Shown here piece by piece: positions 1-64,000 of a stretch of DNA of 64,000 nt (position 1 is its first letter; every line of letters begins with the position of its first letter). Origin of the DNA: an uncultured Polaribacter sp. (GTDB lineage Bacteria; Bacteroidota; Bacteroidia; Flavobacteriales; Flavobacteriaceae); NCBI GenBank assembly GCA_943846595.1, contig OX044355.1, positions 930,001 to 994,000 on the forward strand, written 5' to 3'. Made by a program: the position numbers and the translations under genes. Under the pieces are notes generated by a model. That model was not told the origin of the DNA. It ran no database searches and saw only the letters and a list, made by a program, of their open reading frames with translations.

Positions 1-294
1 ATTTTTGGCTTCCCAAGCACTCCACAAATCACTGGCAGGGGCGATGGTCCCATCGGATTTGGTGTAATGACTCCAATGATAGTTCCATCTTTCAAAAGGT
101 TTTAAACCACTTCCTTTTTTATTTTTATCGATGGTTGTGAAATACTGTATGGCAGCATCTTTCACTTCTTCTAAGGTAATAATCTGCTGCTCTTTAAGCG
201 GTGTTTCTGCAATCCAAGGAGCGTTTCTTTGAATTACTTGCGCAAAAATTCCAGCAGTAAATACACTAAATAAAAGGGTTGTAATTTTTTTCAT
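1..294 (-). CDS. N-terminal part of a secreted protein, probably T9SS cargo (runs off the window)
   Basis: Ninety-eight codons are visible from the ATG at 294 down to the window edge. The protein starts with a classic Sec signal peptide (MKKITTLLFSVFTAGIFAQ, cleavage expected after residue 18 or 19). It continues with the phrase GSGLKPFERWNYHWSHY and then DGTIAPASDLWSAWE. This 'KPFxRWxxxW' segment just after the signal is what I recall from the N-termini of large flavobacterial secreted proteins (sortilin/VPS10-like or PKD-containing cargo with a C-terminal T9SS domain). The diagnostic C-terminus lies outside the window, so the family is an inference. It is the third gene of a minus-strand run, 35 bp after the SnoaL-like gene, and is probably co-transcribed with it. 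Confidence 0.75.
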   Translation of the reverse strand, partial: MKKITTLLFSVFTAGIFAQVIQRNAPWIAETPLKEQQIITLEEVKDAAIQYFTTIDKNKKGSGLKPFERWNYHWSHYTKSDGTIAPASDLWSAWEAKN

Positions 295-329
295 AATTAT
301 GTAATTAAAAAGTTTTATTTTTTATTTTT

Positions 330-806
330 TTAATTCTTTAATTTTATTACTTTTTGAATGCTGTCATTGGGAATCGTAACAGACAAAACATATTGTTTTA
401 TTTTCCATTCGGTGTTGTTTTTTTCTAGTACTCCAGAACCCCTACAGGTCCCCATCCATGTATCCAGTAGTTCGTCAAACCAAACCACCTCTTTGTTTTT
501 ACTGATATAGATATTTCTTTCAATCGTTTTAAAATCCCAAGCCTTGCCCTTGTCAAAATAAGGTTTGCTGAAATTTTCAAATTGTTTTTTGGTCCAGTTT
601 TCCGTAGCATCTGTTCCAATGAATACCGCAGTGCTGTCCATTTTAGAAAAATAGTTTTCAAAATGGGCATCTGTAGCCGCTTGGTGCCAGTTGTTTACAA
701 TTGCTGCTACTTCTTTTTTTATTGCAGCGTCCTTTGTAACAGCAACTTCTTGTTTACAGTTTTGTAAAAACAAAGATACCATCAGAATTAAGAATGTTTT
801 TTTCAT
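330..806 (-). CDS. SnoaL/NTF2-like fold lipoprotein
   Basis: This 158-residue protein has a lipoprotein signal (lipobox FLQNC, lipidated Cys17), so it is probably anchored in an envelope membrane. The mature part has the layout of SnoaL-like / nuclear transport factor 2 family proteins: an N-terminal helix (IKKEVAAIVNNWHQAATDAH), a central YFSKMDSTAVFIGTDATE strand segment, and late strands (KNKEVVWFDELLDTW, NTEWKIKQYVLSV). These small cone-shaped domains bind or turn over varied ligands, and no substrate can be read from the sequence. The start codon overlaps the stop of the upstream gene by 4 bp (803-806), which indicates translational coupling with that lipoprotein. Family assignment rests on pattern recognition. 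Confidence 0.8.
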   Translation of the reverse strand: MKKTFLILMVSLFLQNCKQEVAVTKDAAIKKEVAAIVNNWHQAATDAHFENYFSKMDSTAVFIGTDATENWTKKQFENFSKPYFDKGKAWDFKTIERNIYISKNKEVVWFDELLDTWMGTCRGSGVLEKNNTEWKIKQYVLSVTIPNDSIQKVIKLKN

Positions 807-1507
807 GATTTGTTATTGATTTTTACTTTTTGAAAACCGTTTATTTGTTTGGTATTTTTATAATCCGGTAAAGTTTTTTTGTCCATTTTAATTTTTTTCT
901 TTGGGACTCTTTTCGGCGTTAATTTTTTATCAAAAACAGCCACTGTTTTTCTAGATACCCGATCCATTTTTGTGGTGTCTAAGCCTATAAATTTGGGAGA
1001 TATTTCAATAGCGTCTTCAAATTTTTTCTGTGATAAAACCGTATTTATTTTGGCATTCAATGCAGAAAAAGCAGCCAATGTTTTTTCAACTTGTTCATTT
1101 ATTTCGGTGGTTCTAATCGCAGGAATAAAGGTAATATCTGCCAGTCTTTCCGCTTCACTAAAAAGCACATTGATGCGGGCGTTAAAAGAAGGGGAGTTAA
1201 AAATTGTAGGTTTGATGCCGTCTTTTAAATTGGTAACAAGACTTTTCAACTCAAGTGCATTGCTCAACGCTTCGTTGGGGGAAGTTTGATGAAATTTTAC
1301 GGAAAATTCTTCGAGCAACTTATATTCTTCCCAGTTTTCTATAAGCTTAAAAAAGGATTCGTCAACCTCAACAGGTCTCATGTGGGTTTGAGCAATACTT
1401 AATTTTGCTTTTTTTACAGGCAGCTTTTCTGTTTCTTGTTCTTTTGTTGAACATAAACAGAAAAGAAGTATTGATAAGAGCGCATAATATTTATTCACAA
1501 AACGCAA
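803..1507 (-). CDS. Hypothetical lipoprotein, 234 aa
   Basis: I do not recognise a named family. A short hydrophobic signal ends in LLFCLCSTKE, with Cys17 or Cys19 as the likely lipidation site. The middle is alpha-helical, with leucine- and glutamate-rich stretches (EEYKLLEEFSVKFHQ, NEALSNALELKSLVTNLK). The C-terminal 45 residues are strongly basic (KRVPKKKIKMDKKTLPDYKN). It is the first gene of the minus-strand run and is translationally coupled by a 4-bp overlap to the SnoaL-like lipoprotein, so the two probably work together in the envelope. The 182 bp upstream separates it from the divergent threonine dehydrogenase gene; I saw no good TAnnTTTG element on its side. Confidence 0.75.
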   Translation of the reverse strand: MRFVNKYYALLSILLFCLCSTKEQETEKLPVKKAKLSIAQTHMRPVEVDESFFKLIENWEEYKLLEEFSVKFHQTSPNEALSNALELKSLVTNLKDGIKPTIFNSPSFNARINVLFSEAERLADITFIPAIRTTEINEQVEKTLAAFSALNAKINTVLSQKKFEDAIEISPKFIGLDTTKMDRVSRKTVAVFDKKLTPKRVPKKKIKMDKKTLPDYKNTKQINGFQKVKINNKS

Positions 1508-1654
1508 ACTTTATTTTGCTAAAATACTCATTATTAAAATAATTGTTTAAAAAATAAAGGAAATTTCATAAAGTTTAACACATCTAGTAGAAAACAACTC
1601 TTTTTTGAGAATACTTTAATCAATGATTTCTTTTTCATGAATACTTAAATTAAG

Positions 1655-1662
1655 TACCTTTG
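1655..1662 (+). promoter_or_regulatory. Putative -7 element (TACCTTTG) of the threonine dehydrogenase gene
   Basis: TACCTTTG matches the Bacteroidota -7 consensus TAnnTTTG exactly and lies 28 bp before the ATG at 1690. No clear TTTG lies about 19 bp upstream, so the -33 half is weak. Confidence 0.5.
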
Positions 1663-1689
1663 ATTCGGTAAAAAATTGAATTATATATA

Positions 1690-2634
1690 ATGAAGGAATG
1701 TATTTTAATTCTTGGTGCTTGTGGTCAAATAGGCACAGAATTAACTCAAAAATTAAGAAGTACTTATGGAAACGAGGCTGTAATAGCCTCCGACATTCGT
1801 CAACCTGACTCAGGGATCTTAGAGGCAGCCCCTTTTGAAATCTTGGATGCGTCCAATAAAGAAGCTATTTTGAAGGTGGTTCAAAAACACCAAGTGACGC
1901 AAGTGTACTTGTTGGCAGCAATGTTATCTGTGACTGCAGAGAAATATCCAGAACAGGCATGGCGTTTAAATATGAACTCAATTTTGGCAGTGTTAGATTT
2001 GGCAAAAGAGAAACACATCCAAAAAATTTATTGGCCCAGTTCTATTGCTGTTTTTGGTCCTACGACTCCCAAAATAAATACCCGTCAAAAAACCATAATG
2101 GAACCTTCTACCGTATACGGAATTAGCAAACTTGCTGGTGAGTTTTGGTGTAATTATTACCACCAAAAATATGATGTAGATGTAAGGAGTTTACGCTATC
2201 CAGGAATTATTTCTTGGAAGACAAAACCCGGTGGAGGGACTACAGACTATGCTGTTGATATTTATTTTAAAGCAGTAAAAGACAGGAAATATAAATGTTA
2301 TTTGTCGAAAGACACTCGCTTGCCAATGATGTATATGGAAGATGCTGTAAATGCAACCATCGCATTAATGCAAGCAGATAGGAATCGTATCAAAATACGA
2401 ACTTCCTACAATTTAGCTGCAATCGACTTTACGCCTGAAGAAATTTCTGAAGAAATTAAAAAACACCTTCCCGATTTTGAAATTAGCTACCAACCCGATT
2501 TTCGTCAAAAAATAGCCGACAGCTGGCCCCAATCTATTGACGACTCTGATGCTCGAATAGATTGGGATTGGCAGTATGAATTCAATCTAGAAACCATGAC
2601 AAAAGATATTTTATATCACATTCAAAAAAAATAA
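1690..2634 (+). CDS. L-threonine 3-dehydrogenase, short-chain (SDR) type
   Basis: This 314-residue protein is an NAD-dependent extended short-chain dehydrogenase. The Rossmann glycine motif is LGACGQIG near residue 8, and the catalytic pair is in YGISKLAGEFW (Tyr-xxx-Lys), with an upstream serine in YWPSSIAVFGP. The combination ACGQIG, YLLAAMLSVTAE and SLRYPGIISWKTKPGGGTTDYA is typical of the UDP-galactose-4-epimerase-like L-threonine dehydrogenases characterised in Flavobacterium and Cupriavidus, rather than of the zinc-dependent Tdh of E. coli. The reaction is L-threonine + NAD+ to 2-amino-3-oxobutanoate + NADH, the first step to glycine and acetyl-CoA. No kbl partner lies beside it. The only other plausible reading is a generic NAD-dependent epimerase. 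Confidence 0.9.
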   Translation: MKECILILGACGQIGTELTQKLRSTYGNEAVIASDIRQPDSGILEAAPFEILDASNKEAILKVVQKHQVTQVYLLAAMLSVTAEKYPEQAWRLNMNSILAVLDLAKEKHIQKIYWPSSIAVFGPTTPKINTRQKTIMEPSTVYGISKLAGEFWCNYYHQKYDVDVRSLRYPGIISWKTKPGGGTTDYAVDIYFKAVKDRKYKCYLSKDTRLPMMYMEDAVNATIALMQADRNRIKIRTSYNLAAIDFTPEEISEEIKKHLPDFEISYQPDFRQKIADSWPQSIDDSDARIDWDWQYEFNLETMTKDILYHIQKK

Positions 2635-2654
2635 AATCACTATTAATTTAGCAG

Positions 2655-2662
2655 TATTTTTG
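2655..2662 (+). promoter_or_regulatory. Putative -7 element (TATTTTTG) of the thioredoxin-like gene
   Basis: TATTTTTG fits TAnnTTTG and lies 42 bp before the ATG at 2704, just after the upstream stop codon. No -33 TTTG is visible at the usual distance. Confidence 0.4.
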
Positions 2663-2703
2663 TAGAATATAGTATTCGAAAAACACCTACACTTCCTTAT
2701 CGC

Positions 2704-3300
2704 ATGAAGCAATTAATCGCAAAAAGTCTTGAGAACGCAATTTCTTACTCCGAATACAGAACACTTGTTCATGATCTACTCACCGATGGAAAATCTACAG
2801 GACCCGTTCAATCCGAAGCCCTTACTAATTATAGTTTGTTGAACGATCGACGTATGAAACGCTTGGATAAAACCATAAAAATTTCAAACCAAACAAAAGC
2901 TGTTTTCAAAAGCATTACAGAAAAACAAACATGGCTAGTGCTTTCAGAAGGCTGGTGTGGAGATGCTGCGCAGAACCTGCCAGTGATTCACAAGTTGGCT
3001 ACTGAAAACAAAAACATTACTTTAAAAATTATACTTCGTGACGAACATCTTGCCGTGATGGATTTATTTTTGACCAACGGCGGGAGATCCATTCCCAAAG
3101 TAATTGTGTTGGATGCACAAAATAATGTACAACATACTTGGGGACCAAGACCCACTTTGGCTACTAAAATAATGGCAGATTATAAAGCAAAAAAAGGTAG
3201 CATCGATGCCCAGTTTAAACAAGATTTACAAGTTTGGTACAATAAAAATAAAGGACGTAGTGTTCAAGAAGATTTTGTGAAAATGCTCTCAGTATTATAA
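2704..3300 (+). CDS. Thioredoxin-fold protein with a single active-site cysteine
   Basis: This 198-residue cytoplasmic protein has no signal peptide. The core is a thioredoxin fold: a strand (QTWLVLSEGWCGDAAQ), helix (NLPVIHKLATENKN), strand (ITLKIILRDE) and a cis-proline loop (GRSIPKVIVLD). The usual WCxxC is WCGDA, so only the N-terminal cysteine remains; this is characteristic of the family Pfam calls Thioredoxin_9. A classical dithiol cycle is therefore unlikely, and a monothiol or binding role is more plausible. The long helical N-terminus (residues 1-65) and the basic C-terminus are also typical of that family. It stands alone between threonine dehydrogenase and the small conserved protein at 3412. 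Confidence 0.82.
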   Translation: MKQLIAKSLENAISYSEYRTLVHDLLTDGKSTGPVQSEALTNYSLLNDRRMKRLDKTIKISNQTKAVFKSITEKQTWLVLSEGWCGDAAQNLPVIHKLATENKNITLKIILRDEHLAVMDLFLTNGGRSIPKVIVLDAQNNVQHTWGPRPTLATKIMADYKAKKGSIDAQFKQDLQVWYNKNKGRSVQEDFVKMLSVL

Positions 3301-3383
3301 TACAGACACGGGAATACTTCCTTTACATCCGAACTTTTACAAAACCGACTTGTAAATGTAGACCAAACGGTTTTTCTTTTTAA

Positions 3384-3391
3384 TATCTTTG
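3384..3391 (+). promoter_or_regulatory. Putative -7 element (TATCTTTG) upstream of the 3412 gene and crtY
   Basis: TATCTTTG fits TAnnTTTG exactly and lies 21 bp before the ATG at 3412. It would drive the small conserved gene and crtY as a two-gene unit. Confidence 0.5.
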
Positions 3392-3411
3392 TCCCATCTT
3401 AAAGCATCAAA

Positions 3412-3897
3412 ATGTACGTAGACTATAATGCATTGCCAGAAAACGCCAAGGTATGGGTGTATCCATCCAACAGAAAGTTTTATCCAAATGAAATTGAAGA
3501 AATAGAAGACAAGATCAAAACTTTTATTGAAAGTTGGAATTCTGAAGATGAAAATTTTAAAGCTTCTTATCAGTTTTTATATCAGCGATTTATTATTTTT
3601 ATTGTAGATGTAGATAGGGTTGCCCTTACAAATGAAGATATTGACACTTCGGTTTCTTTTATTTTAAGTTTGCAGGAAACCTATGATGTTTCTCTTTTAG
3701 ATAAAATGAATGTATGCTTTAAGCAAGGTGAATTTGTTCAGTATAAAGAGCTTAAAGATTTTAAAAAATTACTAAAAAATAAAGCACTTACTGGGAAATC
3801 AATTATTTTTGATAACCTTATTTCGATCAAACAGGATCTAGACAATCATTGGGAAATGCCCATTGAAGAAAGTTGGTACAATCGCTTTTTGAGATAA
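3412..3897 (+). CDS. Conserved flavobacterial protein of unknown function (often labelled 'ABC transporter ATPase')
   Basis: This 161-residue soluble, acidic protein matches my recollection of a widespread flavobacterial family that databases often name 'ABC transporter ATPase'. The sequence does not support that label: there is no Walker A (GxxxxGK[S/T]), no LSGGQ signature and no Walker B, and the length is far too short. Recognisable features are the N-terminal phrase NAKVWVYPSNRKFYPNEIEE, a central FLYQRFIIFIVDVD segment and the C-terminal NHWEMPIEESWYNRFL. It lies 5 bp upstream of crtY and is presumably co-transcribed with it. Function is unknown. Confidence 0.8.
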   Translation: MYVDYNALPENAKVWVYPSNRKFYPNEIEEIEDKIKTFIESWNSEDENFKASYQFLYQRFIIFIVDVDRVALTNEDIDTSVSFILSLQETYDVSLLDKMNVCFKQGEFVQYKELKDFKKLLKNKALTGKSIIFDNLISIKQDLDNHWEMPIEESWYNRFLR

Positions 3898-3902
3898 AAA
3901 TT

Positions 3903-5039
3903 ATGAAATACGATTATATTATTGCAGGATCGGGTTGTGCAGGGTTAAGTCTTTTGTACAGACTATTACAGTCGCCTACATTGCAGCATAAATCTATTTT
4001 AGTAATCGATCAAGTACAGAAAAAAAACAACGATAGAACCTGGTGTTTCTGGGAGAAAACACCTGGTTTGTTTGAATCTATTGTGCACGCAAAATGGAAT
4101 ACGCTAGAATTTTTATCTACCGATTTTAAAAAAGAACTCGATTTAGAATCTTATACCTACAAGATGATTTTGGGGCTCGATTTTTATAATTTTGTTCTAG
4201 ATTACGCGCAGCAATTTGAAAATGTAACCTTTCTGCAAGAAACCATAACAGGGATTGATGCTGAGGCTGCTGCTGCTGTAGTAAGGACCTCTGAAAACAG
4301 CTATACAGCAAGGTATGTGTTTAATTCAACCCAGGTATTCAATCCAAAAATAACGGAACAAAATTCGCTATTGCAGCATTTTAAAGGTTGGGTCATTCAA
4401 TCTGAAAAACCGGTCTTTAATCCAAAAGTAGGAAGGCTTATGGATTTTAGTGTTTCACAAAATCAGGGTGCCACATTTATGTATGTTTTGCCAACATCTA
4501 CCTCAGAAGCCCTGGTTGAATATACGCTTTTTAGTCCACGTGTTTTAGCACAAGCAACGTATGTTTCAGCCTTGAAAAAATACATTAAAGAAGACTTAAA
4601 TATTGATAATTATACGATCAAACACGAAGAGTTTGGAGTCATTCCAATGTCATTAGCAAAATTCGAAAAAACTTCAAAACCTCATGTTATCAATTTGGGA
4701 ACTTCTGGTGGATTTACAAAAGCAAGTACCGGATATACGTTTCAATTCATCCAAAAAAATGTTGCAGAAATTGTACATCATTTAGAAGCGGGTAAGCATC
4801 CAAATCTGTCGACCTCTTTCAAAGACAAAGTATATCAATGGTATGATCGAACTCTTTTGGATGTTTTATTGACCAAGAAATTAACTGGAAAAGAAGTTTT
4901 CACAAAAATTTTCCAGCGGATTCCTGCCAAAAAAATCCTTGCTTTTTTAGGCAATGAAAGCACTCTTTCAGAAGACATTTCGATTATGAAAAGCCTCCCG
5001 TTGAAACCTTTTTTAGGTTCGGGCATAAAGCAACTTTAA
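3903..5039 (+). CDS. crtY: Lycopene beta-cyclase
   Basis: This FAD/NAD-binding-fold enzyme converts the linear ends of lycopene to beta-rings, giving beta-carotene for zeaxanthin-type pigments. The ATG at 3903 is preferred over one at 3873, because it places the dinucleotide-binding motif (YDYIIAGSGCAGLSLLYRLL) at the extreme N-terminus as in the family. It also leaves only 5 bp after the upstream stop rather than an overlap. Further family marks are DRTWCFWE (residues about 50-57) and GTSGGFTKASTGYTF near residue 265. The 378-residue length is normal. No other carotenoid gene (crtB, crtI, crtZ) is in the window. Its stop codon directly abuts the stop of the convergent gene at 5040. Confidence 0.92.
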   Translation: MKYDYIIAGSGCAGLSLLYRLLQSPTLQHKSILVIDQVQKKNNDRTWCFWEKTPGLFESIVHAKWNTLEFLSTDFKKELDLESYTYKMILGLDFYNFVLDYAQQFENVTFLQETITGIDAEAAAAVVRTSENSYTARYVFNSTQVFNPKITEQNSLLQHFKGWVIQSEKPVFNPKVGRLMDFSVSQNQGATFMYVLPTSTSEALVEYTLFSPRVLAQATYVSALKKYIKEDLNIDNYTIKHEEFGVIPMSLAKFEKTSKPHVINLGTSGGFTKASTGYTFQFIQKNVAEIVHHLEAGKHPNLSTSFKDKVYQWYDRTLLDVLLTKKLTGKEVFTKIFQRIPAKKILAFLGNESTLSEDISIMKSLPLKPFLGSGIKQL

Positions 5040-5585
5040 TCAGTGTTTTAAAAAAAACCTAAACCCCACTCCAAGAGAAAAACTATCTAGGCGATTGTTT
5101 TCAAAACCTAAAATGGATTTTCTGTGGTATTTAAAACGGACACTACTTTCAATTCTTGAAGAAATTTTAGAGGCGATTCCAAGCCCCAGTCCATAGTAAT
5201 TCCCATCACTAAATCTGGGAGAAGGTCGCCATAACTTCCCATAACTCGTTTCCATAAAAAGAGCATCACCATCGTTTTCTCTGATGTTGAAACGAAATGT
5301 TCCGTAGGTAGGAATCGCATTGATGTTGTATCCCCAATGATGATCAAACCCTGCATGGAGACTTACCAAAACTCTGCGATGTAATTGATAGCCAAGTCCA
5401 ATTCTTGCAATCAGCGAATTGGGAAGCAAAAAAGGTTCACCATCATCACTGTCTAAAGTATAGTTTTCGTTGACCGCTAGGGTGGTTGCGATCGAAGTTG
5501 TAAAAAAGGGTTTGTTGTATTTTTCTTGTGAAAAGAGTTGTTGAATAAGCGCGAATACAGCAATAAAAAGCAGCGTTTTTTTCAT
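5040..5585 (-). CDS. Putative outer-membrane beta-barrel protein, 181 aa
   Basis: The protein has a Sec signal peptide (MKKTLLFIAVFALIQQLFSQ) followed by alternating amphipathic strands (LIARIGLGYQLHRRVLVSLH, NYYGLGLGIASKI, SFSLGVGFRFFLKH). It ends in an aromatic residue pattern (RFFLKH) typical of barrels inserted by the BAM machinery. I do not recognise a named family; the size suggests an eight-stranded barrel of the OmpX/PorT type. It is convergent with crtY with zero intergenic bases. It is transcribed toward crtY and lies just upstream of nothing else on its strand, so it is probably a single-gene unit. Confidence 0.7.
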   Translation of the reverse strand: MKKTLLFIAVFALIQQLFSQEKYNKPFFTTSIATTLAVNENYTLDSDDGEPFLLPNSLIARIGLGYQLHRRVLVSLHAGFDHHWGYNINAIPTYGTFRFNIRENDGDALFMETSYGKLWRPSPRFSDGNYYGLGLGIASKISSRIESSVRFKYHRKSILGFENNRLDSFSLGVGFRFFLKH

Positions 5586-5619
5586 AATGTATTTTAGTCC
5601 TTCAGCAACAGTACAAAGA

Positions 5620-6312
5620 CTATTCCACTTCCAATGTTTTAATAAAATCTTTAATAGATTTTGCTTTTTCTACAGAAAATGCACCAATTTTAGTTCTTCT
5701 CAATGCAGATAAATGCCCCCCAGAACGCAAGGCTTTTCCGAAGTCATAAGCCAAAGAACGAATGTAGGTTCCCTTGCTGCAAACCACTCTAAAGTCGATA
5801 TTCGGTACATTGATGTTGGTAATTTCAAATTCATCAATCGTTACCTTTCTCGATTTTATTTCTGTAGCCTCTCCCTTTCTTGCAAGTTCGTACAATCGTT
5901 TTCCTTCCTTTTTAATGGCTGAAAAAATAGGCGGTTTTTGATCAATTTCACCTAAAAACTGTTGTGCTGTTTTGTGGATCATTTCGTTCGTTATGTGTGC
6001 GGTTGAAAAAGTTTTGTCAATTTCAGTTTCCAAATCATAACTCGGTGTGGTTGCGCCGATGGTGAAAGTACCCGTATATTCCTTTTTCTGTCCTTGATAT
6101 ACATGAATTTCTTTGGTCTGTTTTCCAGTACAAATAATTAACAAACCAGTAGCTAGTGGATCTAAAGTTCCTGCATGGCCCACCTTTATTTTCTTAATTT
6201 GAAAGCGTTGTTTGATGTGCCAACGAATTTTATTTACCGCTTGAAAAGAAGTCCACTCTAGCGGTTTGTCAATGAGTAATACCTGACCGTTTTTATATGC
6301 CTCTTCTGTCAT
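5620..6312 (-). CDS. truB: tRNA pseudouridine(55) synthase
   Basis: TruB isomerises U55 of tRNAs to pseudouridine in the T-loop. The catalytic-aspartate motif is present as KVGHAGTLDPLATGLLIICTG (residues about 42-62; Asp in GTLDPLA). The N-terminal LIDKPLEWTSFQAVNKIR and the SKGTYIRSLAYDFG segment are also family hallmarks. The length of 230 residues is that of the short Bacteroidota form lacking a long PUA domain. It begins immediately after the uppP stop codon (0 bp gap) and closes the ftsX-DUF3098-uppP-truB operon. In many other bacteria truB sits beside rbfA and infB; here rbfA is 2.6 kb away on the other strand and infB 47 kb away. Confidence 0.96.
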   Translation of the reverse strand: MTEEAYKNGQVLLIDKPLEWTSFQAVNKIRWHIKQRFQIKKIKVGHAGTLDPLATGLLIICTGKQTKEIHVYQGQKKEYTGTFTIGATTPSYDLETEIDKTFSTAHITNEMIHKTAQQFLGEIDQKPPIFSAIKKEGKRLYELARKGEATEIKSRKVTIDEFEITNINVPNIDFRVVCSKGTYIRSLAYDFGKALRSGGHLSALRRTKIGAFSVEKAKSIKDFIKTLEVE

Positions 6313-7107
6313 TTAGTTGAATAATGTATATGATATTGCTAGAATTCCAACGATGGCACAATACAAAGAGAAATAAGAAAGTTTGCTCTTTTTCACCAAA
6401 GAAATCATCCATTTACAGGCGAGTAATCCTGCCACAAAAGCCGCCATAAAACCTGCTGAGATCGTAATAATTTCTGAAGACTGAAAATTTAAATCATCAC
6501 TTAAGATGTCTTTTCCAATTTTACCAAAGATTAAGGGAACTACCATTAAAAAAGAAAAACGCGCTGCTTTTGTTCTGTCAATACCTAATAAAACGGAGGT
6601 GGAGATGGTTGCCCCAGATCTAGAAATTCCCGGCAACATGGCAATGGCTTGCGATACGCCAATAAGTACTGCATTTGAAAAGGATACTTTTTTATGGGTG
6701 TTTTTTGCTTTGTCTGCCAGTAGTAGTAAGACTGCTGTGAGTAGTAACATAAGGCCAACTAACAATACATTTCTACTGAAAAAAGCGGCCAATTGTTCTT
6801 CAAAAAGCAATCCAACAAACACTGCTGGAATCATGGAAATGATAATTTTAATAGAAAATTTTGTCGCTTCATTCCACTTGAATAGCATCAATCCTTTGAA
6901 AATTTCAAGAACTTCTTTTCTAAAAATGACGAGTGTACTCAATGCGGTTGCAAAGTGTAAAACGACTGTGAATGTTAAGCTTTTTTCTGGTACAGACGTG
7001 TCTCCTAAAATCACTTTTGCCAATTCCAAATGTCCACTAGAAGAAACAGGTAAGAATTCTGTAAACCCTTGAATAATTCCAAGAACAATCGCTTCTATAA
7101 TCGACAT
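6313..7107 (-). CDS. uppP: Undecaprenyl-diphosphatase (bacitracin resistance protein)
   Basis: This 264-residue integral membrane enzyme dephosphorylates undecaprenyl diphosphate so the carrier lipid can be reused for peptidoglycan and polysaccharide synthesis. Both family motifs are present: GIIQGFTEFLPVSSSGHLE near the N-terminus (catalytic glutamate, Ser/His cluster) and LPGISRSGATISTSVLLG near residue 158. About eight hydrophobic segments are visible, as expected. It sits 2 bp downstream of the DUF3098 gene and abuts truB, so it is clearly operonic. Placement after ftsX joins cell division with carrier-lipid recycling. Confidence 0.96.
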   Translation of the reverse strand: MSIIEAIVLGIIQGFTEFLPVSSSGHLELAKVILGDTSVPEKSLTFTVVLHFATALSTLVIFRKEVLEIFKGLMLFKWNEATKFSIKIIISMIPAVFVGLLFEEQLAAFFSRNVLLVGLMLLLTAVLLLLADKAKNTHKKVSFSNAVLIGVSQAIAMLPGISRSGATISTSVLLGIDRTKAARFSFLMVVPLIFGKIGKDILSDDLNFQSSEIITISAGFMAAFVAGLLACKWMISLVKKSKLSYFSLYCAIVGILAISYTLFN

Positions 7108-7109
7108 AA

Positions 7110-7352
7110 CTAGTTTTTCGGATTTGCTAAAATCGCATAGATTTCAATTCCCAATCCAATAATTATTAGGGTGGGTGCTAATCGGATTCTTTGCCAATTG
7201 TAGATTTCTTCATTAAAAACTGTTGGATCATCACTCCCTCCTCCTGCCATGAAAACAAAGCCTAGGGCAATTAGAAATAAACCCACCAACATAATAATGT
7301 AGTTTCTTTTTCCGAATAAAAATACTTGTTTTGTTTCTTTTTTAGCCTTCAT
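7110..7352 (-). CDS. DUF3098 family small membrane protein
   Basis: This 80-residue protein has two transmembrane helices (IIMLVGLFLIALGFVFMAGG and LAPTLIIIGLGIEIYAILAN) separated by a short loop containing GGGSDDPTVFNEEIYNWQRI. The loop and the position between ftsX and uppP identify the DUF3098 family, which in Bacteroidota is nearly always found after ftsX. Gaps of 2 bp on both sides imply co-transcription and coupled translation. Function is unknown; a role in assembling or tuning FtsX or envelope growth is inferred only from the conserved neighbourhood. Confidence 0.88.
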   Translation of the reverse strand: MKAKKETKQVFLFGKRNYIIMLVGLFLIALGFVFMAGGGSDDPTVFNEEIYNWQRIRLAPTLIIIGLGIEIYAILANPKN

Positions 7353-7354
7353 AT

Positions 7355-8233
7355 TTAATAATATAATTCGTCAGTTCGTAAATTTAATAAACGTTGCGTT
7401 GCAAAAAACGTACTTAGCAATGTAATAATAAAAGCAGCTAATACAACCCCACCAACTAAAAAGAGTAATGTCATATAGTCTTTTATCAACTCTAAAACGG
7501 GAATGTATTTGTCTAAGTAATAAATGATAACTGCCAAACCTAGTAAAGCTATAAACGCACCGATCATGCCCAACTGAATACTTCTCCAAAGAACAGGTTT
7601 TCGAACAAATGATTTTGTAGCCCCCACCATTTGCATGGTTTTAATATTGAATCGTTTTGAGTAGATGGTCAACCGAATGGAGCTGTTGATTAAAAGAATG
7701 GCGATTAAGGCAAAAAAACCACATAAAATAAACAACCAAAAACTAATTCGTTGGATGTTTTTTGTGAGTAATTCGATCAACGGTTTGTCATAAGAAACTG
7801 CTGCAACAAAGAGGTTTTTGTTGAATTTTTTTTCTAAAGCTAGCATTTTCTCTGAAGTAACAAAGTCTGCTTTTAAATAAATATCGATGCCATTTTTTAG
7901 TGGGTTTCCACCTAAAAAAGTTAAAAAATCTTCTCCAATTTCTCTGCTGTAATCTTTTGCTGCTTGTTTTTTCGAGACGTAAACAATTCTTTTTGTGAAG
8001 GTTTCTTCTCGAAGAGAAGCACAGAATTTATCAATCTGTTTTTTCGAAACTTCATCTTTTAGAAAGAGATTTATGGCAACTTTTTCTTTAAAATGATTCG
8101 CTACGTTGGTCGATTTTAACAATACCAATCCCAAAACACCTACCATAAACAGCACAAGAGAAATACTAATAACCACAGAAAAGTAAGAGGAGGTTAAGCG
8201 TCTTTTTTGGTATGTATTAAATTTGGAAGACAT
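7355..8233 (-). CDS. ftsX: Cell division protein FtsX (ABC transporter permease-like)
   Basis: FtsX forms a complex with the ATPase FtsE at the division site and controls peptidoglycan hydrolases across the membrane. The 292-residue protein has the standard topology: one N-terminal helix (residues about 17-40), a periplasmic domain of about 120 residues (KVAINLFLKDEVSKKQIDKF onward), then three C-terminal helices in the FtsX domain. The cytoplasmic phrase FNIKTMQMVGATKSFVRKP between the last helices is the hallmark 'MxxVGAT' contact with FtsE. No ftsE gene is adjacent, which is usual in Bacteroidota. It is the first gene of the ftsX-DUF3098-uppP-truB operon. Confidence 0.93.
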   Translation of the reverse strand: MSSKFNTYQKRRLTSSYFSVVISISLVLFMVGVLGLVLLKSTNVANHFKEKVAINLFLKDEVSKKQIDKFCASLREETFTKRIVYVSKKQAAKDYSREIGEDFLTFLGGNPLKNGIDIYLKADFVTSEKMLALEKKFNKNLFVAAVSYDKPLIELLTKNIQRISFWLFILCGFFALIAILLINSSIRLTIYSKRFNIKTMQMVGATKSFVRKPVLWRSIQLGMIGAFIALLGLAVIIYYLDKYIPVLELIKDYMTLLFLVGGVVLAAFIITLLSTFFATQRLLNLRTDELYY

Positions 8234-8327
8234 GTTTTTTACGAACGATTAATAGCTGGCAATATACAAAGAAGCATTTAGAATTTTAAGACTAGACAAA
8301 TAGAATCCCTTAATTAAATCTTAAAAT

Positions 8328-8732
8328 TTATGTTTCTATTTCTTGACAAAGTTCTATTAAAACTCCGTGGGTAGCTTTTGGATGTAAAAAGGCAACGAGT
8401 TTGTTATCGGCACCTTTTCTTGGAATGGTATTTAAAACAACAAAACCGGCGGTTTTTAAACGGGCTATTTCCGAGTGGATGTCTGATACCGCAAAGGCGA
8501 TATGATGCACCCCTTCACCTTTTTTAGCAATGAATTTCGCAATCGTGCTCTCTGGATTTGTTGCTTCTAGGAGTTCTATTTTATTGGGCCCAGCTTTAAA
8601 AAAAGAGGTATTCACACCTTCACTTTCTACCGTTTCAGTTTTGTAATGAGCAACTCCAAGAAGTGCAGCATAAACTTGATTCGCTGCTTCAAGGTCTTTT
8701 ACGGCAATGCCAATATGTTCTATTTTATTCAT
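8328..8732 (-). CDS. mce: Methylmalonyl-CoA epimerase
   Basis: This VOC-superfamily metalloenzyme of 134 residues interconverts (R)- and (S)-methylmalonyl-CoA in propionate and succinate metabolism. It contains two beta-alpha-beta-beta-beta modules. Metal-ligand positions are visible: His6 in KIEHIGIAVKD, a glutamate in NKIELLEATNPES, a histidine in GEGVHHIAFAVSDI, and a terminal glutamate in GVLIELCQE. Length and motifs match the mce family rather than generic glyoxalases. It is 95 bp upstream of ftsX on the same strand, so it may be a separate unit. No mutase genes are in the window. Confidence 0.93.
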   Translation of the reverse strand: MNKIEHIGIAVKDLEAANQVYAALLGVAHYKTETVESEGVNTSFFKAGPNKIELLEATNPESTIAKFIAKKGEGVHHIAFAVSDIHSEIARLKTAGFVVLNTIPRKGADNKLVAFLHPKATHGVLIELCQEIET

Positions 8733-8923
8733 TCTGTAAATGTAAAAAAAAAGGGGCAGTCCTGTGTGATTGTTTTACGAGTGTCTACCAATCTCATAAC
8801 TAGCATTATTTTTTGGCTATAAAATAGAATTCGTAAGATTTGATGGCTTCAAAAAGGTATGAAATAAAGTACAATTTACAGCAACAAATAGTGGAAACGT
8901 GTGGGCACCAATGTATTTTATCG

Positions 8924-8931
8924 TAAATTTG
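8924..8931 (+). promoter_or_regulatory. Putative -7 element (TAAATTTG) only 4 bp before the rbfA start
   Basis: TAAATTTG fits TAnnTTTG exactly, and the rbfA ATG is at 8936. With the usual 4-6 bp from the box to the transcription start, transcripts would begin at or next to the ATG, which suggests a leaderless mRNA. No -33 TTTG is visible. Confidence 0.4.
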
Positions 8932-8935
8932 CGGC

Positions 8936-9331
8936 ATGGAAGAAACAAACAGACAGCGAAAAATTGCAGGAGTGCTTCAAAAAGACTTGGTAGACGTTTT
9001 ACAAAAAGCGGCTCAAGACGGCATGAAAGGAATCTTGATTTCGGTTTCTAAAGTGCATGTAACCTCAGATTTAGGCATTGCAAAAGTATATTTAAGTATT
9101 TTTCCATCTAAAAATAGAGATGAGATTGTAAAGGGAGTACAATCCAATACGCCATTGATTCGTCATGAAATGGCACGAAGAACAAGACATCAGTTGCGTA
9201 GAATGCCCGAATTATTATTTTTTGGAGATGATACGTTAGATTATATCGAAGAAATAGATAAATCTTTGAATGGTCAAGACGAAAACCCAATTGAAAATCC
9301 CTCGATACTTCCAAAAAGAAAAAGAAGTTAG
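8936..9331 (+). CDS. rbfA: 30S ribosome-binding factor A
   Basis: RbfA binds immature 30S subunits and helps 16S rRNA 5'-end processing and cold-shock maturation. The 131-residue protein has the KH-like fold: N-terminal RQRKIAGVLQKDLVDVL, the central VSKVHVTSDLGIAKVYLSIF strand-helix unit and the conserved RHEMARRTRHQLRRMPELLFF segment. The C-terminal tail (ENPSILPKRKRS) is basic and variable. It leads a two-gene plus-strand run with the LolC/E-like permease, 46 bp apart. It is far from infB and truB, unlike in Proteobacteria or Firmicutes. Confidence 0.95.
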   Translation: MEETNRQRKIAGVLQKDLVDVLQKAAQDGMKGILISVSKVHVTSDLGIAKVYLSIFPSKNRDEIVKGVQSNTPLIRHEMARRTRHQLRRMPELLFFGDDTLDYIEEIDKSLNGQDENPIENPSILPKRKRS

Positions 9332-9377
9332 CAAGTCAATTTTATTTGGTATATTTCAACTTTATCAAAACTAAAAA

Positions 9378-10580
9378 TTGAACTTTTCCTACTATATCGC
9401 AAAACGGTATTTATTCACTAAAACAAGTAATAATGCCATCAATATCATTACGATCATTGCCTCTTTTGGCGTGATTGTAGGGGCATTGGCTTTGTTCATT
9501 ATTCTTTCTGGTTTTTCGGGTTTGCGAACTTTTAGTTATGCCATGTTAGACGCTTCAGACCCCGATATAAAAATCACAGCTACCCAAGGGAAATCTTTTC
9601 TAGCCACCGATACTTTTTCGAAGGTTTTAGATGCGGATGCTTCCATAGCAATCAATTCCAAAGTAATTGAAGAACGTGTTTTTTTAAAGCACAATAACAA
9701 AGAAGTCATTGCTTTTATAAAAGGAGTCGACAGGAATTTTAATCAGATAACACAAATAGATTCCGTATTAGACATGGGAACATGGTTAGACGATCGGTAT
9801 CTCAATACGGCTGTAATTGGCAATGGAATTTCGTACAAACTTTCTTTAGGGGTTCTCAACTTTGGCAAACCTTTAGAGATCTATGTACCAAAACCAGGAG
9901 TGCGATTGATGACGGCAAACAATGCGTTTTCGAAAGTAAATGCTCAAATTGTGGGCACCTATTCCGGAACTGAAGATTTTGCAAACAAATATGTTTTTGT
10001 CAATATTTTATTGGCTAGAGAATTGTTGGATTTCGAGCCGAACAGAATTACCGCTATGGAATTGAAACTCGTGAAAGATGCCGATGCCGATGCAGTTGCA
10101 AGACGACTTCAAAAGCAGTTAGGCACTGCCTATCAAGTAAAAACCAAAGCACAATTAAATGAACTGTATTATAAAGTCATTAATACAGAGAATTTTGTTT
10201 CCTATCTTATTTTTACCTTGATTGTGATCATTGCATTGTTCAATGTTATTGGTGCGATTATCATGATGATTATTGAAAAGAAAAGCAATCTAAAAACACT
10301 GTTTAACCTTGGTGTTACGATTAAAGAAATCAAACGAATTTTTGTTTTACAAGGGTTTTTACTTACTTTTTTTGGCATGCTAATTGGACTTTCAATGGGT
10401 GTTGTTTTGATCTTTTTACAGCAAGCGTTTGGCTGGTTTAAAATTGTGGGAGAGATGCCATATCCAATTGAATTTCGGTTTTCAAACCTGTTTATTGTTA
10501 TTTTCACCATCACTATTTTAGGGTTTTTAGCTTCTAAAATTGCTGGGAGTCGAATTTCCAAGGAATTTATAGATCAATAA
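9378..10580 (+). CDS. LolC/LolE-type ABC transporter permease (FtsX-MacB superfamily)
   Basis: This 400-residue inner-membrane protein has one N-terminal helix (NAINIITIIASFGVIVGALALFIILSGFS spans about residues 19-47). A periplasmic domain of about 210 residues follows, then three C-terminal helices (about 272-300, 320-348 and 370-390). The order matches LolC/E, the permease subunits that release lipoproteins from the inner membrane to the periplasmic carrier LolA. The N-terminal phrase SYYIAKRYLFTKTSNNAINI is typical of the family, and EKKSNLKTLFNLGVTIKEIKRIF is the cytoplasmic ATPase-contact loop. The start is a TTG at 9378, since no ATG is available close by that keeps this N-terminus. 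No lolD ATPase gene is adjacent. Confidence 0.88.
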   Translation: MNFSYYIAKRYLFTKTSNNAINIITIIASFGVIVGALALFIILSGFSGLRTFSYAMLDASDPDIKITATQGKSFLATDTFSKVLDADASIAINSKVIEERVFLKHNNKEVIAFIKGVDRNFNQITQIDSVLDMGTWLDDRYLNTAVIGNGISYKLSLGVLNFGKPLEIYVPKPGVRLMTANNAFSKVNAQIVGTYSGTEDFANKYVFVNILLARELLDFEPNRITAMELKLVKDADADAVARRLQKQLGTAYQVKTKAQLNELYYKVINTENFVSYLIFTLIVIIALFNVIGAIIMMIIEKKSNLKTLFNLGVTIKEIKRIFVLQGFLLTFFGMLIGLSMGVVLIFLQQAFGWFKIVGEMPYPIEFRFSNLFIVIFTITILGFLASKIAGSRISKEFIDQ

Positions 10581-10584
10581 TACG

Positions 10585-10700
10585 ATGAAACACTTTCTAA
10601 AAATTGCTTGCTTTTTTTTCTGTCTTTTTTTATTTTTTCCTGTAGTACTGTTTTAAATTCGGGTGTAGCTAGTTTTGTCATCAAAGAAGCTGCAAACTAA
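10585..10700 (+). pseudogene. Short lipoprotein-like reading frame broken in a T-run
   Basis: Immediately after the permease, an ATG opens MKHFLKIACFFFCLFLFF and the frame ends at a TAA at 10654. Reading on in another frame from 10638 gives SCSTVLNSGVASFVIKEAAN and then a stop at 10698. Together they form a textbook lipoprotein signal plus lipobox cysteine, but joining them needs one extra T in the runs at 10624-10638. It is either a decayed gene fragment, a slippage-prone frame or a sequencing error. There is no homology evidence. Confidence 0.35.
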
Positions 10701-10751
10701 AATCGGTAATACATATATTACCAAACTTAGTATGAATGCTCCAGATTCGTT

Positions 10752-10875
10752 ATGAAATTTATATTTTCTCCTCATTATTTTCCTTTTTGGGACACTCGTT
10801 ATAGCGAGAGTTTTTTCTTCCATTCGAGGTACCCAATTATTGAAAGGATTTGCAAGAGCATCTTGCATCGTTTAA
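10752..10875 (+). pseudogene. Small membrane-protein-like reading frame broken by one base
   Basis: An ATG at 10752 gives MKFIF. Removing one T from the run at 10764-10767 would continue into LLIIFLFGTLVIARVFSS and then IRGTQLLKGFARASCIV, ending at a TAA at 10873. That would be a plausible 40-residue single-helix protein with a basic tail. As given, the frame is interrupted: the uninterrupted ATG frame runs on antisense through dusB and is not protein-like. This and the preceding fragment are all that the 10581-10901 gap holds. Confidence 0.3.
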
Positions 10876-10901
10876 GAAAGTTGTGTGATAAAGGAAGGGG
10901 G

Positions 10902-11903
10902 CTAACTAAAATCTGGAATAATCATATGGCCAAATTTTTCTTGTACTTCATCAAAGGCAGCGAAAACATCTTTAGCAGCGTCAGAAGTTACCATTTTCAT
11001 GCGGTGTTCTTTAAAATGGGGGATTCCTTTGAAGTAGTTGGTATAATGTCTTCGGGTTTCAAAAACACCCAAAACATCTCCTTTCCAGTCAATGGCCATT
11101 TGCAAATGACGTCGTGCCATTTCTGTACGTTCTGCAATGGTAGGTTTTTGCATGTGTTCTCCCGTTTCAAAGAAATGTTTTACTTCTCTGAAAAACCAAG
11201 GATATCCAATAGAAGCCCTTCCAATCATCGCGCCGTCAAGCCCATAACGGTCTCGCATTTCCATGGCTCTTTCGGGGGAGGTAACGTCTCCATTTCCAAA
11301 AACAGGAATGTGCATTCTTTGGTTGTTTTTTACCTCAGCAATTGGTTTCCAATCTGCATCGCCTTTATACATTTGTGCACGCGTTCTACCATGAATAGAA
11401 ATGGCTTTACAGCCCACATCTTGCAAGCGTTCTGCTACTTCTACAATGCGAATAGAATCGTGGTCCCAGCCCAAACGGGTTTTTACTGTAATGGGTAAAT
11501 CGGTGTGTTTTACCATGGCTTCGGTAAGTGAAACCATCAAGTCAATGTCTTTTAAAATACCTGCACCAGCACCTTTAGAAACGACTTTCTTTACAGGGCA
11601 GCCAAAGTTGATATCTATAATATCTGGATTGGATTTTTCAACAATTTCGATAGTACGCAGCATCGAATCTAAGTTGGCGCCAAAAATTTGAATCCCAACA
11701 GGACGCTCTTTTTCATAGATGTCCAATTTCATCACACTTTTTGCAGCATCACGAATCAATCCTTCCGAAGAAATAAATTCAGTATACACAACATCCGCAC
11801 CGTTTTCTTTGCACAAAGCTCTAAAAGGAGGGTCTGAAACATCTTCCATTGGAGCTAATAAAAGCGGAAAATCGGGGAGTTCTATGTTGCCTATTTTTAC
11901 CAA
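10902..11903 (-). CDS. dusB: tRNA-dihydrouridine synthase
   Basis: DusB reduces specific uridines in the tRNA D-loop to dihydrouridine, using FMN and NADPH. The 333-residue protein carries the family markers: LLAPMEDVSDPPFRALCKENGAD (FMN-binding strand 1), DINFGCPVKKVVSKGAGAGIL (active-site Cys in GCP), KTRLGWD and SIHGRTRAQMYKG, and GNGDVTSPERA with DGAMIGRASIGYPW. The start codon is TTG at 11903: an in-frame stop lies three codons upstream and the next ATG would delete the FMN site. It follows the DUF4345 gene by 6 bp, so it is the distal gene of the cytochrome c-YceI cluster or is driven from within it. Confidence 0.95.
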   Translation of the reverse strand: MVKIGNIELPDFPLLLAPMEDVSDPPFRALCKENGADVVYTEFISSEGLIRDAAKSVMKLDIYEKERPVGIQIFGANLDSMLRTIEIVEKSNPDIIDINFGCPVKKVVSKGAGAGILKDIDLMVSLTEAMVKHTDLPITVKTRLGWDHDSIRIVEVAERLQDVGCKAISIHGRTRAQMYKGDADWKPIAEVKNNQRMHIPVFGNGDVTSPERAMEMRDRYGLDGAMIGRASIGYPWFFREVKHFFETGEHMQKPTIAERTEMARRHLQMAIDWKGDVLGVFETRRHYTNYFKGIPHFKEHRMKMVTSDAAKDVFAAFDEVQEKFGHMIIPDFS

Positions 11904-11909
11904 AACTGA

Positions 11910-12311
11910 TTATTTTTTTGCGAAATTAGTGTTTTTAATCTTCAAAACCCAAATTCCGTAGCAACCAAGAAAAAGTTCTCCAAAAGTTCCGAAAAGCAAT
12001 CCAAATGTTGGGGTGCCGTCTAGTGAGATGCTCAACAATCTTCCAACACCTAAACCGAGCATAAATAGCATGTTTGTGAGCACTGCAATCATGAAGTAGT
12101 GTTGTTTAAAAATGCCGAGAATCCACAGCATTGCAAACCCAAGATACAATCCCATAATGGCCTTGAAAAAATTGTGTTCGTCGATGGTCTGTAGCTGAAT
12201 GTCGAATTTTGAAGCCGGATTGAATCCGTAGACCAAAGAAATAGGAATGACAATGATGACCGAAATGATCAAATGTATTTTAGTTTGCAATGCTTGTTTT
12301 GTAAGGGGCAT
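11910..12311 (-). CDS. DUF4345-like four-helix membrane protein
   Basis: I start this gene at the ATG at 12311 (133 residues). A longer frame reaching 12386 would add 25 non-conserved residues and overlap the upstream DUF5777 gene, whose stop is at 12322. Four hydrophobic helices are visible: LIISVIIVIPISLVYGF, FFKAIMGLYLGFAMLWILGIF, YFMIAVLTNMLFMLGLGVGRL and FGLLFGTFGELFLGCYGIWVL. The GLYLGFA...R(L)LS pattern matches what I recall of the DUF4345 family. Function is unknown. It lies 10 bp after the DUF5777 gene and 6 bp before dusB, so it belongs to the same minus-strand operon. Confidence 0.75.
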   Translation of the reverse strand: MPLTKQALQTKIHLIISVIIVIPISLVYGFNPASKFDIQLQTIDEHNFFKAIMGLYLGFAMLWILGIFKQHYFMIAVLTNMLFMLGLGVGRLLSISLDGTPTFGLLFGTFGELFLGCYGIWVLKIKNTNFAKK

Positions 12312-12321
12312 TTTATCGTTC

Positions 12322-13212
12322 TTAAAAAACACGTACCACATTGAATCCAAAGAAAATAATCCCCTTAGACCAATCACCCTCCGCATTGCTCAAAAACCCA
12401 GGTTCATTGGTAGACTGTGCGTTGGTGAAAAGCAATTGAAAAACATGTCCGCCCGTTTCCAAATCCATACCAATCGTTAGTGGATTGTTGTAAATAGAAT
12501 GTGTATTTCTGTTAAAATTATAGGCATAATCCATATTGATGCTTACGCGTTTGCTTACTTTCATTCTTCCACCAAAACCCATTAAAAACTGATTGTGATT
12601 TGCGGCAGCGACTTCATTTAAGTCTTGTAAATTTTGCCTCACATAACTTGGTGCCAGTAAGAAAGAGAACTTCTCTGAAATTCTTTTTGAGACCAAAAAC
12701 TGTGCAGCATAACTCATGCGATCTCCAAATTGTAAATCGGGCATTCTGTCTTTTTCAAGTGCCGCATTTACGTTTGCAGTTCCGTAAAAGGCAATATTCA
12801 ATGGAAAGGTTTTCGATTGTTTTGCCAATCGAATTTTAATGGCTGAGGCATAGGTTTGGTTCAACGATTCTCTGCTTGCACTGAGTTGAATACCGTCCCA
12901 AAAACTATAGACCAACTGTATGTTTGTGTTTGCATTGTCCAAGCCAAAAAAGGTTTCAAAACCGTCTTTTACAGATCCAAATCTATGCGAAACATAGAGG
13001 TATAAATCTCCTTTTGCAGCAATCTTTGTAGATTGTAAGTTTCCGATTTTCATGGCTTTGAAAGCGGGAAGTTCAAAGCGAGTTTCCGCCTCGGAAATAT
13101 CGTTTAACTCCTCCATTAAATCGTCTTGGGCTTTTAAACTTATTGCACTTAAAAGAACACATGCTAAAAGGAAATACTTCCGATGCTTATTTTTTACTTT
13201 TGAATGATACAT
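12322..13212 (-). CDS. DUF5777-type outer-membrane beta-barrel protein
   Basis: The 296-residue protein has a signal peptide (YFLLACVLLSAISLKAQ) and then alternating strands. The diagnostic phrase KGDLYLYVSHRFGSVKDGFE, followed by FFGLDNANTNIQLVYSFWDGIQL, is what I recall of DUF5777 proteins. The C-terminus ends FFGFNVVRVF, a typical outer-membrane barrel end. The function of the family is unknown. Its start overlaps the OB-fold gene by 19 bp (13194-13212), so the two are translationally coupled. In this cluster it would provide the outer-membrane component for a periplasmic YceI protein and a cytochrome. Confidence 0.82.
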   Translation of the reverse strand: MYHSKVKNKHRKYFLLACVLLSAISLKAQDDLMEELNDISEAETRFELPAFKAMKIGNLQSTKIAAKGDLYLYVSHRFGSVKDGFETFFGLDNANTNIQLVYSFWDGIQLSASRESLNQTYASAIKIRLAKQSKTFPLNIAFYGTANVNAALEKDRMPDLQFGDRMSYAAQFLVSKRISEKFSFLLAPSYVRQNLQDLNEVAAANHNQFLMGFGGRMKVSKRVSINMDYAYNFNRNTHSIYNNPLTIGMDLETGGHVFQLLFTNAQSTNEPGFLSNAEGDWSKGIIFFGFNVVRVF

Positions 13213-13574
13213 TGATCTAATTTTAGTTCGTTTAATAAATCGTCATAACCAATAAAGCGGCCTTTAATTTTTAGAGTTTGTTCTGCAACCACAATTTTTT
13301 GAGTGGCGCTAAACTGACAATACACCCGATTGTTAAGTGTAATACCATTTTCATCTTTTGAAGTAACAACCCCTTCTAAAATAACGACTTTGTCCAGCCA
13401 GTCATTCGCATTTTCTTGCGCTTTTGGACTAAATGCAGCAGCTGTTCCTGTAAAAGCAACTTGTTTTGATTGGATTCCCGTTGGTGGTTTCATCAGATAG
13501 GTATAGCAAACATAACCGGAACAGCAAATGGCAAGAAGAAATACAATAAATTTATTTTTTTTCGACAAGTTCAT
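13194..13574 (-). CDS. Membrane-anchored OB-fold (tRNA_anti-like) protein
   Basis: The 126-residue protein starts with a single hydrophobic helix (KFIVFLLAICCSGYVCYTYLM), then a soluble domain with an OB-fold pattern. The pattern is VVILEGVVTSKDENGITLNN, then VYCQFSATQKIVVAEQTLKIKG, then IGYDDLLNELKLDQCIIQK. This matches what I know of the tRNA_anti-like family, which despite its name is mostly extracytoplasmic and has no shown nucleic-acid role. It overlaps yceI by 23 bp upstream and the DUF5777 gene by 19 bp downstream. Such tight packing argues the three products are made in fixed ratio. Confidence 0.75.
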   Translation of the reverse strand: MNLSKKNKFIVFLLAICCSGYVCYTYLMKPPTGIQSKQVAFTGTAAAFSPKAQENANDWLDKVVILEGVVTSKDENGITLNNRVYCQFSATQKIVVAEQTLKIKGRFIGYDDLLNELKLDQCIIQK

Positions 13575-14094
13575 AGTTCAATGTGATGTGAATGGTCTCT
13601 GCAATTTTCTTACGGACAATCTTTGGAATGGCAATATTGAAATCTTGAGGGGCAACCGTAAATCCTGAAGAAAGGATTATTTTATCTCCGTCAAGTGTTA
13701 TTGTTGCCATGGTATTTATTTGTTTTTTCACCCCTTTTAAGGTGAGTGTTCCAGCAAGCGCGTATTCTTTTTTAGTATTTACTTCTGTGAAATTGAAATC
13801 GGCTATTTTCCCTCTAAAAACTGCTTTTGGATGCCTGTTTGAATCCATATAATTTTCATTAAAGTGCTCTTGCATGAGGGCAACTCTAAATTGAAAAGCG
13901 GTTATAAATAGCTGAGCGGCGAGATCACCCGTCCTGGTTTTTAAAATAACGGTTGTGCTCTTATTGGTTGCTTCTACGGGTTCAAATGCTGTTACAGAGG
14001 CTTTGAAATCGGTAGTACCTGTGCGTGTAAAATAGGTTTGAGAAAACCCAGAAATTGACACAGAAAAGAATAAAAAAAAGAGCGCTTTTTTCAT
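13552..14094 (-). CDS. YceI family periplasmic lipid-binding protein
   Basis: YceI proteins are periplasmic lipocalin-like barrels that bind polyisoprenoids or other amphiphiles. This 180-residue member has a signal peptide (MKKALFFLFFSVSISGFSQ). Characteristic segments follow: TDFKASVTAFEPVEATN, FQFRVALMQEHFNENYMDS, NRHPKAVFRGKI, and LAGTLTLKGVKKQINTMATI, which corresponds to the 'GxLTLxGvtkpv' signature. It lies 5 bp after the cytochrome c lipoprotein gene and overlaps the OB-fold gene. In other bacteria yceI is often paired with cytochrome b561; pairing here with a cytochrome c suggests a quinone- or isoprenoid-linked redox role, which is inference. Confidence 0.88.
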   Translation of the reverse strand: MKKALFFLFFSVSISGFSQTYFTRTGTTDFKASVTAFEPVEATNKSTTVILKTRTGDLAAQLFITAFQFRVALMQEHFNENYMDSNRHPKAVFRGKIADFNFTEVNTKKEYALAGTLTLKGVKKQINTMATITLDGDKIILSSGFTVAPQDFNIAIPKIVRKKIAETIHITLNYELVEKK

Positions 14095-14099
14095 GAGAG

Positions 14100-14468
14100 T
14101 TAATTTTCTAAGAATCCGTCAGCTTTCCATTGATCTATAATAGCCAGTTTGTCTGCGGATAAGATTCCGCTTTGTGGCATTGGATTGATTGTGCTATTCA
14201 TTCTGTTTATAAGAGAGCCAAATTCTGCTTCTTCTCTTACTTGCGTGTAGTTGAAAAGAGGAATTCCGCCAATTCTTGGCGTGGCAGTTCCATGGCAATT
14301 CAAGCAGTTGCTGTCTATAATTGGTTTTACATCGGTATTGTATTTTACCAAGGTTGTAATAGGTGCAGGATCTTCTTCTAAAGGAATTTCTGTGGTGGTG
14401 CAATTTGCAGTAAATAGGAAAAAAAAGCTGACCGTCAGGAGTTTGTAATGTAGTGTTCTCATTTTCAA
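14100..14468 (-). CDS. Monoheme c-type cytochrome lipoprotein
   Basis: The 122-residue protein has a lipoprotein signal ending FLFTANCTTTE (lipid-anchored Cys near residue 23). The heme c site is SNCLNCHGTATP, and a likely distal methionine is in STINPMPQSGILS. The spacing resembles small cytochromes of the 'cytochrome c mono- and diheme variants' type used as electron shuttles. It is the first gene of the minus-strand cluster cytochrome-YceI-OB-DUF5777-DUF4345-dusB. An exact CAAATATA (reverse of TATATTTG) lies 15 bp upstream of its start, so the cluster has its own promoter. Confidence 0.88.
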   Translation of the reverse strand: MKMRTLHYKLLTVSFFFLFTANCTTTEIPLEEDPAPITTLVKYNTDVKPIIDSNCLNCHGTATPRIGGIPLFNYTQVREEAEFGSLINRMNSTINPMPQSGILSADKLAIIDQWKADGFLEN

Positions 14469-14482
14469 AAATCTTTAACACT

Positions 14483-14490
14483 CAAATATA
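14483..14490 (-). promoter_or_regulatory. Putative -7 element (TATATTTG) of the cytochrome c-YceI cluster
   Basis: On the minus strand the sequence reads TATATTTG, an exact TAnnTTTG, 15 bp before the cytochrome start at 14468 and within the 34-bp gap after the M28 peptidase gene. No clear -33 TTTG is visible. Confidence 0.5.
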
Positions 14491-14502
14491 AGCTTATTTC
14501 GT

Positions 14503-15726
14503 TTAAAAATAGACCTCCTTTTCTAATTCCTTTTTGGCTCTCTTTACGATCACTTTTGTTTGATCTCCTTTTTTGTATAAAGACAAAGCCCGCATATAAC
14601 TCATCATATCTACCACCAAGCTATCTCCTAATTGAATGACAATATCTCCTTTTTGAAGCCCTGCTTTTTGTGCTGGTTTGTCCGCTGAAATACCATCAAT
14701 ACGCATTCCTTTTCCATCAAACAAATAATCTGGAATCACGCCAAGGCCAACCTTGAATCGCGGTGTTTCTTCACTTTCATTTTTTGTTTTTCTGAAACGA
14801 AGTTTCCCATTGTTGTCCAAGTCAGAAATAATGGCAAATAAGTATTTTCCAATCGTTTCCATTCCGTTGTAGTTGAGCTTTTCTGCATCATCTCCGGGTT
14901 TGTGATAATCTTCGTGTTGTCCCGTAAAAAAATGTAAAACGGGAATGTCCGCCAAGTAAAAACTGGTATGGTCGCTTGGTCCCACACCCGATTCGCGTTG
15001 TACTAGGTTAAAATGGTCATTATGCGCTTTTAAAACTTGTTTAAAAATCGGAGAGGTTCCTGTTCCATAGACCGCCAACGTGCTGTCTTTTTTTAAGCGT
15101 CCCACCATGTCCATATTTATCATATAAGATACTTTTTTGATATCCAAAGTTGGGTTTTTCACAAAATAATTTGAACCTAATAATCCCATTTCTTCGCCAG
15201 AAAAGGCTATAAATAAATAATTGTTTCGGGTATTTTTAGTTTTCAATTTTGCCGCAAGATCTAACATAACGGCAACACCAGAGGCATTGTCGTCTGCACC
15301 ATTGTGAATGGCTTTTAGAGTGTCTCTGTATAAAGAGCCTTCACCACCAAAACCTAAATGATCGTAATGTGCTCCTATAATAACCGTGTTTTCTGCATTG
15401 TTATCTATAAAACCGAGTACATTATTTCCCGTAATTGTACCATCTCCATTCACATCAAATTTCACGTCCTCATGCGGATTCGTTTTTGGCAAAAAGGTGA
15501 ATGCTTGTAAAAAACCCTGGGTTCCTTTTGGAGACAACTCCAATTCTTTAAATCGGTTTTGAATGTATTTTGCCGCTTTTTTTTCACCTCTAGTGCCCGT
15601 TTGTCTTCCTTCCAATTCTTCAGAAGCTAAATAAGTAACGTCTTCTTGGATTCGGGTTTCTTGATGAGTTTCTGGTTTACAGGAAATTAAAAAAGACAAA
15701 AAGATTAAAAATAGGAGGTTTCTCAT
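14503..15726 (-). CDS. M28 family metallopeptidase with C-terminal PDZ domain, lipoprotein
   Basis: The ATG at 15726 is chosen because it begins a lipoprotein signal (LLFLIFLSFLISCKPE, Cys16); a longer frame to 15801 would bury it. The protein of 407 residues has an N-terminal protease-associated region and an M28 di-zinc catalytic core. Visible ligands are IIGAHYDHLGF (His, Asp), HNGADDNASGVAVMLDLAA (Asp-Asp pair) and FIAFSGEEMGLLGS (Glu-Glu); GPSDHTSFYLADIPVLHFF is the late histidine region. A PDZ domain ends the protein (GKGMRIDGISADKPAQKAGL onward). It is probably an envelope aminopeptidase. It is divergent from the PD40 lipoprotein gene with 44 bp between starts. Confidence 0.92.
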   Translation of the reverse strand: MRNLLFLIFLSFLISCKPETHQETRIQEDVTYLASEELEGRQTGTRGEKKAAKYIQNRFKELELSPKGTQGFLQAFTFLPKTNPHEDVKFDVNGDGTITGNNVLGFIDNNAENTVIIGAHYDHLGFGGEGSLYRDTLKAIHNGADDNASGVAVMLDLAAKLKTKNTRNNYLFIAFSGEEMGLLGSNYFVKNPTLDIKKVSYMINMDMVGRLKKDSTLAVYGTGTSPIFKQVLKAHNDHFNLVQRESGVGPSDHTSFYLADIPVLHFFTGQHEDYHKPGDDAEKLNYNGMETIGKYLFAIISDLDNNGKLRFRKTKNESEETPRFKVGLGVIPDYLFDGKGMRIDGISADKPAQKAGLQKGDIVIQLGDSLVVDMMSYMRALSLYKKGDQTKVIVKRAKKELEKEVYF

Positions 15727-15738
15727 GATGATAAATAT

Positions 15739-15746
15739 TATTTTCG
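15739..15746 (+). promoter_or_regulatory. TAnnTTCG promoter-like element facing the PD40 gene
   Basis: TATTTTCG lies 24 bp before the ATG at 15771. It differs from the standard TAnnTTTG by one base. Its last bases form half of the palindrome TTCGCGAA (15743-15750), which it shares with the opposing element. Confidence 0.3.
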
Positions 15747-15754
15747 CGAAGTTA
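15747..15754 (-). promoter_or_regulatory. TAnnTTCG promoter-like element facing the M28 peptidase gene
   Basis: On the minus strand this reads TAACTTCG, 20 bp before the start at 15726. It abuts the plus-strand element head to head at the centre of TTCGCGAA, so only one of the two divergent genes could be initiated at a time. Confidence 0.3.
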
Positions 15755-15770
15755 ATTAATAAATAAGAAA

Positions 15771-16868
15771 ATGAAAATTGTTTCCCTATTTGTATTTGCA
15801 TTGATGCTGATGTCGTGTAAAAATGAAAAAAAAAGAACCTTTCCAGCTTCTGTTGATAAAGTTGCGGCTGATAATTCTCTAATTTATCCAGAAGAAGGGC
15901 ATTTTAAAAGTTTACGACAAGTAACTTTTGGAGGTGATAATGCAGAAGCTTATTGGAGTTTTGATGACCAACAATTGGTATTTCAATCCAATAACAAAGC
16001 GTGGAATGTAAGTTGTGATCAAATGTTTTTAATGAATGCAGATGCGACTTTTAAGACACAAATGCCCCCCATGATTTCCACAGGAAAAGGACGTACTACC
16101 TGTGCCTATTTCTTGCCAGATAACAAACATATTATTTATGCATCTACGCATTTGGTGGACGACAATTGTCCAGAGGTTCCCTTGCGTAAAAACGGCAAAT
16201 ACATTTGGCCAGTGTATGATAGTTTTGACATTTTTGTGGCCGATTTAGAAGGTAATATCGTACAACAATTAACCAACGAAAAGGGCTATGATGCAGAACC
16301 TACGGTGTCGCCTAAAGGAGATAAAATTGTATTTACATCGACCAGAAGTGGCGATTTAGAATTGTACACCATGAATATTGATGGAACTGATGTGCAGCAA
16401 ATTACCGATGAATTGGGCTATGATGGAGGTGCTTTTTTCTCACCAGACGGAACAAAAATCATTTTCCGTTCTTCAAGACCAAAAACACCAGAAGCCATCA
16501 AAGCCTATAAAGATTTGTTGGCAGAAGGTCTCGTGGAGCCCACAGAAATGGAGCTGTTTATTTGTAATGCAGACGGTTCTGAACTTCGTCAGCTAACCGA
16601 TTTAGGAAATGCAAATTGGAGTCCATTTTTCCATCCATCTGGGAAGAAAATTTTATTTTCCTCTAATTTTGAAGCTGAAAGAGGGTTTCCTTTCAACTTA
16701 TACCTGATTGATATTGATGGGAAAAACTTAGAAAGAGTAACCCATGGAGAAACTTTTGATGCGTTTCCTGTGTTTTCTAACGATGGTAAAAAATTGGCTT
16801 TTTCATCCAATAGAAATAATGGAGGAGGCCGTGATACCAACCTATTTATTGCAGAATGGCAAGATTAA
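15771..16868 (+). CDS. TolB-like PD40 beta-propeller lipoprotein
   Basis: The 365-residue protein starts with a lipoprotein signal (FVFALMLMSCKNEKK, Cys16). The rest is made of WD40-like PD40 repeats with the recurring 'sPdGkkIvFsS-R' pattern: VSPKGDKIVFTSTRSGD, FSPDGTKIIFRSSRP, HPSGKKILFSSNF and FSNDGKKLAFSSNRN. These correspond to the TolB/DPP-IV N-terminal propeller. No peptidase domain follows, so it is probably a binding or scaffold protein on an envelope membrane rather than an enzyme. It is not TolB itself: no tol/pal genes are near and the N-terminal TolB domain is absent. It is divergent from the M28 peptidase, which hints at a shared role in peptide handling. Confidence 0.88.
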   Translation: MKIVSLFVFALMLMSCKNEKKRTFPASVDKVAADNSLIYPEEGHFKSLRQVTFGGDNAEAYWSFDDQQLVFQSNNKAWNVSCDQMFLMNADATFKTQMPPMISTGKGRTTCAYFLPDNKHIIYASTHLVDDNCPEVPLRKNGKYIWPVYDSFDIFVADLEGNIVQQLTNEKGYDAEPTVSPKGDKIVFTSTRSGDLELYTMNIDGTDVQQITDELGYDGGAFFSPDGTKIIFRSSRPKTPEAIKAYKDLLAEGLVEPTEMELFICNADGSELRQLTDLGNANWSPFFHPSGKKILFSSNFEAERGFPFNLYLIDIDGKNLERVTHGETFDAFPVFSNDGKKLAFSSNRNNGGGRDTNLFIAEWQD

Positions 16869-16966
16869 AATCGCAGTAGCACTCTCTATTTTTATTAAAG
16901 ATTTTAGAAAAGAATTTTTAAGGCGGCAAGTTTGTTGTATTGCAATTTTTTTAAACCCAAAACAAC

Positions 16967-16974
16967 TATCTTTG
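16967..16974 (+). promoter_or_regulatory. Putative -7 element (TATCTTTG) of lepA
   Basis: TATCTTTG is an exact TAnnTTTG, 27 bp before the lepA ATG. The nearest TTG upstream (16940-16942) is 24 bp away, slightly wider than the usual 19-20. Confidence 0.5.
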
Positions 16975-17001
16975 CAGCTTTAAAGAACTCAAATTTAACA
17001 A

Positions 17002-18798
17002 ATGAAGAACATTCGAAACTTTTGCATTATCGCACACATTGATCATGGTAAAAGTACATTAGCAGATAGATTGTTAGATTATACTGGCGCAGTTACCGAT
17101 CGAGAAAAGAAAGCACAGTTATTAGACAGTATGGATTTGGAGCGTGAACGTGGAATTACCATTAAGTCGCATGCCATCCAAATGGATTATATTCATAATG
17201 GAGAACCCTTTGTTTTGAATTTAATTGACACTCCAGGACACGTAGATTTCTCTTACGAAGTTTCTCGCTCTATTGCTGCCTGTGAAGGGGCATTGCTTAT
17301 TGTAGATGCAGCGCAGAGTATTCAAGCACAAACCATTTCGAACTTGTACTTGGCTTTAGAAAATGATTTAGAAATTATTCCTGTTTTAAATAAAGTAGAT
17401 TTACCTTCTGCAAATCCAGAAGAAGTAACGGATGATATTGTAGACCTATTAGGCTGCGATCCAGAAGATGTGATTCATGCCAGTGGAAAAACAGGTTTTG
17501 GTGTTGATAATATTATTCAGGCAATTATAGATCGCATTCCAGCTCCAGAAGGAGATGTTGATGCTCCATTACAAGCTTTAATTTTTGATTCTGTTTACAA
17601 TTCCTACAGGGGTATTGAAACCTATTTTAGGGTGTTAAACGGAGAAATTAAAAAAGGACAGCGCATTAAGTTCATGGCAACCAATAATGAGTATTTTGCC
17701 GATGAGGTAGGGACTCTAAAACTAGAACAAGTTGTCAGAAAATCTGTAAAAGCAGGAGATGTTGGGTATCTAATTACAGGAATTAAAACGGCAAAAGAAG
17801 TAAAAGTAGGCGATACCATTACAGATGCTGTCAATCCAACAACAGAAATTATAGACGGTTTTGAAGATGTAAAACCAATGGTTTTTGCAGGTATTTACCC
17901 TGTAGATACAGAAGATTATGAAGAATTGCGTTACTCGATGGAGAAATTGCAATTGAATGACGCTTCTTTGGTTTTCCAACCAGAAAGTTCTGCCGCCTTA
18001 GGCTTTGGTTTTCGATGTGGTTTTTTAGGAATGTTGCACATGGAAATTATTCAAGAACGTTTGGAACGTGAATTTAACATGACGGTAATTACAACAGTTC
18101 CCAACGTTTCTTACCATGCGTATACCAAAAAGAATCCGGATGAAATGATTCTTTTAAACAATCCAACAGACTTGCCAGATCCTTCTCGATTAGATCGAGT
18201 AGAGGAGCCCTTTATCAAAGCGTCTATTATTACAAAATCAGATTTTGTGGGACAAGTTATGAGTTTGTGTATCGAAAAACGGGGAGAAATTACCAATCAA
18301 ACTTACCTAACAACAGAGCGTGTAGAACTCACCTTTGATATGCCCTTGGCAGAAATTGTCTTCGATTTTTACGATCGATTGAAAACAGTTTCCAAAGGGT
18401 ACGCTTCTTTCGATTATTCTCCTATTGGGATGAGAGGATCAAAATTAGTTCGTGTAGACATTCTTTTAAATGGATCTCCGGTAGATGCCCTCTCTGCATT
18501 ATTACATGCAGACAATGCCTACTCAATTGGAAAAAAAATAGTTGAGAAATTGAAGCAATTAATACCAAGACAACAATTTGATATTCCAATTCAGGCGGCC
18601 ATTGGTGCCAAAATTATAGCAAGAGAAACCACCAAGGCATTGCGTAAAGATGTGACTGCAAAATGTTATGGAGGAGATATTTCTCGAAAACGAAAGTTAT
18701 TGGAAAAGCAGAAAAAAGGGAAGAAAAGAATGCGTCAAGTAGGAAATGTAGAAATTCCTCAAGAAGCATTTATGGCCGTTTTAAAGTTGAATGATTAA
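17002..18798 (+). CDS. lepA: Elongation factor 4 (LepA), ribosome back-translocating GTPase
   Basis: LepA is a highly conserved translational GTPase acting on stalled or mis-translocated ribosomes. The 598-residue length is standard. GTPase motifs are present: G1 [15 protein letters not shown] (residues about 11-25), effector-region [12 protein letters not shown]3 [11 protein letters not shown] and G4 [11 protein letters not shown]. The diagnostic C-terminal domain ends [20 protein letters not shown], followed by [16 protein letters not shown]. It is monocistronic: an own promoter upstream and a strong terminator 26 bp after the stop codon. Confidence 0.98.
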
Positions 18799-18823
18799 TG
18801 CATTTTGCAACTCAATATGCCTA

Positions 18824-18869
18824 AAAACAAAACCTCCTTTCTGAGTCTTCAGAAAGGAGGTTTTGTTTT
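18824..18869. terminator. Strong bidirectional terminator after lepA
   Basis: A perfect 20-bp inverted repeat (arms 18824-18843 and 18850-18869, core CCTCCTTTCTG/CAGAAAGGAGG) with a 6-base loop, flanked by A-rich and T-rich ends, so it can stop transcripts from lepA (+) and from the convergent T9SS gene (-). Confidence 0.92.
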
Positions 18870-18885
18870 ATGGATTTTTAAGGTG

Positions 18886-19914
18886 TTATAATTTGATGAA
18901 TTTACCCGTAAGATGCCTGTTTTCAGTAATAATAGAAATAAAATATAGCCCTTTAGGTAATTGAGCTACACTTCTAGCGGTTTCGTTGCCAGAAAATTTT
19001 AAAATTTCTTTCCCAGTAGTATCAGTTGTTACGATGCTTTTAGCCGTCAAATGCGCCTCCATAGGGATATTGAGAAAATCTCCAACAGGGTTTGGATTGA
19101 TTTTGATGTTGTTCAGAGCAAAATCGCTTTTAGGCATTCCTAACGAATTGCCGAGCCTACATTCATACGTAATTGTATCTTGATCAATGTTAAGTGAGGC
19201 AACAGAAACTTCAATTCTTAAACTTCTAAAAACAAGGTTGCCATTCGTATTGTTAAAGTAATTAAAAACGTTTATTGTTGCGGTTCCAACGTTTCCGAAT
19301 ACAGAATACGCTAAGTCAATACTTTGCACACTTTTCATTCGAGTTACTCCTCCACTAAAGGCTCCTTGTCCAAGGTCATTGGTTGAAAGTGTTCCATGGG
19401 CATCCATCGATGTTTCAATATCGCCGCTAAATGTTCTAGTGTAGGTAGTGCCGTCTGAGATATAGGAGTAACTTCCACTAAGGTCATCAGTCGTTGCGCT
19501 ATCCTCGTAATTGGATGGGTAGGAGCCTAAAAGCGCATTGTTTGTGTCATAATTCAAAGTCAAACCCGTCATTGATAATCCTGTGATTGAAACCGTATTA
19601 TCCGATGCTTTTATATACGATTTGCTTTCGTCATTGGTGCCTGTGTTAGTTGTCGTTATTACGAATGTGGTCCCTGAGTAGTTGGTAAGCTCTTCGGTAG
19701 TTGGGCTTGAATGAATGTCTATAGTGTTTCCTGTCTTTTCGAGACTGTTGAAATTCCAAACTAAGTTTTCTCCGGTTGCGCTTTGATCTATCGTTGCACT
19801 AGAGGTAACGATGGCGTAATTGGTTGCCGTTGTACTAAAAAAGTTGTTGATAGTGCTTTGGGCATAACTAATGCTGTTTAATAGTAGTAAAATAAATAGG
19901 AGTCCTAATTTCAT
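18886..19914 (-). CDS. T9SS-secreted protein with type A C-terminal sorting domain
   Basis: The 342-residue protein has a signal peptide (LLFILLLLNSISYAQ) and a Ser/Thr/Asn-rich beta-type body. The C-terminal domain of about 70 residues is recognised by type IX secretion: INPNPVGDFLNIPMEAHL opens the domain and LPKGLYFISIITENRHLTGKFIKL closes it. The PNP, LPKGLYFI and terminal lysine-rich patterns are the type A signature. T9SS moves such proteins across the outer membrane and usually attaches them to the surface. The body (residues 20-265) matches no family I know. It is convergent with lepA across a shared terminator. Confidence 0.88.
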   Translation of the reverse strand: MKLGLLFILLLLNSISYAQSTINNFFSTTATNYAIVTSSATIDQSATGENLVWNFNSLEKTGNTIDIHSSPTTEELTNYSGTTFVITTTNTGTNDESKSYIKASDNTVSITGLSMTGLTLNYDTNNALLGSYPSNYEDSATTDDLSGSYSYISDGTTYTRTFSGDIETSMDAHGTLSTNDLGQGAFSGGVTRMKSVQSIDLAYSVFGNVGTATINVFNYFNNTNGNLVFRSLRIEVSVASLNIDQDTITYECRLGNSLGMPKSDFALNNIKINPNPVGDFLNIPMEAHLTAKSIVTTDTTGKEILKFSGNETARSVAQLPKGLYFISIITENRHLTGKFIKL

Positions 19915-20312
19915 GGTTTTTTTTTTGAGTTAATAGTTTTATGGAATGAAAATTCCTTGATTTTGGGATAAAAATAAAGAGAAAAGACATTGGTTATTAT
20001 GTCAATAAATAAATGGGAGCATATTGGAATAAATGGGAGTATATTGGAATAAGTGGTTTATAATTTTAGTTATTTGGGGAATTAATTTTTAAAACATCAA
20101 GTTTTAATTTGAATGATATTAAATTCTTATTTCGGTTTTTGCACGAGATTATGGTAGGTGTTATTATTGTCAAATGAATTATTTCTTTTTAAATCATTGG
20201 AATTTAATCCTCAAAAGCATCAATAATTTATCCCTTTTTCAAAGAGGATCTCGTTTTAGTTTGATAAATTTACCCCACAGAGAATTTTTTTGTGGAATCT
20301 AAAAATGAGACA
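19915..20312. other. Long AT-rich intergenic region between divergent T9SS and asparaginase genes
   Basis: These 398 bp hold no reading frame that looks coding. The one structured element is the 20-bp tandem repeat at 20011-20056. A near-match to a -7 box (TAAATTTA) lies around 20265, about 45 bp before the asparaginase ATG. Both genes presumably have their promoters here. Confidence 0.6.
20011..20056. repeat. 20-bp tandem repeat, 2.3 copies
   Basis: The unit AAATGGGAGCATATTGGAAT (20011-20030) is repeated at 20031-20050 with one C-to-T change, then a partial third copy AAGTGG follows. It lies in the upstream region of the T9SS gene, about 100 bp from its start. Confidence 0.85.
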
Positions 20313-21344
20313 ATGACCAATAAGCCAAATATTTTGATTGTGTACACAGGGGGTACCATTGGGATGGTAAAGGACTACAAAACAAAGGCGCTAAAAGTTT
20401 TTGATTTCAGTCAAATCGTAGACAAAATTCCGGAGCTAAAACAATTAGATTGTCATATTGATAGTCTTTCCTTTGAAGATTTGATTGATTCTTCCAATAT
20501 GAATACCGACTATTACGTTCAAATTGCTGAGACCATTGAAGCAAACCATGAAAAATATGACGGTTTTGTAATTTTAACAGGATCGGATACCATGTCCTAT
20601 ATATCATCGGCCATAAGTTTTATGTTTGAAAATTTACAAAAACCCATTATTTTTACGGGATCACAATTGCCGATTGGAGATTTGCGAACTGATGCAAAAG
20701 AGAATTTGATTACTACCATTGAAATTGCCGCTGCAAGGAAAAATGGCAAACCGATAATTTCAGAAGTTGGGTTGTATTTTGAATACAAACTCTACAGAGC
20801 CAATAGAACGACAAAAATAAATGCCGCACAGTTTGAAGCGTTTACTTCTATGAATTATCCGCCATTGGCAGAAAGTGGCGTTCATTTAAATTTCAATGAA
20901 CCACTATTGCACTCTCAAAAGGATATTGCAGAAAAGTTAGTGGTTCGAAAAAAATTGGATACCAATATTGCCATTTTAAAATTATTTCCGGGCATCACAA
21001 AAAATGTTGTTGAAAGTATCCTCCAGATTCAAGATTTAAAAGGCATTGTTTTAGAAACCTATGGCGCTGGAAATGCACTAACCCAAGCATGGTTTCTCGA
21101 TTTATTAAAAACCTCTATACAGAATGGCATACAAATTGTGAATGTAACTCAATGTGTAGGAGGAAGTGTCATTTTAGGACATTATGAGACAAGTGTTGCA
21201 ATGAAAGAAATAGGTGTTGTCAATGGCAAAGATATCACCACAGAGAGTGCTATTGCAAAATTGATGTATTTGTTGGGCGAGAATTTAGGTGGAAAATCTT
21301 TTAAAAGACTCTTTGAAAGGTCTTTAAGAGGGGAGATTTCTTGA
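20313..21344 (+). CDS. ansA: Type I L-asparaginase
   Basis: This enzyme hydrolyses L-asparagine to aspartate and ammonia. The 343-residue cytoplasmic protein has both catalytic threonine motifs: ILIVYTGGTIGMVKD at the N-terminus (residues about 6-20) and GFVILTGSDTMSYISSAISF near residue 82. The GxxxLTGSDTM and TGSQLPIGDLRTDAKENL segments mark the type I (E. coli AnsA-like) group. A GTG at 20292 could add seven residues; I prefer the ATG at 20313 because it places the first motif at the usual distance. No signal peptide is present, consistent with a housekeeping cytoplasmic form. Its likely partner asnS lies 5.5 kb away and is not linked. Confidence 0.95.
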   Translation: MTNKPNILIVYTGGTIGMVKDYKTKALKVFDFSQIVDKIPELKQLDCHIDSLSFEDLIDSSNMNTDYYVQIAETIEANHEKYDGFVILTGSDTMSYISSAISFMFENLQKPIIFTGSQLPIGDLRTDAKENLITTIEIAAARKNGKPIISEVGLYFEYKLYRANRTTKINAAQFEAFTSMNYPPLAESGVHLNFNEPLLHSQKDIAEKLVVRKKLDTNIAILKLFPGITKNVVESILQIQDLKGIVLETYGAGNALTQAWFLDLLKTSIQNGIQIVNVTQCVGGSVILGHYETSVAMKEIGVVNGKDITTESAIAKLMYLLGENLGGKSFKRLFERSLRGEIS

Positions 21345-21612
21345 GAATTTAGCAAAATGGATGTATTTTTACAAAGGTGTTTTTTGTTACATAAAGATTA
21401 AAATGGTTTTTTCCCATTAATTCTTTATAAAAACCTTCCATTTTTTTTTAAATGCTCAACATTTTTTTGTTAATTGCCCCTTCAAAATAACGATTTGGTT
21501 AAAATTTTGATTTTTAAGTAAAAAGCCTTAAAAAGCAATTCAAAATTCGTTTTTTTAGAGTGAAAATTTATACCTTGAAACCCTTAACTATTAAAAAAAA
21601 ATTATAACACAG

Positions 21613-22335
21613 ATGAAAAAAGTAGTAAATTTCCTAACTGTAGCAGGATTTATGTTTTTTGGAGCGATTCAATCAACTTTTGCACAAGGAGCAGTCACAG
21701 AAGAAAAAACTTTTCACCAAGAATTAAAACAACGTTTTATTGAAGGTGACCCTCAATTTATGGGAATTGTATTAGTTGCCTTAATTTTAGGTTTGGCCAT
21801 TGCAATTGAAAGAATTATCTATTTAAACATGGCAACAACAAACACAAAAAAATTAGTAGCAAGTGTTGACGAAGCACTAAGTTCTGGTGGGGTAGAAGCT
21901 GCCAAAGAAGTTTGTAGAAATTCGAAAGGACCTGTGGCCTCTATCTTTTATCAAGGTTTAGACAGAGCAGATGAAGGAATTGATGCTGCTGAAAAAGCGG
22001 TAGTTTCCTATGGTGGTGTTCAAATGGGACAATTAGAGAAAAATGTTTCTTGGTTATCTTTATTCATCGCTTTAGCTCCAATGCTTGGTTTCATGGGAAC
22101 TGTAATTGGTATGATTAAAGCTTTTGATATGATTGCAATTGCAAATGACATCTCTCCAGGGGTAGTTGCTGTAGGTATTAAAGTAGCACTTTTAACAACG
22201 GTATTTGGATTGGTAGTTGCGATTATCTTACAAATTTTTTATAATTACATTGTATCTAAAATCGATAGTATCGTGAACAATATGGAAGACGCTTCGATTT
22301 CTTTAATCGATTTGTTAGTAAAACATAAAAAATAA
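21613..22335 (+). CDS. exbB: MotA/TolQ/ExbB proton channel family protein
   Basis: ExbB forms the pentameric inner-membrane channel that, with ExbD and TonB, uses the proton gradient to energise outer-membrane transporters. The 240-residue protein has an extra N-terminal signal-like helix ending in AIQSTFAQG, as Bacteroidota ExbB proteins do. Three transmembrane helices follow (FMGIVLVALILGLAIAIERI; WLSLFIALAPMLGFMGTVIGM; VALLTTVFGLVVAIILQIFY). The LAPMLGFMGTVIGMIKAF stretch is the family core. It is the first of four genes (exbB, 4-helix protein, exbD, exbD), preceded by 268 bp of AT-rich DNA without a clear promoter match. Confidence 0.94.
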   Translation: MKKVVNFLTVAGFMFFGAIQSTFAQGAVTEEKTFHQELKQRFIEGDPQFMGIVLVALILGLAIAIERIIYLNMATTNTKKLVASVDEALSSGGVEAAKEVCRNSKGPVASIFYQGLDRADEGIDAAEKAVVSYGGVQMGQLEKNVSWLSLFIALAPMLGFMGTVIGMIKAFDMIAIANDISPGVVAVGIKVALLTTVFGLVVAIILQIFYNYIVSKIDSIVNNMEDASISLIDLLVKHKK

Positions 22336-22343
22336 TTATCATT

Positions 22344-22814
22344 ATGAAAGATAATAATTTAGCAAAATATTTAAGCATTTTCGTAGCCATTGTAGCGCTT
22401 GTAGGTGCCATTCTTTTCATAAGAGTTTTTATGCAAGATGTGGATGCTTTAGAGAGTGATGCAATGATTCAAGCAAGTGTAGTAGATCCAATCGTTTTCT
22501 TTTCGGCGGGTTTATTATATGCAGCTGTAGTAATTGCAATTGTGCTTTCACTATGGAGTGTGATAAAGAATCCTCAAAATCTTAAGAAGATCGGCATAGG
22601 ATTAGGACTTTTAGCTGTTGTTTTGGCAGTTTCTTATTCAATAGCAGACAGCAATGCAGTACTTGATACACAAGGACAAGTTTTAGAAGGCGGTGACGCA
22701 GGTACAGCGACCAACCAATGGGTTGGAACAGGTATCTGGTTCAGCATGGCTTTAGGTTTGGTAGCTAGTTTGTTTTTTGTATACGACCTCTTTAAAGGAT
22801 TAATAAAATCATAA
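22344..22814 (+). CDS. Four-helix membrane protein in the Exb cluster
   Basis: The 156-residue protein has four hydrophobic helices: LSIFVAIVALVGAILFIRVF, DPIVFFSAGLLYAAVVIAIV, IGIGLGLLAVVLAVSYSIAD and GIWFSMALGLVASLFFVYDL. It also has an external loop with GQVLEGGDAGTATNQWVGTG. I do not recognise a named domain, but a protein of this type between exbB and the first exbD recurs in Flavobacteriia as I recall them. Gaps of 8 and 3 bp to its neighbours indicate one transcript. A role as an accessory subunit of the ExbBD motor is inferred only from context. Confidence 0.82.
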   Translation: MKDNNLAKYLSIFVAIVALVGAILFIRVFMQDVDALESDAMIQASVVDPIVFFSAGLLYAAVVIAIVLSLWSVIKNPQNLKKIGIGLGLLAVVLAVSYSIADSNAVLDTQGQVLEGGDAGTATNQWVGTGIWFSMALGLVASLFFVYDLFKGLIKS

Positions 22815-22817
22815 ATT

Positions 22818-23444
22818 ATGGCAAGAAGAGAGACTCCAGAAATTAATGCAGGCTCAATGGCAGATATTGCTTTCTTGTTATTAATCTTTTTCTTAGTAAC
22901 AACAACTATGAATGTGGACTCAGGGATTTCTAAGAAATTATCTGAAAAACCACCCGCAGATTATGTTCCTCCCGTTATTAAGGAGAGAAATATCTTTGAA
23001 GTGAACATTAACAGAAAGAATGAGCTTTTAGTAGAAGGCGAAAGAATGGATTTGAAAGAAATCAAAGATGCTGCTGTGAAGTTTATAGACAATGGTGGTG
23101 GTGAAGGAAAATTGGTAGATGGTGTATCTACTGGACCTTGTGACTATTGTAAAGGAGAGAAGAGTACTGCCTCTTCAGATCACCCAAACAAAGCCATTAT
23201 CTCTGTACAAAGTGATCGTGGAACGGAATATGGAACCTATATTGTTGTTCAAAACGAATTACTTCGTGCCTATACAGAACTAAGGAATAGATTATGCGAA
23301 GAGCGATATAACATGTCTTATACAGAGCTAGAAAATCTATACAAAGACGATATAAATAACTTGGAGCTAAAGAAAAAAGTGGAAGATATAAAAACAGCAT
23401 ATCCTCAAATTATTTCTGATGCAGAGCCAACATCGACAAACTAA
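22818..23444 (+). CDS. exbD: ExbD/TolR family biopolymer transport protein (long form)
   Basis: ExbD has one helix inserted in the ExbB pore and a periplasmic domain. Here the N-terminus carries the conserved NAGSMADIAFLLLIFFLVTTTM, in which the membrane aspartate (DIAF) is the proton-relay residue. The periplasmic part is longer than usual (208 residues in all) because of an insert around residues 95-125 containing GPCDYCKGEKS, a CxxC pair. This insert is typical of the flavobacterial 'first' ExbD as I remember it. The C-terminal region (ELRNRLCEERYNMSYTELEN) is helical. It lies 3 bp after the four-helix gene and 18 bp before the second exbD. Confidence 0.92.
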   Translation: MARRETPEINAGSMADIAFLLLIFFLVTTTMNVDSGISKKLSEKPPADYVPPVIKERNIFEVNINRKNELLVEGERMDLKEIKDAAVKFIDNGGGEGKLVDGVSTGPCDYCKGEKSTASSDHPNKAIISVQSDRGTEYGTYIVVQNELLRAYTELRNRLCEERYNMSYTELENLYKDDINNLELKKKVEDIKTAYPQIISDAEPTSTN

Positions 23445-23462
23445 TTTTAAAATTTAACAACT

Positions 23463-23930
23463 ATGTCTAAATTTAAAAAGAGAAAAAAAGGGATTCCTGC
23501 AGTAAATACTGCAGCGCTACCTGATATTGTTTTTATGCTATTGTTCTTTTTTATGGTTACCACAACCATGAGAGAAACAAGCTTACAAATTGATACTCCT
23601 GCTTTGCCTTCTGCAACAGAGGTAAAAAAGCTAGAGCATAAAAGTTTGGTAAGTACCATTTATATTGGAAAAGCAAAAGATCCAAAATATGGTATTGGAT
23701 ACAATAAGATTCAATTAAATGATAAGATTGCTTCCGCAGACCAAGTTCCTACATTCATTATCAATGCAAGAACCAAAGTTGCCGAAAACGAAATACCATT
23801 TATGACTACTTCTATCAAAGCAGACAAACAATCAAGTGTAGGTACTATTATCGACATTCGATTGAAATTAAGAGATGTAAATGCACTTAAAGTTAGTTAT
23901 TCAACCAACACGGGTTCAGATATTAAGTAA
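23463..23930 (+). CDS. exbD: ExbD/TolR family biopolymer transport protein (short form)
   Basis: This second ExbD has 155 residues. The N-terminal PAVNTAALPDIVFMLLFFFMVTTTM contains the pore helix with the conserved aspartate in LPDIVF. The periplasmic domain continues as STIYIGKAKDPKYGIGYNK and ends in a strand (DVNALKVSYSTN). It lacks the CxxC insert of the first ExbD. Having two unequal ExbD proteins suggests the motor contains a heterodimer, which is inference from the standard ExbB5-ExbD2 stoichiometry. A factor-independent terminator follows 18 bp after the stop, so this closes the four-gene operon. Confidence 0.93.
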   Translation: MSKFKKRKKGIPAVNTAALPDIVFMLLFFFMVTTTMRETSLQIDTPALPSATEVKKLEHKSLVSTIYIGKAKDPKYGIGYNKIQLNDKIASADQVPTFIINARTKVAENEIPFMTTSIKADKQSSVGTIIDIRLKLRDVNALKVSYSTNTGSDIK

Positions 23931-23948
23931 ATCACCTTATTTTTATAT

Positions 23949-23983
23949 AAAAAAGCAATTCTATTTTAGAGTTGCTTTTTTTT
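23949..23983 (+). terminator. Terminator of the Exb operon
   Basis: Arms AAAAAAGCAATTCT (23949-23962) and AGAGTTGCTTTTTT (23968-23981) pair with one G-T wobble around a five-base loop and run into T's. It ends before 24044, which supports starting the next gene there and not further upstream. Confidence 0.85.
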
Positions 23984-24043
23984 GCTTTAATTTATAGAAT
24001 CAACATCATGAAATTGTGTACCTTTCCTATTCATTTTAAAATT

Positions 24044-24718
24044 ATGAAGAATATAGTAATTGCTTTTTTGCTGTTTTGTACTCCTATTGTATTCGCACAA
24101 AAAGATTCTTTAAATCTTGGTGATCGGTATGCAGACGATCAAATATATCTTGCGGTGTCCTACAATCAGATGAATCAACAGCCCAGTACAATTACAAGAA
24201 GTGGGTTTTCTTATGGATTGTCTTCAGGCTTTCTAAAAGATATTATTCTGAATAAAAAGGGAACTTTCTCTTTTGCACTTGGTCTGGGTTATGGTTTCGA
24301 TTTTTACAACCATAAATTAAAAGTGGAGGAATTAAATAATAGCACGGTATTTTCTGCTGACAATACTTTAACTTCAAACACCTATTTTTCACATAATTTA
24401 GAAGTTCCATTCGAAATTCGATGGAGAACCTCCACAGCAAACAAATACAAATTTTGGAGGATTTATACAGGAGTTAAATTCCTGTATAATTTTTCAAATC
24501 ATTTTGAAAATGTAGCTTCCAATGAGGCTAAAACAACCTATTCAGGGATTAGTGCATATAATAAACTACAGTATGGACTGACGCTTTCTGCTGGATATGA
24601 TGCTTTTAATTTTCATGTTTTTTATGGGTTGTCTCCCATCTATAAAGACGCTAATATAAGCAACGAAGAGATTGATAGCAAAGTCTTAAAATTTGGATTG
24701 ATTTTCTATTTTTTATAG
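24044..24718 (+). CDS. Outer-membrane beta-barrel protein (PorT-like)
   Basis: The ATG at 24044 begins a clear signal peptide (MKNIVIAFLLFCTPIVFAQ); upstream in-frame ATGs would fall in or near the Exb terminator. The mature protein of about 205 residues shows alternating strands and barrel-type segments (FSFALGLGYGFDFYNHKLKV, LEVPFEIRWRTSTANKYKFW, LQYGLTLSAGYDAF, SKVLKFGLIFYFL). The pattern resembles the PorT/outer-membrane barrel family (OMP_b-brl). The function is not readable. Its stop overlaps the stop of the convergent PAP2-like gene by 6 bp (24713-24718). Confidence 0.78.
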   Translation: MKNIVIAFLLFCTPIVFAQKDSLNLGDRYADDQIYLAVSYNQMNQQPSTITRSGFSYGLSSGFLKDIILNKKGTFSFALGLGYGFDFYNHKLKVEELNNSTVFSADNTLTSNTYFSHNLEVPFEIRWRTSTANKYKFWRIYTGVKFLYNFSNHFENVASNEAKTTYSGISAYNKLQYGLTLSAGYDAFNFHVFYGLSPIYKDANISNEEIDSKVLKFGLIFYFL

Positions 24719-25312
24719 AAGATAATAAACGGCTGTTTGGGTTATTATTCCAAAGAAAAATCCCAAGTATATCTCTTTGGGTGTATGTGCTTTTAAATGC
24801 AGTCTAGAACTTGCCAAAAACCCAGAAAATAGGATGAGTATGAGTAATATAGGTGTTAGGGACGTCATGTATTCCATGCCCATCATGATAAAAAACCCAA
24901 CCATACTACCCATAGAAAGTAAATGTAAACTCACTTTTATTTTGAATATCGAGAATAGATAAACAAGAATCAATCCGAACGATGTTCCATAAAACAACAT
25001 TCCAAAATCTCTAAAAACAGCAGTTCTCAGTAAAATGTTTCCTAAAACAGTAAAGAGAAAAATCATTAAAAATAGTGGGATCTTTCGCTCTTTAATCGTT
25101 TTGACTTTAAATGAATGTATAAGTTTTAGTCCTTTTAGGACTATCAGTATTCCCAAAGGCACTAAATAAGTAGTCGTAAAAACAAAGCCAATGATAAAAA
25201 ATCGCTGTTCGTTTTTGATAGAATGTGGAATCATTAAAAAGTACAGAATTACACCAATAGTTGGCAGTACAATTGGATGCAATAGCACCGATATTAATTT
25301 CTGAAATTTCAC
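24713..25312 (-). CDS. PAP2-like membrane protein
   Basis: The 199-residue protein is almost entirely hydrophobic with five or six transmembrane helices. The C-terminal motif SSRLHLKAHTPKEIYLGFFFG corresponds to the third phosphatase signature of PAP2 proteins (SRxxxxxHxxxD) in a form typical of flavobacterial proteins, where the last acid is shifted (Glu in PKEI). The first two PAP2 signatures are weak, so enzymatic activity is uncertain. Possible substrates would be lipid phosphates. It overlaps rpoN by 1 bp at 25312 and is presumably its downstream operon partner. Confidence 0.72.
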   Translation of the reverse strand: MKFQKLISVLLHPIVLPTIGVILYFLMIPHSIKNEQRFFIIGFVFTTTYLVPLGILIVLKGLKLIHSFKVKTIKERKIPLFLMIFLFTVLGNILLRTAVFRDFGMLFYGTSFGLILVYLFSIFKIKVSLHLLSMGSMVGFFIMMGMEYMTSLTPILLILILFSGFLASSRLHLKAHTPKEIYLGFFFGIITQTAVYYLL

Positions 25313-26769
25313 TAAATTTCTTTTCGTAAACGAGCAACGGGCAGCTCTAGTTGTTCTCTATATTTTGCAACCGTTCTTCGTGCAATAGGATATCCTTTCT
25401 CTTTTAGAAGAATGGCCAATTTTTCGTCGGTCAATGGTTTCCGTTTGTCCTCCTCTGAAATAACGGTTTCAAGTATTTTCTTAATTTCTTTGGTAGATAC
25501 CTCTTCGCCTTGATCGTTTTTCATAGACTCAGAAAAGAATTCTTTAATTAATTTTGTCCCATAAGGCGTTGATACATATTTGCTGTTTGCAACGCGAGAA
25601 ACGGTAGAGATATCCATTTGTATTTGATCTGCAATATCTTTTAAAATCATCGGTTTCAACTTGCGTTCATCTCCAGATAAAAAATAATCAAGTTGATAGT
25701 GCATTATCGTGTTCATGGTTACCAATAAGGTTTGTTGTCGTTGTTTAATTGCATCAATAAACCATTTTGCAGCATCTAATTTTTGTTTTATGAAAAAGAC
25801 GGCATCTTTTTGAGACTTACTTTTTGAAGTAGCTTCTTGATAGCCTTTTAGCATATTGTTATACGCTCTTGAAATATGCAATTCGGGCGCATTTCTAGAG
25901 TTCAATGATAAATCCAATTCACCGTCTAAAATTTTGATTGAAAAATCAGGTACAATTTGTTCTGCAATTTTATTATTCCCTGAATAAGAGCTTCCTGGTT
26001 TTGGATTTAACTTTGAGATTTCAACAGTTACTGCCTTTAATTCTTCTTCAGAAATAGAAAATTTTTCTTGAAGTTGGCGATAATGTTTTTTTACGAAGTG
26101 ATCAAAAGCAGTCTCTAAAACTTCAATGGCCAGTTCTCGGATTTTTGTTTTTTCTTTTCCTTTTAATTGGATGATTAAGCACTCTTTTAAGTCTCTTGCA
26201 CCCACGCCAATCGGGTCTAAAGTATGGATGACAGTTTTTAAAATTCTAATGACTTTTTCTTCGGTTGTAAATACATTCGCGGTAAAGGCCAAATCGTCTA
26301 CCAGGTCTAAAATCTCCCTTCTTATATAGCCACTATCGTCTATACTTCCCACCAAGAATTCAGCAATTAAGCGCTCTTCTTCGTTGAAGCGAAAGGTATC
26401 TAGTTGGGACTTTAAAGATTGATGAAATGAAATGCCGGCTGCATAAGGTACATTTTTTTCTTCGTCGTCTGCGGAGTAATTATTGACCTGGGTTTTGTAG
26501 CTTGGAATGTCATCATCACTTAAATACTCATCTATATTGAGATCTCCGGTGTCGATGCTTTCGGTGCCAGCATCGTCATATTCATTTTCTAAAGTTTCAT
26601 CAAAAGACTCTGGTGTTTCCTTCCCAATTTCTAGAGCAGGATTCTCTTCTATTTCTTGTTTTATGCGTTCTTCAAAGGCTTGTGTTGGCAATTGAATTAG
26701 CTTCATCAACTGAATCTGTTGAGGAGATAATTTTTGTAAGAGTTTGTAATGTAAACTTTGCTTTAACAT
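25312..26769 (-). CDS. rpoN: RNA polymerase sigma-54 factor
   Basis: Sigma-54 recognises -24/-12 promoters and needs AAA+ activators. The 485-residue protein has the glutamine/leucine-rich region I (LLQKLSPQQIQLMKLIQLPTQ, residues about 10-30), an acidic linker (residues 55-110) and the core-binding region (SPYAAGISFH to about 300). The helix-turn-helix is near ISTVSRVANSKYVSTPYGTK. The C-terminal RpoN box is ARRTVAKYRE at residues 463-472. No enhancer-binding protein is in the window, so the regulon cannot be inferred here. Confidence 0.97.
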   Translation of the reverse strand: MLKQSLHYKLLQKLSPQQIQLMKLIQLPTQAFEERIKQEIEENPALEIGKETPESFDETLENEYDDAGTESIDTGDLNIDEYLSDDDIPSYKTQVNNYSADDEEKNVPYAAGISFHQSLKSQLDTFRFNEEERLIAEFLVGSIDDSGYIRREILDLVDDLAFTANVFTTEEKVIRILKTVIHTLDPIGVGARDLKECLIIQLKGKEKTKIRELAIEVLETAFDHFVKKHYRQLQEKFSISEEELKAVTVEISKLNPKPGSSYSGNNKIAEQIVPDFSIKILDGELDLSLNSRNAPELHISRAYNNMLKGYQEATSKSKSQKDAVFFIKQKLDAAKWFIDAIKQRQQTLLVTMNTIMHYQLDYFLSGDERKLKPMILKDIADQIQMDISTVSRVANSKYVSTPYGTKLIKEFFSESMKNDQGEEVSTKEIKKILETVISEEDKRKPLTDEKLAILLKEKGYPIARRTVAKYREQLELPVARLRKEI

Positions 26770-26792
26770 ACATTAAAGATACAAAAATCTAT

Positions 26793-28226
26793 TTAAAATT
26801 CTGCATTTTGAGGCGTTCTTGGGAATGGAATTACATCTCTAATATTGTTCATTCCTGTTGTAAATTGAACTAACCTTTCAAATCCTAAGCCAAAGCCAGA
26901 ATGGACTGCTGTACCAAATTTACGGAGATCTAAATACCACCAAAGTTCCTTTTCATCAATATTCAATGCTTTCATTTTTTCAACCAAAACATCGTAACGC
27001 TCTTCACGTTGCGCACCACCCACAATTTCTCCTATCCCAGGGAATAATACATCCATAGCTCTTACGGTTTTTCCATCATCATTTAAACGCATATAAAATG
27101 CTTTAATATCTGCTGGATAGTCAAATAAAATCACAGGACATTTGAAATGTTTTTCAACCAAAAAACGTTCGTGTTCAGATTGTAAATCGGCTCCCCATTC
27201 ATTAATTAAATATTTAAATTTCTTCTTTTTGTTGGGTTTGCAATTTCTCAAAATATCGATGGCTTCTGTATAAGAAACACGTTTGAAATTATTGTCAACG
27301 ACAAAATGAAGTTTTTCCAATAGAGACATTTCGCTTCTTTCCGCTTGTGGTTTTGTTTTATCTTCTTGTGTTAGCCGATGGTCTAAAAATTCTAAATCGT
27401 CTTTACAATTTTCTAGGACATGGGTTAACACAGTTTTTATAAAGTCTTCGGATAAATCCATATTTCCATCCAAATCCATAAAAGCTACCTCTGGCTCAAT
27501 CATCCAAAATTCTGCTAAGTGACGCGTTGTATTTGAATTTTCTGCTCTAAAAGTTGGTCCAAAAGTATAAACTTTCCCTAAGGCCATTGCATAGGTTTCT
27601 GCTTCTAATTGTCCAGAAACAGTTAGATTGGTTTCTTTTCCGAAGAAATCTTTTGAATGATCGATTTTTCCTTCTGCTGTTAATGGTGCTTTATTGTCCT
27701 CAAATGTGGTGACTTTAAAGATTTCGCCAGCACCTTCTGCATCCGATCCTGTAACGATTGGCGTATTTACGTAGTTAAATCCGTTCTCTTGAAAATATTT
27801 GTGCACTCCAAAAGATAAGGCCGAGCGCACTCTCATTACGGCACTAAAGGTGTTTGTTCGTACCCGTAAATGTGCATTTTCTCTCAAAAATTCGAAACTG
27901 TGTTTTTTGGGTTGAATTGGATATTCATCGGGATTGGAATCTCCCAAAATTTCAATCTCTGCAACTTGTACTTCTAAAGACTGTCCTTTTCCTTGACTCT
28001 CGGATAACATTCCTTTTACGGAAATAGCAGCACCTGTAGTGATTCTTTTTAAAAGGTCCTCAGGAGTGTTTTCAAAATCGATAACACATTGTATATTTTT
28101 AATTGTAGACCCGTCATTTACAGCAATAAAACGATTGCTTCTAAAAGTTCGTACCCAACCTTTTATTGTTATTTCTTGTAAAATTGTCCCCGATTCTAAA
28201 ATCTTGGCTATGTTGCTTTCTATCAT
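26793..28226 (-). CDS. asnS: Asparagine--tRNA ligase
   Basis: This class IIb synthetase charges tRNA-Asn. The 477-residue protein has an N-terminal OB-fold (EITIKGWVRTFRSNRFIAVN) followed by the class II core: motif 1 around LSFGVHKYFQENGFNYVNTP, motif 2 GPTFRAENSNTTRHLAEFW and motif 3 GLGFERLVQFTTGMNNIRD near the C-terminus. The AsnRS-specific IRDVIPFPRTPQNAEF ending is present. A direct AsnRS means no need for the Asp-tRNA-Asn amidotransferase route. A TATATTTG box lies upstream on its strand. Confidence 0.98.
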   Translation of the reverse strand: MIESNIAKILESGTILQEITIKGWVRTFRSNRFIAVNDGSTIKNIQCVIDFENTPEDLLKRITTGAAISVKGMLSESQGKGQSLEVQVAEIEILGDSNPDEYPIQPKKHSFEFLRENAHLRVRTNTFSAVMRVRSALSFGVHKYFQENGFNYVNTPIVTGSDAEGAGEIFKVTTFEDNKAPLTAEGKIDHSKDFFGKETNLTVSGQLEAETYAMALGKVYTFGPTFRAENSNTTRHLAEFWMIEPEVAFMDLDGNMDLSEDFIKTVLTHVLENCKDDLEFLDHRLTQEDKTKPQAERSEMSLLEKLHFVVDNNFKRVSYTEAIDILRNCKPNKKKKFKYLINEWGADLQSEHERFLVEKHFKCPVILFDYPADIKAFYMRLNDDGKTVRAMDVLFPGIGEIVGGAQREERYDVLVEKMKALNIDEKELWWYLDLRKFGTAVHSGFGLGFERLVQFTTGMNNIRDVIPFPRTPQNAEF

Positions 28227-28273
28227 CTTTCTAAATTATTATATATACGAATGATCTCCTATAAATAAAGCCA

Positions 28274-28281
28274 CAAATATA
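28274..28281 (-). promoter_or_regulatory. Putative -7 element (TATATTTG) of asnS
   Basis: On the minus strand this reads TATATTTG, 48 bp before the asnS start. A CAAA (TTTG on the minus strand) at 28306-28309 is a possible -33 at 24-bp spacing, wider than ideal. Confidence 0.5.
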
Positions 28282-28332
28282 CCTATTTTGAAGGAAATTT
28301 AACTACAAAATAGTGCTCTTTAAAGTGGCGGA

Positions 28333-30714
28333 TTACTCGTTTTCTTTCTTGTTTTTTTTGGATGGAGGAAAAATTCGCATCGAAGGCTCTTTAAATACCT
28401 TTTTGTTTGCAATTTTCTTCTCAAAAGTCAATAAGAGGGATGGTAGTAAAATTAAATTGGACACCATGGCTAAAAGAAGGGTTACAGAAACCAGTCCTCC
28501 AAGAGCTATTGTACCTCCAAAACTAGATAAGGTAAATACGAGAAACCCAAAAAATAATACAATAGAAGTGTAAAACATACTGACTCCAGTTTCTCTTAAT
28601 GCTGCATAAACAGAAGATTTAACTTTCCATTTGCTGGCAAGTAATTCTTGTCTGTATTTTGCTAAAAAGTGTATGGTATCATCTACAGAAATTCCAAAAG
28701 CAATACTAAAAACTAAGATTGTTGATGGTTTTATAGGAATGTTAAAATACCCCATTAATCCGGCAGTGATTAACAATGGTAATATGTTTGGAATTAATGA
28801 AATTAAAATCATTTGTGGAGATCGAAACATCCAGGCCATGAATAATGCAATTAGTAATATTGCCAATGAGAGTGAGATGACTAAATTGGTAATTAAGAAG
28901 TTCGTCCCTTTTATAAAGACCAATGCTTTTCCTGTAAGGGAAACGGAATATTTTTCTGAAGGAAATTCCTTGTCAATAACCGTTTTGAGTCTTTTTTGAA
29001 TGATATCCATTTTGTCGGTACCAATGTCTTTCATAAACGTTGTGATTCTGGCATAACGCCCTGTAGAATCGACAAATGTTTTCAGCATGCTCGCATCGCT
29101 ATTTGAATTTTTAGTATAAGCAAAAATATAACCTTGTTCCTGTCCAGTTGGTAATTGGTAGTATTTTGGATTTCCTTTGTAGTAGGCCTGTTTAGAGTAT
29201 TTTACTAGATTTACAACAGAGATTGGTTTTGATAGTTCTGGAAACGATGCGATTGCTTCATTAATTTTATCCATCTTTTTAAGTACAGATAATTTCATGA
29301 CCCCTTTGTCTTTTTTGGTGTCAATTAAAATTTCTAATGGCATGATACCTCCAAATTCTTTTTCAAAGAATTTAATGTCTTTGTAAAACTCCATACTCTT
29401 AGGCATGTCTTCTATGAGACTTCCAGAAACTCTAATTTTATAGACTCCAATAATACTAGTGATGATAATGATGACTGTAGCAATATAAACGGTGATTCTT
29501 CGGTGTTTCACCATTTTTTCCATCCAGTTTACTACGTTTTCAATCCACTTTGTTTCAAGATGACTCAAGTGCTTCTTTTTTGGCAGCGGCATGAAGCTGT
29601 ATAAAACGGGTACAATTAATAAGGCCAAAACAAAAATACTGATGATGTTTACGGAAGCCAAAATACCAAATTCCCGCAATAGCTTACTGTCTACAAAAAC
29701 AAAGGTTGCAAAACCAGATGCGGTGGTAATATTGGTCATTAATGTCGCATTTCCAATTTTAGTAATTACACGCTGTAAGGCTTTTGCTTGCTGACCGTGT
29801 TTTTTAATTTCTTGCTGGTATTTGTTAATAAGGAAAACAGCATTTGGAACTCCAATGACAATGATTAACGGCGGAATTAATGCAGATAAAACAGTAATTT
29901 CATACCCAAACCATCCAATAAATCCAAAGGCCCATACAACTCCAATCATCACTACAAAAAGAGTGATAAAAGTGGCTCTAAAAGAACGGAAAAAGAAAAA
30001 GAAAATAAGGGCTGTTATTGCCAAAGCACCCCCAACAAAAAGTTGCATTTCATCTTTTATGTTTTTAGCATTCAATGTTCTTATATATGGCATTCCAGAA
30101 ACGCGAACATTCAGTCCTGTTTCTTTTTCAAACTGTTCTATGGTGGGTTTTAGGTAGTTAAAAATAAACGTTCTACGCGCTTTGGTATTTATGATTTCTT
30201 TTTTAATATAGATGGCTGTTTGCAAAGTGCCAGTTTCTTTGTTGTATAGTAAATTATCGTAAAAAGGAAGTTTTTCAAAAAGTTGTTTTTTTATGGCTAA
30301 AACTTCTTTCTCTGAGGTAGGATCCTTCTCGTATAAAGGTTCTAAAATAAATTTCCTGTTTTTTTTGTCTTTTTTTAGCTCTTGAACGTCTGCAATTGAA
30401 AGTGTAAAATCAATTTCTTCTCGCTTATCAAATTTGGCTACTAAATTATTCCAAGCGTTAAATTTTTTGGGTGTAAAAATTGTAGGATCTTTTACGCCAA
30501 GGATAACTAGGTTGCCTTCTTCACCAAAAATTTCTAAAAATGTATTGTATTCTAAATTAGCAATGTGGTTTTCTGGCAGGAGGTTTGCCTCAGTATATGA
30601 GAATTTCATATACTTCATTTGTGAAGCTAAGAAAGTAGTAATACCTGCAATAATAATTAAAACTAGGTATCGGTTTCGTAAAATAATACCCGCAACTTTT
30701 GTCCAGAAACTCAT
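28333..30714 (-). CDS. RND superfamily (MMPL-type) exporter
   Basis: This 793-residue inner-membrane protein has the RND duplication: an N-terminal helix (YLVLIIIAGITTFLASQMKY), a first periplasmic domain to about residue 220, six helices (about 220-440), a second periplasmic domain (about 440-620) and six more helices. Membrane motifs in the second half include FSIAFGISVDDTIHFLAKYR, with GISVDDTIHF as the conserved proton-relay aspartate region of the MMPL/HAE family. Substrates of this group include lipids and hopanoids; none can be assigned here. No membrane-fusion partner or outer-membrane channel is adjacent, which fits the MMPL type. It is driven from a promoter at 30729-30736. Confidence 0.9.
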   Translation of the reverse strand: MSFWTKVAGIILRNRYLVLIIIAGITTFLASQMKYMKFSYTEANLLPENHIANLEYNTFLEIFGEEGNLVILGVKDPTIFTPKKFNAWNNLVAKFDKREEIDFTLSIADVQELKKDKKNRKFILEPLYEKDPTSEKEVLAIKKQLFEKLPFYDNLLYNKETGTLQTAIYIKKEIINTKARRTFIFNYLKPTIEQFEKETGLNVRVSGMPYIRTLNAKNIKDEMQLFVGGALAITALIFFFFFRSFRATFITLFVVMIGVVWAFGFIGWFGYEITVLSALIPPLIIVIGVPNAVFLINKYQQEIKKHGQQAKALQRVITKIGNATLMTNITTASGFATFVFVDSKLLREFGILASVNIISIFVLALLIVPVLYSFMPLPKKKHLSHLETKWIENVVNWMEKMVKHRRITVYIATVIIIITSIIGVYKIRVSGSLIEDMPKSMEFYKDIKFFEKEFGGIMPLEILIDTKKDKGVMKLSVLKKMDKINEAIASFPELSKPISVVNLVKYSKQAYYKGNPKYYQLPTGQEQGYIFAYTKNSNSDASMLKTFVDSTGRYARITTFMKDIGTDKMDIIQKRLKTVIDKEFPSEKYSVSLTGKALVFIKGTNFLITNLVISLSLAILLIALFMAWMFRSPQMILISLIPNILPLLITAGLMGYFNIPIKPSTILVFSIAFGISVDDTIHFLAKYRQELLASKWKVKSSVYAALRETGVSMFYTSIVLFFGFLVFTLSSFGGTIALGGLVSVTLLLAMVSNLILLPSLLLTFEKKIANKKVFKEPSMRIFPPSKKNKKENE

Positions 30715-30728
30715 TCAGAAAATTTTTG

Positions 30729-30736
30729 CAAAGGTA
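30729..30736 (-). promoter_or_regulatory. Putative -7 element (TACCTTTG) of the RND exporter gene
   Basis: On the minus strand this reads TACCTTTG, an exact TAnnTTTG, 15 bp before the start at 30714, and lies downstream of the frr terminator, so the exporter has its own transcript. Confidence 0.55.
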
Positions 30737-30764
30737 ACGAAATTTGTAGAAGTGTTTTTAAACT

Positions 30765-30796
30765 AAAAAAGGAGTGTTTTAAGAAACACTCCTTTT
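30765..30796 (-). terminator. Terminator of the pyrH-frr unit
   Basis: Arms 30767-30779 and 30784-30796 (core AAAGGAGTGTTT / AAACACTCCTTT) pair perfectly around a four-base loop and, read on the minus strand, run into a T-rich tract, just after the frr stop codon. Confidence 0.9.
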
Positions 30797-30817
30797 GTAT
30801 TATCAGCTTAATTTTGC

Positions 30818-31372
30818 TTACACAGTCATGATTTCTTTTTCCTTCACACCATAGGTTTCATCAATTTGTTTTACAAAAGAATCCGTTAATTTTTGGATCA
30901 GCGCTTCGGTCTCTTTTTTTACATCGTCTGCAATGTCTATTTTTTTAATTTCGTTATTTGCTTCTTTACGCGCATTTCTAATTCCTACTTTCGCGTGTTC
31001 TGCTTCTGCTTTTGCTTGTTTGGACAAATCGCGTCTTCTTTCCTCTGTTAAAGGCGGCACATTGATTAAAATAACATCTCCATTATTCATTGGGTTGAAT
31101 CCAAGATTGGCGTTCATGATTGCTTTTTCGATTTCTTGCAACATGTTTTTTTCCCAAGGTTGAACTGAAATGGTTCGTGGATCTGGCGTGCTCACATTTG
31201 CAATTTGACTTAATGGTGTCAAAGCATCATAATAATTTACTTTAACATTCCCTAACATCGCAGGGGTGGCTTTACCAGCTCTAATGGTGCGTAATTCTTT
31301 CACTAGGTGTGCAAGGGCACTATTCATTCCTTCTTTGGCACTGTCTAAAATAAATTCAATTTCTTCGTTCAT
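30818..31372 (-). CDS. frr: Ribosome recycling factor
   Basis: RRF splits post-termination ribosomes together with EF-G. The 184-residue protein has the expected domain I/II layout: LAHLVKELRTIRAGKATPAML (domain I helix), NVKVNYYDALTPLSQIANVS (domain II start), and VPPLTEERRRDLSKQAKAEAE (return helix), followed by VGIRNARKEANNEIKK. It follows pyrH with a 27-bp gap, the same pair order as in most bacteria. A strong terminator follows. Confidence 0.98.
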   Translation of the reverse strand: MNEEIEFILDSAKEGMNSALAHLVKELRTIRAGKATPAMLGNVKVNYYDALTPLSQIANVSTPDPRTISVQPWEKNMLQEIEKAIMNANLGFNPMNNGDVILINVPPLTEERRRDLSKQAKAEAEHAKVGIRNARKEANNEIKKIDIADDVKKETEALIQKLTDSFVKQIDETYGVKEKEIMTV

Positions 31373-31399
31373 CTTTGGAAAATTTTAAAGCGTATGTTT

Positions 31400-32107
31400 T
31401 TAATTGCTGACGATCGTTCCGATGTTTTCTCCAGAAATTAACTTTAGTAAATTTCCGTTGGTATTCATATCAAAAACGATGATGGGTAATTTGTTTTCTT
31501 CACTTAAGGTAAAAGCGGTCATGTCCATTACTTTCAACCCTTTGTCGATGACTTCTTTAAAGCTAATACTGTCATATTTTAACGCATTTTCATCTTTTTC
31601 TGGATCTACATTGTAAATTCCATCGACACGAGTTCCTTTTAAGATCGCATCTGCATTTACTTCAATAGCTCTTAAAACGGCTGCAGTATCTGTTGTAAAA
31701 TAAGGGTTTCCAGTACCCGCTCCAAAAATAACTACGCGCTTTTTTTCTAAATGGCGAATTGCTTTTCTTTTAATATAGGGTTCTGCAATTTCTTTAATTT
31801 CTAATGCGGTTTGCAAACGTGTAATGACGCCTTCATCTTCTAGCGCACTTTGCAGTGCTAGACCATTGATACAGGTTGCTAGCATACCCATATGATCTCC
31901 TTGTACGCGATCCATGCCGTTGGCTGCTCCCGCTACACCTCTAAAAATGTTTCCACCGCCTATTACTATAGCAACTTCGATGCCTTGGCTGATTACTTGT
32001 TTTATTTCTTTAGCGTATTCGGCTAGACGTTTTGGATCTATTCCGTATTGTCGTTCGCCCATTAAGGCTTCTCCACTTAATTTTAAAAGAATTCTTTTGT
32101 AGTGCAT
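31400..32107 (-). CDS. pyrH: UMP kinase
   Basis: PyrH phosphorylates UMP to UDP in pyrimidine synthesis and is a member of the amino-acid kinase fold, unrelated to eukaryotic UMP kinases. Motifs: [15 protein letters not shown] (residues 3-17), [17 protein letters not shown] (about 45-62), [20 protein letters not shown] (about 125-144) and [12 protein letters not shown]. The 235-residue length is standard. It is the first gene of the pyrH-frr pair, located after the tsf terminator, so it is probably transcribed separately. A TAATTTCG element lies 20 bp upstream. Confidence 0.98.
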
Positions 32108-32126
32108 AGTGTTATTGAAAGTTATG

Positions 32127-32134
32127 CGAAATTA
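32127..32134 (-). promoter_or_regulatory. TAnnTTCG promoter-like element upstream of pyrH
   Basis: On the minus strand this reads TAATTTCG, 20 bp before the pyrH start and downstream of the tsf terminator; it differs by one base from TAnnTTTG. Confidence 0.35.
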
Positions 32135-32164
32135 CGGTTTTTTTTTGATTTTCTTTTTTTTGAA

Positions 32165-32197
32165 ATAAAAAAACCTCGCAATACATTGCGAGGTTTT
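32165..32197 (-). terminator. Terminator of the ribosomal protein-tsf unit
   Basis: Arms AAAACCTCGCAA (32170-32181) and TTGCGAGGTTTT (32186-32197) pair perfectly around TACA and, read on the minus strand, end in a run of seven T's, 23 bp after the tsf stop. Confidence 0.92.
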
Positions 32198-32219
32198 GAA
32201 GTATGTTAAAAAGGATAGT

Positions 32220-33191
32220 TTATCCTAGTGTAACTCTTTTAAATCCACTTACGGTTACATCCCCATAGGTTTGAACGTATGCAGCAACATTTTTCTTTTC
32301 GTCTTTGATAAATGCTTGATCTAACAAACATTGCTCAGTGTCTAAAGTGGTGTTGTCAGAAATGAATCTTTCCATTTTTCCTGGTAAGATACGGTCCCAA
32401 ATTTGTGCTGGCTTTCCTTCTGCTTTTAGTTCTGCTTTCGCAGCTTCTTCCGCTTCTGCCATTACCGCTTCCGTCAATTGAGACATTGAAATATATTGAG
32501 GAACGTTTTTCAACGTTTTTCCTAATCTACCCAATTCAATATTATCTTTTTCGATAACGGCTATTCTTGCTTCCGTTTCTGCAGCAACAAATGCTGGATC
32601 AAAATCTTTATAAGACAAAGAAGTAGCTCCCATAGAGGCCACTTGCATTGCTACATCTTTTGATAAAACAGCGGCATTGTCAACAGCATTTGATAAACCT
32701 ACTAATGCAGCAATTTTACCAATATGTGTATATGCACCTACATAAGAAGCTTCCAATCTTTCGAAAGAAGTGATCTCTAATTTTTCACCAATCACACCGG
32801 TTTGTTCAATTAATTTGTCTGCTACCGTCATTCCGTCAAAATCAGCAGCTAAGAAAGATTCCTTATCTGAGTAATTTAAAGCAATGTCTGCAAACTGACC
32901 TCCCAATGCTACAAAGGAATCATTTTTACCTACAAAATCAGTCTCACAAGCTAAAACGATGGCAACACCTACTGTGTTGTCTGCGTTTATTCTTGTTACT
33001 GCAACTCCTTCAGTAGATTCTCTATCTGCTCTTTTTGCTGCAATTTTTTGACCTTTTTTACGTAAAACATCAATTGCTTGATCGAAATCTCCAGATGCTT
33101 CCAACAATGCCTTTTTACAGTCCATCATTCCAGCTCCTGTAGCCTCTCTTAATTTTTTAACATCAGCAGCACTAATCTTTACTGGTTCCAT
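32220..33191 (-). CDS. tsf: Elongation factor Ts
   Basis: EF-Ts is the guanine nucleotide exchange factor for EF-Tu. The 323-residue protein begins with the UBA-like N-terminal domain (ADVKKLREATGAGMMDCKKA) and contains the core exchange signature region (DFDQAIDVLRKKGQKIAAKRA and VLACETDFVGKNDSFVALG, including the TDFV motif that contacts EF-Tu). The C-terminal module ends AAYVQTYGDVTVSGFKRVTL. The length is as usual for Bacteroidota. It lies 25 bp after rpsB; a terminator follows. Confidence 0.98.
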   Translation of the reverse strand: MEPVKISAADVKKLREATGAGMMDCKKALLEASGDFDQAIDVLRKKGQKIAAKRADRESTEGVAVTRINADNTVGVAIVLACETDFVGKNDSFVALGGQFADIALNYSDKESFLAADFDGMTVADKLIEQTGVIGEKLEITSFERLEASYVGAYTHIGKIAALVGLSNAVDNAAVLSKDVAMQVASMGATSLSYKDFDPAFVAAETEARIAVIEKDNIELGRLGKTLKNVPQYISMSQLTEAVMAEAEEAAKAELKAEGKPAQIWDRILPGKMERFISDNTTLDTEQCLLDQAFIKDEKKNVAAYVQTYGDVTVSGFKRVTLG

Positions 33192-33216
33192 GTTATCTTA
33201 TTTTTTAAAGTTGTAC

Positions 33217-34116
33217 TTATTTTGTTTCTTCCGTAGGAGTATCTGCTTTTACTTCTTCCGCTTTTGGAGCTTCTTTCTTTTCAGCTTTTACTTCTTTTAC
33301 CTCTTTTACTTCTTTCGCTTTTGAAGCTTTTGACTCTTTTACTTCCTTTACTTCTTCTGCTTTTGGAGCTTCTTTCGATTCCGCTGCAGCTGGTGTTTTT
33401 GGAGCTTCTTTCGTTTTGTCTTTGTCAGCTTTTCTGCTAGATAAACCCTCAGCGATTGCATCCGTAACGTGCGTTAATACTCTTTCTATAGATTTTGAAG
33501 CATCATCATTTGCTGGAATTACAAAATCTACTAATCTAGGATCAGAATTCGTATCTACCATTGCAAAAATTGGGATGTTCAATTTCATAGCTTCTGCAAC
33601 TGCAATGTGCTCTTTCTTAATATCTACTACAAATAAAGCACCTGGAAGACGAGTCATATCTGAAATAGAACCTAAATTCTTTTCTAATTTCTCTCTCTGA
33701 CGATTGATTTGTAATTTCTCTCTTTTTGACAATGCATCAAAAGAACCATCTAACTTCATTCTATCGATGGTTGCCATTTTCTTAACAGCTTTACGAATCG
33801 TTACAAAATTGGTTAACATTCCACCTGGCCATCTTTCTGTAATGAAGGGCATGCTTACCGATTTTGCTTTTTCAGCAACAATGTCTTTTGCTTGTTTTTT
33901 TGTTGCAACAAATAAAATCTTACGTCCAGAGTTTGCGATTTTTTGCAAAGCGTCTGCACTTTCTTCTATTTTTGCAGCAGTTTTATACAAGTCAATGATG
34001 TGTACACCATTACGTTCTGTATAAATATAAGGGGCCATGTTTGGATTCCACTTTCTTGTTAAGTGTCCAAAATGTACTCCATTTTCTAATAATTCTTGAA
34101 TGTTTACTTTTGCCAT
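33217..34116 (-). CDS. rpsB: 30S ribosomal protein S2 with a long charged C-terminal tail
   Basis: S2 joins the 30S subunit late and supports mRNA binding with S1. Residues 1-230 are typical S2: MAKVNIQELLENGVHFGHLT, then RKWNPNMAPYIYTERNGVHI, and PIFAMVDTNSDPRLVDFVIP near residue 195. From about residue 232 to 299 the protein continues as a low-complexity Lys/Glu/Ala tail built of repeated KEVKE, KAEEVK and KEAPK units, making it about 50 residues longer than typical S2. The tail is probably disordered. The gene is 144 bp after rpsI; the gap holds an inverted repeat at 34150-34182 and a REP-like element beside the rpsI stop. Confidence 0.97.
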   Translation of the reverse strand: MAKVNIQELLENGVHFGHLTRKWNPNMAPYIYTERNGVHIIDLYKTAAKIEESADALQKIANSGRKILFVATKKQAKDIVAEKAKSVSMPFITERWPGGMLTNFVTIRKAVKKMATIDRMKLDGSFDALSKREKLQINRQREKLEKNLGSISDMTRLPGALFVVDIKKEHIAVAEAMKLNIPIFAMVDTNSDPRLVDFVIPANDDASKSIERVLTHVTDAIAEGLSSRKADKDKTKEAPKTPAAAESKEAPKAEEVKEVKESKASKAKEVKEVKEVKAEKKEAPKAEEVKADTPTEETK

Positions 34117-34149
34117 TTTTTTAAATGTGTTTACGTTCTGTTTTGTATC

Positions 34150-34182
34150 AATAAATAAGTAGTCTTTCGAGTCTTATTTATT
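34150..34182 (-). promoter_or_regulatory. Inverted repeat in the rpsB leader
   Basis: Arms AATAAATAAG (34150-34159) and CTTATTTATT (34173-34182) are perfect complements around a 13-base spacer. The element sits 34-66 bp upstream of the rpsB start, inside the 5' leader if transcription comes from rpsI. No T-run follows, so it is not an obvious terminator; it may be an mRNA structure or a protein-binding site. Confidence 0.4.
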
Positions 34183-34239
34183 TAGATGCTAAACTGTTTA
34201 ATATTAAATATGTGTAATAATAACAGTTCCCAACAACAT

Positions 34240-34262
34240 AATCCTGAACTTGTCGAAGGATT
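34240..34262. repeat. REP-like palindromic element at the end of rpsI
   Basis: The 23-bp sequence AATCCTGAACTTGTCGAAGG followed by ATT (arms AATCCT/AGGATT) is very close to the 'CTTCGACAAGCTCAGGAT' element that I recall as a widespread interspersed repeat of Bacteroidota and other genomes. Its last bases form part of the rpsI stop codon (34261-34263). I saw one copy in this window. Confidence 0.55.
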
Positions 34263-34647
34263 AACGTTTCGAGAATTGGAATTTTTTACGTGCTTTCTTC
34301 TGACCAAATTTCTTACGTTCAACCATTCTAGGATCACGGGTTAGTAAACCTTCTGGTTTCAATACTAATCTGTGTTCTTCGTTGATCGCAACCAAAGCTC
34401 TTGTAATTGCCAAACGAATTGCTTCTGCTTGACCCGTTACTCCACCTCCATAAACATTTACTTTGATATCATACGATTCTAAGTCTCCTGTTAGCATTAA
34501 AGGTTGTTGTACTTTATATTGTAAAGTTCCTGTTGTGAAATAGTCCTTGTAGTCTTTTTTGTTTACAGTGATATTTCCTTTTCCTTCTGAAAGATAAATA
34601 CGAGCTACTGCTGTTTTCCTTCTACCGATTTTGTGTACTGTATCCAT
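34261..34647 (-). CDS. rpsI: 30S ribosomal protein S9
   Basis: S9 lies in the 30S head, with its C-terminal tail reaching the P-site tRNA. The 128-residue protein has the family N-terminus IGRRKTAVARIYLSEGKG and the C-terminal KPEGLLTRDPRMVERKKFG followed by QKKARKKFQFSKR, with the terminal KR that contacts tRNA. Its ATG overlaps the rplM stop by one base (34647), the usual rplM-rpsI coupling. The stop codon lies within the REP-like palindrome. Confidence 0.98.
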   Translation of the reverse strand: MDTVHKIGRRKTAVARIYLSEGKGNITVNKKDYKDYFTTGTLQYKVQQPLMLTGDLESYDIKVNVYGGGVTGQAEAIRLAITRALVAINEEHRLVLKPEGLLTRDPRMVERKKFGQKKARKKFQFSKR

Positions 34648-35102
34648 TATTTAAGATCGTTAAGATTAATAGCTTTAGGTTCCTGACCTGCTTGTTTGTG
34701 CTCTCCTCCTGCATATACATACAAGTTTCTGTAAAGTGCTGCTCCCAAAATATTTTTAGGCAACATTCCTTTCACTGCTTTTTCGATCAATCTTGTAGGA
34801 TCTTTCTCAAACATTTCTGTTGCAGTTAACGATCTTTGTCCCCCTGGATATCCCGTATGACGGATGTAAGACTTCTCAGTCCATTTCTTTCCAGTTAAAA
34901 CAATTTTTTCTGCGTTGATAATCACCACGTTGTCTCCACAATCTACATGAGGAGTAAAGTTTGGTTTGTATTTACCTCTAATTAGCTTTGCTACTTTAGA
35001 AGCTAGACGACCCAACGTTTGCCCGTCTGCATCAACTAAAACCCACTCCTTGTTTACGGTAGCGCTGTTTGCTGATACTGTTTTGTAACTTAATGTGTTC
35101 AT
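34647..35102 (-). CDS. rplM: 50S ribosomal protein L13
   Basis: L13 is an early-assembly 50S protein binding 23S rRNA domain VI. The 151-residue protein has the signatures LVDADGQTLGRLASKVAKLI, YKPNFTPHVDCGDNVVIINA, KWTEKSYIRHTGYPGG and AVKGMLPKNILGAALYRNLY, which together are unmistakable. It heads the rplM-rpsI-(rpsB-tsf) block and has the best-matched promoter of the window upstream (35161-35191). Confidence 0.98.
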   Translation of the reverse strand: MNTLSYKTVSANSATVNKEWVLVDADGQTLGRLASKVAKLIRGKYKPNFTPHVDCGDNVVIINAEKIVLTGKKWTEKSYIRHTGYPGGQRSLTATEMFEKDPTRLIEKAVKGMLPKNILGAALYRNLYVYAGGEHKQAGQEPKAINLNDLK

Positions 35103-35160
35103 AATTACACTTTTAGTTTTTGTTTGTTAATAATAATTTATTTTCCTTAAAAAAGGAGTG

Positions 35161-35191
35161 CAAATGTACTGTTATTTATTTGATTGCCAAA
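35161..35191 (-). promoter_or_regulatory. Promoter of the rplM-rpsI block
   Basis: On the minus strand: TTTG (35188-35191), a 19-bp spacer, then TACATTTG (35161-35168). Both halves and the spacing fit the Bacteroidota -33/-7 consensus exactly. The start codon of rplM is 59 bp downstream, leaving a leader of about 50 nt. Confidence 0.8.
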
Positions 35192-35274
35192 GAGTGAATT
35201 GGAATTATCTTTTATGTTTCCCATTATTTACCAATACAACTAAAATTTAACATCTATTTGTGAAAATAGAAAGT

Positions 35275-35282
35275 TACTTTTG
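35275..35282 (+). promoter_or_regulatory. Putative -7 element (TACTTTTG) of the DUF5916 gene
   Basis: TACTTTTG fits TAnnTTTG and ends 33 bp before the ATG at 35316. A TTTG at 35257-35260 is only 14 bp upstream. The TTG that could act as an upstream start codon (35280) lies inside this box, which argues for the ATG. Confidence 0.5.
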
Positions 35283-35315
35283 TACTTCATTTACAATCTT
35301 TTGAAAAAAAAATTG

Positions 35316-37940
35316 ATGTTTCGAATCCCCTTTGTCATAATCACACTGTTTCTATTTGTAAAGCTGCGTGCACAAGAATCAATTCCAAAAAGAATTTATA
35401 CTACACAGCTTTTAAAAACACCAATCGTAGTGGATGGAGATCTTTCTGATGCAGGTTGGGATGCAGGAACCTGGGCTTCTGATTTTGTAGAAAAAATCCC
35501 AGATGAAGGAACATCACCAACTTTTCAAACACAATTTAAAGTACTTTATGATGCACAGTTCTTATATGTTGCCATTCGTGCTTTTGATGATCATCCAGAA
35601 TTAATTCAACAACGATTAACCCGAAGAGACGGTTTTGCTGGAGATCGAGTGAATGTAATTATAGACAGTTATCACGATAAGAGAACCGCTTTTGTATTTA
35701 CCACCACTGCGGCCGGAGTAAAAGGAGAAGAAATTGCAACCCAAAATGGAAATCAATGGGACGATAGTTGGAATCCTATTTGGTATACAAATGCAAAAAT
35801 TGATGCGGAAGGATGGACTGCAGAAATGAAAATCCCATTGAGTCAATTACGTTTTGGAAATGACAGTGCACAAATTTGGGGGTTCAATGTTTCTCGAAAT
35901 ATTTTCAGAGAGAATGAACGCTCACTTTGGCAAAGAATCCCTAATGATCAAGCTGGGTTTATTAGCGAATCCGGAGAATTGCACGGGCTCATCAACTTAA
36001 AATCACAAAAACAATTAGAAATTCAGCCCTTTACTGTTTTACAATATGATACTTATCAAGCAGAAGCAGGTAATCCCTACAAAGATGGTCGTGATTTTAA
36101 AATAAACGGTGGCCTAGACGCCAAAATAGGAATCACCAATGATTTAACTTTAGATATGACTGTCAATCCAGATTTTGGACAAGTAGAAGCAGATCCAGGC
36201 GCCATAGCCTTGGACGGGTTTCAGATATTTTTTGAAGAACAACGTCCGTTTTTTGTTGAAAATAAAAACATTTTCGATTTTAAGTTTGCCAATGGTAGAG
36301 ACAATCTTTTTTACAGCAGAAGAATAGGTGGAAGTCCCAATAGAAGTGCAAATTTAGCAGCTGGCGAATTTGCAAAAGAACCGCTTAATTCAACAATTTT
36401 AGGAGCGGCAAAGTTTTCAGGAAAAACAAAAAATGGGTGGTCTATCGGCGTTCTAGAAAGTATTACTGCCAATGAATTTGCAGAGGTAAGACAAGTAGAT
36501 GGTGAAACCAGGAAAGAGATTGTAGCACCCTTAACCAACTATTTTGTGGGACGCGCACAAAAAGATTTTAATAAAAGAAATTCTTTTGTTGGTGGTATTG
36601 TTACGGCTACAAATCGAAATTTGGCAGGCAATTTTTCAGAATTACACAAAGCAGCCTATACTGCAGGAATTGATTTTCAGCACAACTGGAACAACAGGGA
36701 CTACTATTTGGAAGGAAATACCCTTCTAAGTCATGTACAAGGAAGTAAAACAGCCATCTTAGAAACCCAACAATCCATTGCTCGTTCCTTTCAAAGAATT
36801 GATGCAACCCATGTAAATTTAGATCCAAACAGAACCTCTTTAACGGGGACAGGTGGTCGAATTGAAGCTGGAAAGAAAGGTGGTGGAAATTGGAGATACA
36901 ATGGAGGTTTTGTATGGCGGTCCCCAGAATTAGAATTAAATGATATTGGATTTTTACGTCAGACAGACGAGATGATTCAATTTGCAGAACTTCAATATTT
37001 ATGGCAGGTTCCAACAAAAATATATCGGAATATTGAACTTCGCCTTGAACAGAATACCGCTTATGATTTTGGAGGGAACTTAAACAAATTGAGTACGGAG
37101 TTCAGAGGACGGTTCAATTGGCTAAACAATTGGGATACCAATATTGGATTTGGGACCAATTCGAATGTTTACGAAAACTCTTTTTTAAGAGGGGGGCCAC
37201 GCTGGCATTCGCCCAATAATTATTTCCTATACACCTTTTTGGGTTCCGATGAAACCCAGAAATTTAGTTTCCGACTCGGTTATGTTCAATCCCAAAGTCA
37301 ACAAGAAGTTTCCAAAAGCAATCGCTATGTGTTTCGATCAAATTACCAGCCCTTTGATGCTTTTAGCATTTCTTTAAATACTGAATTCAGAAAGACAATA
37401 AACAAAGCACAATATGTTACAACGGTAGATTTTGATGCTGAAAAAAGATACGTATTAGGAGAAATAGATAACGAAACTTGGACGACTACATTACGATTGA
37501 ATTACAGTTTAAGCCCAAATTTTTCTTTTCAGTTCTATGGGCAACCTTTTATAGCTCGTGGAAGATATGCAGCTTTTAAGTATGTAAATATACCCACTGC
37601 TTCTCGTTTTGAAGACCGTGTGAATGAATACAATACAAATCAACTTACAGCAGGTTTCGATGCCCAGAACAATGCAATTTACTCAATAGATGAAACTCAA
37701 AACGGTCTTGAAGATTACCGTTTTAACAAACCCAATTTTTCTTTTGCGCAATTACAAACAAACTTGGTTGTTCGATGGGAATACATTCCGGGATCTGAAT
37801 TGTTTTTTGTATGGGCAAGAGGGGGGAGTAACTCCGGAAATCCAGAAAACTCTTTAGGATCCAGTCTCCAAAACCAAATTTTTGACGCCCCACTTCAAGA
37901 TACTTTTGTCATCAAAGCAACCTATCGATTTGTTCGATAA
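35316..37940 (+). CDS. Outer-membrane-associated protein with CBM9-like and DUF5916 domains
   Basis: I start at the ATG at 35316 (874 residues), since a TTG at 35280 overlaps the promoter. A signal peptide (FVIITLFLFVKLRAQ) is followed by a carbohydrate-binding-family-9-like domain (residues about 25-215): IVVDGDLSDAGWDAGTW, QTQFKVLYDAQFLYVAIRAF, and WTAEMKIPLSQLRFG. Residues about 220-874 match DUF5916: GLDAKIGITNDLTLDMTVNP, then DFGQVEADPGAIALDGFQIF, then EEQRPFFVENKNIF. Many alternating strands follow and the end reads TFVIKATYRFVR, as in outer-membrane barrels. Ligand and function are unknown; binding of a polysaccharide is an inference from the CBM9-like part. Confidence 0.88.
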   Translation: MFRIPFVIITLFLFVKLRAQESIPKRIYTTQLLKTPIVVDGDLSDAGWDAGTWASDFVEKIPDEGTSPTFQTQFKVLYDAQFLYVAIRAFDDHPELIQQRLTRRDGFAGDRVNVIIDSYHDKRTAFVFTTTAAGVKGEEIATQNGNQWDDSWNPIWYTNAKIDAEGWTAEMKIPLSQLRFGNDSAQIWGFNVSRNIFRENERSLWQRIPNDQAGFISESGELHGLINLKSQKQLEIQPFTVLQYDTYQAEAGNPYKDGRDFKINGGLDAKIGITNDLTLDMTVNPDFGQVEADPGAIALDGFQIFFEEQRPFFVENKNIFDFKFANGRDNLFYSRRIGGSPNRSANLAAGEFAKEPLNSTILGAAKFSGKTKNGWSIGVLESITANEFAEVRQVDGETRKEIVAPLTNYFVGRAQKDFNKRNSFVGGIVTATNRNLAGNFSELHKAAYTAGIDFQHNWNNRDYYLEGNTLLSHVQGSKTAILETQQSIARSFQRIDATHVNLDPNRTSLTGTGGRIEAGKKGGGNWRYNGGFVWRSPELELNDIGFLRQTDEMIQFAELQYLWQVPTKIYRNIELRLEQNTAYDFGGNLNKLSTEFRGRFNWLNNWDTNIGFGTNSNVYENSFLRGGPRWHSPNNYFLYTFLGSDETQKFSFRLGYVQSQSQQEVSKSNRYVFRSNYQPFDAFSISLNTEFRKTINKAQYVTTVDFDAEKRYVLGEIDNETWTTTLRLNYSLSPNFSFQFYGQPFIARGRYAAFKYVNIPTASRFEDRVNEYNTNQLTAGFDAQNNAIYSIDETQNGLEDYRFNKPNFSFAQLQTNLVVRWEYIPGSELFFVWARGGSNSGNPENSLGSSLQNQIFDAPLQDTFVIKATYRFVR

Positions 37941-37953
37941 ATAGAGTTTCTTT

Positions 37954-39660
37954 TTAGAATGAAGGAGCCACTCTAAAACTCATTTTTTCATTTGTAGCAG
38001 GATGTGTAAAAGCAATAAATTCAGCATGTAAATGCAATCGATCTTGTTTTTTTCCATACAAATCATCGCCAACAATAGGAGCGTTTAAACCATTTTTATG
38101 GGCAGCATGAACTCTTAATTGGTGCGTTCTTCCTGTAATTGGGTAAAAATAAACACGCGTCTTGCCTTTTTCTCTTCGGATCACTTCCCAACGTGTTTCT
38201 GCATTTTTCCCATGTTCAAAACAAACCAATTGCTTGGGTCTGTCATCTAAATCGACCCGTAAAGGAAGCGTTATTTTTCCTTTGTCTTCAGTTAAATTTC
38301 CATCCAACAGCGCGACATATCTTTTTTGAATGCTTCTTTTTATAAACTGATTTTGTAAATGTTTATTTGCTTCTTTTGTTTTGGTAAGTAGTAAAATACC
38401 CGAAGTAGACATGTCGAGTCTGTGTACAATTAAAGGCCCTGTAGCATTGGGGTACTTTTCTTTGATCCGAGTAGATACAGCATCTGTAATTTCTTTGCCC
38501 GGTACCGATAAAAATTCTGCCGGTTTGTGAATCACCAAGAGCACATCATCTTCGTAGATGGTTTCTAGGGTTTTGTCATTCGAAATTTCTTTAATTAGCA
38601 AATTTTCGTCCATGGCAATTCCATCCAGCATATGATTCAAAATAGGTTTGCATCGCCCTTGACAAGCCGGATAGAAATTTTTATGTTTTCTAATGGCCGA
38701 ATTTGGAGAAATTCCCCACCAAAATTCCCCCATACAAAGAGGCGTTAAATCATTTTTAAATGCAAATTGCAGTAGTTTAGGAGCCGCACATTCTCCGGCA
38801 CCTGCTGGAGGTTTTATCGTTGGATTGCTAAAGATATCAAGAAGTGTTTTTGTTTCTTTTTTTTGATTTAAAAAGTCAAACTTCTCAAAAAGTGTTTTTT
38901 GCAGCAATGCAGAGGCTTCTTTTCTTGCTTTCTTTAAGGCGGCTATTTGCTCCTCAAAAGTAGTGAGTTCGCTGCGATTTTTTTCTTCTTTTTGAATATA
39001 ATAGGCAACCAGTTCTTTGTAGAAAAACTGATCGTTAAAACTTTCTTGTTCTAATTTTTGAGACAATTTTTCGAAGGCATCGTTTGTCAAGTTTTTCCGA
39101 GCCTCTTTTTTGCGAAGTTTTCGTTCTTTTTTAGAAATCGCCATTTTTTTTCGCTGAAGTGCTAAATCATCCTCAATTTTTTTGGAAGCTCTTTTCACAA
39201 CTCTCTTTACAAAAAGATAGGTTTCATCACTTTTTAATGCCGTTAACTTTGCATTAATAATATTGATTTGTTCTTCTCCTTTTTTATAAAAACTGTGCTT
39301 CGTTCTCAAGTCAAAAACGGGAGGAACAAATATTTCAGGACAACTTTCATCCGCTAATTTTCCAGAAAAAGCCACTAGATAGCCCAGTTGATTCGCGTTG
39401 TTTTTCACCACCAAAACCCCAAACATTTTACCGATGGCATTTTCTGTAGCGTTTGAATCGAGCCCAAAATTATGGGTAAAGTCTGTTTGAGTCGCCAAGT
39501 AGGCTTGTATCTCTTTTGTTGCAATTTCTACAAGTACATGCGGGGTGTAGTAAAATGGAAATGTGAACTTTTCTGGAAGTTCAATTTTTGAAATGGCTGT
39601 TTTAAAAAGTTGGAACTGCTTCAATGAATCGTTTTTTCTTTTATGAAATGGTTGCAACAA
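37954..39660 (-). CDS. RluA-family pseudouridine synthase with a long N-terminal extension
   Basis: The C-terminal 220 residues are an RluA-type pseudouridine synthase: IYEDDVLLVIHKPAEFLSVP, catalytic-aspartate motif LIVHRLDMSTSGILLLTKTK, and FYPITGRTHQLRVHAAH near the end. The first 340 residues are unlike E. coli RluA. They include a helical, very Lys/Glu-rich coiled coil (about 160-270, KKMAISKKERKLRKKEARKN) and the segment LCMGEFWWGISPNSA followed by YPACQGRCKPIL. The extension is shared, as I recall, by a flavobacterial subfamily; it may help bind rRNA. The target uridine is unknown. Its start overlaps the PLP-enzyme gene by 20 bp (39641-39660). Confidence 0.88.
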   Translation of the reverse strand: MLQPFHKRKNDSLKQFQLFKTAISKIELPEKFTFPFYYTPHVLVEIATKEIQAYLATQTDFTHNFGLDSNATENAIGKMFGVLVVKNNANQLGYLVAFSGKLADESCPEIFVPPVFDLRTKHSFYKKGEEQINIINAKLTALKSDETYLFVKRVVKRASKKIEDDLALQRKKMAISKKERKLRKKEARKNLTNDAFEKLSQKLEQESFNDQFFYKELVAYYIQKEEKNRSELTTFEEQIAALKKARKEASALLQKTLFEKFDFLNQKKETKTLLDIFSNPTIKPPAGAGECAAPKLLQFAFKNDLTPLCMGEFWWGISPNSAIRKHKNFYPACQGRCKPILNHMLDGIAMDENLLIKEISNDKTLETIYEDDVLLVIHKPAEFLSVPGKEITDAVSTRIKEKYPNATGPLIVHRLDMSTSGILLLTKTKEANKHLQNQFIKRSIQKRYVALLDGNLTEDKGKITLPLRVDLDDRPKQLVCFEHGKNAETRWEVIRREKGKTRVYFYPITGRTHQLRVHAAHKNGLNAPIVGDDLYGKKQDRLHLHAEFIAFTHPATNEKMSFRVAPSF

Positions 39661-41488
39661 ATGCTGAAAATATTTTTTTATGCAGTTCCAAATCCATGTT
39701 TGGAGATAGTGCTACCCGTGCAATATAATCTTTGTCACCTTCTTTGGTAGTTCCCTGTGTTGAGGTGGCAGGAATGGTCCAATACACTCCGTTTAACTGA
39801 CCGTAACTCACACAATACTTGCTTTCATTTGGAATTTCAGTAATCATTAACTGGATTAGTTGATGGTTCAACCTTCGTTTGTACTCCTCTCTTTTTTCTG
39901 CTGTCGCTCCTTTAGTTGGGAGGTCTAATGAAAAAACAGATGGGGTAAATCCTTGGTTTGCCAAGGCTTCAGAAACAAAATTAATTTTTGCTTCGGGAAA
40001 TGTTTCTTGAATGTAAGATACAAAAGCACGTGTATTCAGATAGGCGGCTTTAATTCTTTGATTCATAGAAGGCAATTGCTTTGCTAAGCGCTTCATTTGA
40101 AGTGCTGTGGCTTGGTTGTCGCAGATTTCCAAATGCAGTGCTATTTTTTTCATCAATGCATTGGTCTTGTGATTTCCCACACAATATCCAGCCGTACATT
40201 TTCCACCACTTGGAAACTTTGATCCACTAACATATGAAATTGTTCGCACTGAGGAAAGGATTTCATCTTTACCAAGAAAGCGCACATTGGGACAGAATGT
40301 TTGGTCTAAAATAAAAACGGGATCTATGGCCTTCATACCACTTTCTGTATTGCGTGTTGCGCTTAAAACAGCTTTCAATTTTAGTAAATCTGGAACTTCT
40401 ACGCGAGGGTTTGTTGGAATTTCTGCAATGATAAACGTTACTGCATCTTCTGTTGCAATTGCTTCTAAAACATGTTCAATGCTTTGCACCATGTCATTTT
40501 CACCATCTACGAGTAAATCCACGACCTCCACGTTTTTTAGACAGGCAGCAACGCGCCTTGCTTGGTCATTGGTACCTCCATAGCAGTTGGGAGGCACCAC
40601 AATTTTAATTGGCTTTCCAGGATGTGTATCCAATGCATCGTGCACCAATCCCATCATAATTGCATATTGAATCGAGAGCCCACTAGACCCTACTAAAGGT
40701 GTGGTGCTTGTTCCAGTAATTTTTTGAATCGCATCTAAAACCAGTGTTTTGTTGGCTTTGCAATCTGTTGTTTCAGTATCTAAATCTGCTTGTCCTACGA
40801 TACGTTTTAAAGCTGTAAGTGAATGGGCAGGTGTCATGGCAATGGTTTCTCTTCTCCGAACGTGCTGTATGGCTGAAATAGATGCTTCATTGTGAGCTCC
40901 ATTTATAGCCAAAATACTTCCGAGTTCCCCATAATTATGAATGACAAAATCACAGTTTTTATGAAATTCAAAAAGAGAAAGTTCTTGTTGTGCTGCAATG
41001 AAAACTGTACTTCCATCAAAAGGAGGAATGGCAGTGCTACTCTCCAACTGCTTTAATTCAAATTGATAGCCATATACCCGCGTTAGAACATCGGTATCTA
41101 AAAAGGAGGGGGGTGTCCCTGAATATAGAATTTGAGTTTTTTTATCTGCGAATGCATTGGTTCTTAGAATTGCCAAAATAGGCATTGTTTGTGACGAAAA
41201 ACTAATGACATTTTCTGATTTTAGGGTGTTCAATTTGGCAATACTCCATTCAAGTAGACAAGACAAAGGATGTCCCAACCGAATATAATCATAAGCTGTT
41301 GGTAATTTTTGAAGTGCTTTTGTATCTGAGTTTTTTGTGTTAAATAATACTTCAAACTGCTCTAAAAATTCAGCTTTTGCCAACGATTCATTATAAATAT
41401 CAAGGCGGTGAGTTGTTAAATCTAACCAGGCTGTTGGTATATTTTCTATGAGCGTTTCTAGATAATTTTTTATTGAATTTCCTTCCAT
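39641..41488 (-). CDS. Cys/Met-metabolism-type PLP-dependent enzyme, 615 aa
   Basis: The C-terminal two thirds (residues about 215-615) follow the cystathionine gamma-synthase/beta-lyase fold: GSSGLSIQYAIMMGLVHDAL, IKIVVPPNCYGGTNDQARRV, FIIAEIPTNPRVEVPDLLKL, ILDQTFCPN, and SYVSGSKFPSGGKCTAGYCV with the Schiff-base lysine in GSKFPSGGK. The N-terminal 210 residues are an extension not present in E. coli MetB/MetC (about 390 residues); yeast cystathionine gamma-synthase also has such a long form. The substrate cannot be assigned; a transsulfuration or C-S lyase activity is likely. Overlap with the rluA-like gene implies co-translation. Confidence 0.85.
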   Translation of the reverse strand: MEGNSIKNYLETLIENIPTAWLDLTTHRLDIYNESLAKAEFLEQFEVLFNTKNSDTKALQKLPTAYDYIRLGHPLSCLLEWSIAKLNTLKSENVISFSSQTMPILAILRTNAFADKKTQILYSGTPPSFLDTDVLTRVYGYQFELKQLESSTAIPPFDGSTVFIAAQQELSLFEFHKNCDFVIHNYGELGSILAINGAHNEASISAIQHVRRRETIAMTPAHSLTALKRIVGQADLDTETTDCKANKTLVLDAIQKITGTSTTPLVGSSGLSIQYAIMMGLVHDALDTHPGKPIKIVVPPNCYGGTNDQARRVAACLKNVEVVDLLVDGENDMVQSIEHVLEAIATEDAVTFIIAEIPTNPRVEVPDLLKLKAVLSATRNTESGMKAIDPVFILDQTFCPNVRFLGKDEILSSVRTISYVSGSKFPSGGKCTAGYCVGNHKTNALMKKIALHLEICDNQATALQMKRLAKQLPSMNQRIKAAYLNTRAFVSYIQETFPEAKINFVSEALANQGFTPSVFSLDLPTKGATAEKREEYKRRLNHQLIQLMITEIPNESKYCVSYGQLNGVYWTIPATSTQGTTKEGDKDYIARVALSPNMDLELHKKIFSAFVATIS

Positions 41489-41507
41489 AATTTCACATTA
41501 AAATCTG

Positions 41508-41530
41508 CGCGAAATATACATTAATTCGCG
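41508..41530. repeat. Short inverted repeat upstream of the PLP-enzyme gene
   Basis: CGCGAA (41508-41513) and TTCGCG (41525-41530) are perfect complements separated by 11 bp, and lie 20-42 bp before the PLP-enzyme start at 41488. It could be an operator; there is no other support. Confidence 0.3.
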
Positions 41531-41568
41531 GTATTTAAATCCTATTTATAAGAACGTTTTTGCAACAA

Positions 41569-41808
41569 TTAATCCACTTTTATGAGTTTTATTGTTTTGT
41601 TTTTAATTCTTAAGTAATAAATCCCTGTTGGAAAAGCTGACACATCTATTTGATTGTTCTCTGGGGTAAGTTCATTTTTTAATAGGCTTTGTCCCAGTGG
41701 TGAAAAGAGTTCGAAAAGAACCTTTTCGGTATTGTTAAAAGTGACGGTGTTTTTTGTTGGATTCGGAGAGTATCCAATTGCTTGCTCTGTAGGGTTTATG
41801 CCTAAGGC
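41569..41808 (-). pseudogene. Orphan T9SS type A sorting domain (gene remnant)
   Basis: In one minus-strand frame the 79 codons read as a complete T9SS C-terminal domain: INPTEQAIGYSPNPTKNTVT, then VLFELFSPLGQSLLKNELTP, then IDVSAFPTGIYYLRIKNK, ending TIKLIKVD and a stop. The PNP, PTGIYYL and final lysines are the type A signature. The frame is closed by a TAG immediately upstream (41809-41811), has no start codon, and no cargo domain precedes it. It is therefore the 3' remnant of a lost secreted-protein gene, now abutting a truncated small gene. Confidence 0.85.
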
Positions 41809-41995
41809 CTAAAATTAAATTGCAATTGCGAGGTTTTATAAAAGCGACTTGAGACAAATCCAATGGTTGTTGCTTCTCGATAATGAATTCTATAAGAAGT
41901 GCTCTAAAATGAATGGCTTCCGCCATGTTGAAGTTGTACAGTCGAACAACATGCTCCTCCAATCCATTTACGTTTTCGATATAATCTAATTCCAT
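41735..41995 (-). pseudogene. Small conserved gene downstream of polA, truncated and joined to a T9SS remnant
   Basis: The frame codes for 86 residues. Residues 1-64 (MELDYIENVNGLEEHVVRLY to KPRNCNLILGL) resemble a small flavobacterial family of about 95-100 residues that I recall next to polA. Residues 65-86 are simply the T9SS remnant read out of frame, so the natural C-terminus is missing. The start lies 12 bp after the polA stop on the same strand. Whether the 86-residue hybrid is made or functional is unknown. Confidence 0.65.
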
Positions 41996-42006
41996 TTTCT
42001 AAGCCA

Positions 42007-44847
42007 TTAATGCGCTTCTAGCCAGTTGAGTCCAGTGCCCACTTCCACATCCAATGGAACGCTCATTGAAAAGGCATTTTCCATTTCATATTTGATAATC
42101 GGGCGAATGATGTCTAGCTCCTCTTTGTGTGCGTCAAAAACCAATTCATCATGCACTTGTAACAACATTTTCGATTTGAAATTTTCTTTTTCAAAGCGCT
42201 TGTGAATGTTGATCATTGCCAATTTGATAATGTCGGCAGCAGACCCCTGTATCGGTGCATTCACGGCATTTCTTTCCGCACCATTTCTCACCATGGCATT
42301 TTGCGAATTGATGTCTTTTAAATAGCGACGTCTTTTCAAAACCGTTTCTACATACCCGTGTGCACGTGCAAAATCTACCTGAGCTGCCATATAGGCTTTT
42401 AATTTTGGATAGGTTTCATAATAGGTGTCAATAAGTTCTTTGGCCTCACTTCGGCTTAAATCGGTCTGATTGCTCAATCCAAAAGCAGATACCCCATAGA
42501 CAATTCCAAAATTAACAGTTTTTGCATTGCTACGTTGTTCTCGGGTTACTTCCGCAAGCGGAACATCAAATACTTTTGCAGCAGTAGAAGCATGAATGTC
42601 TTCTCCGTTTTTAAAAGCATTCATCATCGTTTCCTCCTCACTTAACGCCGCAATAATCCGCAATTCAATTTGAGAATAATCGGCAGCAAGCAGTACATGG
42701 TTTTCATCTCTAGGGACAAATGATTTTCGCACCTCTTGTCCGCGTTTGGTTCGGATGGGGATGTTCTGTAAATTCGGATTGTTCGAGCTCAATCTACCCG
42801 TAGCTGCTACCGCCTGCATGTATTGAGTGTGAATTCTTCCTGTTTTAGGATTCACCTCATTGGGCAAAGCATCTACATAGGTACTTTGTAATTTTTTATA
42901 TTGGCGGTATTCTTGAATGTCTCTAATAATTTGATGGTCTTTGGCCAAGAAAGAAAGCACGTCTTCAGCGGTAGAATATTGTCCCGTTTTTGTCTTTTTT
43001 GGTTTGGCAACCAATTGCATGTTTTCAAACAATACAATCCCCAATTGTTTTGGCGATGCAATGTTAAATTCTTCACCTGCTTGCTCATAAATCCCTTTCT
43101 CCAGTCGTTCAATATCTGCCGTTAAGCTGTTCGATAATTCTTTTAAGAAAGCTACGTTGATGTTGATCCCTTCAATTTCCATGGCCGTGAGTACAGAAAC
43201 CAACGGAAGCTCTACATCGTTAAAAAGTGCAGCTACGTTGCCACTCTCCAATTCTTTGGTGAAATGTTCTTTCAATTGCAAGGTAATGTCTGCGTCTTCC
43301 ACCGCATATTCGGTCTGGTCTGCCAGCGGTACTTCGCGCATCGACAATTGATTTTTTCCTTTTTTCCCAATCAATGCTGTAATGGAAACGGGTTGGTAGT
43401 TTAAGTACGTTTCAGCAAGCATGTCCATATTGTGGCGCATATCGGGATTGATGAGGTAATGGGCAATCATGGTATCAAACAACTTTCCTTTTACAGTCAG
43501 GTTGTAGTTGGACAATACTTTGAGGTCGTATTTTAAATTGTGCCCAATTTTTTCAATGTGGTCAGCCTCAAAAAAAGGACGAAATTCGTCTAAAATGGCC
43601 TCTGTTTCTTTTTGGTCTTCTGGACAGGAAACATAATATCCTTTTCCAATTTCATAAGAAAAAGCAATGCCAATCAATTCTACTTCAAGCGCTTTTAAGC
43701 CCGTCGTTTCCGTATCAAAACAAACCGCTTTTTGTTGCAGTAATTTCTTCAATAATAATTTTCTGGACAAAGGAGAATCAATATGTTGGTAAAAATGATT
43801 GGTGTTTTCAATGGTTTTAAAACCAGCGGCTACTTCTTCTTCAGAAACACTTCCACTGCCCGGTGCAGCAAACAAATCAAATTGGCCATCAGTGGATGAT
43901 GGAACTGTTTTTTTAGCTGCTTTTGGTTTTTCGGCGTCAGCTTTCACATCGGGATCCGATGTTTTTTCTGCGAAAGTTCGTGTAAAGTTTACGAGTAAAT
44001 TTCGAAACTCCAACTCGTTGAAAAGAGTGGTTACTTTTTCTAAATCGGGTTGATCCAATTCAAAATCTTTGGCATGGAAACTGACTGGAACGTCTAGCAT
44101 AATGGTGGCCAATTTTTTTGAAAGCAATCCTAATTCTTTGGCAGCTTCTATTTTTTCTTTTAGTTTTCCTTTGAGTTCATGGGTGTTGTCAAGTAAATTC
44201 TCCATCGAACCATAGGTTGCCAAAAACTTTTTTGCTGTTTTTTCCCCAACACCAGGTAGTCCTGGAATGTTGTCTGCAGAATCGCCCATCATTCCTAGGA
44301 AATCAATCACTTGTTCAGGAGTTTCTACGCCAAATTTCTCTTGTACTTCTGGAACTCCCCACACATCATATCCACCTCCAAAACGTGGCTTGTACATAAA
44401 AATATTTTCAGAGACCAATTGTGCAAAATCCTTATCGGGTGTAACCATATAGGTTTTAAACCCTTCTTTTTCTGCTTGCTTTGAGAGGGTACCAATAACA
44501 TCATCTGCTTCAAAGCCCTCTTTCACCATAATTGGAATGTGCATGGCTTTTAGAATTTCTTGAATGTAAGGAACCGCAATTTTAATGGCTTCAGGAGTTT
44601 CATCTCTATTGGCTTTATAGGCTTCAAACATTTCTACACGGTCTACACTGCCTCCTTTGTCAAAACAAACCGCCAAATGATCCGGTCTTTCGCGTTTGAT
44701 AACGTCTAAAAGAGAATTCATAAAACCCATAATAGCAGAAGTATCCAATCCTTTGGAATTGATTCGCGGGTTTTTTATAAACGCATAATATCCTCTAAAA
44801 ATTAGTGCAAAAGCATCTACTAAAAAAACTCTTTTTTGATCTGACAT
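42007..44847 (-). CDS. polA: DNA polymerase I
   Basis: PolA fills gaps and removes RNA primers. The 946-residue protein has all three domains. The 5' nuclease (residues 1-300) shows FLVDAFALIFRGYYAF, GFEADDVIGTLSKQAE and GLPGVGEKTAKKFLATYGS. The 3'-5' exonuclease (about 360-560) keeps its acidic residues (CFDTETTGLKALEVELIG; HNLKYDLKVL; YAVEDADITLQLKEH), so proofreading should be active. The polymerase (about 580-946) has motif A ADYSQIELRIIAALS, motif B RSNAKTVNFGIVYGVSAFGL and motif C LLQVHDELVFDAHKEE. A linker of about 50 residues rich in Lys/Ala/Ser (300-355) separates nuclease and exonuclease. Confidence 0.98.
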   Translation of the reverse strand: MSDQKRVFLVDAFALIFRGYYAFIKNPRINSKGLDTSAIMGFMNSLLDVIKRERPDHLAVCFDKGGSVDRVEMFEAYKANRDETPEAIKIAVPYIQEILKAMHIPIMVKEGFEADDVIGTLSKQAEKEGFKTYMVTPDKDFAQLVSENIFMYKPRFGGGYDVWGVPEVQEKFGVETPEQVIDFLGMMGDSADNIPGLPGVGEKTAKKFLATYGSMENLLDNTHELKGKLKEKIEAAKELGLLSKKLATIMLDVPVSFHAKDFELDQPDLEKVTTLFNELEFRNLLVNFTRTFAEKTSDPDVKADAEKPKAAKKTVPSSTDGQFDLFAAPGSGSVSEEEVAAGFKTIENTNHFYQHIDSPLSRKLLLKKLLQQKAVCFDTETTGLKALEVELIGIAFSYEIGKGYYVSCPEDQKETEAILDEFRPFFEADHIEKIGHNLKYDLKVLSNYNLTVKGKLFDTMIAHYLINPDMRHNMDMLAETYLNYQPVSITALIGKKGKNQLSMREVPLADQTEYAVEDADITLQLKEHFTKELESGNVAALFNDVELPLVSVLTAMEIEGININVAFLKELSNSLTADIERLEKGIYEQAGEEFNIASPKQLGIVLFENMQLVAKPKKTKTGQYSTAEDVLSFLAKDHQIIRDIQEYRQYKKLQSTYVDALPNEVNPKTGRIHTQYMQAVAATGRLSSNNPNLQNIPIRTKRGQEVRKSFVPRDENHVLLAADYSQIELRIIAALSEEETMMNAFKNGEDIHASTAAKVFDVPLAEVTREQRSNAKTVNFGIVYGVSAFGLSNQTDLSRSEAKELIDTYYETYPKLKAYMAAQVDFARAHGYVETVLKRRRYLKDINSQNAMVRNGAERNAVNAPIQGSAADIIKLAMINIHKRFEKENFKSKMLLQVHDELVFDAHKEELDIIRPIIKYEMENAFSMSVPLDVEVGTGLNWLEAH

Positions 44848-44977
44848 TGGATTTTTTTTGGCTATTTATGGCTGTGACATTGAAGACAGATAAAACGATT
44901 TTTATCCATAAAAATAGTCACAGCAGTAAAGCTACAAAACTTTCACAGGATGTTCAAATTCATTTGAGTTTAAACGC

Positions 44978-44985
44978 TATATTTG
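44978..44985 (+). promoter_or_regulatory. Putative -7 element (TATATTTG) of the phosphoesterase gene
   Basis: TATATTTG is an exact TAnnTTTG, 27 bp before the ATG at 45013. The upstream TTG at 44983 falls inside it and so is not a credible start codon. Confidence 0.5.
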
Positions 44986-45012
44986 TTGAATTTTATAAAA
45001 AACAGTATTTGT

Positions 45013-46230
45013 ATGCGATGGATTGGAATGATTGTCTTGTTGTTGGTTGTAGTGCTTCTGGAATTGTATGCATTTCAGGCGCTGAAAACAGTTTCAAAAA
45101 GTAAAATTTTTCGCTATTCTTGGGTTTTTGTAAGCCTTGCAGTCTATTTCAACTTTTTATATATAGCACTTACCTATGACCGAACTCAAGGGCAAACGCC
45201 CCAGTTTCAAATGGCAATGGGCCTCATGCTAACAGTTTTATTGCCAAAAATTGTCATTTTAATTGTTTTGTTTGGAGAAGATATTTATCGATTGTTTTTA
45301 AAACTCTTTTCAGCACTATCCTCAGGAGAAACCCAACCCATTGCAAACAGAAGAAAATTTATTTCTCAAATTGCTTTAGGTTTGGCGGCCCTTCCTTTTG
45401 CTTCTTTTATTTATGGAATCATTCAAGGGAAGTACAACTATAAGGTTATTAAATATAATTTAATATTTCCAGATTTACCCGCGGCGTTTGACGGTTTTAC
45501 CATTACGCAAATTTCGGACATTCACTCAGGAAGTTTTACCAACAAAGAAAAAATACAATATGGAGTAGATTTAATCAATCAACAACAATCGGACATGATG
45601 TTATTTACTGGAGATATTGTAAATAATAAGGCCGATGAAATGGACAATTGGATTGATGTCTTTGACAAATTAGAGGCCAAATCTGGAAAATTTTCTATCC
45701 TTGGGAATCATGATTATGGCGATTATATGGATTGGAAAAATCCAGCAGAAAAAGTAAAGAATTTTCAAGATGTAAAAGATATTCATCAAAAAATAGGCTT
45801 TGATTTATTGTTGGATGAACACCGTTATTTGGAGAAAGATGGACAAAAAATCGCCCTTTTGGGAGTTGAGAATTGGGGGAAAGGATTCAACCAAGCAGGC
45901 GACCTTGAGAAAGCATCCAAAGATGTTAAAAAGGAAGATTTTAAGATTTTAATGTCTCATGACCCAAGCCATTGGGAGTACAAAGTGAAACAAGATCCTT
46001 TCAATTATCATTTGACCTTAAGTGGACATACACACGGTTTGCAAATGGGCATTGAAATTCCGGGATGGATCAAATGGAGTCCTTCAAAATATGTTTACAA
46101 ACAATGGGCTGGCTTGTATGAAGAGGCCGGGAGATACATTAATGTTAATCGTGGTTTCGGCTATCATGCCTTTCCAGGACGTGTTGGAATTTGGCCAGAA
46201 ATTACCGTCATTACTTTGAGGAAAGGTTGA
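45013..46230 (+). CDS. Membrane-anchored calcineurin-like metallophosphoesterase
   Basis: The 405-residue protein has three N-terminal helices (MIVLLLVVVLLELYAFQ; WVFVSLAVYFNFLYIAL; MAMGLMLTVLLPKIVILIVL) and a twin-arginine-like or additional membrane segment (NRRKFISQIALGLAALPFAS). A calcineurin-type phosphoesterase domain follows. Its five metal-binding blocks are visible: ITQISDIHSGSF, MLFTGDIVNNKAD, ILGNHDYGDYM, ILMSHDPSHW and LTLSGHTHGLQMG. This matches the YkuE/UDP-2,3-diacylglucosamine hydrolase-like group; the substrate is unknown, perhaps an envelope phospho-ester. It is divergent from polA. Confidence 0.9.
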   Translation: MRWIGMIVLLLVVVLLELYAFQALKTVSKSKIFRYSWVFVSLAVYFNFLYIALTYDRTQGQTPQFQMAMGLMLTVLLPKIVILIVLFGEDIYRLFLKLFSALSSGETQPIANRRKFISQIALGLAALPFASFIYGIIQGKYNYKVIKYNLIFPDLPAAFDGFTITQISDIHSGSFTNKEKIQYGVDLINQQQSDMMLFTGDIVNNKADEMDNWIDVFDKLEAKSGKFSILGNHDYGDYMDWKNPAEKVKNFQDVKDIHQKIGFDLLLDEHRYLEKDGQKIALLGVENWGKGFNQAGDLEKASKDVKKEDFKILMSHDPSHWEYKVKQDPFNYHLTLSGHTHGLQMGIEIPGWIKWSPSKYVYKQWAGLYEEAGRYINVNRGFGYHAFPGRVGIWPEITVITLRKG

Positions 46231-46257
46231 TAATCAGTCGATTCAATTAGATTTTTG

Positions 46258-46265
46258 TATCTTTG
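46258..46265 (+). promoter_or_regulatory. Putative -7 element (TATCTTTG) of the cysteine-less thioredoxin gene
   Basis: TATCTTTG is an exact TAnnTTTG, 52 bp before the ATG at 46318. No TTTG is at the -33 distance. Confidence 0.45.
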
Positions 46266-46317
46266 TAAATTATTGTTTAGTAATTAAAATATTACTACCC
46301 CATAAATACTTTGTAGA

Positions 46318-46611
46318 ATGACAAAATTTGGTGAGTTAATAAGTGTTGAAAAACCTGTTCTAATCGATTTCTATTTCGATTGGGATGACATCGATAATGG
46401 TGTCGAAACATTACGCGACGTTGCTGCTGCTTTAGGTGACAGTGCCAAAGTGATTAAAATTGACATTAAAAAGAATGAACCCCTTGCAGAAGCTTTGCGA
46501 GTGAAAGGCAATCCTACATTCATGATTTATAAAAATGGCGAAATGAAATGGCGCCAAACAGGAGAGCAAGATGCCAATACCTTGATTGGTATGGTGCAAC
46601 AGTTCGTCTAA
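46318..46611 (+). CDS. Thioredoxin-fold protein lacking the CxxC motif
   Basis: The 97-residue cytoplasmic protein has the thioredoxin framework: VLIDFYFDWDDIDNGVETLR (strand and first helix), AKVIKIDIKKNEPLAEALRV, the cis-proline loop KGNPTFMIYKNGE, and a C-terminal helix (DANTLIGMVQQF). Where thioredoxin has WCGPC, this has WDDID, and there is no cysteine in the protein at all. It cannot act as a dithiol reductase, so a binding or chaperone-like role is more likely. It resembles a flavobacterial family of about 98 residues that I recall by the phrase 'DANTLI'. It is a single-gene unit. Confidence 0.85.
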   Translation: MTKFGELISVEKPVLIDFYFDWDDIDNGVETLRDVAAALGDSAKVIKIDIKKNEPLAEALRVKGNPTFMIYKNGEMKWRQTGEQDANTLIGMVQQFV

Positions 46612-46744
46612 ATTCACAAAATCTTTTTTTTGGGATTTTATAGTCTGCTCTTTTTTTGATAGCGTATTTTTCTCTATAAAAAACACCCCTATATTTTGAG
46701 CAACGATGCTTCCTAGAGAGGTGTAGTTTTAGATGCAGTGTTCG

Positions 46745-49700
46745 CTATTCCTGTAAAAGCTCTAACTCTTCTGGAGCTGCTTCTTGGTTTGGTATAATAT
46801 GTTGAAACAATTCTAGAGTGCCATTGAATTCGTCCTGTAGTTTTTTAAAGTAGGTATAATCTATTTCGTTGTCTTGTACTTGTTCTAACACACCCCTGTA
46901 TAAATAGCGAAACGTTAAATCGAAATCCTCAAAAACCAAATCAAATTCTTCTTTTGTAAAGGTACTGTGCCAAATTAATTTTTCACGAAAGAGTCCAATT
47001 AAGGTTTCGGCAGTCTTTCTTGCTTTTTCGACCGCTCCTAATCTGTAATACATTTCTGGATAGTCTAACGACAAGCTATAGTGATCAAAATCTTTGATCG
47101 GCATTTTGTCTAGCGATAAATCTAGGATTTCTATGGCCTTTAGGGTGTCGCCTTCGACTGCAAAAGCGGTTGATAAGCGCATTAAGCTGTTTCGCATAGA
47201 GATTGCATTTCGCTTGCTTTGTTCGTCCAAATAGATTTTTCCATCGTTAATACTTCGCCAATTCCACTTTTGTACATTGCTGTACATTTTCTCAGGATCG
47301 ATACGACCCATGTCAAACAAACTTTTCTTTCCAATAGGTGTTTTTATCGGTACCAATTTGTAGCCCAAACCATCCAATTGAAGGTAATCTTTCAACCAAA
47401 TGTATTCTTCATCAGCATTAGAGCCTCCAGTGAAATAGAGCGGTTGTTTCCAATCGTTGTTGGCTAAAATATCGAGCATTAGAATCCTGTTTTTGGTAAT
47501 TCCACGATCAATTTTAATGTCGATGTAGTCTACAATTTTATCAGCGTCTTTTGCTTTTACAATACCCGATTTGAGGACGTTTTCTTTGTTAACCGGGATT
47601 CGAATGTTGTTTGCAGGCAATATCTTTTCTGGAACTTCATCTCCATCCAAATCATAAAACGTTCGGGAATCTTGACTTTCAATCCAACGCATAAATTTTT
47701 GAATTGTAATGGTCGCATCTTTTGGGATGGCTCTTAATTCATCAAAGTAATAGGCAACGTCTAAACTTCCAAATTTGTAGAGGTCATGCGTTAATTGGGA
47801 AGGAATTGGAGGCGCATCATAAGTTGCACGCTTCATTTGATCGATATACCAATCGGTTGCAAAAAGACTGGTGTTGATCAATTTAACATCCGTTCGAATG
47901 CCTTCTACTTCTTGCAGGTACCAAAGGGGAAAGGTGTCATTGTCTCCAATGGTAAACATAATGGCGTTGGGGTCACAGGACTCTAAATAGGCTTGTGCAT
48001 TTAAATGAGCTGTATAGCGATTGGATCGGTCGTGGTCATCCCAGTTTTGTGCTCCCATTAATACAGGAACGGCAACTAAGGATAGTGTGGAAATTGCAAC
48101 TGCAATCGCCTTTTTATTCCCATACTTTTTGAATGCTTCGTACAGCGCTAAAACCCCAAAGCCAATCCAAATGGCAAAAATGTAAAAACTTCCAACGACG
48201 GCATAATCTCTTTCTCGAGGTTCAAAGGGTTTTGGGTTGGTGTAAAAAATAATGGCCAATCCAGTGAAAGCAAAGAAGAGGAGCAATGTAAAAAAGTTTT
48301 CCTTGTCCCATTTTATTTGATAAAATAAGCCCATCAATCCTAAGAGGAACGGCAAGAAATAATAGGTATTTCTTCCTTTATTTTCTAACACATAGGAAGG
48401 GAGTTTTTGTTGCGAACCGATTCTTGCTTCGTCAATAAAATCAATTCCGCTCAACCAGTTTCCATTATTAATATCTAAGTTTCCTTGAATGTCGTTTTGT
48501 CTTCCAACAAAGTTCCACATAAAATAGCGACCATACATATAGCCAAATTGATAGTTGACCATAAATTTTAAGTTTTCACCAAAAGTGGGTCTTCTTTTAC
48601 TTTCTTGCGGAATGCCAGCAATGGCTTTGTAACGTTCAATAACACTTGGTGTAGGGTCTACCATTCGTGGGATGAAGCCTTTGTGCTTGTCTGAATAGTT
48701 TTGCAATACATTTTTGTATTTATTAACAATGATGTATTTTCCATTTTTCTTTTCATACTTAGGCTTATCATCTTTTCTTGGGGTACTCGCACTTATTTCT
48801 CTATCATATGAATTCGAATAATAGGTGTCATAAAAAACATTGGCATCTCCATATTGCTCTCGATTGTAGTAGGCCAATAGCTCGCGTGCACTCGATGGAT
48901 TGTTTTCGTTAATCGTGGTATTTGCATTGGCTCTAATAGGCAACATAATCCAAGAAGAAAAACCAATCATGATAAATAGTAAGGACAAAATAAGCGTGTT
49001 TGCTGCTACTTTGTCTTTTTTACGCGTCCAGTTTAATCCAACGTAAAACAGAACAATCAATACAATTCCTGCGATGATGGTTCCGGAGTTGTAGGGCATG
49101 CCAATAGAATTGATAAAAAACAATTCTGAGGAACTAAAGAATTGTAAGGTAAAAGGGAATAAAAATTTAAAAACAAACATTAAAACAACTACTGAGATTA
49201 CCGTGGCAATTGTGGTAGTTTTAAGATTGATATCTTTGAAAGTTTTAAAGAAATACAACATTACTATGGATGGAATCACCAATAAGGAAAGAATGTGAAC
49301 GCCAAAGGACAAACCAACAACAAAACTAATTAATACCAGCCACTTATTACCTCTCGGAGTTTGCATTTCACTCTCCCACTTGAGACCCAGCCAGAACAGT
49401 AGGGCCATTAAAAAAGACGACATTGCATACACTTCACCCTCAACGGCACTAAACCAAAAACTGTCAGAAAATGTGTATGCCAGAGATCCAACGGCACTAC
49501 TTCCTAAAATTGCGATGTATTTCCCGTCTGAGAGTGCGCCTGATTTTAATGCTAACTTTTTACCCAAGTTAGAAATGGTCCAAAACATAAAGAGAATGGT
49601 AAATGCGCTCGCGAGCGCAGACATAAAGTTGACCATTTTAGCAATTTCAGTTACTTCGGTAGTAAACATTGCAAAAAAGGCACCTAACATCTGGAAAAGA

Positions 49701-49870
49701 GGCGCTCCAGGTGGATGGCCTACTTCTAGTTTAATTGCTGTAGAGATATATTCTCCAACATCCCAGGAACTTACGGTGGGTTCAATGGTTAATGAATAGG
49801 TAATTAGTGCAATTGCAAAGATTACCCATCCTAAAATAAGATCCCACTTTTTGAAGTTTACTGCTGTCAT
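46745..49870 (-). CDS. DUF2723 family large membrane protein (glycosyltransferase-like)
   Basis: The 1041-residue protein has about 12-13 transmembrane helices in residues 1-620, then a soluble domain of about 400 residues. The N-terminal loop SSWDVGEYISTAIKLEVGHP, followed by PGAPLFQMLG, is the DUF2723 signature and resembles the first acidic loop (D-x-x-E) of GT-C glycosyltransferases such as protein O-mannosyltransferases. The C-terminal part (FTIGDNDTFPLWYLQEVEGI) contains further conserved acid residues. A role as a lipid-linked-sugar-dependent glycosyltransferase is likely but not shown by sequence alone. The length is normal for the family. Upstream is a TAAATTCG element. Confidence 0.9.
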   Translation of the reverse strand: MTAVNFKKWDLILGWVIFAIALITYSLTIEPTVSSWDVGEYISTAIKLEVGHPPGAPLFQMLGAFFAMFTTEVTEIAKMVNFMSALASAFTILFMFWTISNLGKKLALKSGALSDGKYIAILGSSAVGSLAYTFSDSFWFSAVEGEVYAMSSFLMALLFWLGLKWESEMQTPRGNKWLVLISFVVGLSFGVHILSLLVIPSIVMLYFFKTFKDINLKTTTIATVISVVVLMFVFKFLFPFTLQFFSSSELFFINSIGMPYNSGTIIAGIVLIVLFYVGLNWTRKKDKVAANTLILSLLFIMIGFSSWIMLPIRANANTTINENNPSSARELLAYYNREQYGDANVFYDTYYSNSYDREISASTPRKDDKPKYEKKNGKYIIVNKYKNVLQNYSDKHKGFIPRMVDPTPSVIERYKAIAGIPQESKRRPTFGENLKFMVNYQFGYMYGRYFMWNFVGRQNDIQGNLDINNGNWLSGIDFIDEARIGSQQKLPSYVLENKGRNTYYFLPFLLGLMGLFYQIKWDKENFFTLLLFFAFTGLAIIFYTNPKPFEPRERDYAVVGSFYIFAIWIGFGVLALYEAFKKYGNKKAIAVAISTLSLVAVPVLMGAQNWDDHDRSNRYTAHLNAQAYLESCDPNAIMFTIGDNDTFPLWYLQEVEGIRTDVKLINTSLFATDWYIDQMKRATYDAPPIPSQLTHDLYKFGSLDVAYYFDELRAIPKDATITIQKFMRWIESQDSRTFYDLDGDEVPEKILPANNIRIPVNKENVLKSGIVKAKDADKIVDYIDIKIDRGITKNRILMLDILANNDWKQPLYFTGGSNADEEYIWLKDYLQLDGLGYKLVPIKTPIGKKSLFDMGRIDPEKMYSNVQKWNWRSINDGKIYLDEQSKRNAISMRNSLMRLSTAFAVEGDTLKAIEILDLSLDKMPIKDFDHYSLSLDYPEMYYRLGAVEKARKTAETLIGLFREKLIWHSTFTKEEFDLVFEDFDLTFRYLYRGVLEQVQDNEIDYTYFKKLQDEFNGTLELFQHIIPNQEAAPEELELLQE

Positions 49871-49892
49871 ATATTTTTGTAATAGTCTGTGG

Positions 49893-49900
49893 CGAATTTA
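49893..49900 (-). promoter_or_regulatory. TAnnTTCG promoter-like element upstream of the DUF2723 gene
   Basis: On the minus strand this reads TAAATTCG, 23 bp before the start at 49870; it differs by one base from TAnnTTTG. Confidence 0.35.
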
Positions 49901-49992
49901 GTAATTATTACGAATAAAATCTCAATTCTTCCTTTTTACCGTAAAGAAAATAGCATAAAAATTTGTTAAAGAATTTTTTTTTTAAAAAATGC

Positions 49993-50022
49993 TTGTAGGA
50001 TTGAAACTTTGGTTTAAATTTG
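49993..50022 (+). promoter_or_regulatory. Promoter of tRNA-Gln
   Basis: TTG (49993-49995), a 19-bp spacer, then TAAATTTG (50015-50022). Both halves and the spacing fit the Bacteroidota consensus. The tRNA begins 18 bp later. Confidence 0.75.
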
Positions 50023-50039
50023 CACCCGCATTATCGCAT

Positions 50040-50111
50040 TGGCCTATGGTGTAATTGGTAACACACCGGTTTTTGGTACCGACATTCAAGGTTCGAGTCC
50101 TTGTAGGCCAA
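50040..50111 (+). tRNA. tRNA-Gln (anticodon TTG)
   Basis: The acceptor stem TGGCCTA (50040-50046) pairs with TAGGCCA (50104-50110), with A as discriminator. The anticodon arm is CCGGT-TTTTGGT-ACCGA with anticodon TTG and one mismatch at the base of the stem. The T-arm contains GGTTCGAGTCC. No CCA is encoded. A promoter precedes it and a terminator follows, so it is a single-tRNA unit. Confidence 0.93.
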
Positions 50112-50112
50112 C

Positions 50113-50147
50113 AAAAAGCTTCAAATTTTTAAATTTGAAGCTTTTTT
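50113..50147 (+). terminator. Terminator of tRNA-Gln
   Basis: Arms 50113-50128 and 50131-50146 (core AAGCTTCAAATTT / AAATTTGAAGCTT) form a near-perfect hairpin followed by T's, starting two bases after the tRNA. It is symmetrical and may also stop the convergent usp transcript. Confidence 0.88.
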
Positions 50148-50171
50148 ATTTTAAAAGGAGTTTTGAAAGGG

Positions 50172-50999
50172 TTAAATTTTAAAAGTCAACATGGGTTTTA
50201 AAGCAGATTTAGAAAGATTTTTGGCGACACTTCCATTAAACAAATGCGACAAACCACTTCTTCCATGTGTTGTTAATGCGATGATGTCTGCGTTTTTATT
50301 TCTTGAAAAATTTAAAATTCCCATTTCAATAGAAACATCGCAGTAAACAGTAATTGAGTGTTTTGGTAATTTACAACCATGAATAAAGTCCTTGATTTTC
50401 GTCTCTGCTGCGAAGGTGCTTTCAAATTTATGGGGTGTATTTATTTTTAGTAAATGAATTTTACTTTTAAACAGATGCGCAAAAGCTAAAAATTTTTCAA
50501 AAGCGAGACGGTTCTCTTTATTAAAATTTGATGCAAACACTAAATCCTTGAGTTTAAATTTTTCAGCATCTTTTTTGACTACAAGTACCGGTATTTTTGA
50601 AGTTCTTACCACTTTTTCTGTATTCGAGCCAATTAGTATTTCTTCAAACTCAGAATGTCCTTTAGAACCCATGACTATTAAATCTACATCAAGTTTTTCT
50701 CCATATTTTATAATTCCTTCATTTGGTGCTTGAAGTTTAATGATGTGTTCGACCTCGATGTCTTTAGAAAAAATACGCTCTTTAAAACGCACGATCTTTT
50801 CTTTTGTTTTTCTGAGGTACAAAATGCTTTCTGGGATGCTAAACCGACTTCCTGCAGTCATATCAATAACCCCAGAAGGTAATTCGATGAGGTGGAGTAA
50901 GTAGATGATACTTTCAGATTCTTTAGCAATTTTATTTGCGATTTTGGAGGCAAATTCGGATTGTTTGGAAAAGTCAATAGGAACTAAAATTTTTTTCAT
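50172..50999 (-). CDS. Universal stress protein with two Usp domains
   Basis: The 275-residue cytoplasmic protein is a tandem UspA. The first domain starts KKILVPIDFSKQSEFASKIA and has DLIVMGSKGHSEFEEILIGS (G-2x-G-9x-G(S/T) nucleotide-binding loop). The second starts LKDLVFASNFNKENRLAFEK and has ADIIALTTHGRSGLSHLFNG followed by SVAKNLSK. Both loops keep the glycines needed for ATP-type binding, in the second as HGRSGLSHLFNGS. It is a single-gene unit convergent with tRNA-Gln. The specific stress role cannot be read from the sequence. Confidence 0.92.
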   Translation of the reverse strand: MKKILVPIDFSKQSEFASKIANKIAKESESIIYLLHLIELPSGVIDMTAGSRFSIPESILYLRKTKEKIVRFKERIFSKDIEVEHIIKLQAPNEGIIKYGEKLDVDLIVMGSKGHSEFEEILIGSNTEKVVRTSKIPVLVVKKDAEKFKLKDLVFASNFNKENRLAFEKFLAFAHLFKSKIHLLKINTPHKFESTFAAETKIKDFIHGCKLPKHSITVYCDVSIEMGILNFSRNKNADIIALTTHGRSGLSHLFNGSVAKNLSKSALKPMLTFKI

Positions 51000-51065
51000 A
51001 AGAGAAGAATTTAGGTGTGAACTTCGGGTATTTAAAGTTACAAAAAATAATTGACTTGAACTCTT

Positions 51066-51097
51066 TTTGCTAATTCACAAACATTGTAGTATATTTG
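51066..51097 (+). promoter_or_regulatory. Promoter of the rimP-nusA-infB operon
   Basis: TTTG (51066-51069), a 20-bp spacer, then TATATTTG (51090-51097). Transcription is expected at about 51102, giving a leader of about 60 nt that contains a hairpin. Confidence 0.78.
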
Positions 51098-51126
51098 CAC
51101 CGAAATCAGTACAATTGAGAAAATGA

Positions 51127-51150
51127 AGGGGACTAAAAGTCCCCTATTTT
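51127..51150 (+). promoter_or_regulatory. Terminator-like hairpin in the rimP leader
   Basis: AGGGGACT (51127-51134) and AGTCCCCT (51138-51145) form a perfect 8-bp GC-rich stem with a three-base loop, followed by ATTTT (51146-51150). It lies between the promoter and the rimP start, so it could act as an attenuator or a 5' stabilising structure. Confidence 0.65.
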
Positions 51151-51161
51151 TATATTTTAAG

Positions 51162-51620
51162 ATGAACGAAAAGGTAAAAGATTTATTAGAAGATGCACTG
51201 GCAGTCAATGAATCTTTGTATTTAATAAGTTTTGAAATATCAACAAATAATAGAATTCAAATTGTTATTGATGGTGATCAAGGAGTTGCCTTGAGTGAGT
51301 GTATTCGGATAAGTAGAAACATAGAAAATAATATCGACAGAGAAGTATACGATTTTTCTTTAGAGGTTTCTACACCCGATATAGCTCATCCAATAAAAGT
51401 AAAAAGACAGTATGTTAAAAATATCAATAGGATATTAAAGGTAACAACTGCAGATGAGAATTTTGAAGGAACTTTAGCCGAAGCGACAGACGATGCGATT
51501 GTTTTGAAGTGGAAAGCAAGAGAACCTAAGCCAATAGGTAAAGGAAAAGTTACTGTAGAGAAAACAGCAACTCTTTTATATACAGAGATTAAAGAAGCAA
51601 AAGTGAAGATTTTATTTTAA
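51162..51620 (+). CDS. rimP: Ribosome maturation factor RimP
   Basis: RimP helps assemble the 30S head. I start at the ATG at 51162 (152 residues): an earlier in-frame ATG at 51123 would make the leader hairpin coding and add 13 unconserved residues. The protein has the N-terminal alpha/beta domain (VNESLYLISFEISTNNRIQI, VSTPDIAHPIKVKRQYVKNI) and the C-terminal SH3-like domain (TTADENFEGTLAEATDDAIV). The conserved middle phrase LEVSTPDIAHPI corresponds to 'leVsSPGldRPL'. It is the first gene of rimP-nusA-infB, 12 bp before nusA. Confidence 0.93.
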   Translation: MNEKVKDLLEDALAVNESLYLISFEISTNNRIQIVIDGDQGVALSECIRISRNIENNIDREVYDFSLEVSTPDIAHPIKVKRQYVKNINRILKVTTADENFEGTLAEATDDAIVLKWKAREPKPIGKGKVTVEKTATLLYTEIKEAKVKILF

Positions 51621-51632
51621 GTAAAAAACGTA

Positions 51633-52889
51633 ATGGAAAATATAGCATTAATTGATTCGTTTTCAGAATTTAAAGATAACAAAAGCATAGACAGGGTTAC
51701 CCTAATGTCTATTTTAGAAGAAGTTTTTAGAGCTGCCTTAAAAAGAAAATTTGGTTCTGATGATAATTTTGATATTATCATCAATCCAGACAAAGGAGAT
51801 TTAGAAATTTGGAGAAATAGAGTGGTAGTTGCAGATGGTTTTTCTGAAGATGATAATGAAGAAATAGAATTGTCAGAAGCCAGATTGATTGAGCCAGATT
51901 TTGAAATCGGTGAAGACGTGTCTGAAGAAGTGAAGCTAATTGATTTAGGAAGAAGAGCAATCTTGGCACTGCGCCAGAACTTAATTTCTAAAATATTTGA
52001 ACACGATAGTACAAATATCTTCAAACAGTTTAAAGATCTAGAAGGCGACTTGTACAGTGCAGAAGTGCACCACATTCGTCACAATGCGATTATCTTGTTG
52101 GACGATGAAGGAAACGAAATAGTTTTACCGAAAAGTGAACAAATACGTTCCGACTTTTTTAGAAAAGGAGATTCCGTAAGAGGGGTGATCAAGTCGGTAG
52201 AATTAAGAGGAAACAAGCCAGCAATCATTTTATCAAGAACATCACCAGAATTTTTGAACAAATTATTTGAGCAAGAAATTCCAGAAGTTTTTGACGGTTT
52301 AATTACAGTAGAACGCGTGGCTAGGATTCCTGGAGAGAAAGCAAAAGTGGCAGTTGATTCCTATGATGATAGAATCGACCCCGTTGGAGCTTGTGTTGGT
52401 GTAAAAGGATCTAGAATTCATGGAATTGTTCGTGAGTTAGGAAACGAAAATATCGACGTTATCAACTACACAAAAAATGAACAGTTGTTTATTTCAAGAG
52501 CCTTAAGTCCTGCAAAAGTGACTTCGATGGAAATTGAAATGTATGAAGAAGAACGCAACGGTAAAAAAGGACGTGTAAGCGTACTATTAAAACCAGAAGA
52601 AGTTTCGAAAGCAATTGGTAGAGGTGGCGTAAATATCCGTTTGGCAAGTGAATTAACAGGTTACGAAATAGACGTTCAAAGAGAAGGATTAGAAGAAGAA
52701 GATGTTGAGTTGACTGAATTTACTGATGAAATTGAAGATTGGATCATTGTTGAATTCAAGAAAATTGGTTTAGATACTGCAAGAGGCGTTTTAGATGCAG
52801 GTGTTGCAGAATTGGTAAAAAGAACGGATTTAGAAGAAGAAACAATTGTTGATGTTCAAAGAATTTTGAAAGAAGAATTCGAAGAATAA
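51633..52889 (+). CDS. nusA: Transcription termination/antitermination factor NusA
   Basis: NusA binds RNA polymerase, modulating pausing, termination and antitermination. The 418-residue protein has the N-terminal RNAP-binding domain (residues 1-130; DRVTLMSILEEVFRAALKRK), an S1 domain (about 135-200) and tandem KH domains (RIPGEKAKVAVDSYDDRIDP, VGACVGVKGSRIHGIVRELG, and KAIGRGGVNIRLASELTGYE). The C-terminal acidic AR repeats of E. coli NusA are absent, as usual in Bacteroidota; only a short acidic helix region ends the protein. It is 65 bp before infB. Confidence 0.97.
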   Translation: MENIALIDSFSEFKDNKSIDRVTLMSILEEVFRAALKRKFGSDDNFDIIINPDKGDLEIWRNRVVVADGFSEDDNEEIELSEARLIEPDFEIGEDVSEEVKLIDLGRRAILALRQNLISKIFEHDSTNIFKQFKDLEGDLYSAEVHHIRHNAIILLDDEGNEIVLPKSEQIRSDFFRKGDSVRGVIKSVELRGNKPAIILSRTSPEFLNKLFEQEIPEVFDGLITVERVARIPGEKAKVAVDSYDDRIDPVGACVGVKGSRIHGIVRELGNENIDVINYTKNEQLFISRALSPAKVTSMEIEMYEEERNGKKGRVSVLLKPEEVSKAIGRGGVNIRLASELTGYEIDVQREGLEEEDVELTEFTDEIEDWIIVEFKKIGLDTARGVLDAGVAELVKRTDLEEETIVDVQRILKEEFEE

Positions 52890-52954
52890 GCAACACGAAA
52901 AAGAATTAAAGTAAAAAGTTTATTTTTACAGAATTAAAGGCTAAAATATACTAT

Positions 52955-55768
52955 ATGTCTGAAGGCAAAACAATGAGGCTTAATAAAGTTTTAAGAGAAT
53001 TAAATATTTCTCTAGATAGAGCTGTAGAATTTCTAGGAAAAAACGGACACGACGTTGATGCTAGACCTACTGCTAAAATATCTGGAGACGTATATCAAGT
53101 TTTACTTGATGGTTTTCAAACTGACGCAAGCAAAAAAGCAGCATCTAAGGAAGTTGGTGAAGAAAAACGGAAAGAGAAAGAAGCGATTCGTTTGGAACAT
53201 GAAGCTAAATTAGAAAAGAAAAGAGTAGAAGAAGAAAAGAAAGAAGAAGTTGTTTTAAAAGCCAAAGCCGAAAAATTAGCATTCAAGACTGTTGGTAAAA
53301 TAGATGTCACGAATCCATCTGGTAAAAAACAGCCAGAAGCAGTAAAAGAAGCGCCTACCCCTGTTGAAGAAACAGAAAATGTAGTTGTACCTGTTGCAGC
53401 TCCCTCAAAAGAGGCATCTAAAGTTGTCCCAGAAACATCTAACGAAGAAAAGCCAAAAGCAGCAGCAAAAGAAGTTTCCAAGAAAATGACTGCTGTTGAA
53501 AAAGAAGCAACACCAATTGTTGCCAAACAAAAAGTAGTAGAAGAAAAAGGAGAAGAAGTAACCTCAGAAAATGCAGAAGCATTGGTTACCCAATATAAAA
53601 AGTTAGACGGACCTAAGATTACAGGAAAAACGATTGACTTAAAACAATTCGAAAAACCGCAAAAGAAAAAACCAGAAGTAAAGTCTGCAAACACAAACGA
53701 TACTCGAAAGAAGCGAAAGCGAATTAACAAGCCAACAACCGGTTCTGGAACACCTTCTAGAAGTGGTGGTGGTGGAGTCGGAAGACCCCAAGCAAGAAGC
53801 GGAAGTGGAAAACCACCTTTTAACAGAGGTAGAGGAAATCAAACTCCCGTTAAAAAAGAAGAACCTACAGAAGCAGAAATTCAGAAACAGGTTAGAGATA
53901 CCTTGGAGAAACTTCAAGGAAAATCTAGCAAAGGAAAAGGAGCGAAATACCGTAGAAATAAAAGAGAAGCACGAAGAGAGCATACAGAAGCAGAACTAGA
54001 AGCACAGACATTAGATAACAAAATCCTAAAAGTAACAGAATTTGTTACTGTAAGTGAAGTTGCTATTATGATGGATGTTCCAGTAACAAATATTATTTCT
54101 TCTTGTATGATGCTAGGAATGATGGTGACCATGAATCAGCGTTTAGATGCAGAAACTTTGGTGATTGTTGCAGAAGAATTTAACTATACGGTAGAATTTA
54201 TAGGAGCTGAAGTAGAAGAAGCGATTGAAGAAGTTCAAGACAAACCAGAAGATCTTATTACACGTGCGCCAATTATTACGGTGATGGGACATGTGGATCA
54301 TGGGAAGACTTCTTTGTTAGATTATATAAGAAAAGCAAATGTAATTGAAGTTGAAAGCGGAGGAATAACACAACATATCGGAGCGTATTCTGTAACCGTT
54401 GGCGAACAACAAATTGCATTTTTAGATACACCAGGTCACGAGGCGTTTACAGCAATGAGAGCGCGTGGTGCACAGGTAACCGATTTAGTAATTATTGTAG
54501 CTGCAGCAGACGATGATATTATGCCGCAAACAAAAGAAGCAATTTCCCATGCACAAGCAGCAGGAGTCCCAATTATTTTTGCAATAAATAAGATTGACAA
54601 GCCCAATGCCAATCCAGACAATGTAAAAACGCAATTAGCAGCTATGAATTTATTAGTTGAAGATTGGGGAGGTAGCATTCAATCGCAAGATATTTCGGCA
54701 AAAACTGGAGAAGGAGTTCCAGAATTGTTGGAGAAAGTTTTATTAGAAGCTGAGGTTTTAGAATTAAAAGCAAACCCAAATAAAAATGCAGTTGGTGCCG
54801 TAGTGGAAGCGTTACTAGATAAAGGTAGAGGATATGTTTCTACGATCTTAGTACAAGCAGGAACCCTAAAAATTGGAGATTACTTATTAGCTGGTAAACA
54901 CAGTGGAAAAGTAAGAGCCATGTTTGATGATAAAGGAAATAACTTGAAAGAAGTAGGGCCTTCAACGCCAGTATCTATCTTAGGATTGGATGGAGCGCCA
55001 CAAGCAGGAGATAAATTCAATGTATTTGATGACGAACGTGAAGCAAAACAAATTGCTTCAAAACGTTCTCAATTACAACGTGAGCAATCTGTTCGAACTC
55101 AAAAAACATTAACGTTGGATGAAATTGGACGTAGAATTGCATTGGGAGACTTTAAAGAGTTGAACATTATCCTAAAAGGAGATGTAGATGGTTCTGTAGA
55201 AGCATTGACAGATTCTTTCCAGAAATTATCTACCGAAGAAATTCAAGTAAATATTTTACATAAAGGAGTTGGAGCCATCACAGAAAGTGATGTTTTATTA
55301 GCCACCGCTTCAGATGCAATTATTGTAGGTTTTAACGTTCGTCCGCAAGGAAATGCAAGAATCATCGCAGATAGAGAAGAAGTAGATATTAGAACATATT
55401 CTATTATTTACGATGCAATTGGCGACTTAAAAGATGCGATGGAAGGGATGTTATCTCCAGACATGAAAGAGGAAATTAGTGGGAATGTAGAAATTAGAGA
55501 AGTGTATAAAATCTCGAAAGTAGGAAACATTGCAGGGTGTATGGTCATCTCTGGTAAAATCTTTAGAGATTCTAAAATTAGAGTTATTAGAGACGGAATC
55601 GTTGTTCATGACGGTGTATTAACCTCTTTAAAACGTTTCAAAGACGATGTAAAAGAAGTAACCAAAGGATATGATTGTGGACTTCAATTAAAAGGCTATA
55701 ATGATATTGAAGAAGGAGATACTATTGAAGCTTATAATGAAGTAGCAGTAAAGAAAAAATTGAAATAA
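52955..55768 (+). CDS. infB: Translation initiation factor IF-2
   Basis: IF-2 delivers fMet-tRNA to the 30S subunit and promotes subunit joining. The 937-residue protein has a long N-terminal region (residues 1-410). It starts with a helix-turn-helix-like segment ([20 protein letters not shown]), then low-complexity Lys/Glu/Ala and Gly/Arg parts ([19 protein letters not shown]) and an IF2_N domain near [20 protein letters not shown]. The GTPase domain has G1 [15 protein letters not shown], switch [13 protein letters not shown]3 [15 protein letters not shown] and G4 [11 protein letters not shown]. The C-terminal domains follow ([23 protein letters not shown]). It may also start at the second Met at residue 7. 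A terminator follows. Confidence 0.97.
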
Positions 55769-55786
55769 TATTTTTCAATAGAGTTC

Positions 55787-55823
55787 AAAAAAAAACGCCG
55801 CAATATTGCGGCGTTTTTTTTTG
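55787..55823. terminator. Bidirectional terminator between infB and the SPOR gene
   Basis: Arms 55787-55803 and 55806-55822 (core ACGCCGCAA / TTGCGGCGT) form a perfect GC-rich hairpin flanked by A's and T's, 18 bp after infB and 14 bp before the convergent gene's stop. Confidence 0.92.
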
Positions 55824-55836
55824 TTTGTGATTTTTT

Positions 55837-56205
55837 TTATTTACTTATTGGAATGATAATAGCACCTGAAAACTTCTTATTTATTTCTCTCAATTCTCTA
55901 GCGGCCTCCAAAGTTGTTTTGTAGCTACCAACCTGTATTTTCCATTCTGGTGCATTGTATTTTAAGTAGGTCTCTATCGATGGAAATTCGATGCGAAATT
56001 TCGCTCTAATGGTTTTAACACGCTTTTCACTTCCATTGTAAAGTTGAATGCGATATCCAATGCCTTTACGATTGTTATAGGCTCTTTTCTTCTCAATAAT
56101 ACTGCGAATACTGTCATTATCATTGTTTTGTGATTGTGCGCGGCTGGTGGAATTCCCAAGGAAAAATAAGCTGGCAAAAGTGAGTAAAATTACTTTGATG
56201 TTCAT
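55837..56205 (-). CDS. Small periplasmic SPOR-domain protein
   Basis: The 122-residue protein has a signal peptide (KVILLTFASLFFLGNSTSRAQ) and a SPOR domain of about 75 residues: GIGYRIQLYNGSEKRVKTIR near the start and PEWKIQVGSYKTTLEAAREL near the end. The paired 'GYRIQLYNG...WKIQVGSYKT' strands are typical. SPOR domains bind peptidoglycan stripped of peptide side chains at division sites. Unlike DedD or FtsN there is no transmembrane anchor after the signal, so it should be soluble in the periplasm. It is convergent with infB and divergent from actA. Confidence 0.88.
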   Translation of the reverse strand: MNIKVILLTFASLFFLGNSTSRAQSQNNDNDSIRSIIEKKRAYNNRKGIGYRIQLYNGSEKRVKTIRAKFRIEFPSIETYLKYNAPEWKIQVGSYKTTLEAARELREINKKFSGAIIIPISK

Positions 56206-56329
56206 CGTATATATTCTTTCTACAAAAGTAACAACTTGTTACATACTATATTGTAAAATATCTTATTTAGAATTATTATAAATTAATATTTAAGATTCCT
56301 TTCGCTTTTTAAAATTTAGCAATAAGTAG

Positions 56330-56337
56330 TACTTTTG
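56330..56337 (+). promoter_or_regulatory. Putative -7 element (TACTTTTG) of the act operon
   Basis: TACTTTTG fits TAnnTTTG exactly, 67 bp before the actA ATG. No TTTG stands about 19 bp upstream (TTTT instead). The leader would be about 60 nt. Confidence 0.5.
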
Positions 56338-56404
56338 TACAACTGAAACATGGGTTATTTTTGAGTCAGTTTTTAACTAGAATATTTAAATTATAGTTGT
56401 AAAT

Positions 56405-57718
56405 ATGAAAAGTGTAGCATTGCACAATAGACTTACGAGTTTGCTTTTTAAAAGTATCACATTTCTTTTATTATTCGCATTCACAATTTCCTCAAACGCA
56501 CAAGATGTAGATGAGGCACGTTACAAAGAAGGAAAAAAATTATTTAAATCTCAATGTGCTTCTTGCCACAAGTTAGACAAAAAGTTGATTGGGCCAAAAT
56601 TAGGTGGTGTGGAGTCTCGTAGAGAGAACGACTGGCTAAAGTCTTGGATTAAAAACAATGCAGCATTAAGAGCTTCAGGGGATGCAGATGCCATTGCCAT
56701 TTATGAAGAATACAACGGTTCTGTGATGACTGCTTTTCCTGCGCTAACAGATCAAAATATTGATGATATTTTATATTACACCACAGTTGGTGAAATCAAA
56801 AAAGTTGCTGAGGTAAAACCAGAAGGAACTTCTACTGATGATGGTACAGGCGGAGGAGCTCCTTCCTGGGTGATTATGATTTTAGCCGCAGCTATTATCG
56901 TTGCCTTTATTATGATCGCTTCATTGTTGAAACAGGTCAATGAGTTAAAAGGAAATAAAAAGGAAAACTCAGACGTTCAGTCAAATCTCAAAAGAGACTT
57001 ACAGGAATTATGGGTTGGTATTCAAAAAAATACATTCTTACATGTGTTGTTTGTCATCTTCGCGCTGTTGATGTCTGCATATGTCTTATTCGGAACTTTA
57101 TTCAGTGTAGGAGTAGATCAAGGATATCAGCCAGTGCAACCCATCGTATTTTCTCACAAAATACATGCAGGAGATAATAAAATCGACTGTCAATATTGTC
57201 ACTCTTCCGCAAAACATAGTAAACACTCTGGAATTCCTTCGGTGAATGTTTGTATGAATTGTCACAAAAGTATTGCTGAAGTTGCAGAAAATACAGTAGT
57301 GGTTTTAGAAGACAGAACATTAGAAAAAGCAGAATTAGACAAAGAAATTGCAAAAGTTTATAAAGCTGCAGGTTGGGATGCAGAGGAATTAAAATATACA
57401 GGAGATACCAAGCCAATCAAATGGGTGCGCATTCATAATCTACCAGACTTCGTGTATTTCAATCACTCACAACACGTTACTGTTGCAGGTGTTCAATGTC
57501 AGAAATGTCACGGTCCAGTGGAAGAAATGGAAGAGTTGTATCAACATGCTCCTTTAACAATGGGTTGGTGTATAGATTGTCACAGAGAAACAGATGTAGA
57601 TTTAAAAGGAAACGAATATTATGCAAAAATTCACGAGCAATTGGCTAAAAAGTACGGTGTAGATAAAGTTACAGCCGCTCAGTTAGGTGGATTAGAGTGT
57701 GGTAAGTGTCATTATTAA
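56405..57718 (+). CDS. actA: Alternative complex III subunit A, multiheme cytochrome c
   Basis: ActA is the periplasmic multiheme cytochrome of alternative complex III, which oxidises menaquinol and passes electrons toward cytochrome oxidase. The 437-residue protein has a signal peptide (ITFLLLFAFTISSNAQ) and a monoheme domain (KSQCASCHKLDKKLIGPKLG, residues about 50-70). A transmembrane helix follows (SWVIMILAAAIIVAFIMIAS), then a second one near FLHVLFVIFALLMSAYVLFG. The last part is a C-terminal pentaheme domain (CQYCH, CMNCH, CQKCH, CIDCH and CGKCH). In all six CxxCH sites are visible, and the last lies two residues from the C-terminus. It is the first gene of actABCDEF. Confidence 0.94.
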   Translation: MKSVALHNRLTSLLFKSITFLLLFAFTISSNAQDVDEARYKEGKKLFKSQCASCHKLDKKLIGPKLGGVESRRENDWLKSWIKNNAALRASGDADAIAIYEEYNGSVMTAFPALTDQNIDDILYYTTVGEIKKVAEVKPEGTSTDDGTGGGAPSWVIMILAAAIIVAFIMIASLLKQVNELKGNKKENSDVQSNLKRDLQELWVGIQKNTFLHVLFVIFALLMSAYVLFGTLFSVGVDQGYQPVQPIVFSHKIHAGDNKIDCQYCHSSAKHSKHSGIPSVNVCMNCHKSIAEVAENTVVVLEDRTLEKAELDKEIAKVYKAAGWDAEELKYTGDTKPIKWVRIHNLPDFVYFNHSQHVTVAGVQCQKCHGPVEEMEELYQHAPLTMGWCIDCHRETDVDLKGNEYYAKIHEQLAKKYGVDKVTAAQLGGLECGKCHY

Positions 57719-57790
57719 TCAAAGAAGAAAATTGTTTTTTGTTGCAGTGAAAACGAACGACAAAAACTAAAAACTAATAACAATAAGTAA

Positions 57791-60700
57791 ATGGCTTCAA
57801 TCAAAAAATACTGGAAAAGTGTTGAAGAACTAAAAGATAGTTCTGTTGTTGAAACGCTAAGTAAAAACGAATTTGTAGAAAATATTCCTACAGATGATTT
57901 TTTAGGTGATAAAGAAACCCTTGAGACTTCTGCTACTTCGCGTAGAGACTTCTTAAAGTATGTTGGCTTTACAACCGCAGCAGCATCTTTAGCTGCCTGT
58001 GAAGGACCGGTGATCAAATCGATTCCTTATGTTGTAAAACCAAACGATATTATTCCCGGAGTTGCAGACTGGTTTGCAACAACAGTAGCAGATGGATATG
58101 ATTTTGCAAATGTTTTAGTAAAAACAAGAGAAGGTCGTCCCATCCAAATCATGCCAAACAAAGAGGCAAATGGAACTACAAATGCAAGAGTACAAGCTTC
58201 TGTATTGTCGTTGTATGATGAAAGCCTTCGTTTGAAAGAACCTACCAAAGGAGGAAATGCAATTTCTTGGGCAGATGCCGATGGAGAAATCGGAGCTACG
58301 CTAACTGCTTTAAAAACTGCAAACAAGCCAGTTGTTTTATTAACAGGTACCATGGCAAGTCCCTCTACAACAAAAATTGTAGAAGAATTTACAGCAGCGT
58401 ATCCAAACGTAAAGCACGTGGTGTACGATGCCGTATCAGAAAGTGGTGCTGCAGACGCTTTTCAAGAAGTATATGGTAGAAGAGCATTGCCAAATTATCA
58501 TTTAGACAAAGCTGAGGTAATTGTTTCATTTGAAGCAGATTTCTTAGGCGATTTTCATGGAGGTTTTGAGAAAGCTTATGTTGCTGGAAGAAAGCCAGAA
58601 AATGGTAAAATGTCTTACCATGTTCAATTAGAAAGTAACATGTCATTAACGGGTGCTAATGCCGATAAGCGTATGGTTGTAAAACCATCCGATCAAGTGT
58701 TTGCGCTTTTAAATTTATACAACGCTATCTCAGGGAACAATGTAGCCTCTAAAGCTACTGCCCAAGATGCAGCCATTAAAAAATTAGCAGCTACCTTAAA
58801 AAAGGCGGGCTCAAAAGCGGTTGTTTTAACAGGTTTAAATGATAAAAACGCACAATTAATTACCTTAGAAATTAATAAAATTTTAGGAAGTGAAATTATT
58901 GATGTAACAAATACCTTAAACATTCGCCAAGGAAACGATGCAGATGTTGCACAAATGGTTTCGGATTTAAAATCTGGAGCGCTTGCTGGTGTTGTTTCAT
59001 ACAATGTAGATCCTGTTTATAGTTTAGCAAATGGGCAAGAATTTGCAGCTGCTTTAAAAGATAAATTATCAGTTGCAATTGCTGTCGAGAATAACGATAC
59101 GGTTGCCGCTTCAAATTATGTACTACCAGCAACTCACTTTTTAGAGAGCTGGGGCGATGTTTCTATTTCGGAAGGAAACTACAGTTTGGTGCAACCAACC
59201 ATCCAGAAACTATTCAAAACACGACAAATTCAAGAAGTTTTATTAGCATGGTCAGGAAGTTCAACTTCTTACTACGATTACTTAAAATCTTTTTGGTCTG
59301 CAAATGTGTTGGACGGAGCTTCATGGAATACTGCATTGCACAATGGTTTCTTTACCAAAGAAGTTTCCAAAACGGTTGCATTAAAATCGGTATCACTCTC
59401 AGAGGCTACTGCCGCTTTGTACCGTCTACTAATGCGAAAAATTCATCTAAATCAACTGGATCTTCTGAACCACTCATTAGGAGCCTCAGAATTTGAATTG
59501 GTTCTTTACACTTCCACTGGTTTAGGAGATGGAAAACAAGCAAACAATCCTTGGTTGCAAGAATTCCCAGATCCATTAACGAGAGCTTCTTGGGACAATT
59601 ACTTAACCATGTCGATGGCAGATGCCAAGAGATTAGGTTTTTCAAATCCAGTAAAAGACAACGGTGCGATTGATGGAGATTATGCAAATCTGACTCTTAA
59701 TGGAGTCACGGTTGCCAATGTTCCTGTTTTAATTCAACCCGGTCAAGCACCAGGATCTATCGGTCTTGCTTTAGGATATGGTAGAACACTTGGTTTTAAA
59801 GATGAAATGAAAGTAGGAGTCAATGCCTACCCATTATACAAGGATGCCAACACAGTTCAATACGGTGTTGCGATCGAAAAAGTAAGTGGAACCCACAAAT
59901 TTGCTTGTACACAAGTACAAAAAACAATTGCAGGACGTCACGATATCTTAAAAGAAGTTTCTTTAAAAGATTATGTGAATATCGATCCAAAAGATCATAA
60001 GAACGGCTGGAACATTCCAGCGATGGTTTCTTACGATCATCAAGAAGTGGAAGCAAAGTCCATTGATTTATGGGCAGAGCACAATCGAGAAGTTGGCCAC
60101 CATTTCAATCTTTCTATCGATTTAACCTCTTGTACAGGTTGTGGATCTTGTGTTGTAGCATGTCATGCAGAAAACAATGTACCGGTAGTTGGTAAAAATG
60201 AAGTGCGAGTAGGAAGAGATATGCACTGGTTGCGTATTGATAGATACTATTCTTCTGGAGTAGAAGAAGAATATAGAGCGGCAACAGGTCATGAACCTAC
60301 GTCTCCTAAAGTGAGAAAGTTTGCCACAGACGAATTGGGCTTAAGTAGAGCAGATATGTATGCTGCCATTGAAACAGAGGCAGAAAACCCTCAAGTGACA
60401 TTTCAGCCTATGATGTGTCAGCACTGTAACCATGCTCCTTGTGAGACAGTTTGTCCGGTAGCTGCAACAACACACAGTAAACAAGGTCAAAACCACATGG
60501 CTTACAACAGATGTGTGGGAACAAGATATTGTGCAAACAACTGTCCATATAGAGTTCGTCGTTTCAACTGGTTCAATTACTCAAACAACAATGAGTTTGA
60601 CTTCCACATGAACAACGAATATGGTAAAATGGTTTTAAATCCAGATGTTGTTGTTCGTTCAAGAGGGGTGATGGAAAAATGTTCTATGTGTATTCAAATG

Positions 60701-60940
60701 ACACAAGCAACCATTTTGAAAGCCAAGAAAGAAGGAAGAAAAATAGAAGCAGGAGAATTTGCAACAGCATGTTCATCAGCTTGTACAACTGGATCTTTAC
60801 AGTTTGGTGATGTGAACAACGAGAAAGAAGTTGTTACAAAATTAGCCGCAGATAAAAGAGCCTATCATGTTTTAGATTATCTACAAACGAAACCGAATGT
60901 AGTGTATCAAGTGAAGGTTAGAAATACAAACGAAGCGTAA
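57791..60940 (+). CDS. actB: Alternative complex III subunit B, molybdopterin-like and iron-sulfur protein
   Basis: ActB is a fusion of a molybdopterin-oxidoreductase-like domain and a ferredoxin domain. The N-terminus holds a twin-arginine-type segment (SRRDFLKYVGFTTAAASLAA, residues about 51-70) then a cysteine (CEGPV), suggesting a Tat-exported lipoprotein. Residues about 70-760 form the molybdopterin-like part, which in ACIII carries no metal cofactor. Residues about 770-1010 bear the iron-sulfur motifs: CTGCGSCVVACHAEN, CQHCNHAPCETVCPVA, CVGTRYCANNCPYRVRRF and CSMCIQMT...CSSACTTGSL. The clusters couple quinol oxidation to the ActA hemes. Confidence 0.94.
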   Translation: MASIKKYWKSVEELKDSSVVETLSKNEFVENIPTDDFLGDKETLETSATSRRDFLKYVGFTTAAASLAACEGPVIKSIPYVVKPNDIIPGVADWFATTVADGYDFANVLVKTREGRPIQIMPNKEANGTTNARVQASVLSLYDESLRLKEPTKGGNAISWADADGEIGATLTALKTANKPVVLLTGTMASPSTTKIVEEFTAAYPNVKHVVYDAVSESGAADAFQEVYGRRALPNYHLDKAEVIVSFEADFLGDFHGGFEKAYVAGRKPENGKMSYHVQLESNMSLTGANADKRMVVKPSDQVFALLNLYNAISGNNVASKATAQDAAIKKLAATLKKAGSKAVVLTGLNDKNAQLITLEINKILGSEIIDVTNTLNIRQGNDADVAQMVSDLKSGALAGVVSYNVDPVYSLANGQEFAAALKDKLSVAIAVENNDTVAASNYVLPATHFLESWGDVSISEGNYSLVQPTIQKLFKTRQIQEVLLAWSGSSTSYYDYLKSFWSANVLDGASWNTALHNGFFTKEVSKTVALKSVSLSEATAALYRLLMRKIHLNQLDLLNHSLGASEFELVLYTSTGLGDGKQANNPWLQEFPDPLTRASWDNYLTMSMADAKRLGFSNPVKDNGAIDGDYANLTLNGVTVANVPVLIQPGQAPGSIGLALGYGRTLGFKDEMKVGVNAYPLYKDANTVQYGVAIEKVSGTHKFACTQVQKTIAGRHDILKEVSLKDYVNIDPKDHKNGWNIPAMVSYDHQEVEAKSIDLWAEHNREVGHHFNLSIDLTSCTGCGSCVVACHAENNVPVVGKNEVRVGRDMHWLRIDRYYSSGVEEEYRAATGHEPTSPKVRKFATDELGLSRADMYAAIETEAENPQVTFQPMMCQHCNHAPCETVCPVAATTHSKQGQNHMAYNRCVGTRYCANNCPYRVRRFNWFNYSNNNEFDFHMNNEYGKMVLNPDVVVRSRGVMEKCSMCIQMTQATILKAKKEGRKIEAGEFATACSSACTTGSLQFGDVNNEKEVVTKLAADKRAYHVLDYLQTKPNVVYQVKVRNTNEA

Positions 60941-60962
60941 TTAAAAATTAAGATATAAAAAT

Positions 60963-62426
60963 ATGTCTCATTACGAAGCATCCATTAGAGAACCTTTAGT
61001 ATTAGGTGATAAAAGTTATCACGATATTACGGAAGATATTGCAAAACCTATTGAAGGTAAGGCAAATAAAAATTGGTACATAGCCTTCTATATTTCTTTA
61101 GCAGCAATGCTTTGGGGATTTGGTTGTATCTTTTATACTGTTGGAACCGGAATTGGAGTTTGGGGATTGAACAAGAACATTGGATGGGCTTGGGATATTA
61201 CGAACTTTGTATGGTGGGTAGGTATCGGTCACGCCGGAACTTTAATCTCAGCAGTACTTTTATTATTCCGTCAAAAATGGAGAATGGCGATTAACCGCTC
61301 TGCGGAAGCCATGACGATCTTTGCCGTTTTTCAAGCAGGATTGTTTCCAATTATTCACATGGGTAGACCATGGAATGCATATTGGGTATTGCCAATTCCG
61401 AATCAATTTGGTTCTTTATGGGTAAACTTTAATTCGCCATTACTTTGGGATGTATTTGCAATTTCTACCTACTTATCTGTATCATTAGTATTTTGGTGGA
61501 CAGGTTTACTTCCAGATTTTGCGATGATTCGTGATAGAGCAGTAAAACCTTTTCAAAAGAAAATATATGCCTTATTATCTTTCGGTTGGTCGGGTAGAGC
61601 AAAAGATTGGCAACGTTTTGAAGAAGTATCTTTGGTGTTAGCTGGTTTGGCAACCCCATTAGTACTTTCTGTACACACAATTGTATCTATGGACTTTGCT
61701 ACCTCAATTAACCCAGGATGGCACTCCACTATTTTCCCTCCTTATTTCGTAGCTGGAGCAATCTTCTCAGGATTTGCAATGGTTCAAACTTTATTAGGGA
61801 TCATGAGAAAGGTGACCAATATGGAAGATTATATTACCCGTATGCACATAGAGTATATGAATATTGTAATCATTCTTACAGGGGGTATTGTAGCGGTGGC
61901 CTATGCAACAGAATTCTTTATCGCATGGTATACCGGTTCTCCTTATGAAAACTATACGTATTTATCTGTAGGTGCTGCAACTGGACCTTATGCTTGGGCA
62001 TTTTGGTCATTGATCATCTTCAATATTATCACCCCACAATTATTATGGTTTAAAAAAATAAGAAGAAGTTTCATATGGACTTTCATTATTTCAATTGCCA
62101 TTAATATTGGGATGTGGTTCGAACGTTTTGACATTATTGCGATTGTTTTAAGTAAAGGACACTTACCCTCTACATGGTGGCGTTTTGAGCCTACCTTCGT
62201 AGATGTTGGTATCTTTATTGGAACCATTGGTTTCTTCTTCGTATTATTCTTATTGTACGCAAGAACATTCCCAGTAATCGCACAAGCGGAAGTAAAAACT
62301 ATTTTAAAATCTTCGGGTGAATTTTACAAGAAGAGAAGCGAACAAGGAATTCCTACGAAGCCAGCCATTGTTGTTTTAAATGCAACGAGCAAGCAGGAAG
62401 ATTCTGATAACAATTTAAACGGATAA
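60963..62426 (+). CDS. actC: Alternative complex III subunit C, NrfD-type quinol-binding membrane protein
   Basis: ActC is an NrfD/PsrC-like integral membrane subunit that holds a quinol-binding site. The 487-residue protein has about ten helices, including WYIAFYISLAAMLWGFGCIF, GHAGTLISAVLLLFRQKWRM, SVSLVFWWTGLLPDFAMIRD and FFIAWYTGSPYENYTYLSVG. The histidine/aspartate-bearing segments WWVGIGHAGTLISAVL and DFATSINPGWHSTIFPPYFV are typical of ActC and ActF. It is 22 bp after actB and 2 bp before actD. Confidence 0.95.
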   Translation: MSHYEASIREPLVLGDKSYHDITEDIAKPIEGKANKNWYIAFYISLAAMLWGFGCIFYTVGTGIGVWGLNKNIGWAWDITNFVWWVGIGHAGTLISAVLLLFRQKWRMAINRSAEAMTIFAVFQAGLFPIIHMGRPWNAYWVLPIPNQFGSLWVNFNSPLLWDVFAISTYLSVSLVFWWTGLLPDFAMIRDRAVKPFQKKIYALLSFGWSGRAKDWQRFEEVSLVLAGLATPLVLSVHTIVSMDFATSINPGWHSTIFPPYFVAGAIFSGFAMVQTLLGIMRKVTNMEDYITRMHIEYMNIVIILTGGIVAVAYATEFFIAWYTGSPYENYTYLSVGAATGPYAWAFWSLIIFNIITPQLLWFKKIRRSFIWTFIISIAINIGMWFERFDIIAIVLSKGHLPSTWWRFEPTFVDVGIFIGTIGFFFVLFLLYARTFPVIAQAEVKTILKSSGEFYKKRSEQGIPTKPAIVVLNATSKQEDSDNNLNG

Positions 62427-62428
62427 TT

Positions 62429-62956
62429 ATGGAATCATCAAAAGTTATTCACGCGTTTTATACCGATGACGAAGTTTTGTTAGATGCAGTAAAAACTGTA
62501 AAAGCAGCTCACCATCACATTGAAGAAGTATTTTGTCCATTCCCAGTTCACGGCCTAGACAAAGCCATGGGATTGGCACCAACAAGATTAGCCATTACTG
62601 CATTTATGTATGGAATTACAGGTTTAGCTTTTGCTATTTGGATGACCAATTATATGATGATCGACGACTGGCCACAAGACATTGGTGGAAAACCAAGTTT
62701 TAGTTGGGCCGAAAACATGCCAGCCTTTGTGCCAATCATGTTTGAATTGACCGTATTTTTTGCAGCCCATTTAATGGTAATCACTTTTTATATGAGAAGT
62801 AGAATTTGGCCCTTTAAGGATGCAGAAAATCCAGATCCAAGAACTACAGATGACCATTTTTTAATGGAAATCCCAGTGCATAACAACGAAGCAGAATTGA
62901 CTTCTTTGTTAAATAAAACAGGCGCAGTAGAAATTAACGTATTAGATAAGCACTAA
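62429..62956 (+). CDS. actD: Alternative complex III subunit D (DUF3341)
   Basis: ActD is a small membrane subunit with two helices. The 175-residue protein starts with a cytoplasmic alpha/beta part (VIHAFYTDDEVLLDAVKTVK, HHHIEEVFCPFPVHGLDKAM), then helices LAITAFMYGITGLAFAIWMT and PIMFELTVFFAAHLMVITFY, the DUF3341 signature. The conserved phrase FPVHGLDKAMGL identifies it. It lies 2 bp after actC and 10 bp before actE. Confidence 0.95.
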   Translation: MESSKVIHAFYTDDEVLLDAVKTVKAAHHHIEEVFCPFPVHGLDKAMGLAPTRLAITAFMYGITGLAFAIWMTNYMMIDDWPQDIGGKPSFSWAENMPAFVPIMFELTVFFAAHLMVITFYMRSRIWPFKDAENPDPRTTDDHFLMEIPVHNNEAELTSLLNKTGAVEINVLDKH

Positions 62957-62966
62957 TCAATAGATA

Positions 62967-63515
62967 ATGAAGAATTTTAAATTAATTATCGTTTTAGTAA
63001 TTGTTGCAAGTTTAGCTTCTTGTGGCGATAAGAGAACTCCACAAATGCAATACATGCCAGACATGTATGAATCGATTCCTTACAATGCAGATGCAGAAAA
63101 TGGATTGAAAGGAAATCCTGTGAATAGCAAACCTGTTGCTGGAACGATCCCAAGAGGAGGACACCCTGCTTATGATATCGCAGATACCAACGAAGGATAT
63201 GAGAAAGCCAAAGCAGACTTAAAAAACCCTTTAGAACTTAACGAAGAAAATTTGGCCAATGGAAAGTCAATGTACACCATATACTGTACTTCCTGTCATG
63301 GTAAAAAAGGAGATGGAAATGGACATTTATCCAAAACAGAGAAATTTTCAGGGATTCCAAATTATAAAGACAGAGACCTTACAGAAGGGAGTATCTATCA
63401 TGTTTTAATGCACGGTAAAAACTTAATGGGTTCTCATTCATCTCAATTAACATATAATGAACGTTGGCAAATTGTTCAATACGTAGAAGTTTTACGTGCA
63501 GATTTGTTAAAATAA
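62967..63515 (+). CDS. actE: Alternative complex III subunit E, monoheme cytochrome c lipoprotein
   Basis: ActE is a membrane-anchored monoheme cytochrome that extends the heme chain toward cytochrome oxidase. The 182-residue protein has a lipobox (VASLASCGDKR, Cys18), an extended N-terminal arm (MQYMPDMYESIPYNADAENG, which in this family wraps around the complex), and one heme site (IYCTSCHGKKGDGNGH). A likely distal methionine is in HGKNLMGSHSSQL. It is 10 bp after actD and 27 bp before actF. Confidence 0.94.
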   Translation: MKNFKLIIVLVIVASLASCGDKRTPQMQYMPDMYESIPYNADAENGLKGNPVNSKPVAGTIPRGGHPAYDIADTNEGYEKAKADLKNPLELNEENLANGKSMYTIYCTSCHGKKGDGNGHLSKTEKFSGIPNYKDRDLTEGSIYHVLMHGKNLMGSHSSQLTYNERWQIVQYVEVLRADLLK

Positions 63516-63542
63516 GTTTAAAAAAGAAAGAATACGAAAGAT

Positions 63543-64000
63543 ATGTATCAATTCTCAGGTAGATTAAAAACATTCTCATTAACCCTTATAGTATTTGGGT
63601 TTGTTGGGTTGGCGTATAGTTTTTATAATGGCTCTCAAAAGACATTAGAAGACGCAAAACATGCAATTGAAGCTGCAAATAGTGACGCCCATGGAGGTGC
63701 TCATGGCGAAGCAGCAACTCCTCATGCAGCGGAAGCAGACCATGATACGCATGTAGTAAAAACAGACAATGAAGCGCACGCTGCTATGATGCATGCTTCC
63801 GAAGATAAAGAGACTACTCATGGTGATGCACATGCTAGTTCAGAAGCACACGTTGCCTCTCATGATGATACACATGCCACTCATGTTTTACATCAATTAC
63901 AAAACAGACCTTGGTCTGCATTTTATGTTGCCTTATTCTTCTCTTTAGGATTGACACTCTTGGTGCTAACCTTTTATGCAATTCAACGCGTTGCACAAGT
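63543..64000 (+). CDS. actF: Alternative complex III subunit F, N-terminal part (runs off the window)
   Basis: Only the first 152 codons are present. MYQFSGRLKTFSLTLIVFGF leads to a first helix (SLTLIVFGFVGLAYSFYNG). Then comes a hydrophilic insert of about 80 residues very rich in histidine, alanine, aspartate and glutamate (GGAHGEAATPHAAEADHDTH and similar). A second helix follows (RPWSAFYVALFFSLGLTLLV), where the NrfD-like ActF fold begins. ActF is the second quinol-type membrane subunit. The position directly after actE and the N-terminal phrase fix the identity. Confidence 0.9.
   Translation, partial: MYQFSGRLKTFSLTLIVFGFVGLAYSFYNGSQKTLEDAKHAIEAANSDAHGGAHGEAATPHAAEADHDTHVVKTDNEAHAAMMHASEDKETTHGDAHASSEAHVASHDDTHATHVLHQLQNRPWSAFYVALFFSLGLTLLVLTFYAIQRVAQ

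Follow-up and report, generated by a model that had tools for sequence, protein, structure and literature searches.

Downstream of polA in an uncultured Polaribacter sp. (genome G000), a short open reading frame is followed, in another frame, by a sorting domain of the type IX secretion system (T9SS), and the question is what this pair of sequences represents. The locus lies in a stretch of 64,000 nucleotides, called the window here, and the genes labelled in it are on the minus strand. The pair is an ordinary relic of gene loss and not a new kind of protein. As judged from the sequences of related genomes, it is very probably a deletion scar, in which the 5' half of a small gene has been joined to the T9SS tail of a lost secreted hydrolase gene.

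The small gene and the sorting domain beside polA

An ATG at 41995, 11 bases past the polA stop, opens an 86-codon reading frame that closes at 41735. In the second frame, an in-frame TAG at 41811-41809 precedes 79 open codons of a T9SS domain. The minus strand carries the hexamer TTAGGC twice (41812-41807 and 41805-41800; GCCTAA on the plus strand). All of these letters and positions agree with an earlier note on this DNA. The first 63 codons of the 86-codon frame match a conserved protein and the remaining codons do not; the window does not hold residues 1-126 of that protein in one frame, having instead 63 codons followed by 23 foreign ones. The features are collected in Table 1.

Table 1. 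Features of the interval between polA and the PLP-dependent enzyme gene in the window
Feature	Positions	Strand	Observations
polA, 946 aa	42007..44847	minus	Intact left flank; collinear with four relatives at 89-94% DNA identity
Small-gene remnant, codons 1-63 of 126	41807..41995	minus	Similarity to the G019 and G168 copies
Chimeric ORF, 86 codons (63 native, 23 out of frame in the T9SS region)	41735..41995	minus	
Putative deletion joint	41806..41808	minus	Base-by-base comparison; GC at 41808-41807 fits both G019 templates
Orphan T9SS type A sorting domain, probably the 79 terminal codons of a PETase-family hydrolase gene now lost	41572..41808	minus	Followed by TAA at 41571-41569
PLP-dependent Cys/Met-metabolism-like gene, 615 aa	39641..41488	minus	Intact right flank

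The 79-codon frame is placed among the T9SS sorting domains by profile, with scores above the curated cut-offs and a match at the end of the reading frame. It matched PF18962 (Por_Secre_tail) with an E-value of 2.8e-10 and 40.8 bits (cut-off 27), and TIGR04183 with an E-value of 4.9e-12 and 45.7 bits (cut-off 23), the latter match reaching residue 77 of 79. The role of such a tail is that of a C-terminal signal for secretion of a hydrolase via the type IX system. The frame starts directly past the TAG, contains no ATG or TTG, has GTG only at codons 56 and 78 and bears no secreted cargo with a signal peptide. The earlier note had described a complete 79-codon type A domain in another frame without cargo or start, and the two profile matches and the missing ATG and TTG bear this out. 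On these sequence features, the tail is a remnant and not a working T9SS substrate.

The best match to the tail outside the present genome was found in G019 (76% identity, within a 380-codon frame) in a search of 58 genomes of the genus, a sample to which G139, G147 and G168 do not belong. At the DNA level, the nearest tails are those of G147 and G168, each 95% identical. The present genome holds 26 other Por_Secre_tail matches, 25 of them above the cut-off. Searched as DNA, the tail gave seven other matches in this genome at E-values up to 1, the best being 41 bp at 84%, and none of the seven lies inside any of the 26 other tails (40 of 53 candidates scored). The earlier suggestion that T9SS domains may serve as recombination targets finds no footing in these matches, and the left end of the joint is not a T9SS gene. 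Three further T9SS tails were seen in short open frames of 106, 107 and 162 codons (G000:C1:1145731-1145919, 1221906-1222130 and 112015-112212), and are possible further remnants.

The small gene belongs to a family that is common in the genus. Residues 1-63 of the window frame are 83% identical to the G019 protein, and residues 1-64 are 91% identical to the copy on the G168 contig. Matches at E-values up to 1e-5 were found in 79 of the 166 genus genomes searched, each species contributing a single genome, and in 76 of these 79 they cover residues 1-124 or more; the exceptions are the present genome, G147 and G025. Two of the 76 (G004 and G013) are each listed with one internal stop in the gene. 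The intact protein has 124-126 residues, so that about 62 are absent past the cut in the window, twice the roughly 30 that had been expected before. The 86-residue form, which in relatives would have spoken for a genuine protein, occurs in no other of the 79 matching genomes. An alignment of 19 relatives, hand-picked from 43 loci, has 126 columns; of the 31 invariant ones, 15 precede the cut and 16 follow it. In a predicted model of the protein (mean pLDDT 82.5), the cut falls at the end of a strand formed by residues 59-64, in the middle of the fold. The small protein had no Pfam or NCBIfam match at E-values up to 0.1, no PDB sequence match at E-values up to 1 and no significant match among solved folds (best Foldseek E-value 0.15). 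Two variants were observed in other lineages. In G095, a partial second copy comprising residues 57-118 lies about 3 kb downstream of the intact one (G095:C2:203316-203501, locus L165), and in G025 the gene is frameshifted near codon 64 (G025:C24:34415-34788, locus L166).

Comparison with the intact locus in relatives

Both parents of the fusion are intact, ordered and collinear in G019. The order there is polA, the small gene, a sodium/solute symporter gene, a PETase-family hydrolase gene with a T9SS tail and the PLP gene; the small gene and the hydrolase gene are on the same contig and strand, the small gene starting 3.7 kb upstream. The earlier note had proposed comparing the polA-PLP interval of relatives for a full T9SS gene, and G019 supplies one in this whole T9SS-tailed hydrolase. 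The window aligns with G019 at 88% identity over 3,833 columns to the left of the joint and at 84% over 5,814 columns to the right of it, and is by calculation 3,562 bp shorter, the shared GC counted. In G019, the missing DNA takes in the small gene's second half, continues through an open frame of 94 codons (DUF6688_C match) and the symporter gene (497 residues; PF00474, E-value 1.9e-75), and reaches into the hydrolase gene, whose first 286 codons it includes. Since the 94-codon frame and the symporter gene lie between the two genes in G019, more than two genes were probably hit by the deletion. The earlier proposal, that a secreted-protein gene had followed the small gene and that a deletion took the 3' part of the small gene and almost the whole of its neighbour, holds in its outline, with the addition that the symporter gene would also have been lost if the ancestor resembled G019.

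The extent of the loss depends on that ancestor. In G168, the same two points are about 16.4 kb apart by calculation, with other genes between them. Judged from these two arrangements, the deletion would measure 3,562 bp if the ancestor was G019-like and about 16.4 kb if it was G168-like. The interval in G168 (locus L164, G168:C5:17000-36000) contains about 15 kb of genes between the small gene and the hydrolase gene that are absent at the same place in G019.

The repeat at the joint had been put forward as the microhomology of the deletion. The repeat is there; codons 62-63 of the small gene make up its first copy, and the second draws its TTAGG from a CCTTAGG in the hydrolase gene. Slippage between the two copies would leave only one. 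Both survive, one native to each gene, and the repeat is therefore not the recombining homology. When the joint is compared with the two G019 templates, the only shared bases are GC.

The proposed course of events starts from an ancestor in which polA and the 126-codon gene were followed by other genes, by a gene for a secreted alpha/beta hydrolase of the PETase family with a T9SS end, and by the PLP gene. The comparison of genomes shows the outcome of an illegitimate deletion: codon 63 of the small gene now runs into the 79 terminal codons of the hydrolase gene, the homology at the joint being slight or absent (GC). The intervening DNA was removed in one or more steps. The remnants probably are still open because the loss is recent.

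An assembler could in principle have made the joint, with the chromosome still holding the missing segment. The genome is a single contig of 2,314,258 bases for which the assembly method is not stated, which leaves some room for such an error. The flanks, however, are collinear with four other assemblies, and G147, which was assembled separately, likewise lacks the 3' half of the small gene. Two bases shared with G019 at the joint would also seem too few for an assembler to collapse. Moreover, searches of the assembly did not recover the missing DNA at another place: the best match to the C-terminal half of the small gene in this genome had an E-value of 0.07, and the segment deleted relative to G019 gave 17 short matches (18-99 bp), 40 of 77 candidates having been scored. 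An artefact is thus very improbable.

Relocation of the lost segment to 1.588 Mb in the present genome was considered and rejected. A 1.3-kb stretch of the G168 interval, downstream of the small gene, recurs at G000:C1:1587380-1588639; it looks like a variable insert there, since G139, G147 and G019 are continuous at this site. A separate repeat of about 70-125 bp was seen directly after the small gene, both in G019 (locus L059, 4174-4296) and in G168 (locus L164, reverse complement, 2128-2282), and also at G147:C11:442019-442115 and weakly (75%) at G000:C1:1710116-1710214. It is possibly an interspersed element.

Erosion of the polA-PLP interval

Five related genomes have five arrangements of the polA-PLP interval. 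In G019, the small gene, the symporter gene and the hydrolase gene are all whole. In G168, the small gene and the hydrolase gene are whole, with other genes between them. In G139, the small gene is cut near codon 13 and fused to the symporter gene near codon 397, and the hydrolase gene is whole. In G147, the cut in the small gene follows TTTTAGG, codon 20 is a stop, and the hydrolase gene is again whole. In the present genome, the small gene is cut at the same place as in G147 and the hydrolase gene is reduced to its tail. Among these five genomes, the small gene has been hit by no fewer than three distinct pairs of deletion ends. By this sequence comparison, the interval erodes in parallel: in G139 and G147, too, the end of the small gene has gone, in each through a different deletion.

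A tree built from PolA, RluA and CBM (a working label for an 877-residue protein beyond RluA, with no family search behind the name) gave the order (((G000,G147),G168),G139),G019 with 99-100% support. The grouping of G000 with G147 received 100% support with the three proteins and 55% with CBM alone. The left breakpoints of these two sister genomes agree within a base or two and their right ends differ. From one random deletion such agreement would not be expected. Agreement within one base would arise by chance in about 3 of 381 cases (about 1%), a post hoc calculation that assumes a uniform distribution over the 381-bp gene.

This agreement bears on the number of steps. The common ancestor of G000 and G147 may have lost the DNA from codon 63 to the start of the hydrolase gene, the state still seen in G147, and G000 may later have lost the body of the hydrolase gene. 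The sister relationship and the common left breakpoint are in favour of such a sequence, as is CAA at codon 42 in both genomes as opposed to AAA in G168 and G019. Against it, a shared first step leaves the coincidence in place, because the second deletion must again begin at the identical base; also, a direct join from an intact gene accounts for the GC overlap slightly better than one from the G147 joint. Two successive losses are therefore a tentative reading, somewhat less than evenly probable. They would alter the number of steps and not the nature of the scar, and are compatible with the deletion scar preferred here.

We cannot explain the shared left breakpoint other than by chance or by a break-prone site. 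As different deletions in the sister genomes start at TTTTAGG|, codon 63 of the small gene could be a recurrent break point of the chromosome in this clade, which we consider unlikely. If it were so, something at the codon-63 site, be it a nuclease target, an obstacle to replication or an element since lost, would break it repeatedly. The breakpoint in G147 and G000, the partial copy in G095 and the frameshift near codon 64 in G025 prompted the idea that an integrative element has its attachment site inside the small gene. Inspection by eye revealed no recognisable integrase among the ORFs of the G168 interval or of the G095 locus, and the idea was set aside as an explanation but stands as a weak lead.

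Remnants of the small gene were also sought in genomes that lack it. By calculation, 82 genus genomes have a polA match and no small-gene match at E-values up to 1e-5. The regions downstream of polA were taken from 73 of them (1.5 kb each, two shorter), three (G139, G127 and G097) were viewed separately and six have no listed coordinates. The 73 loci contained no convincing remnant: the single tblastn hit (E-value 0.064) was antisense, and 19 blastn hits of 17-70 bp were taken as chance, including the best of them (E-value 2.2e-4, locus L184), since 63 queries were used.

Between about 200 and 2,400 bases to the right of the joint (the PLP gene; window about 39400-41610, minus strand), the identity of G000 and G147 is 97.5-99.5%; beyond, it is 91-97.5%. 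The more similar stretch looks like a recent recombination tract.

The remnants, the lost hydrolase and known systems

Both remnants are probably without function, since the cut breaks the small protein's predicted fold and the tail lacks a signal peptide, a catalytic domain and a start. Neither has acquired a stop or frameshift of its own in the present genome. Changes private to this genome number three replacement and three silent in the two remnants, compared with five and 36 in polA (Fisher p 0.053); the G147 small-gene remnant gave p 0.31 in the codon-change comparison. The intact G168 copies have four replacement and no silent changes in the small gene and four of each in the tail. These intact copies look no more constrained, and the ratio therefore says nothing about decay.

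The joint might alternatively be expressed as one protein, with +1 frameshifting at CTT AGG C linking residues 1-64 to the T9SS tail. This heptamer, in frame at 41806-41800, is spelled like the +1 frameshift site of yeast Ty1, its phase leads into the T9SS frame, and AGG is rare in the long ORFs of the window (28 of 14,635 codons). Nevertheless, CCTTAGG is native to the hydrolase gene of G019, which makes the heptamer a by-product of the joint; the product would lack a signal peptide and should not be received by the T9SS, and the predicted fold of the small protein would be cut. Expression by frameshifting is hardly credible on this evidence, and the deletion scar remains the preferred reading.

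The lost gene can be named from its relatives. The hydrolase gene and its tail are without stops in G019, G139, G147 and G168, with the PLP gene directly after. The G019 enzyme has 365 residues and contains PF12740 (PETase, E-value 3e-56) and PF18962 in the same protein. Its best PDB match was 7pzj (E-value 2.3e-153), presumably PET30 of Kaistella jeonii, aligned over residues 1-363 with the T9SS tail included. The NCBIfam model for BHET hydrolase gave 142.7 bits, far under its curated cut-off of 520. Hydrolase matches at E-values up to 1e-30 occur in 11 of 166 genus genomes. The hydrolase body has no match at this threshold in the present genome, and the catalytic domain is absent at the joint. 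By sequence, the lost cargo resembles PET30, a polyester hydrolase.

The locus documents gene loss at base resolution, and the gene lost is one that close relatives keep, a T9SS-tailed PETase-family hydrolase gene. It also holds a caution for annotators: the 86-residue ORF is a chimera, and a sorting domain that stands alone can be a relic. The polA-PLP interval, a natural series on a small scale, could serve to study the erosion of neighbouring genes in this group.

Compared with known systems, the feature is the same as other deletion-fusion pseudogenes, in which two truncated frames are fused out of frame and the parents are whole and collinear in a relative. There is no difference of principle, although it is unusual that a sister genome uses the left breakpoint again. 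Residues 1-63 belong to the uncharacterised 126-residue protein that follows polA in the genus, whereas the second half of that protein is absent in the window. For the T9SS-secreted enzymes, a published report describes PET27-PET30 and PET38 as bearing a PorC/T9SS C-terminal part, and PET30 as having a T9SS/PorC tail, its crystal structure having been solved for the enzyme without that tail (PMC8767016). The lost gene, as preserved in G019, is alike to PET30 (Kaistella jeonii) and PET27 (Aequorivita), T9SS-secreted PETase-family esterases. In contrast to these, the window keeps the sorting domain only, and the intact enzymes of its relatives are known here by their sequences.
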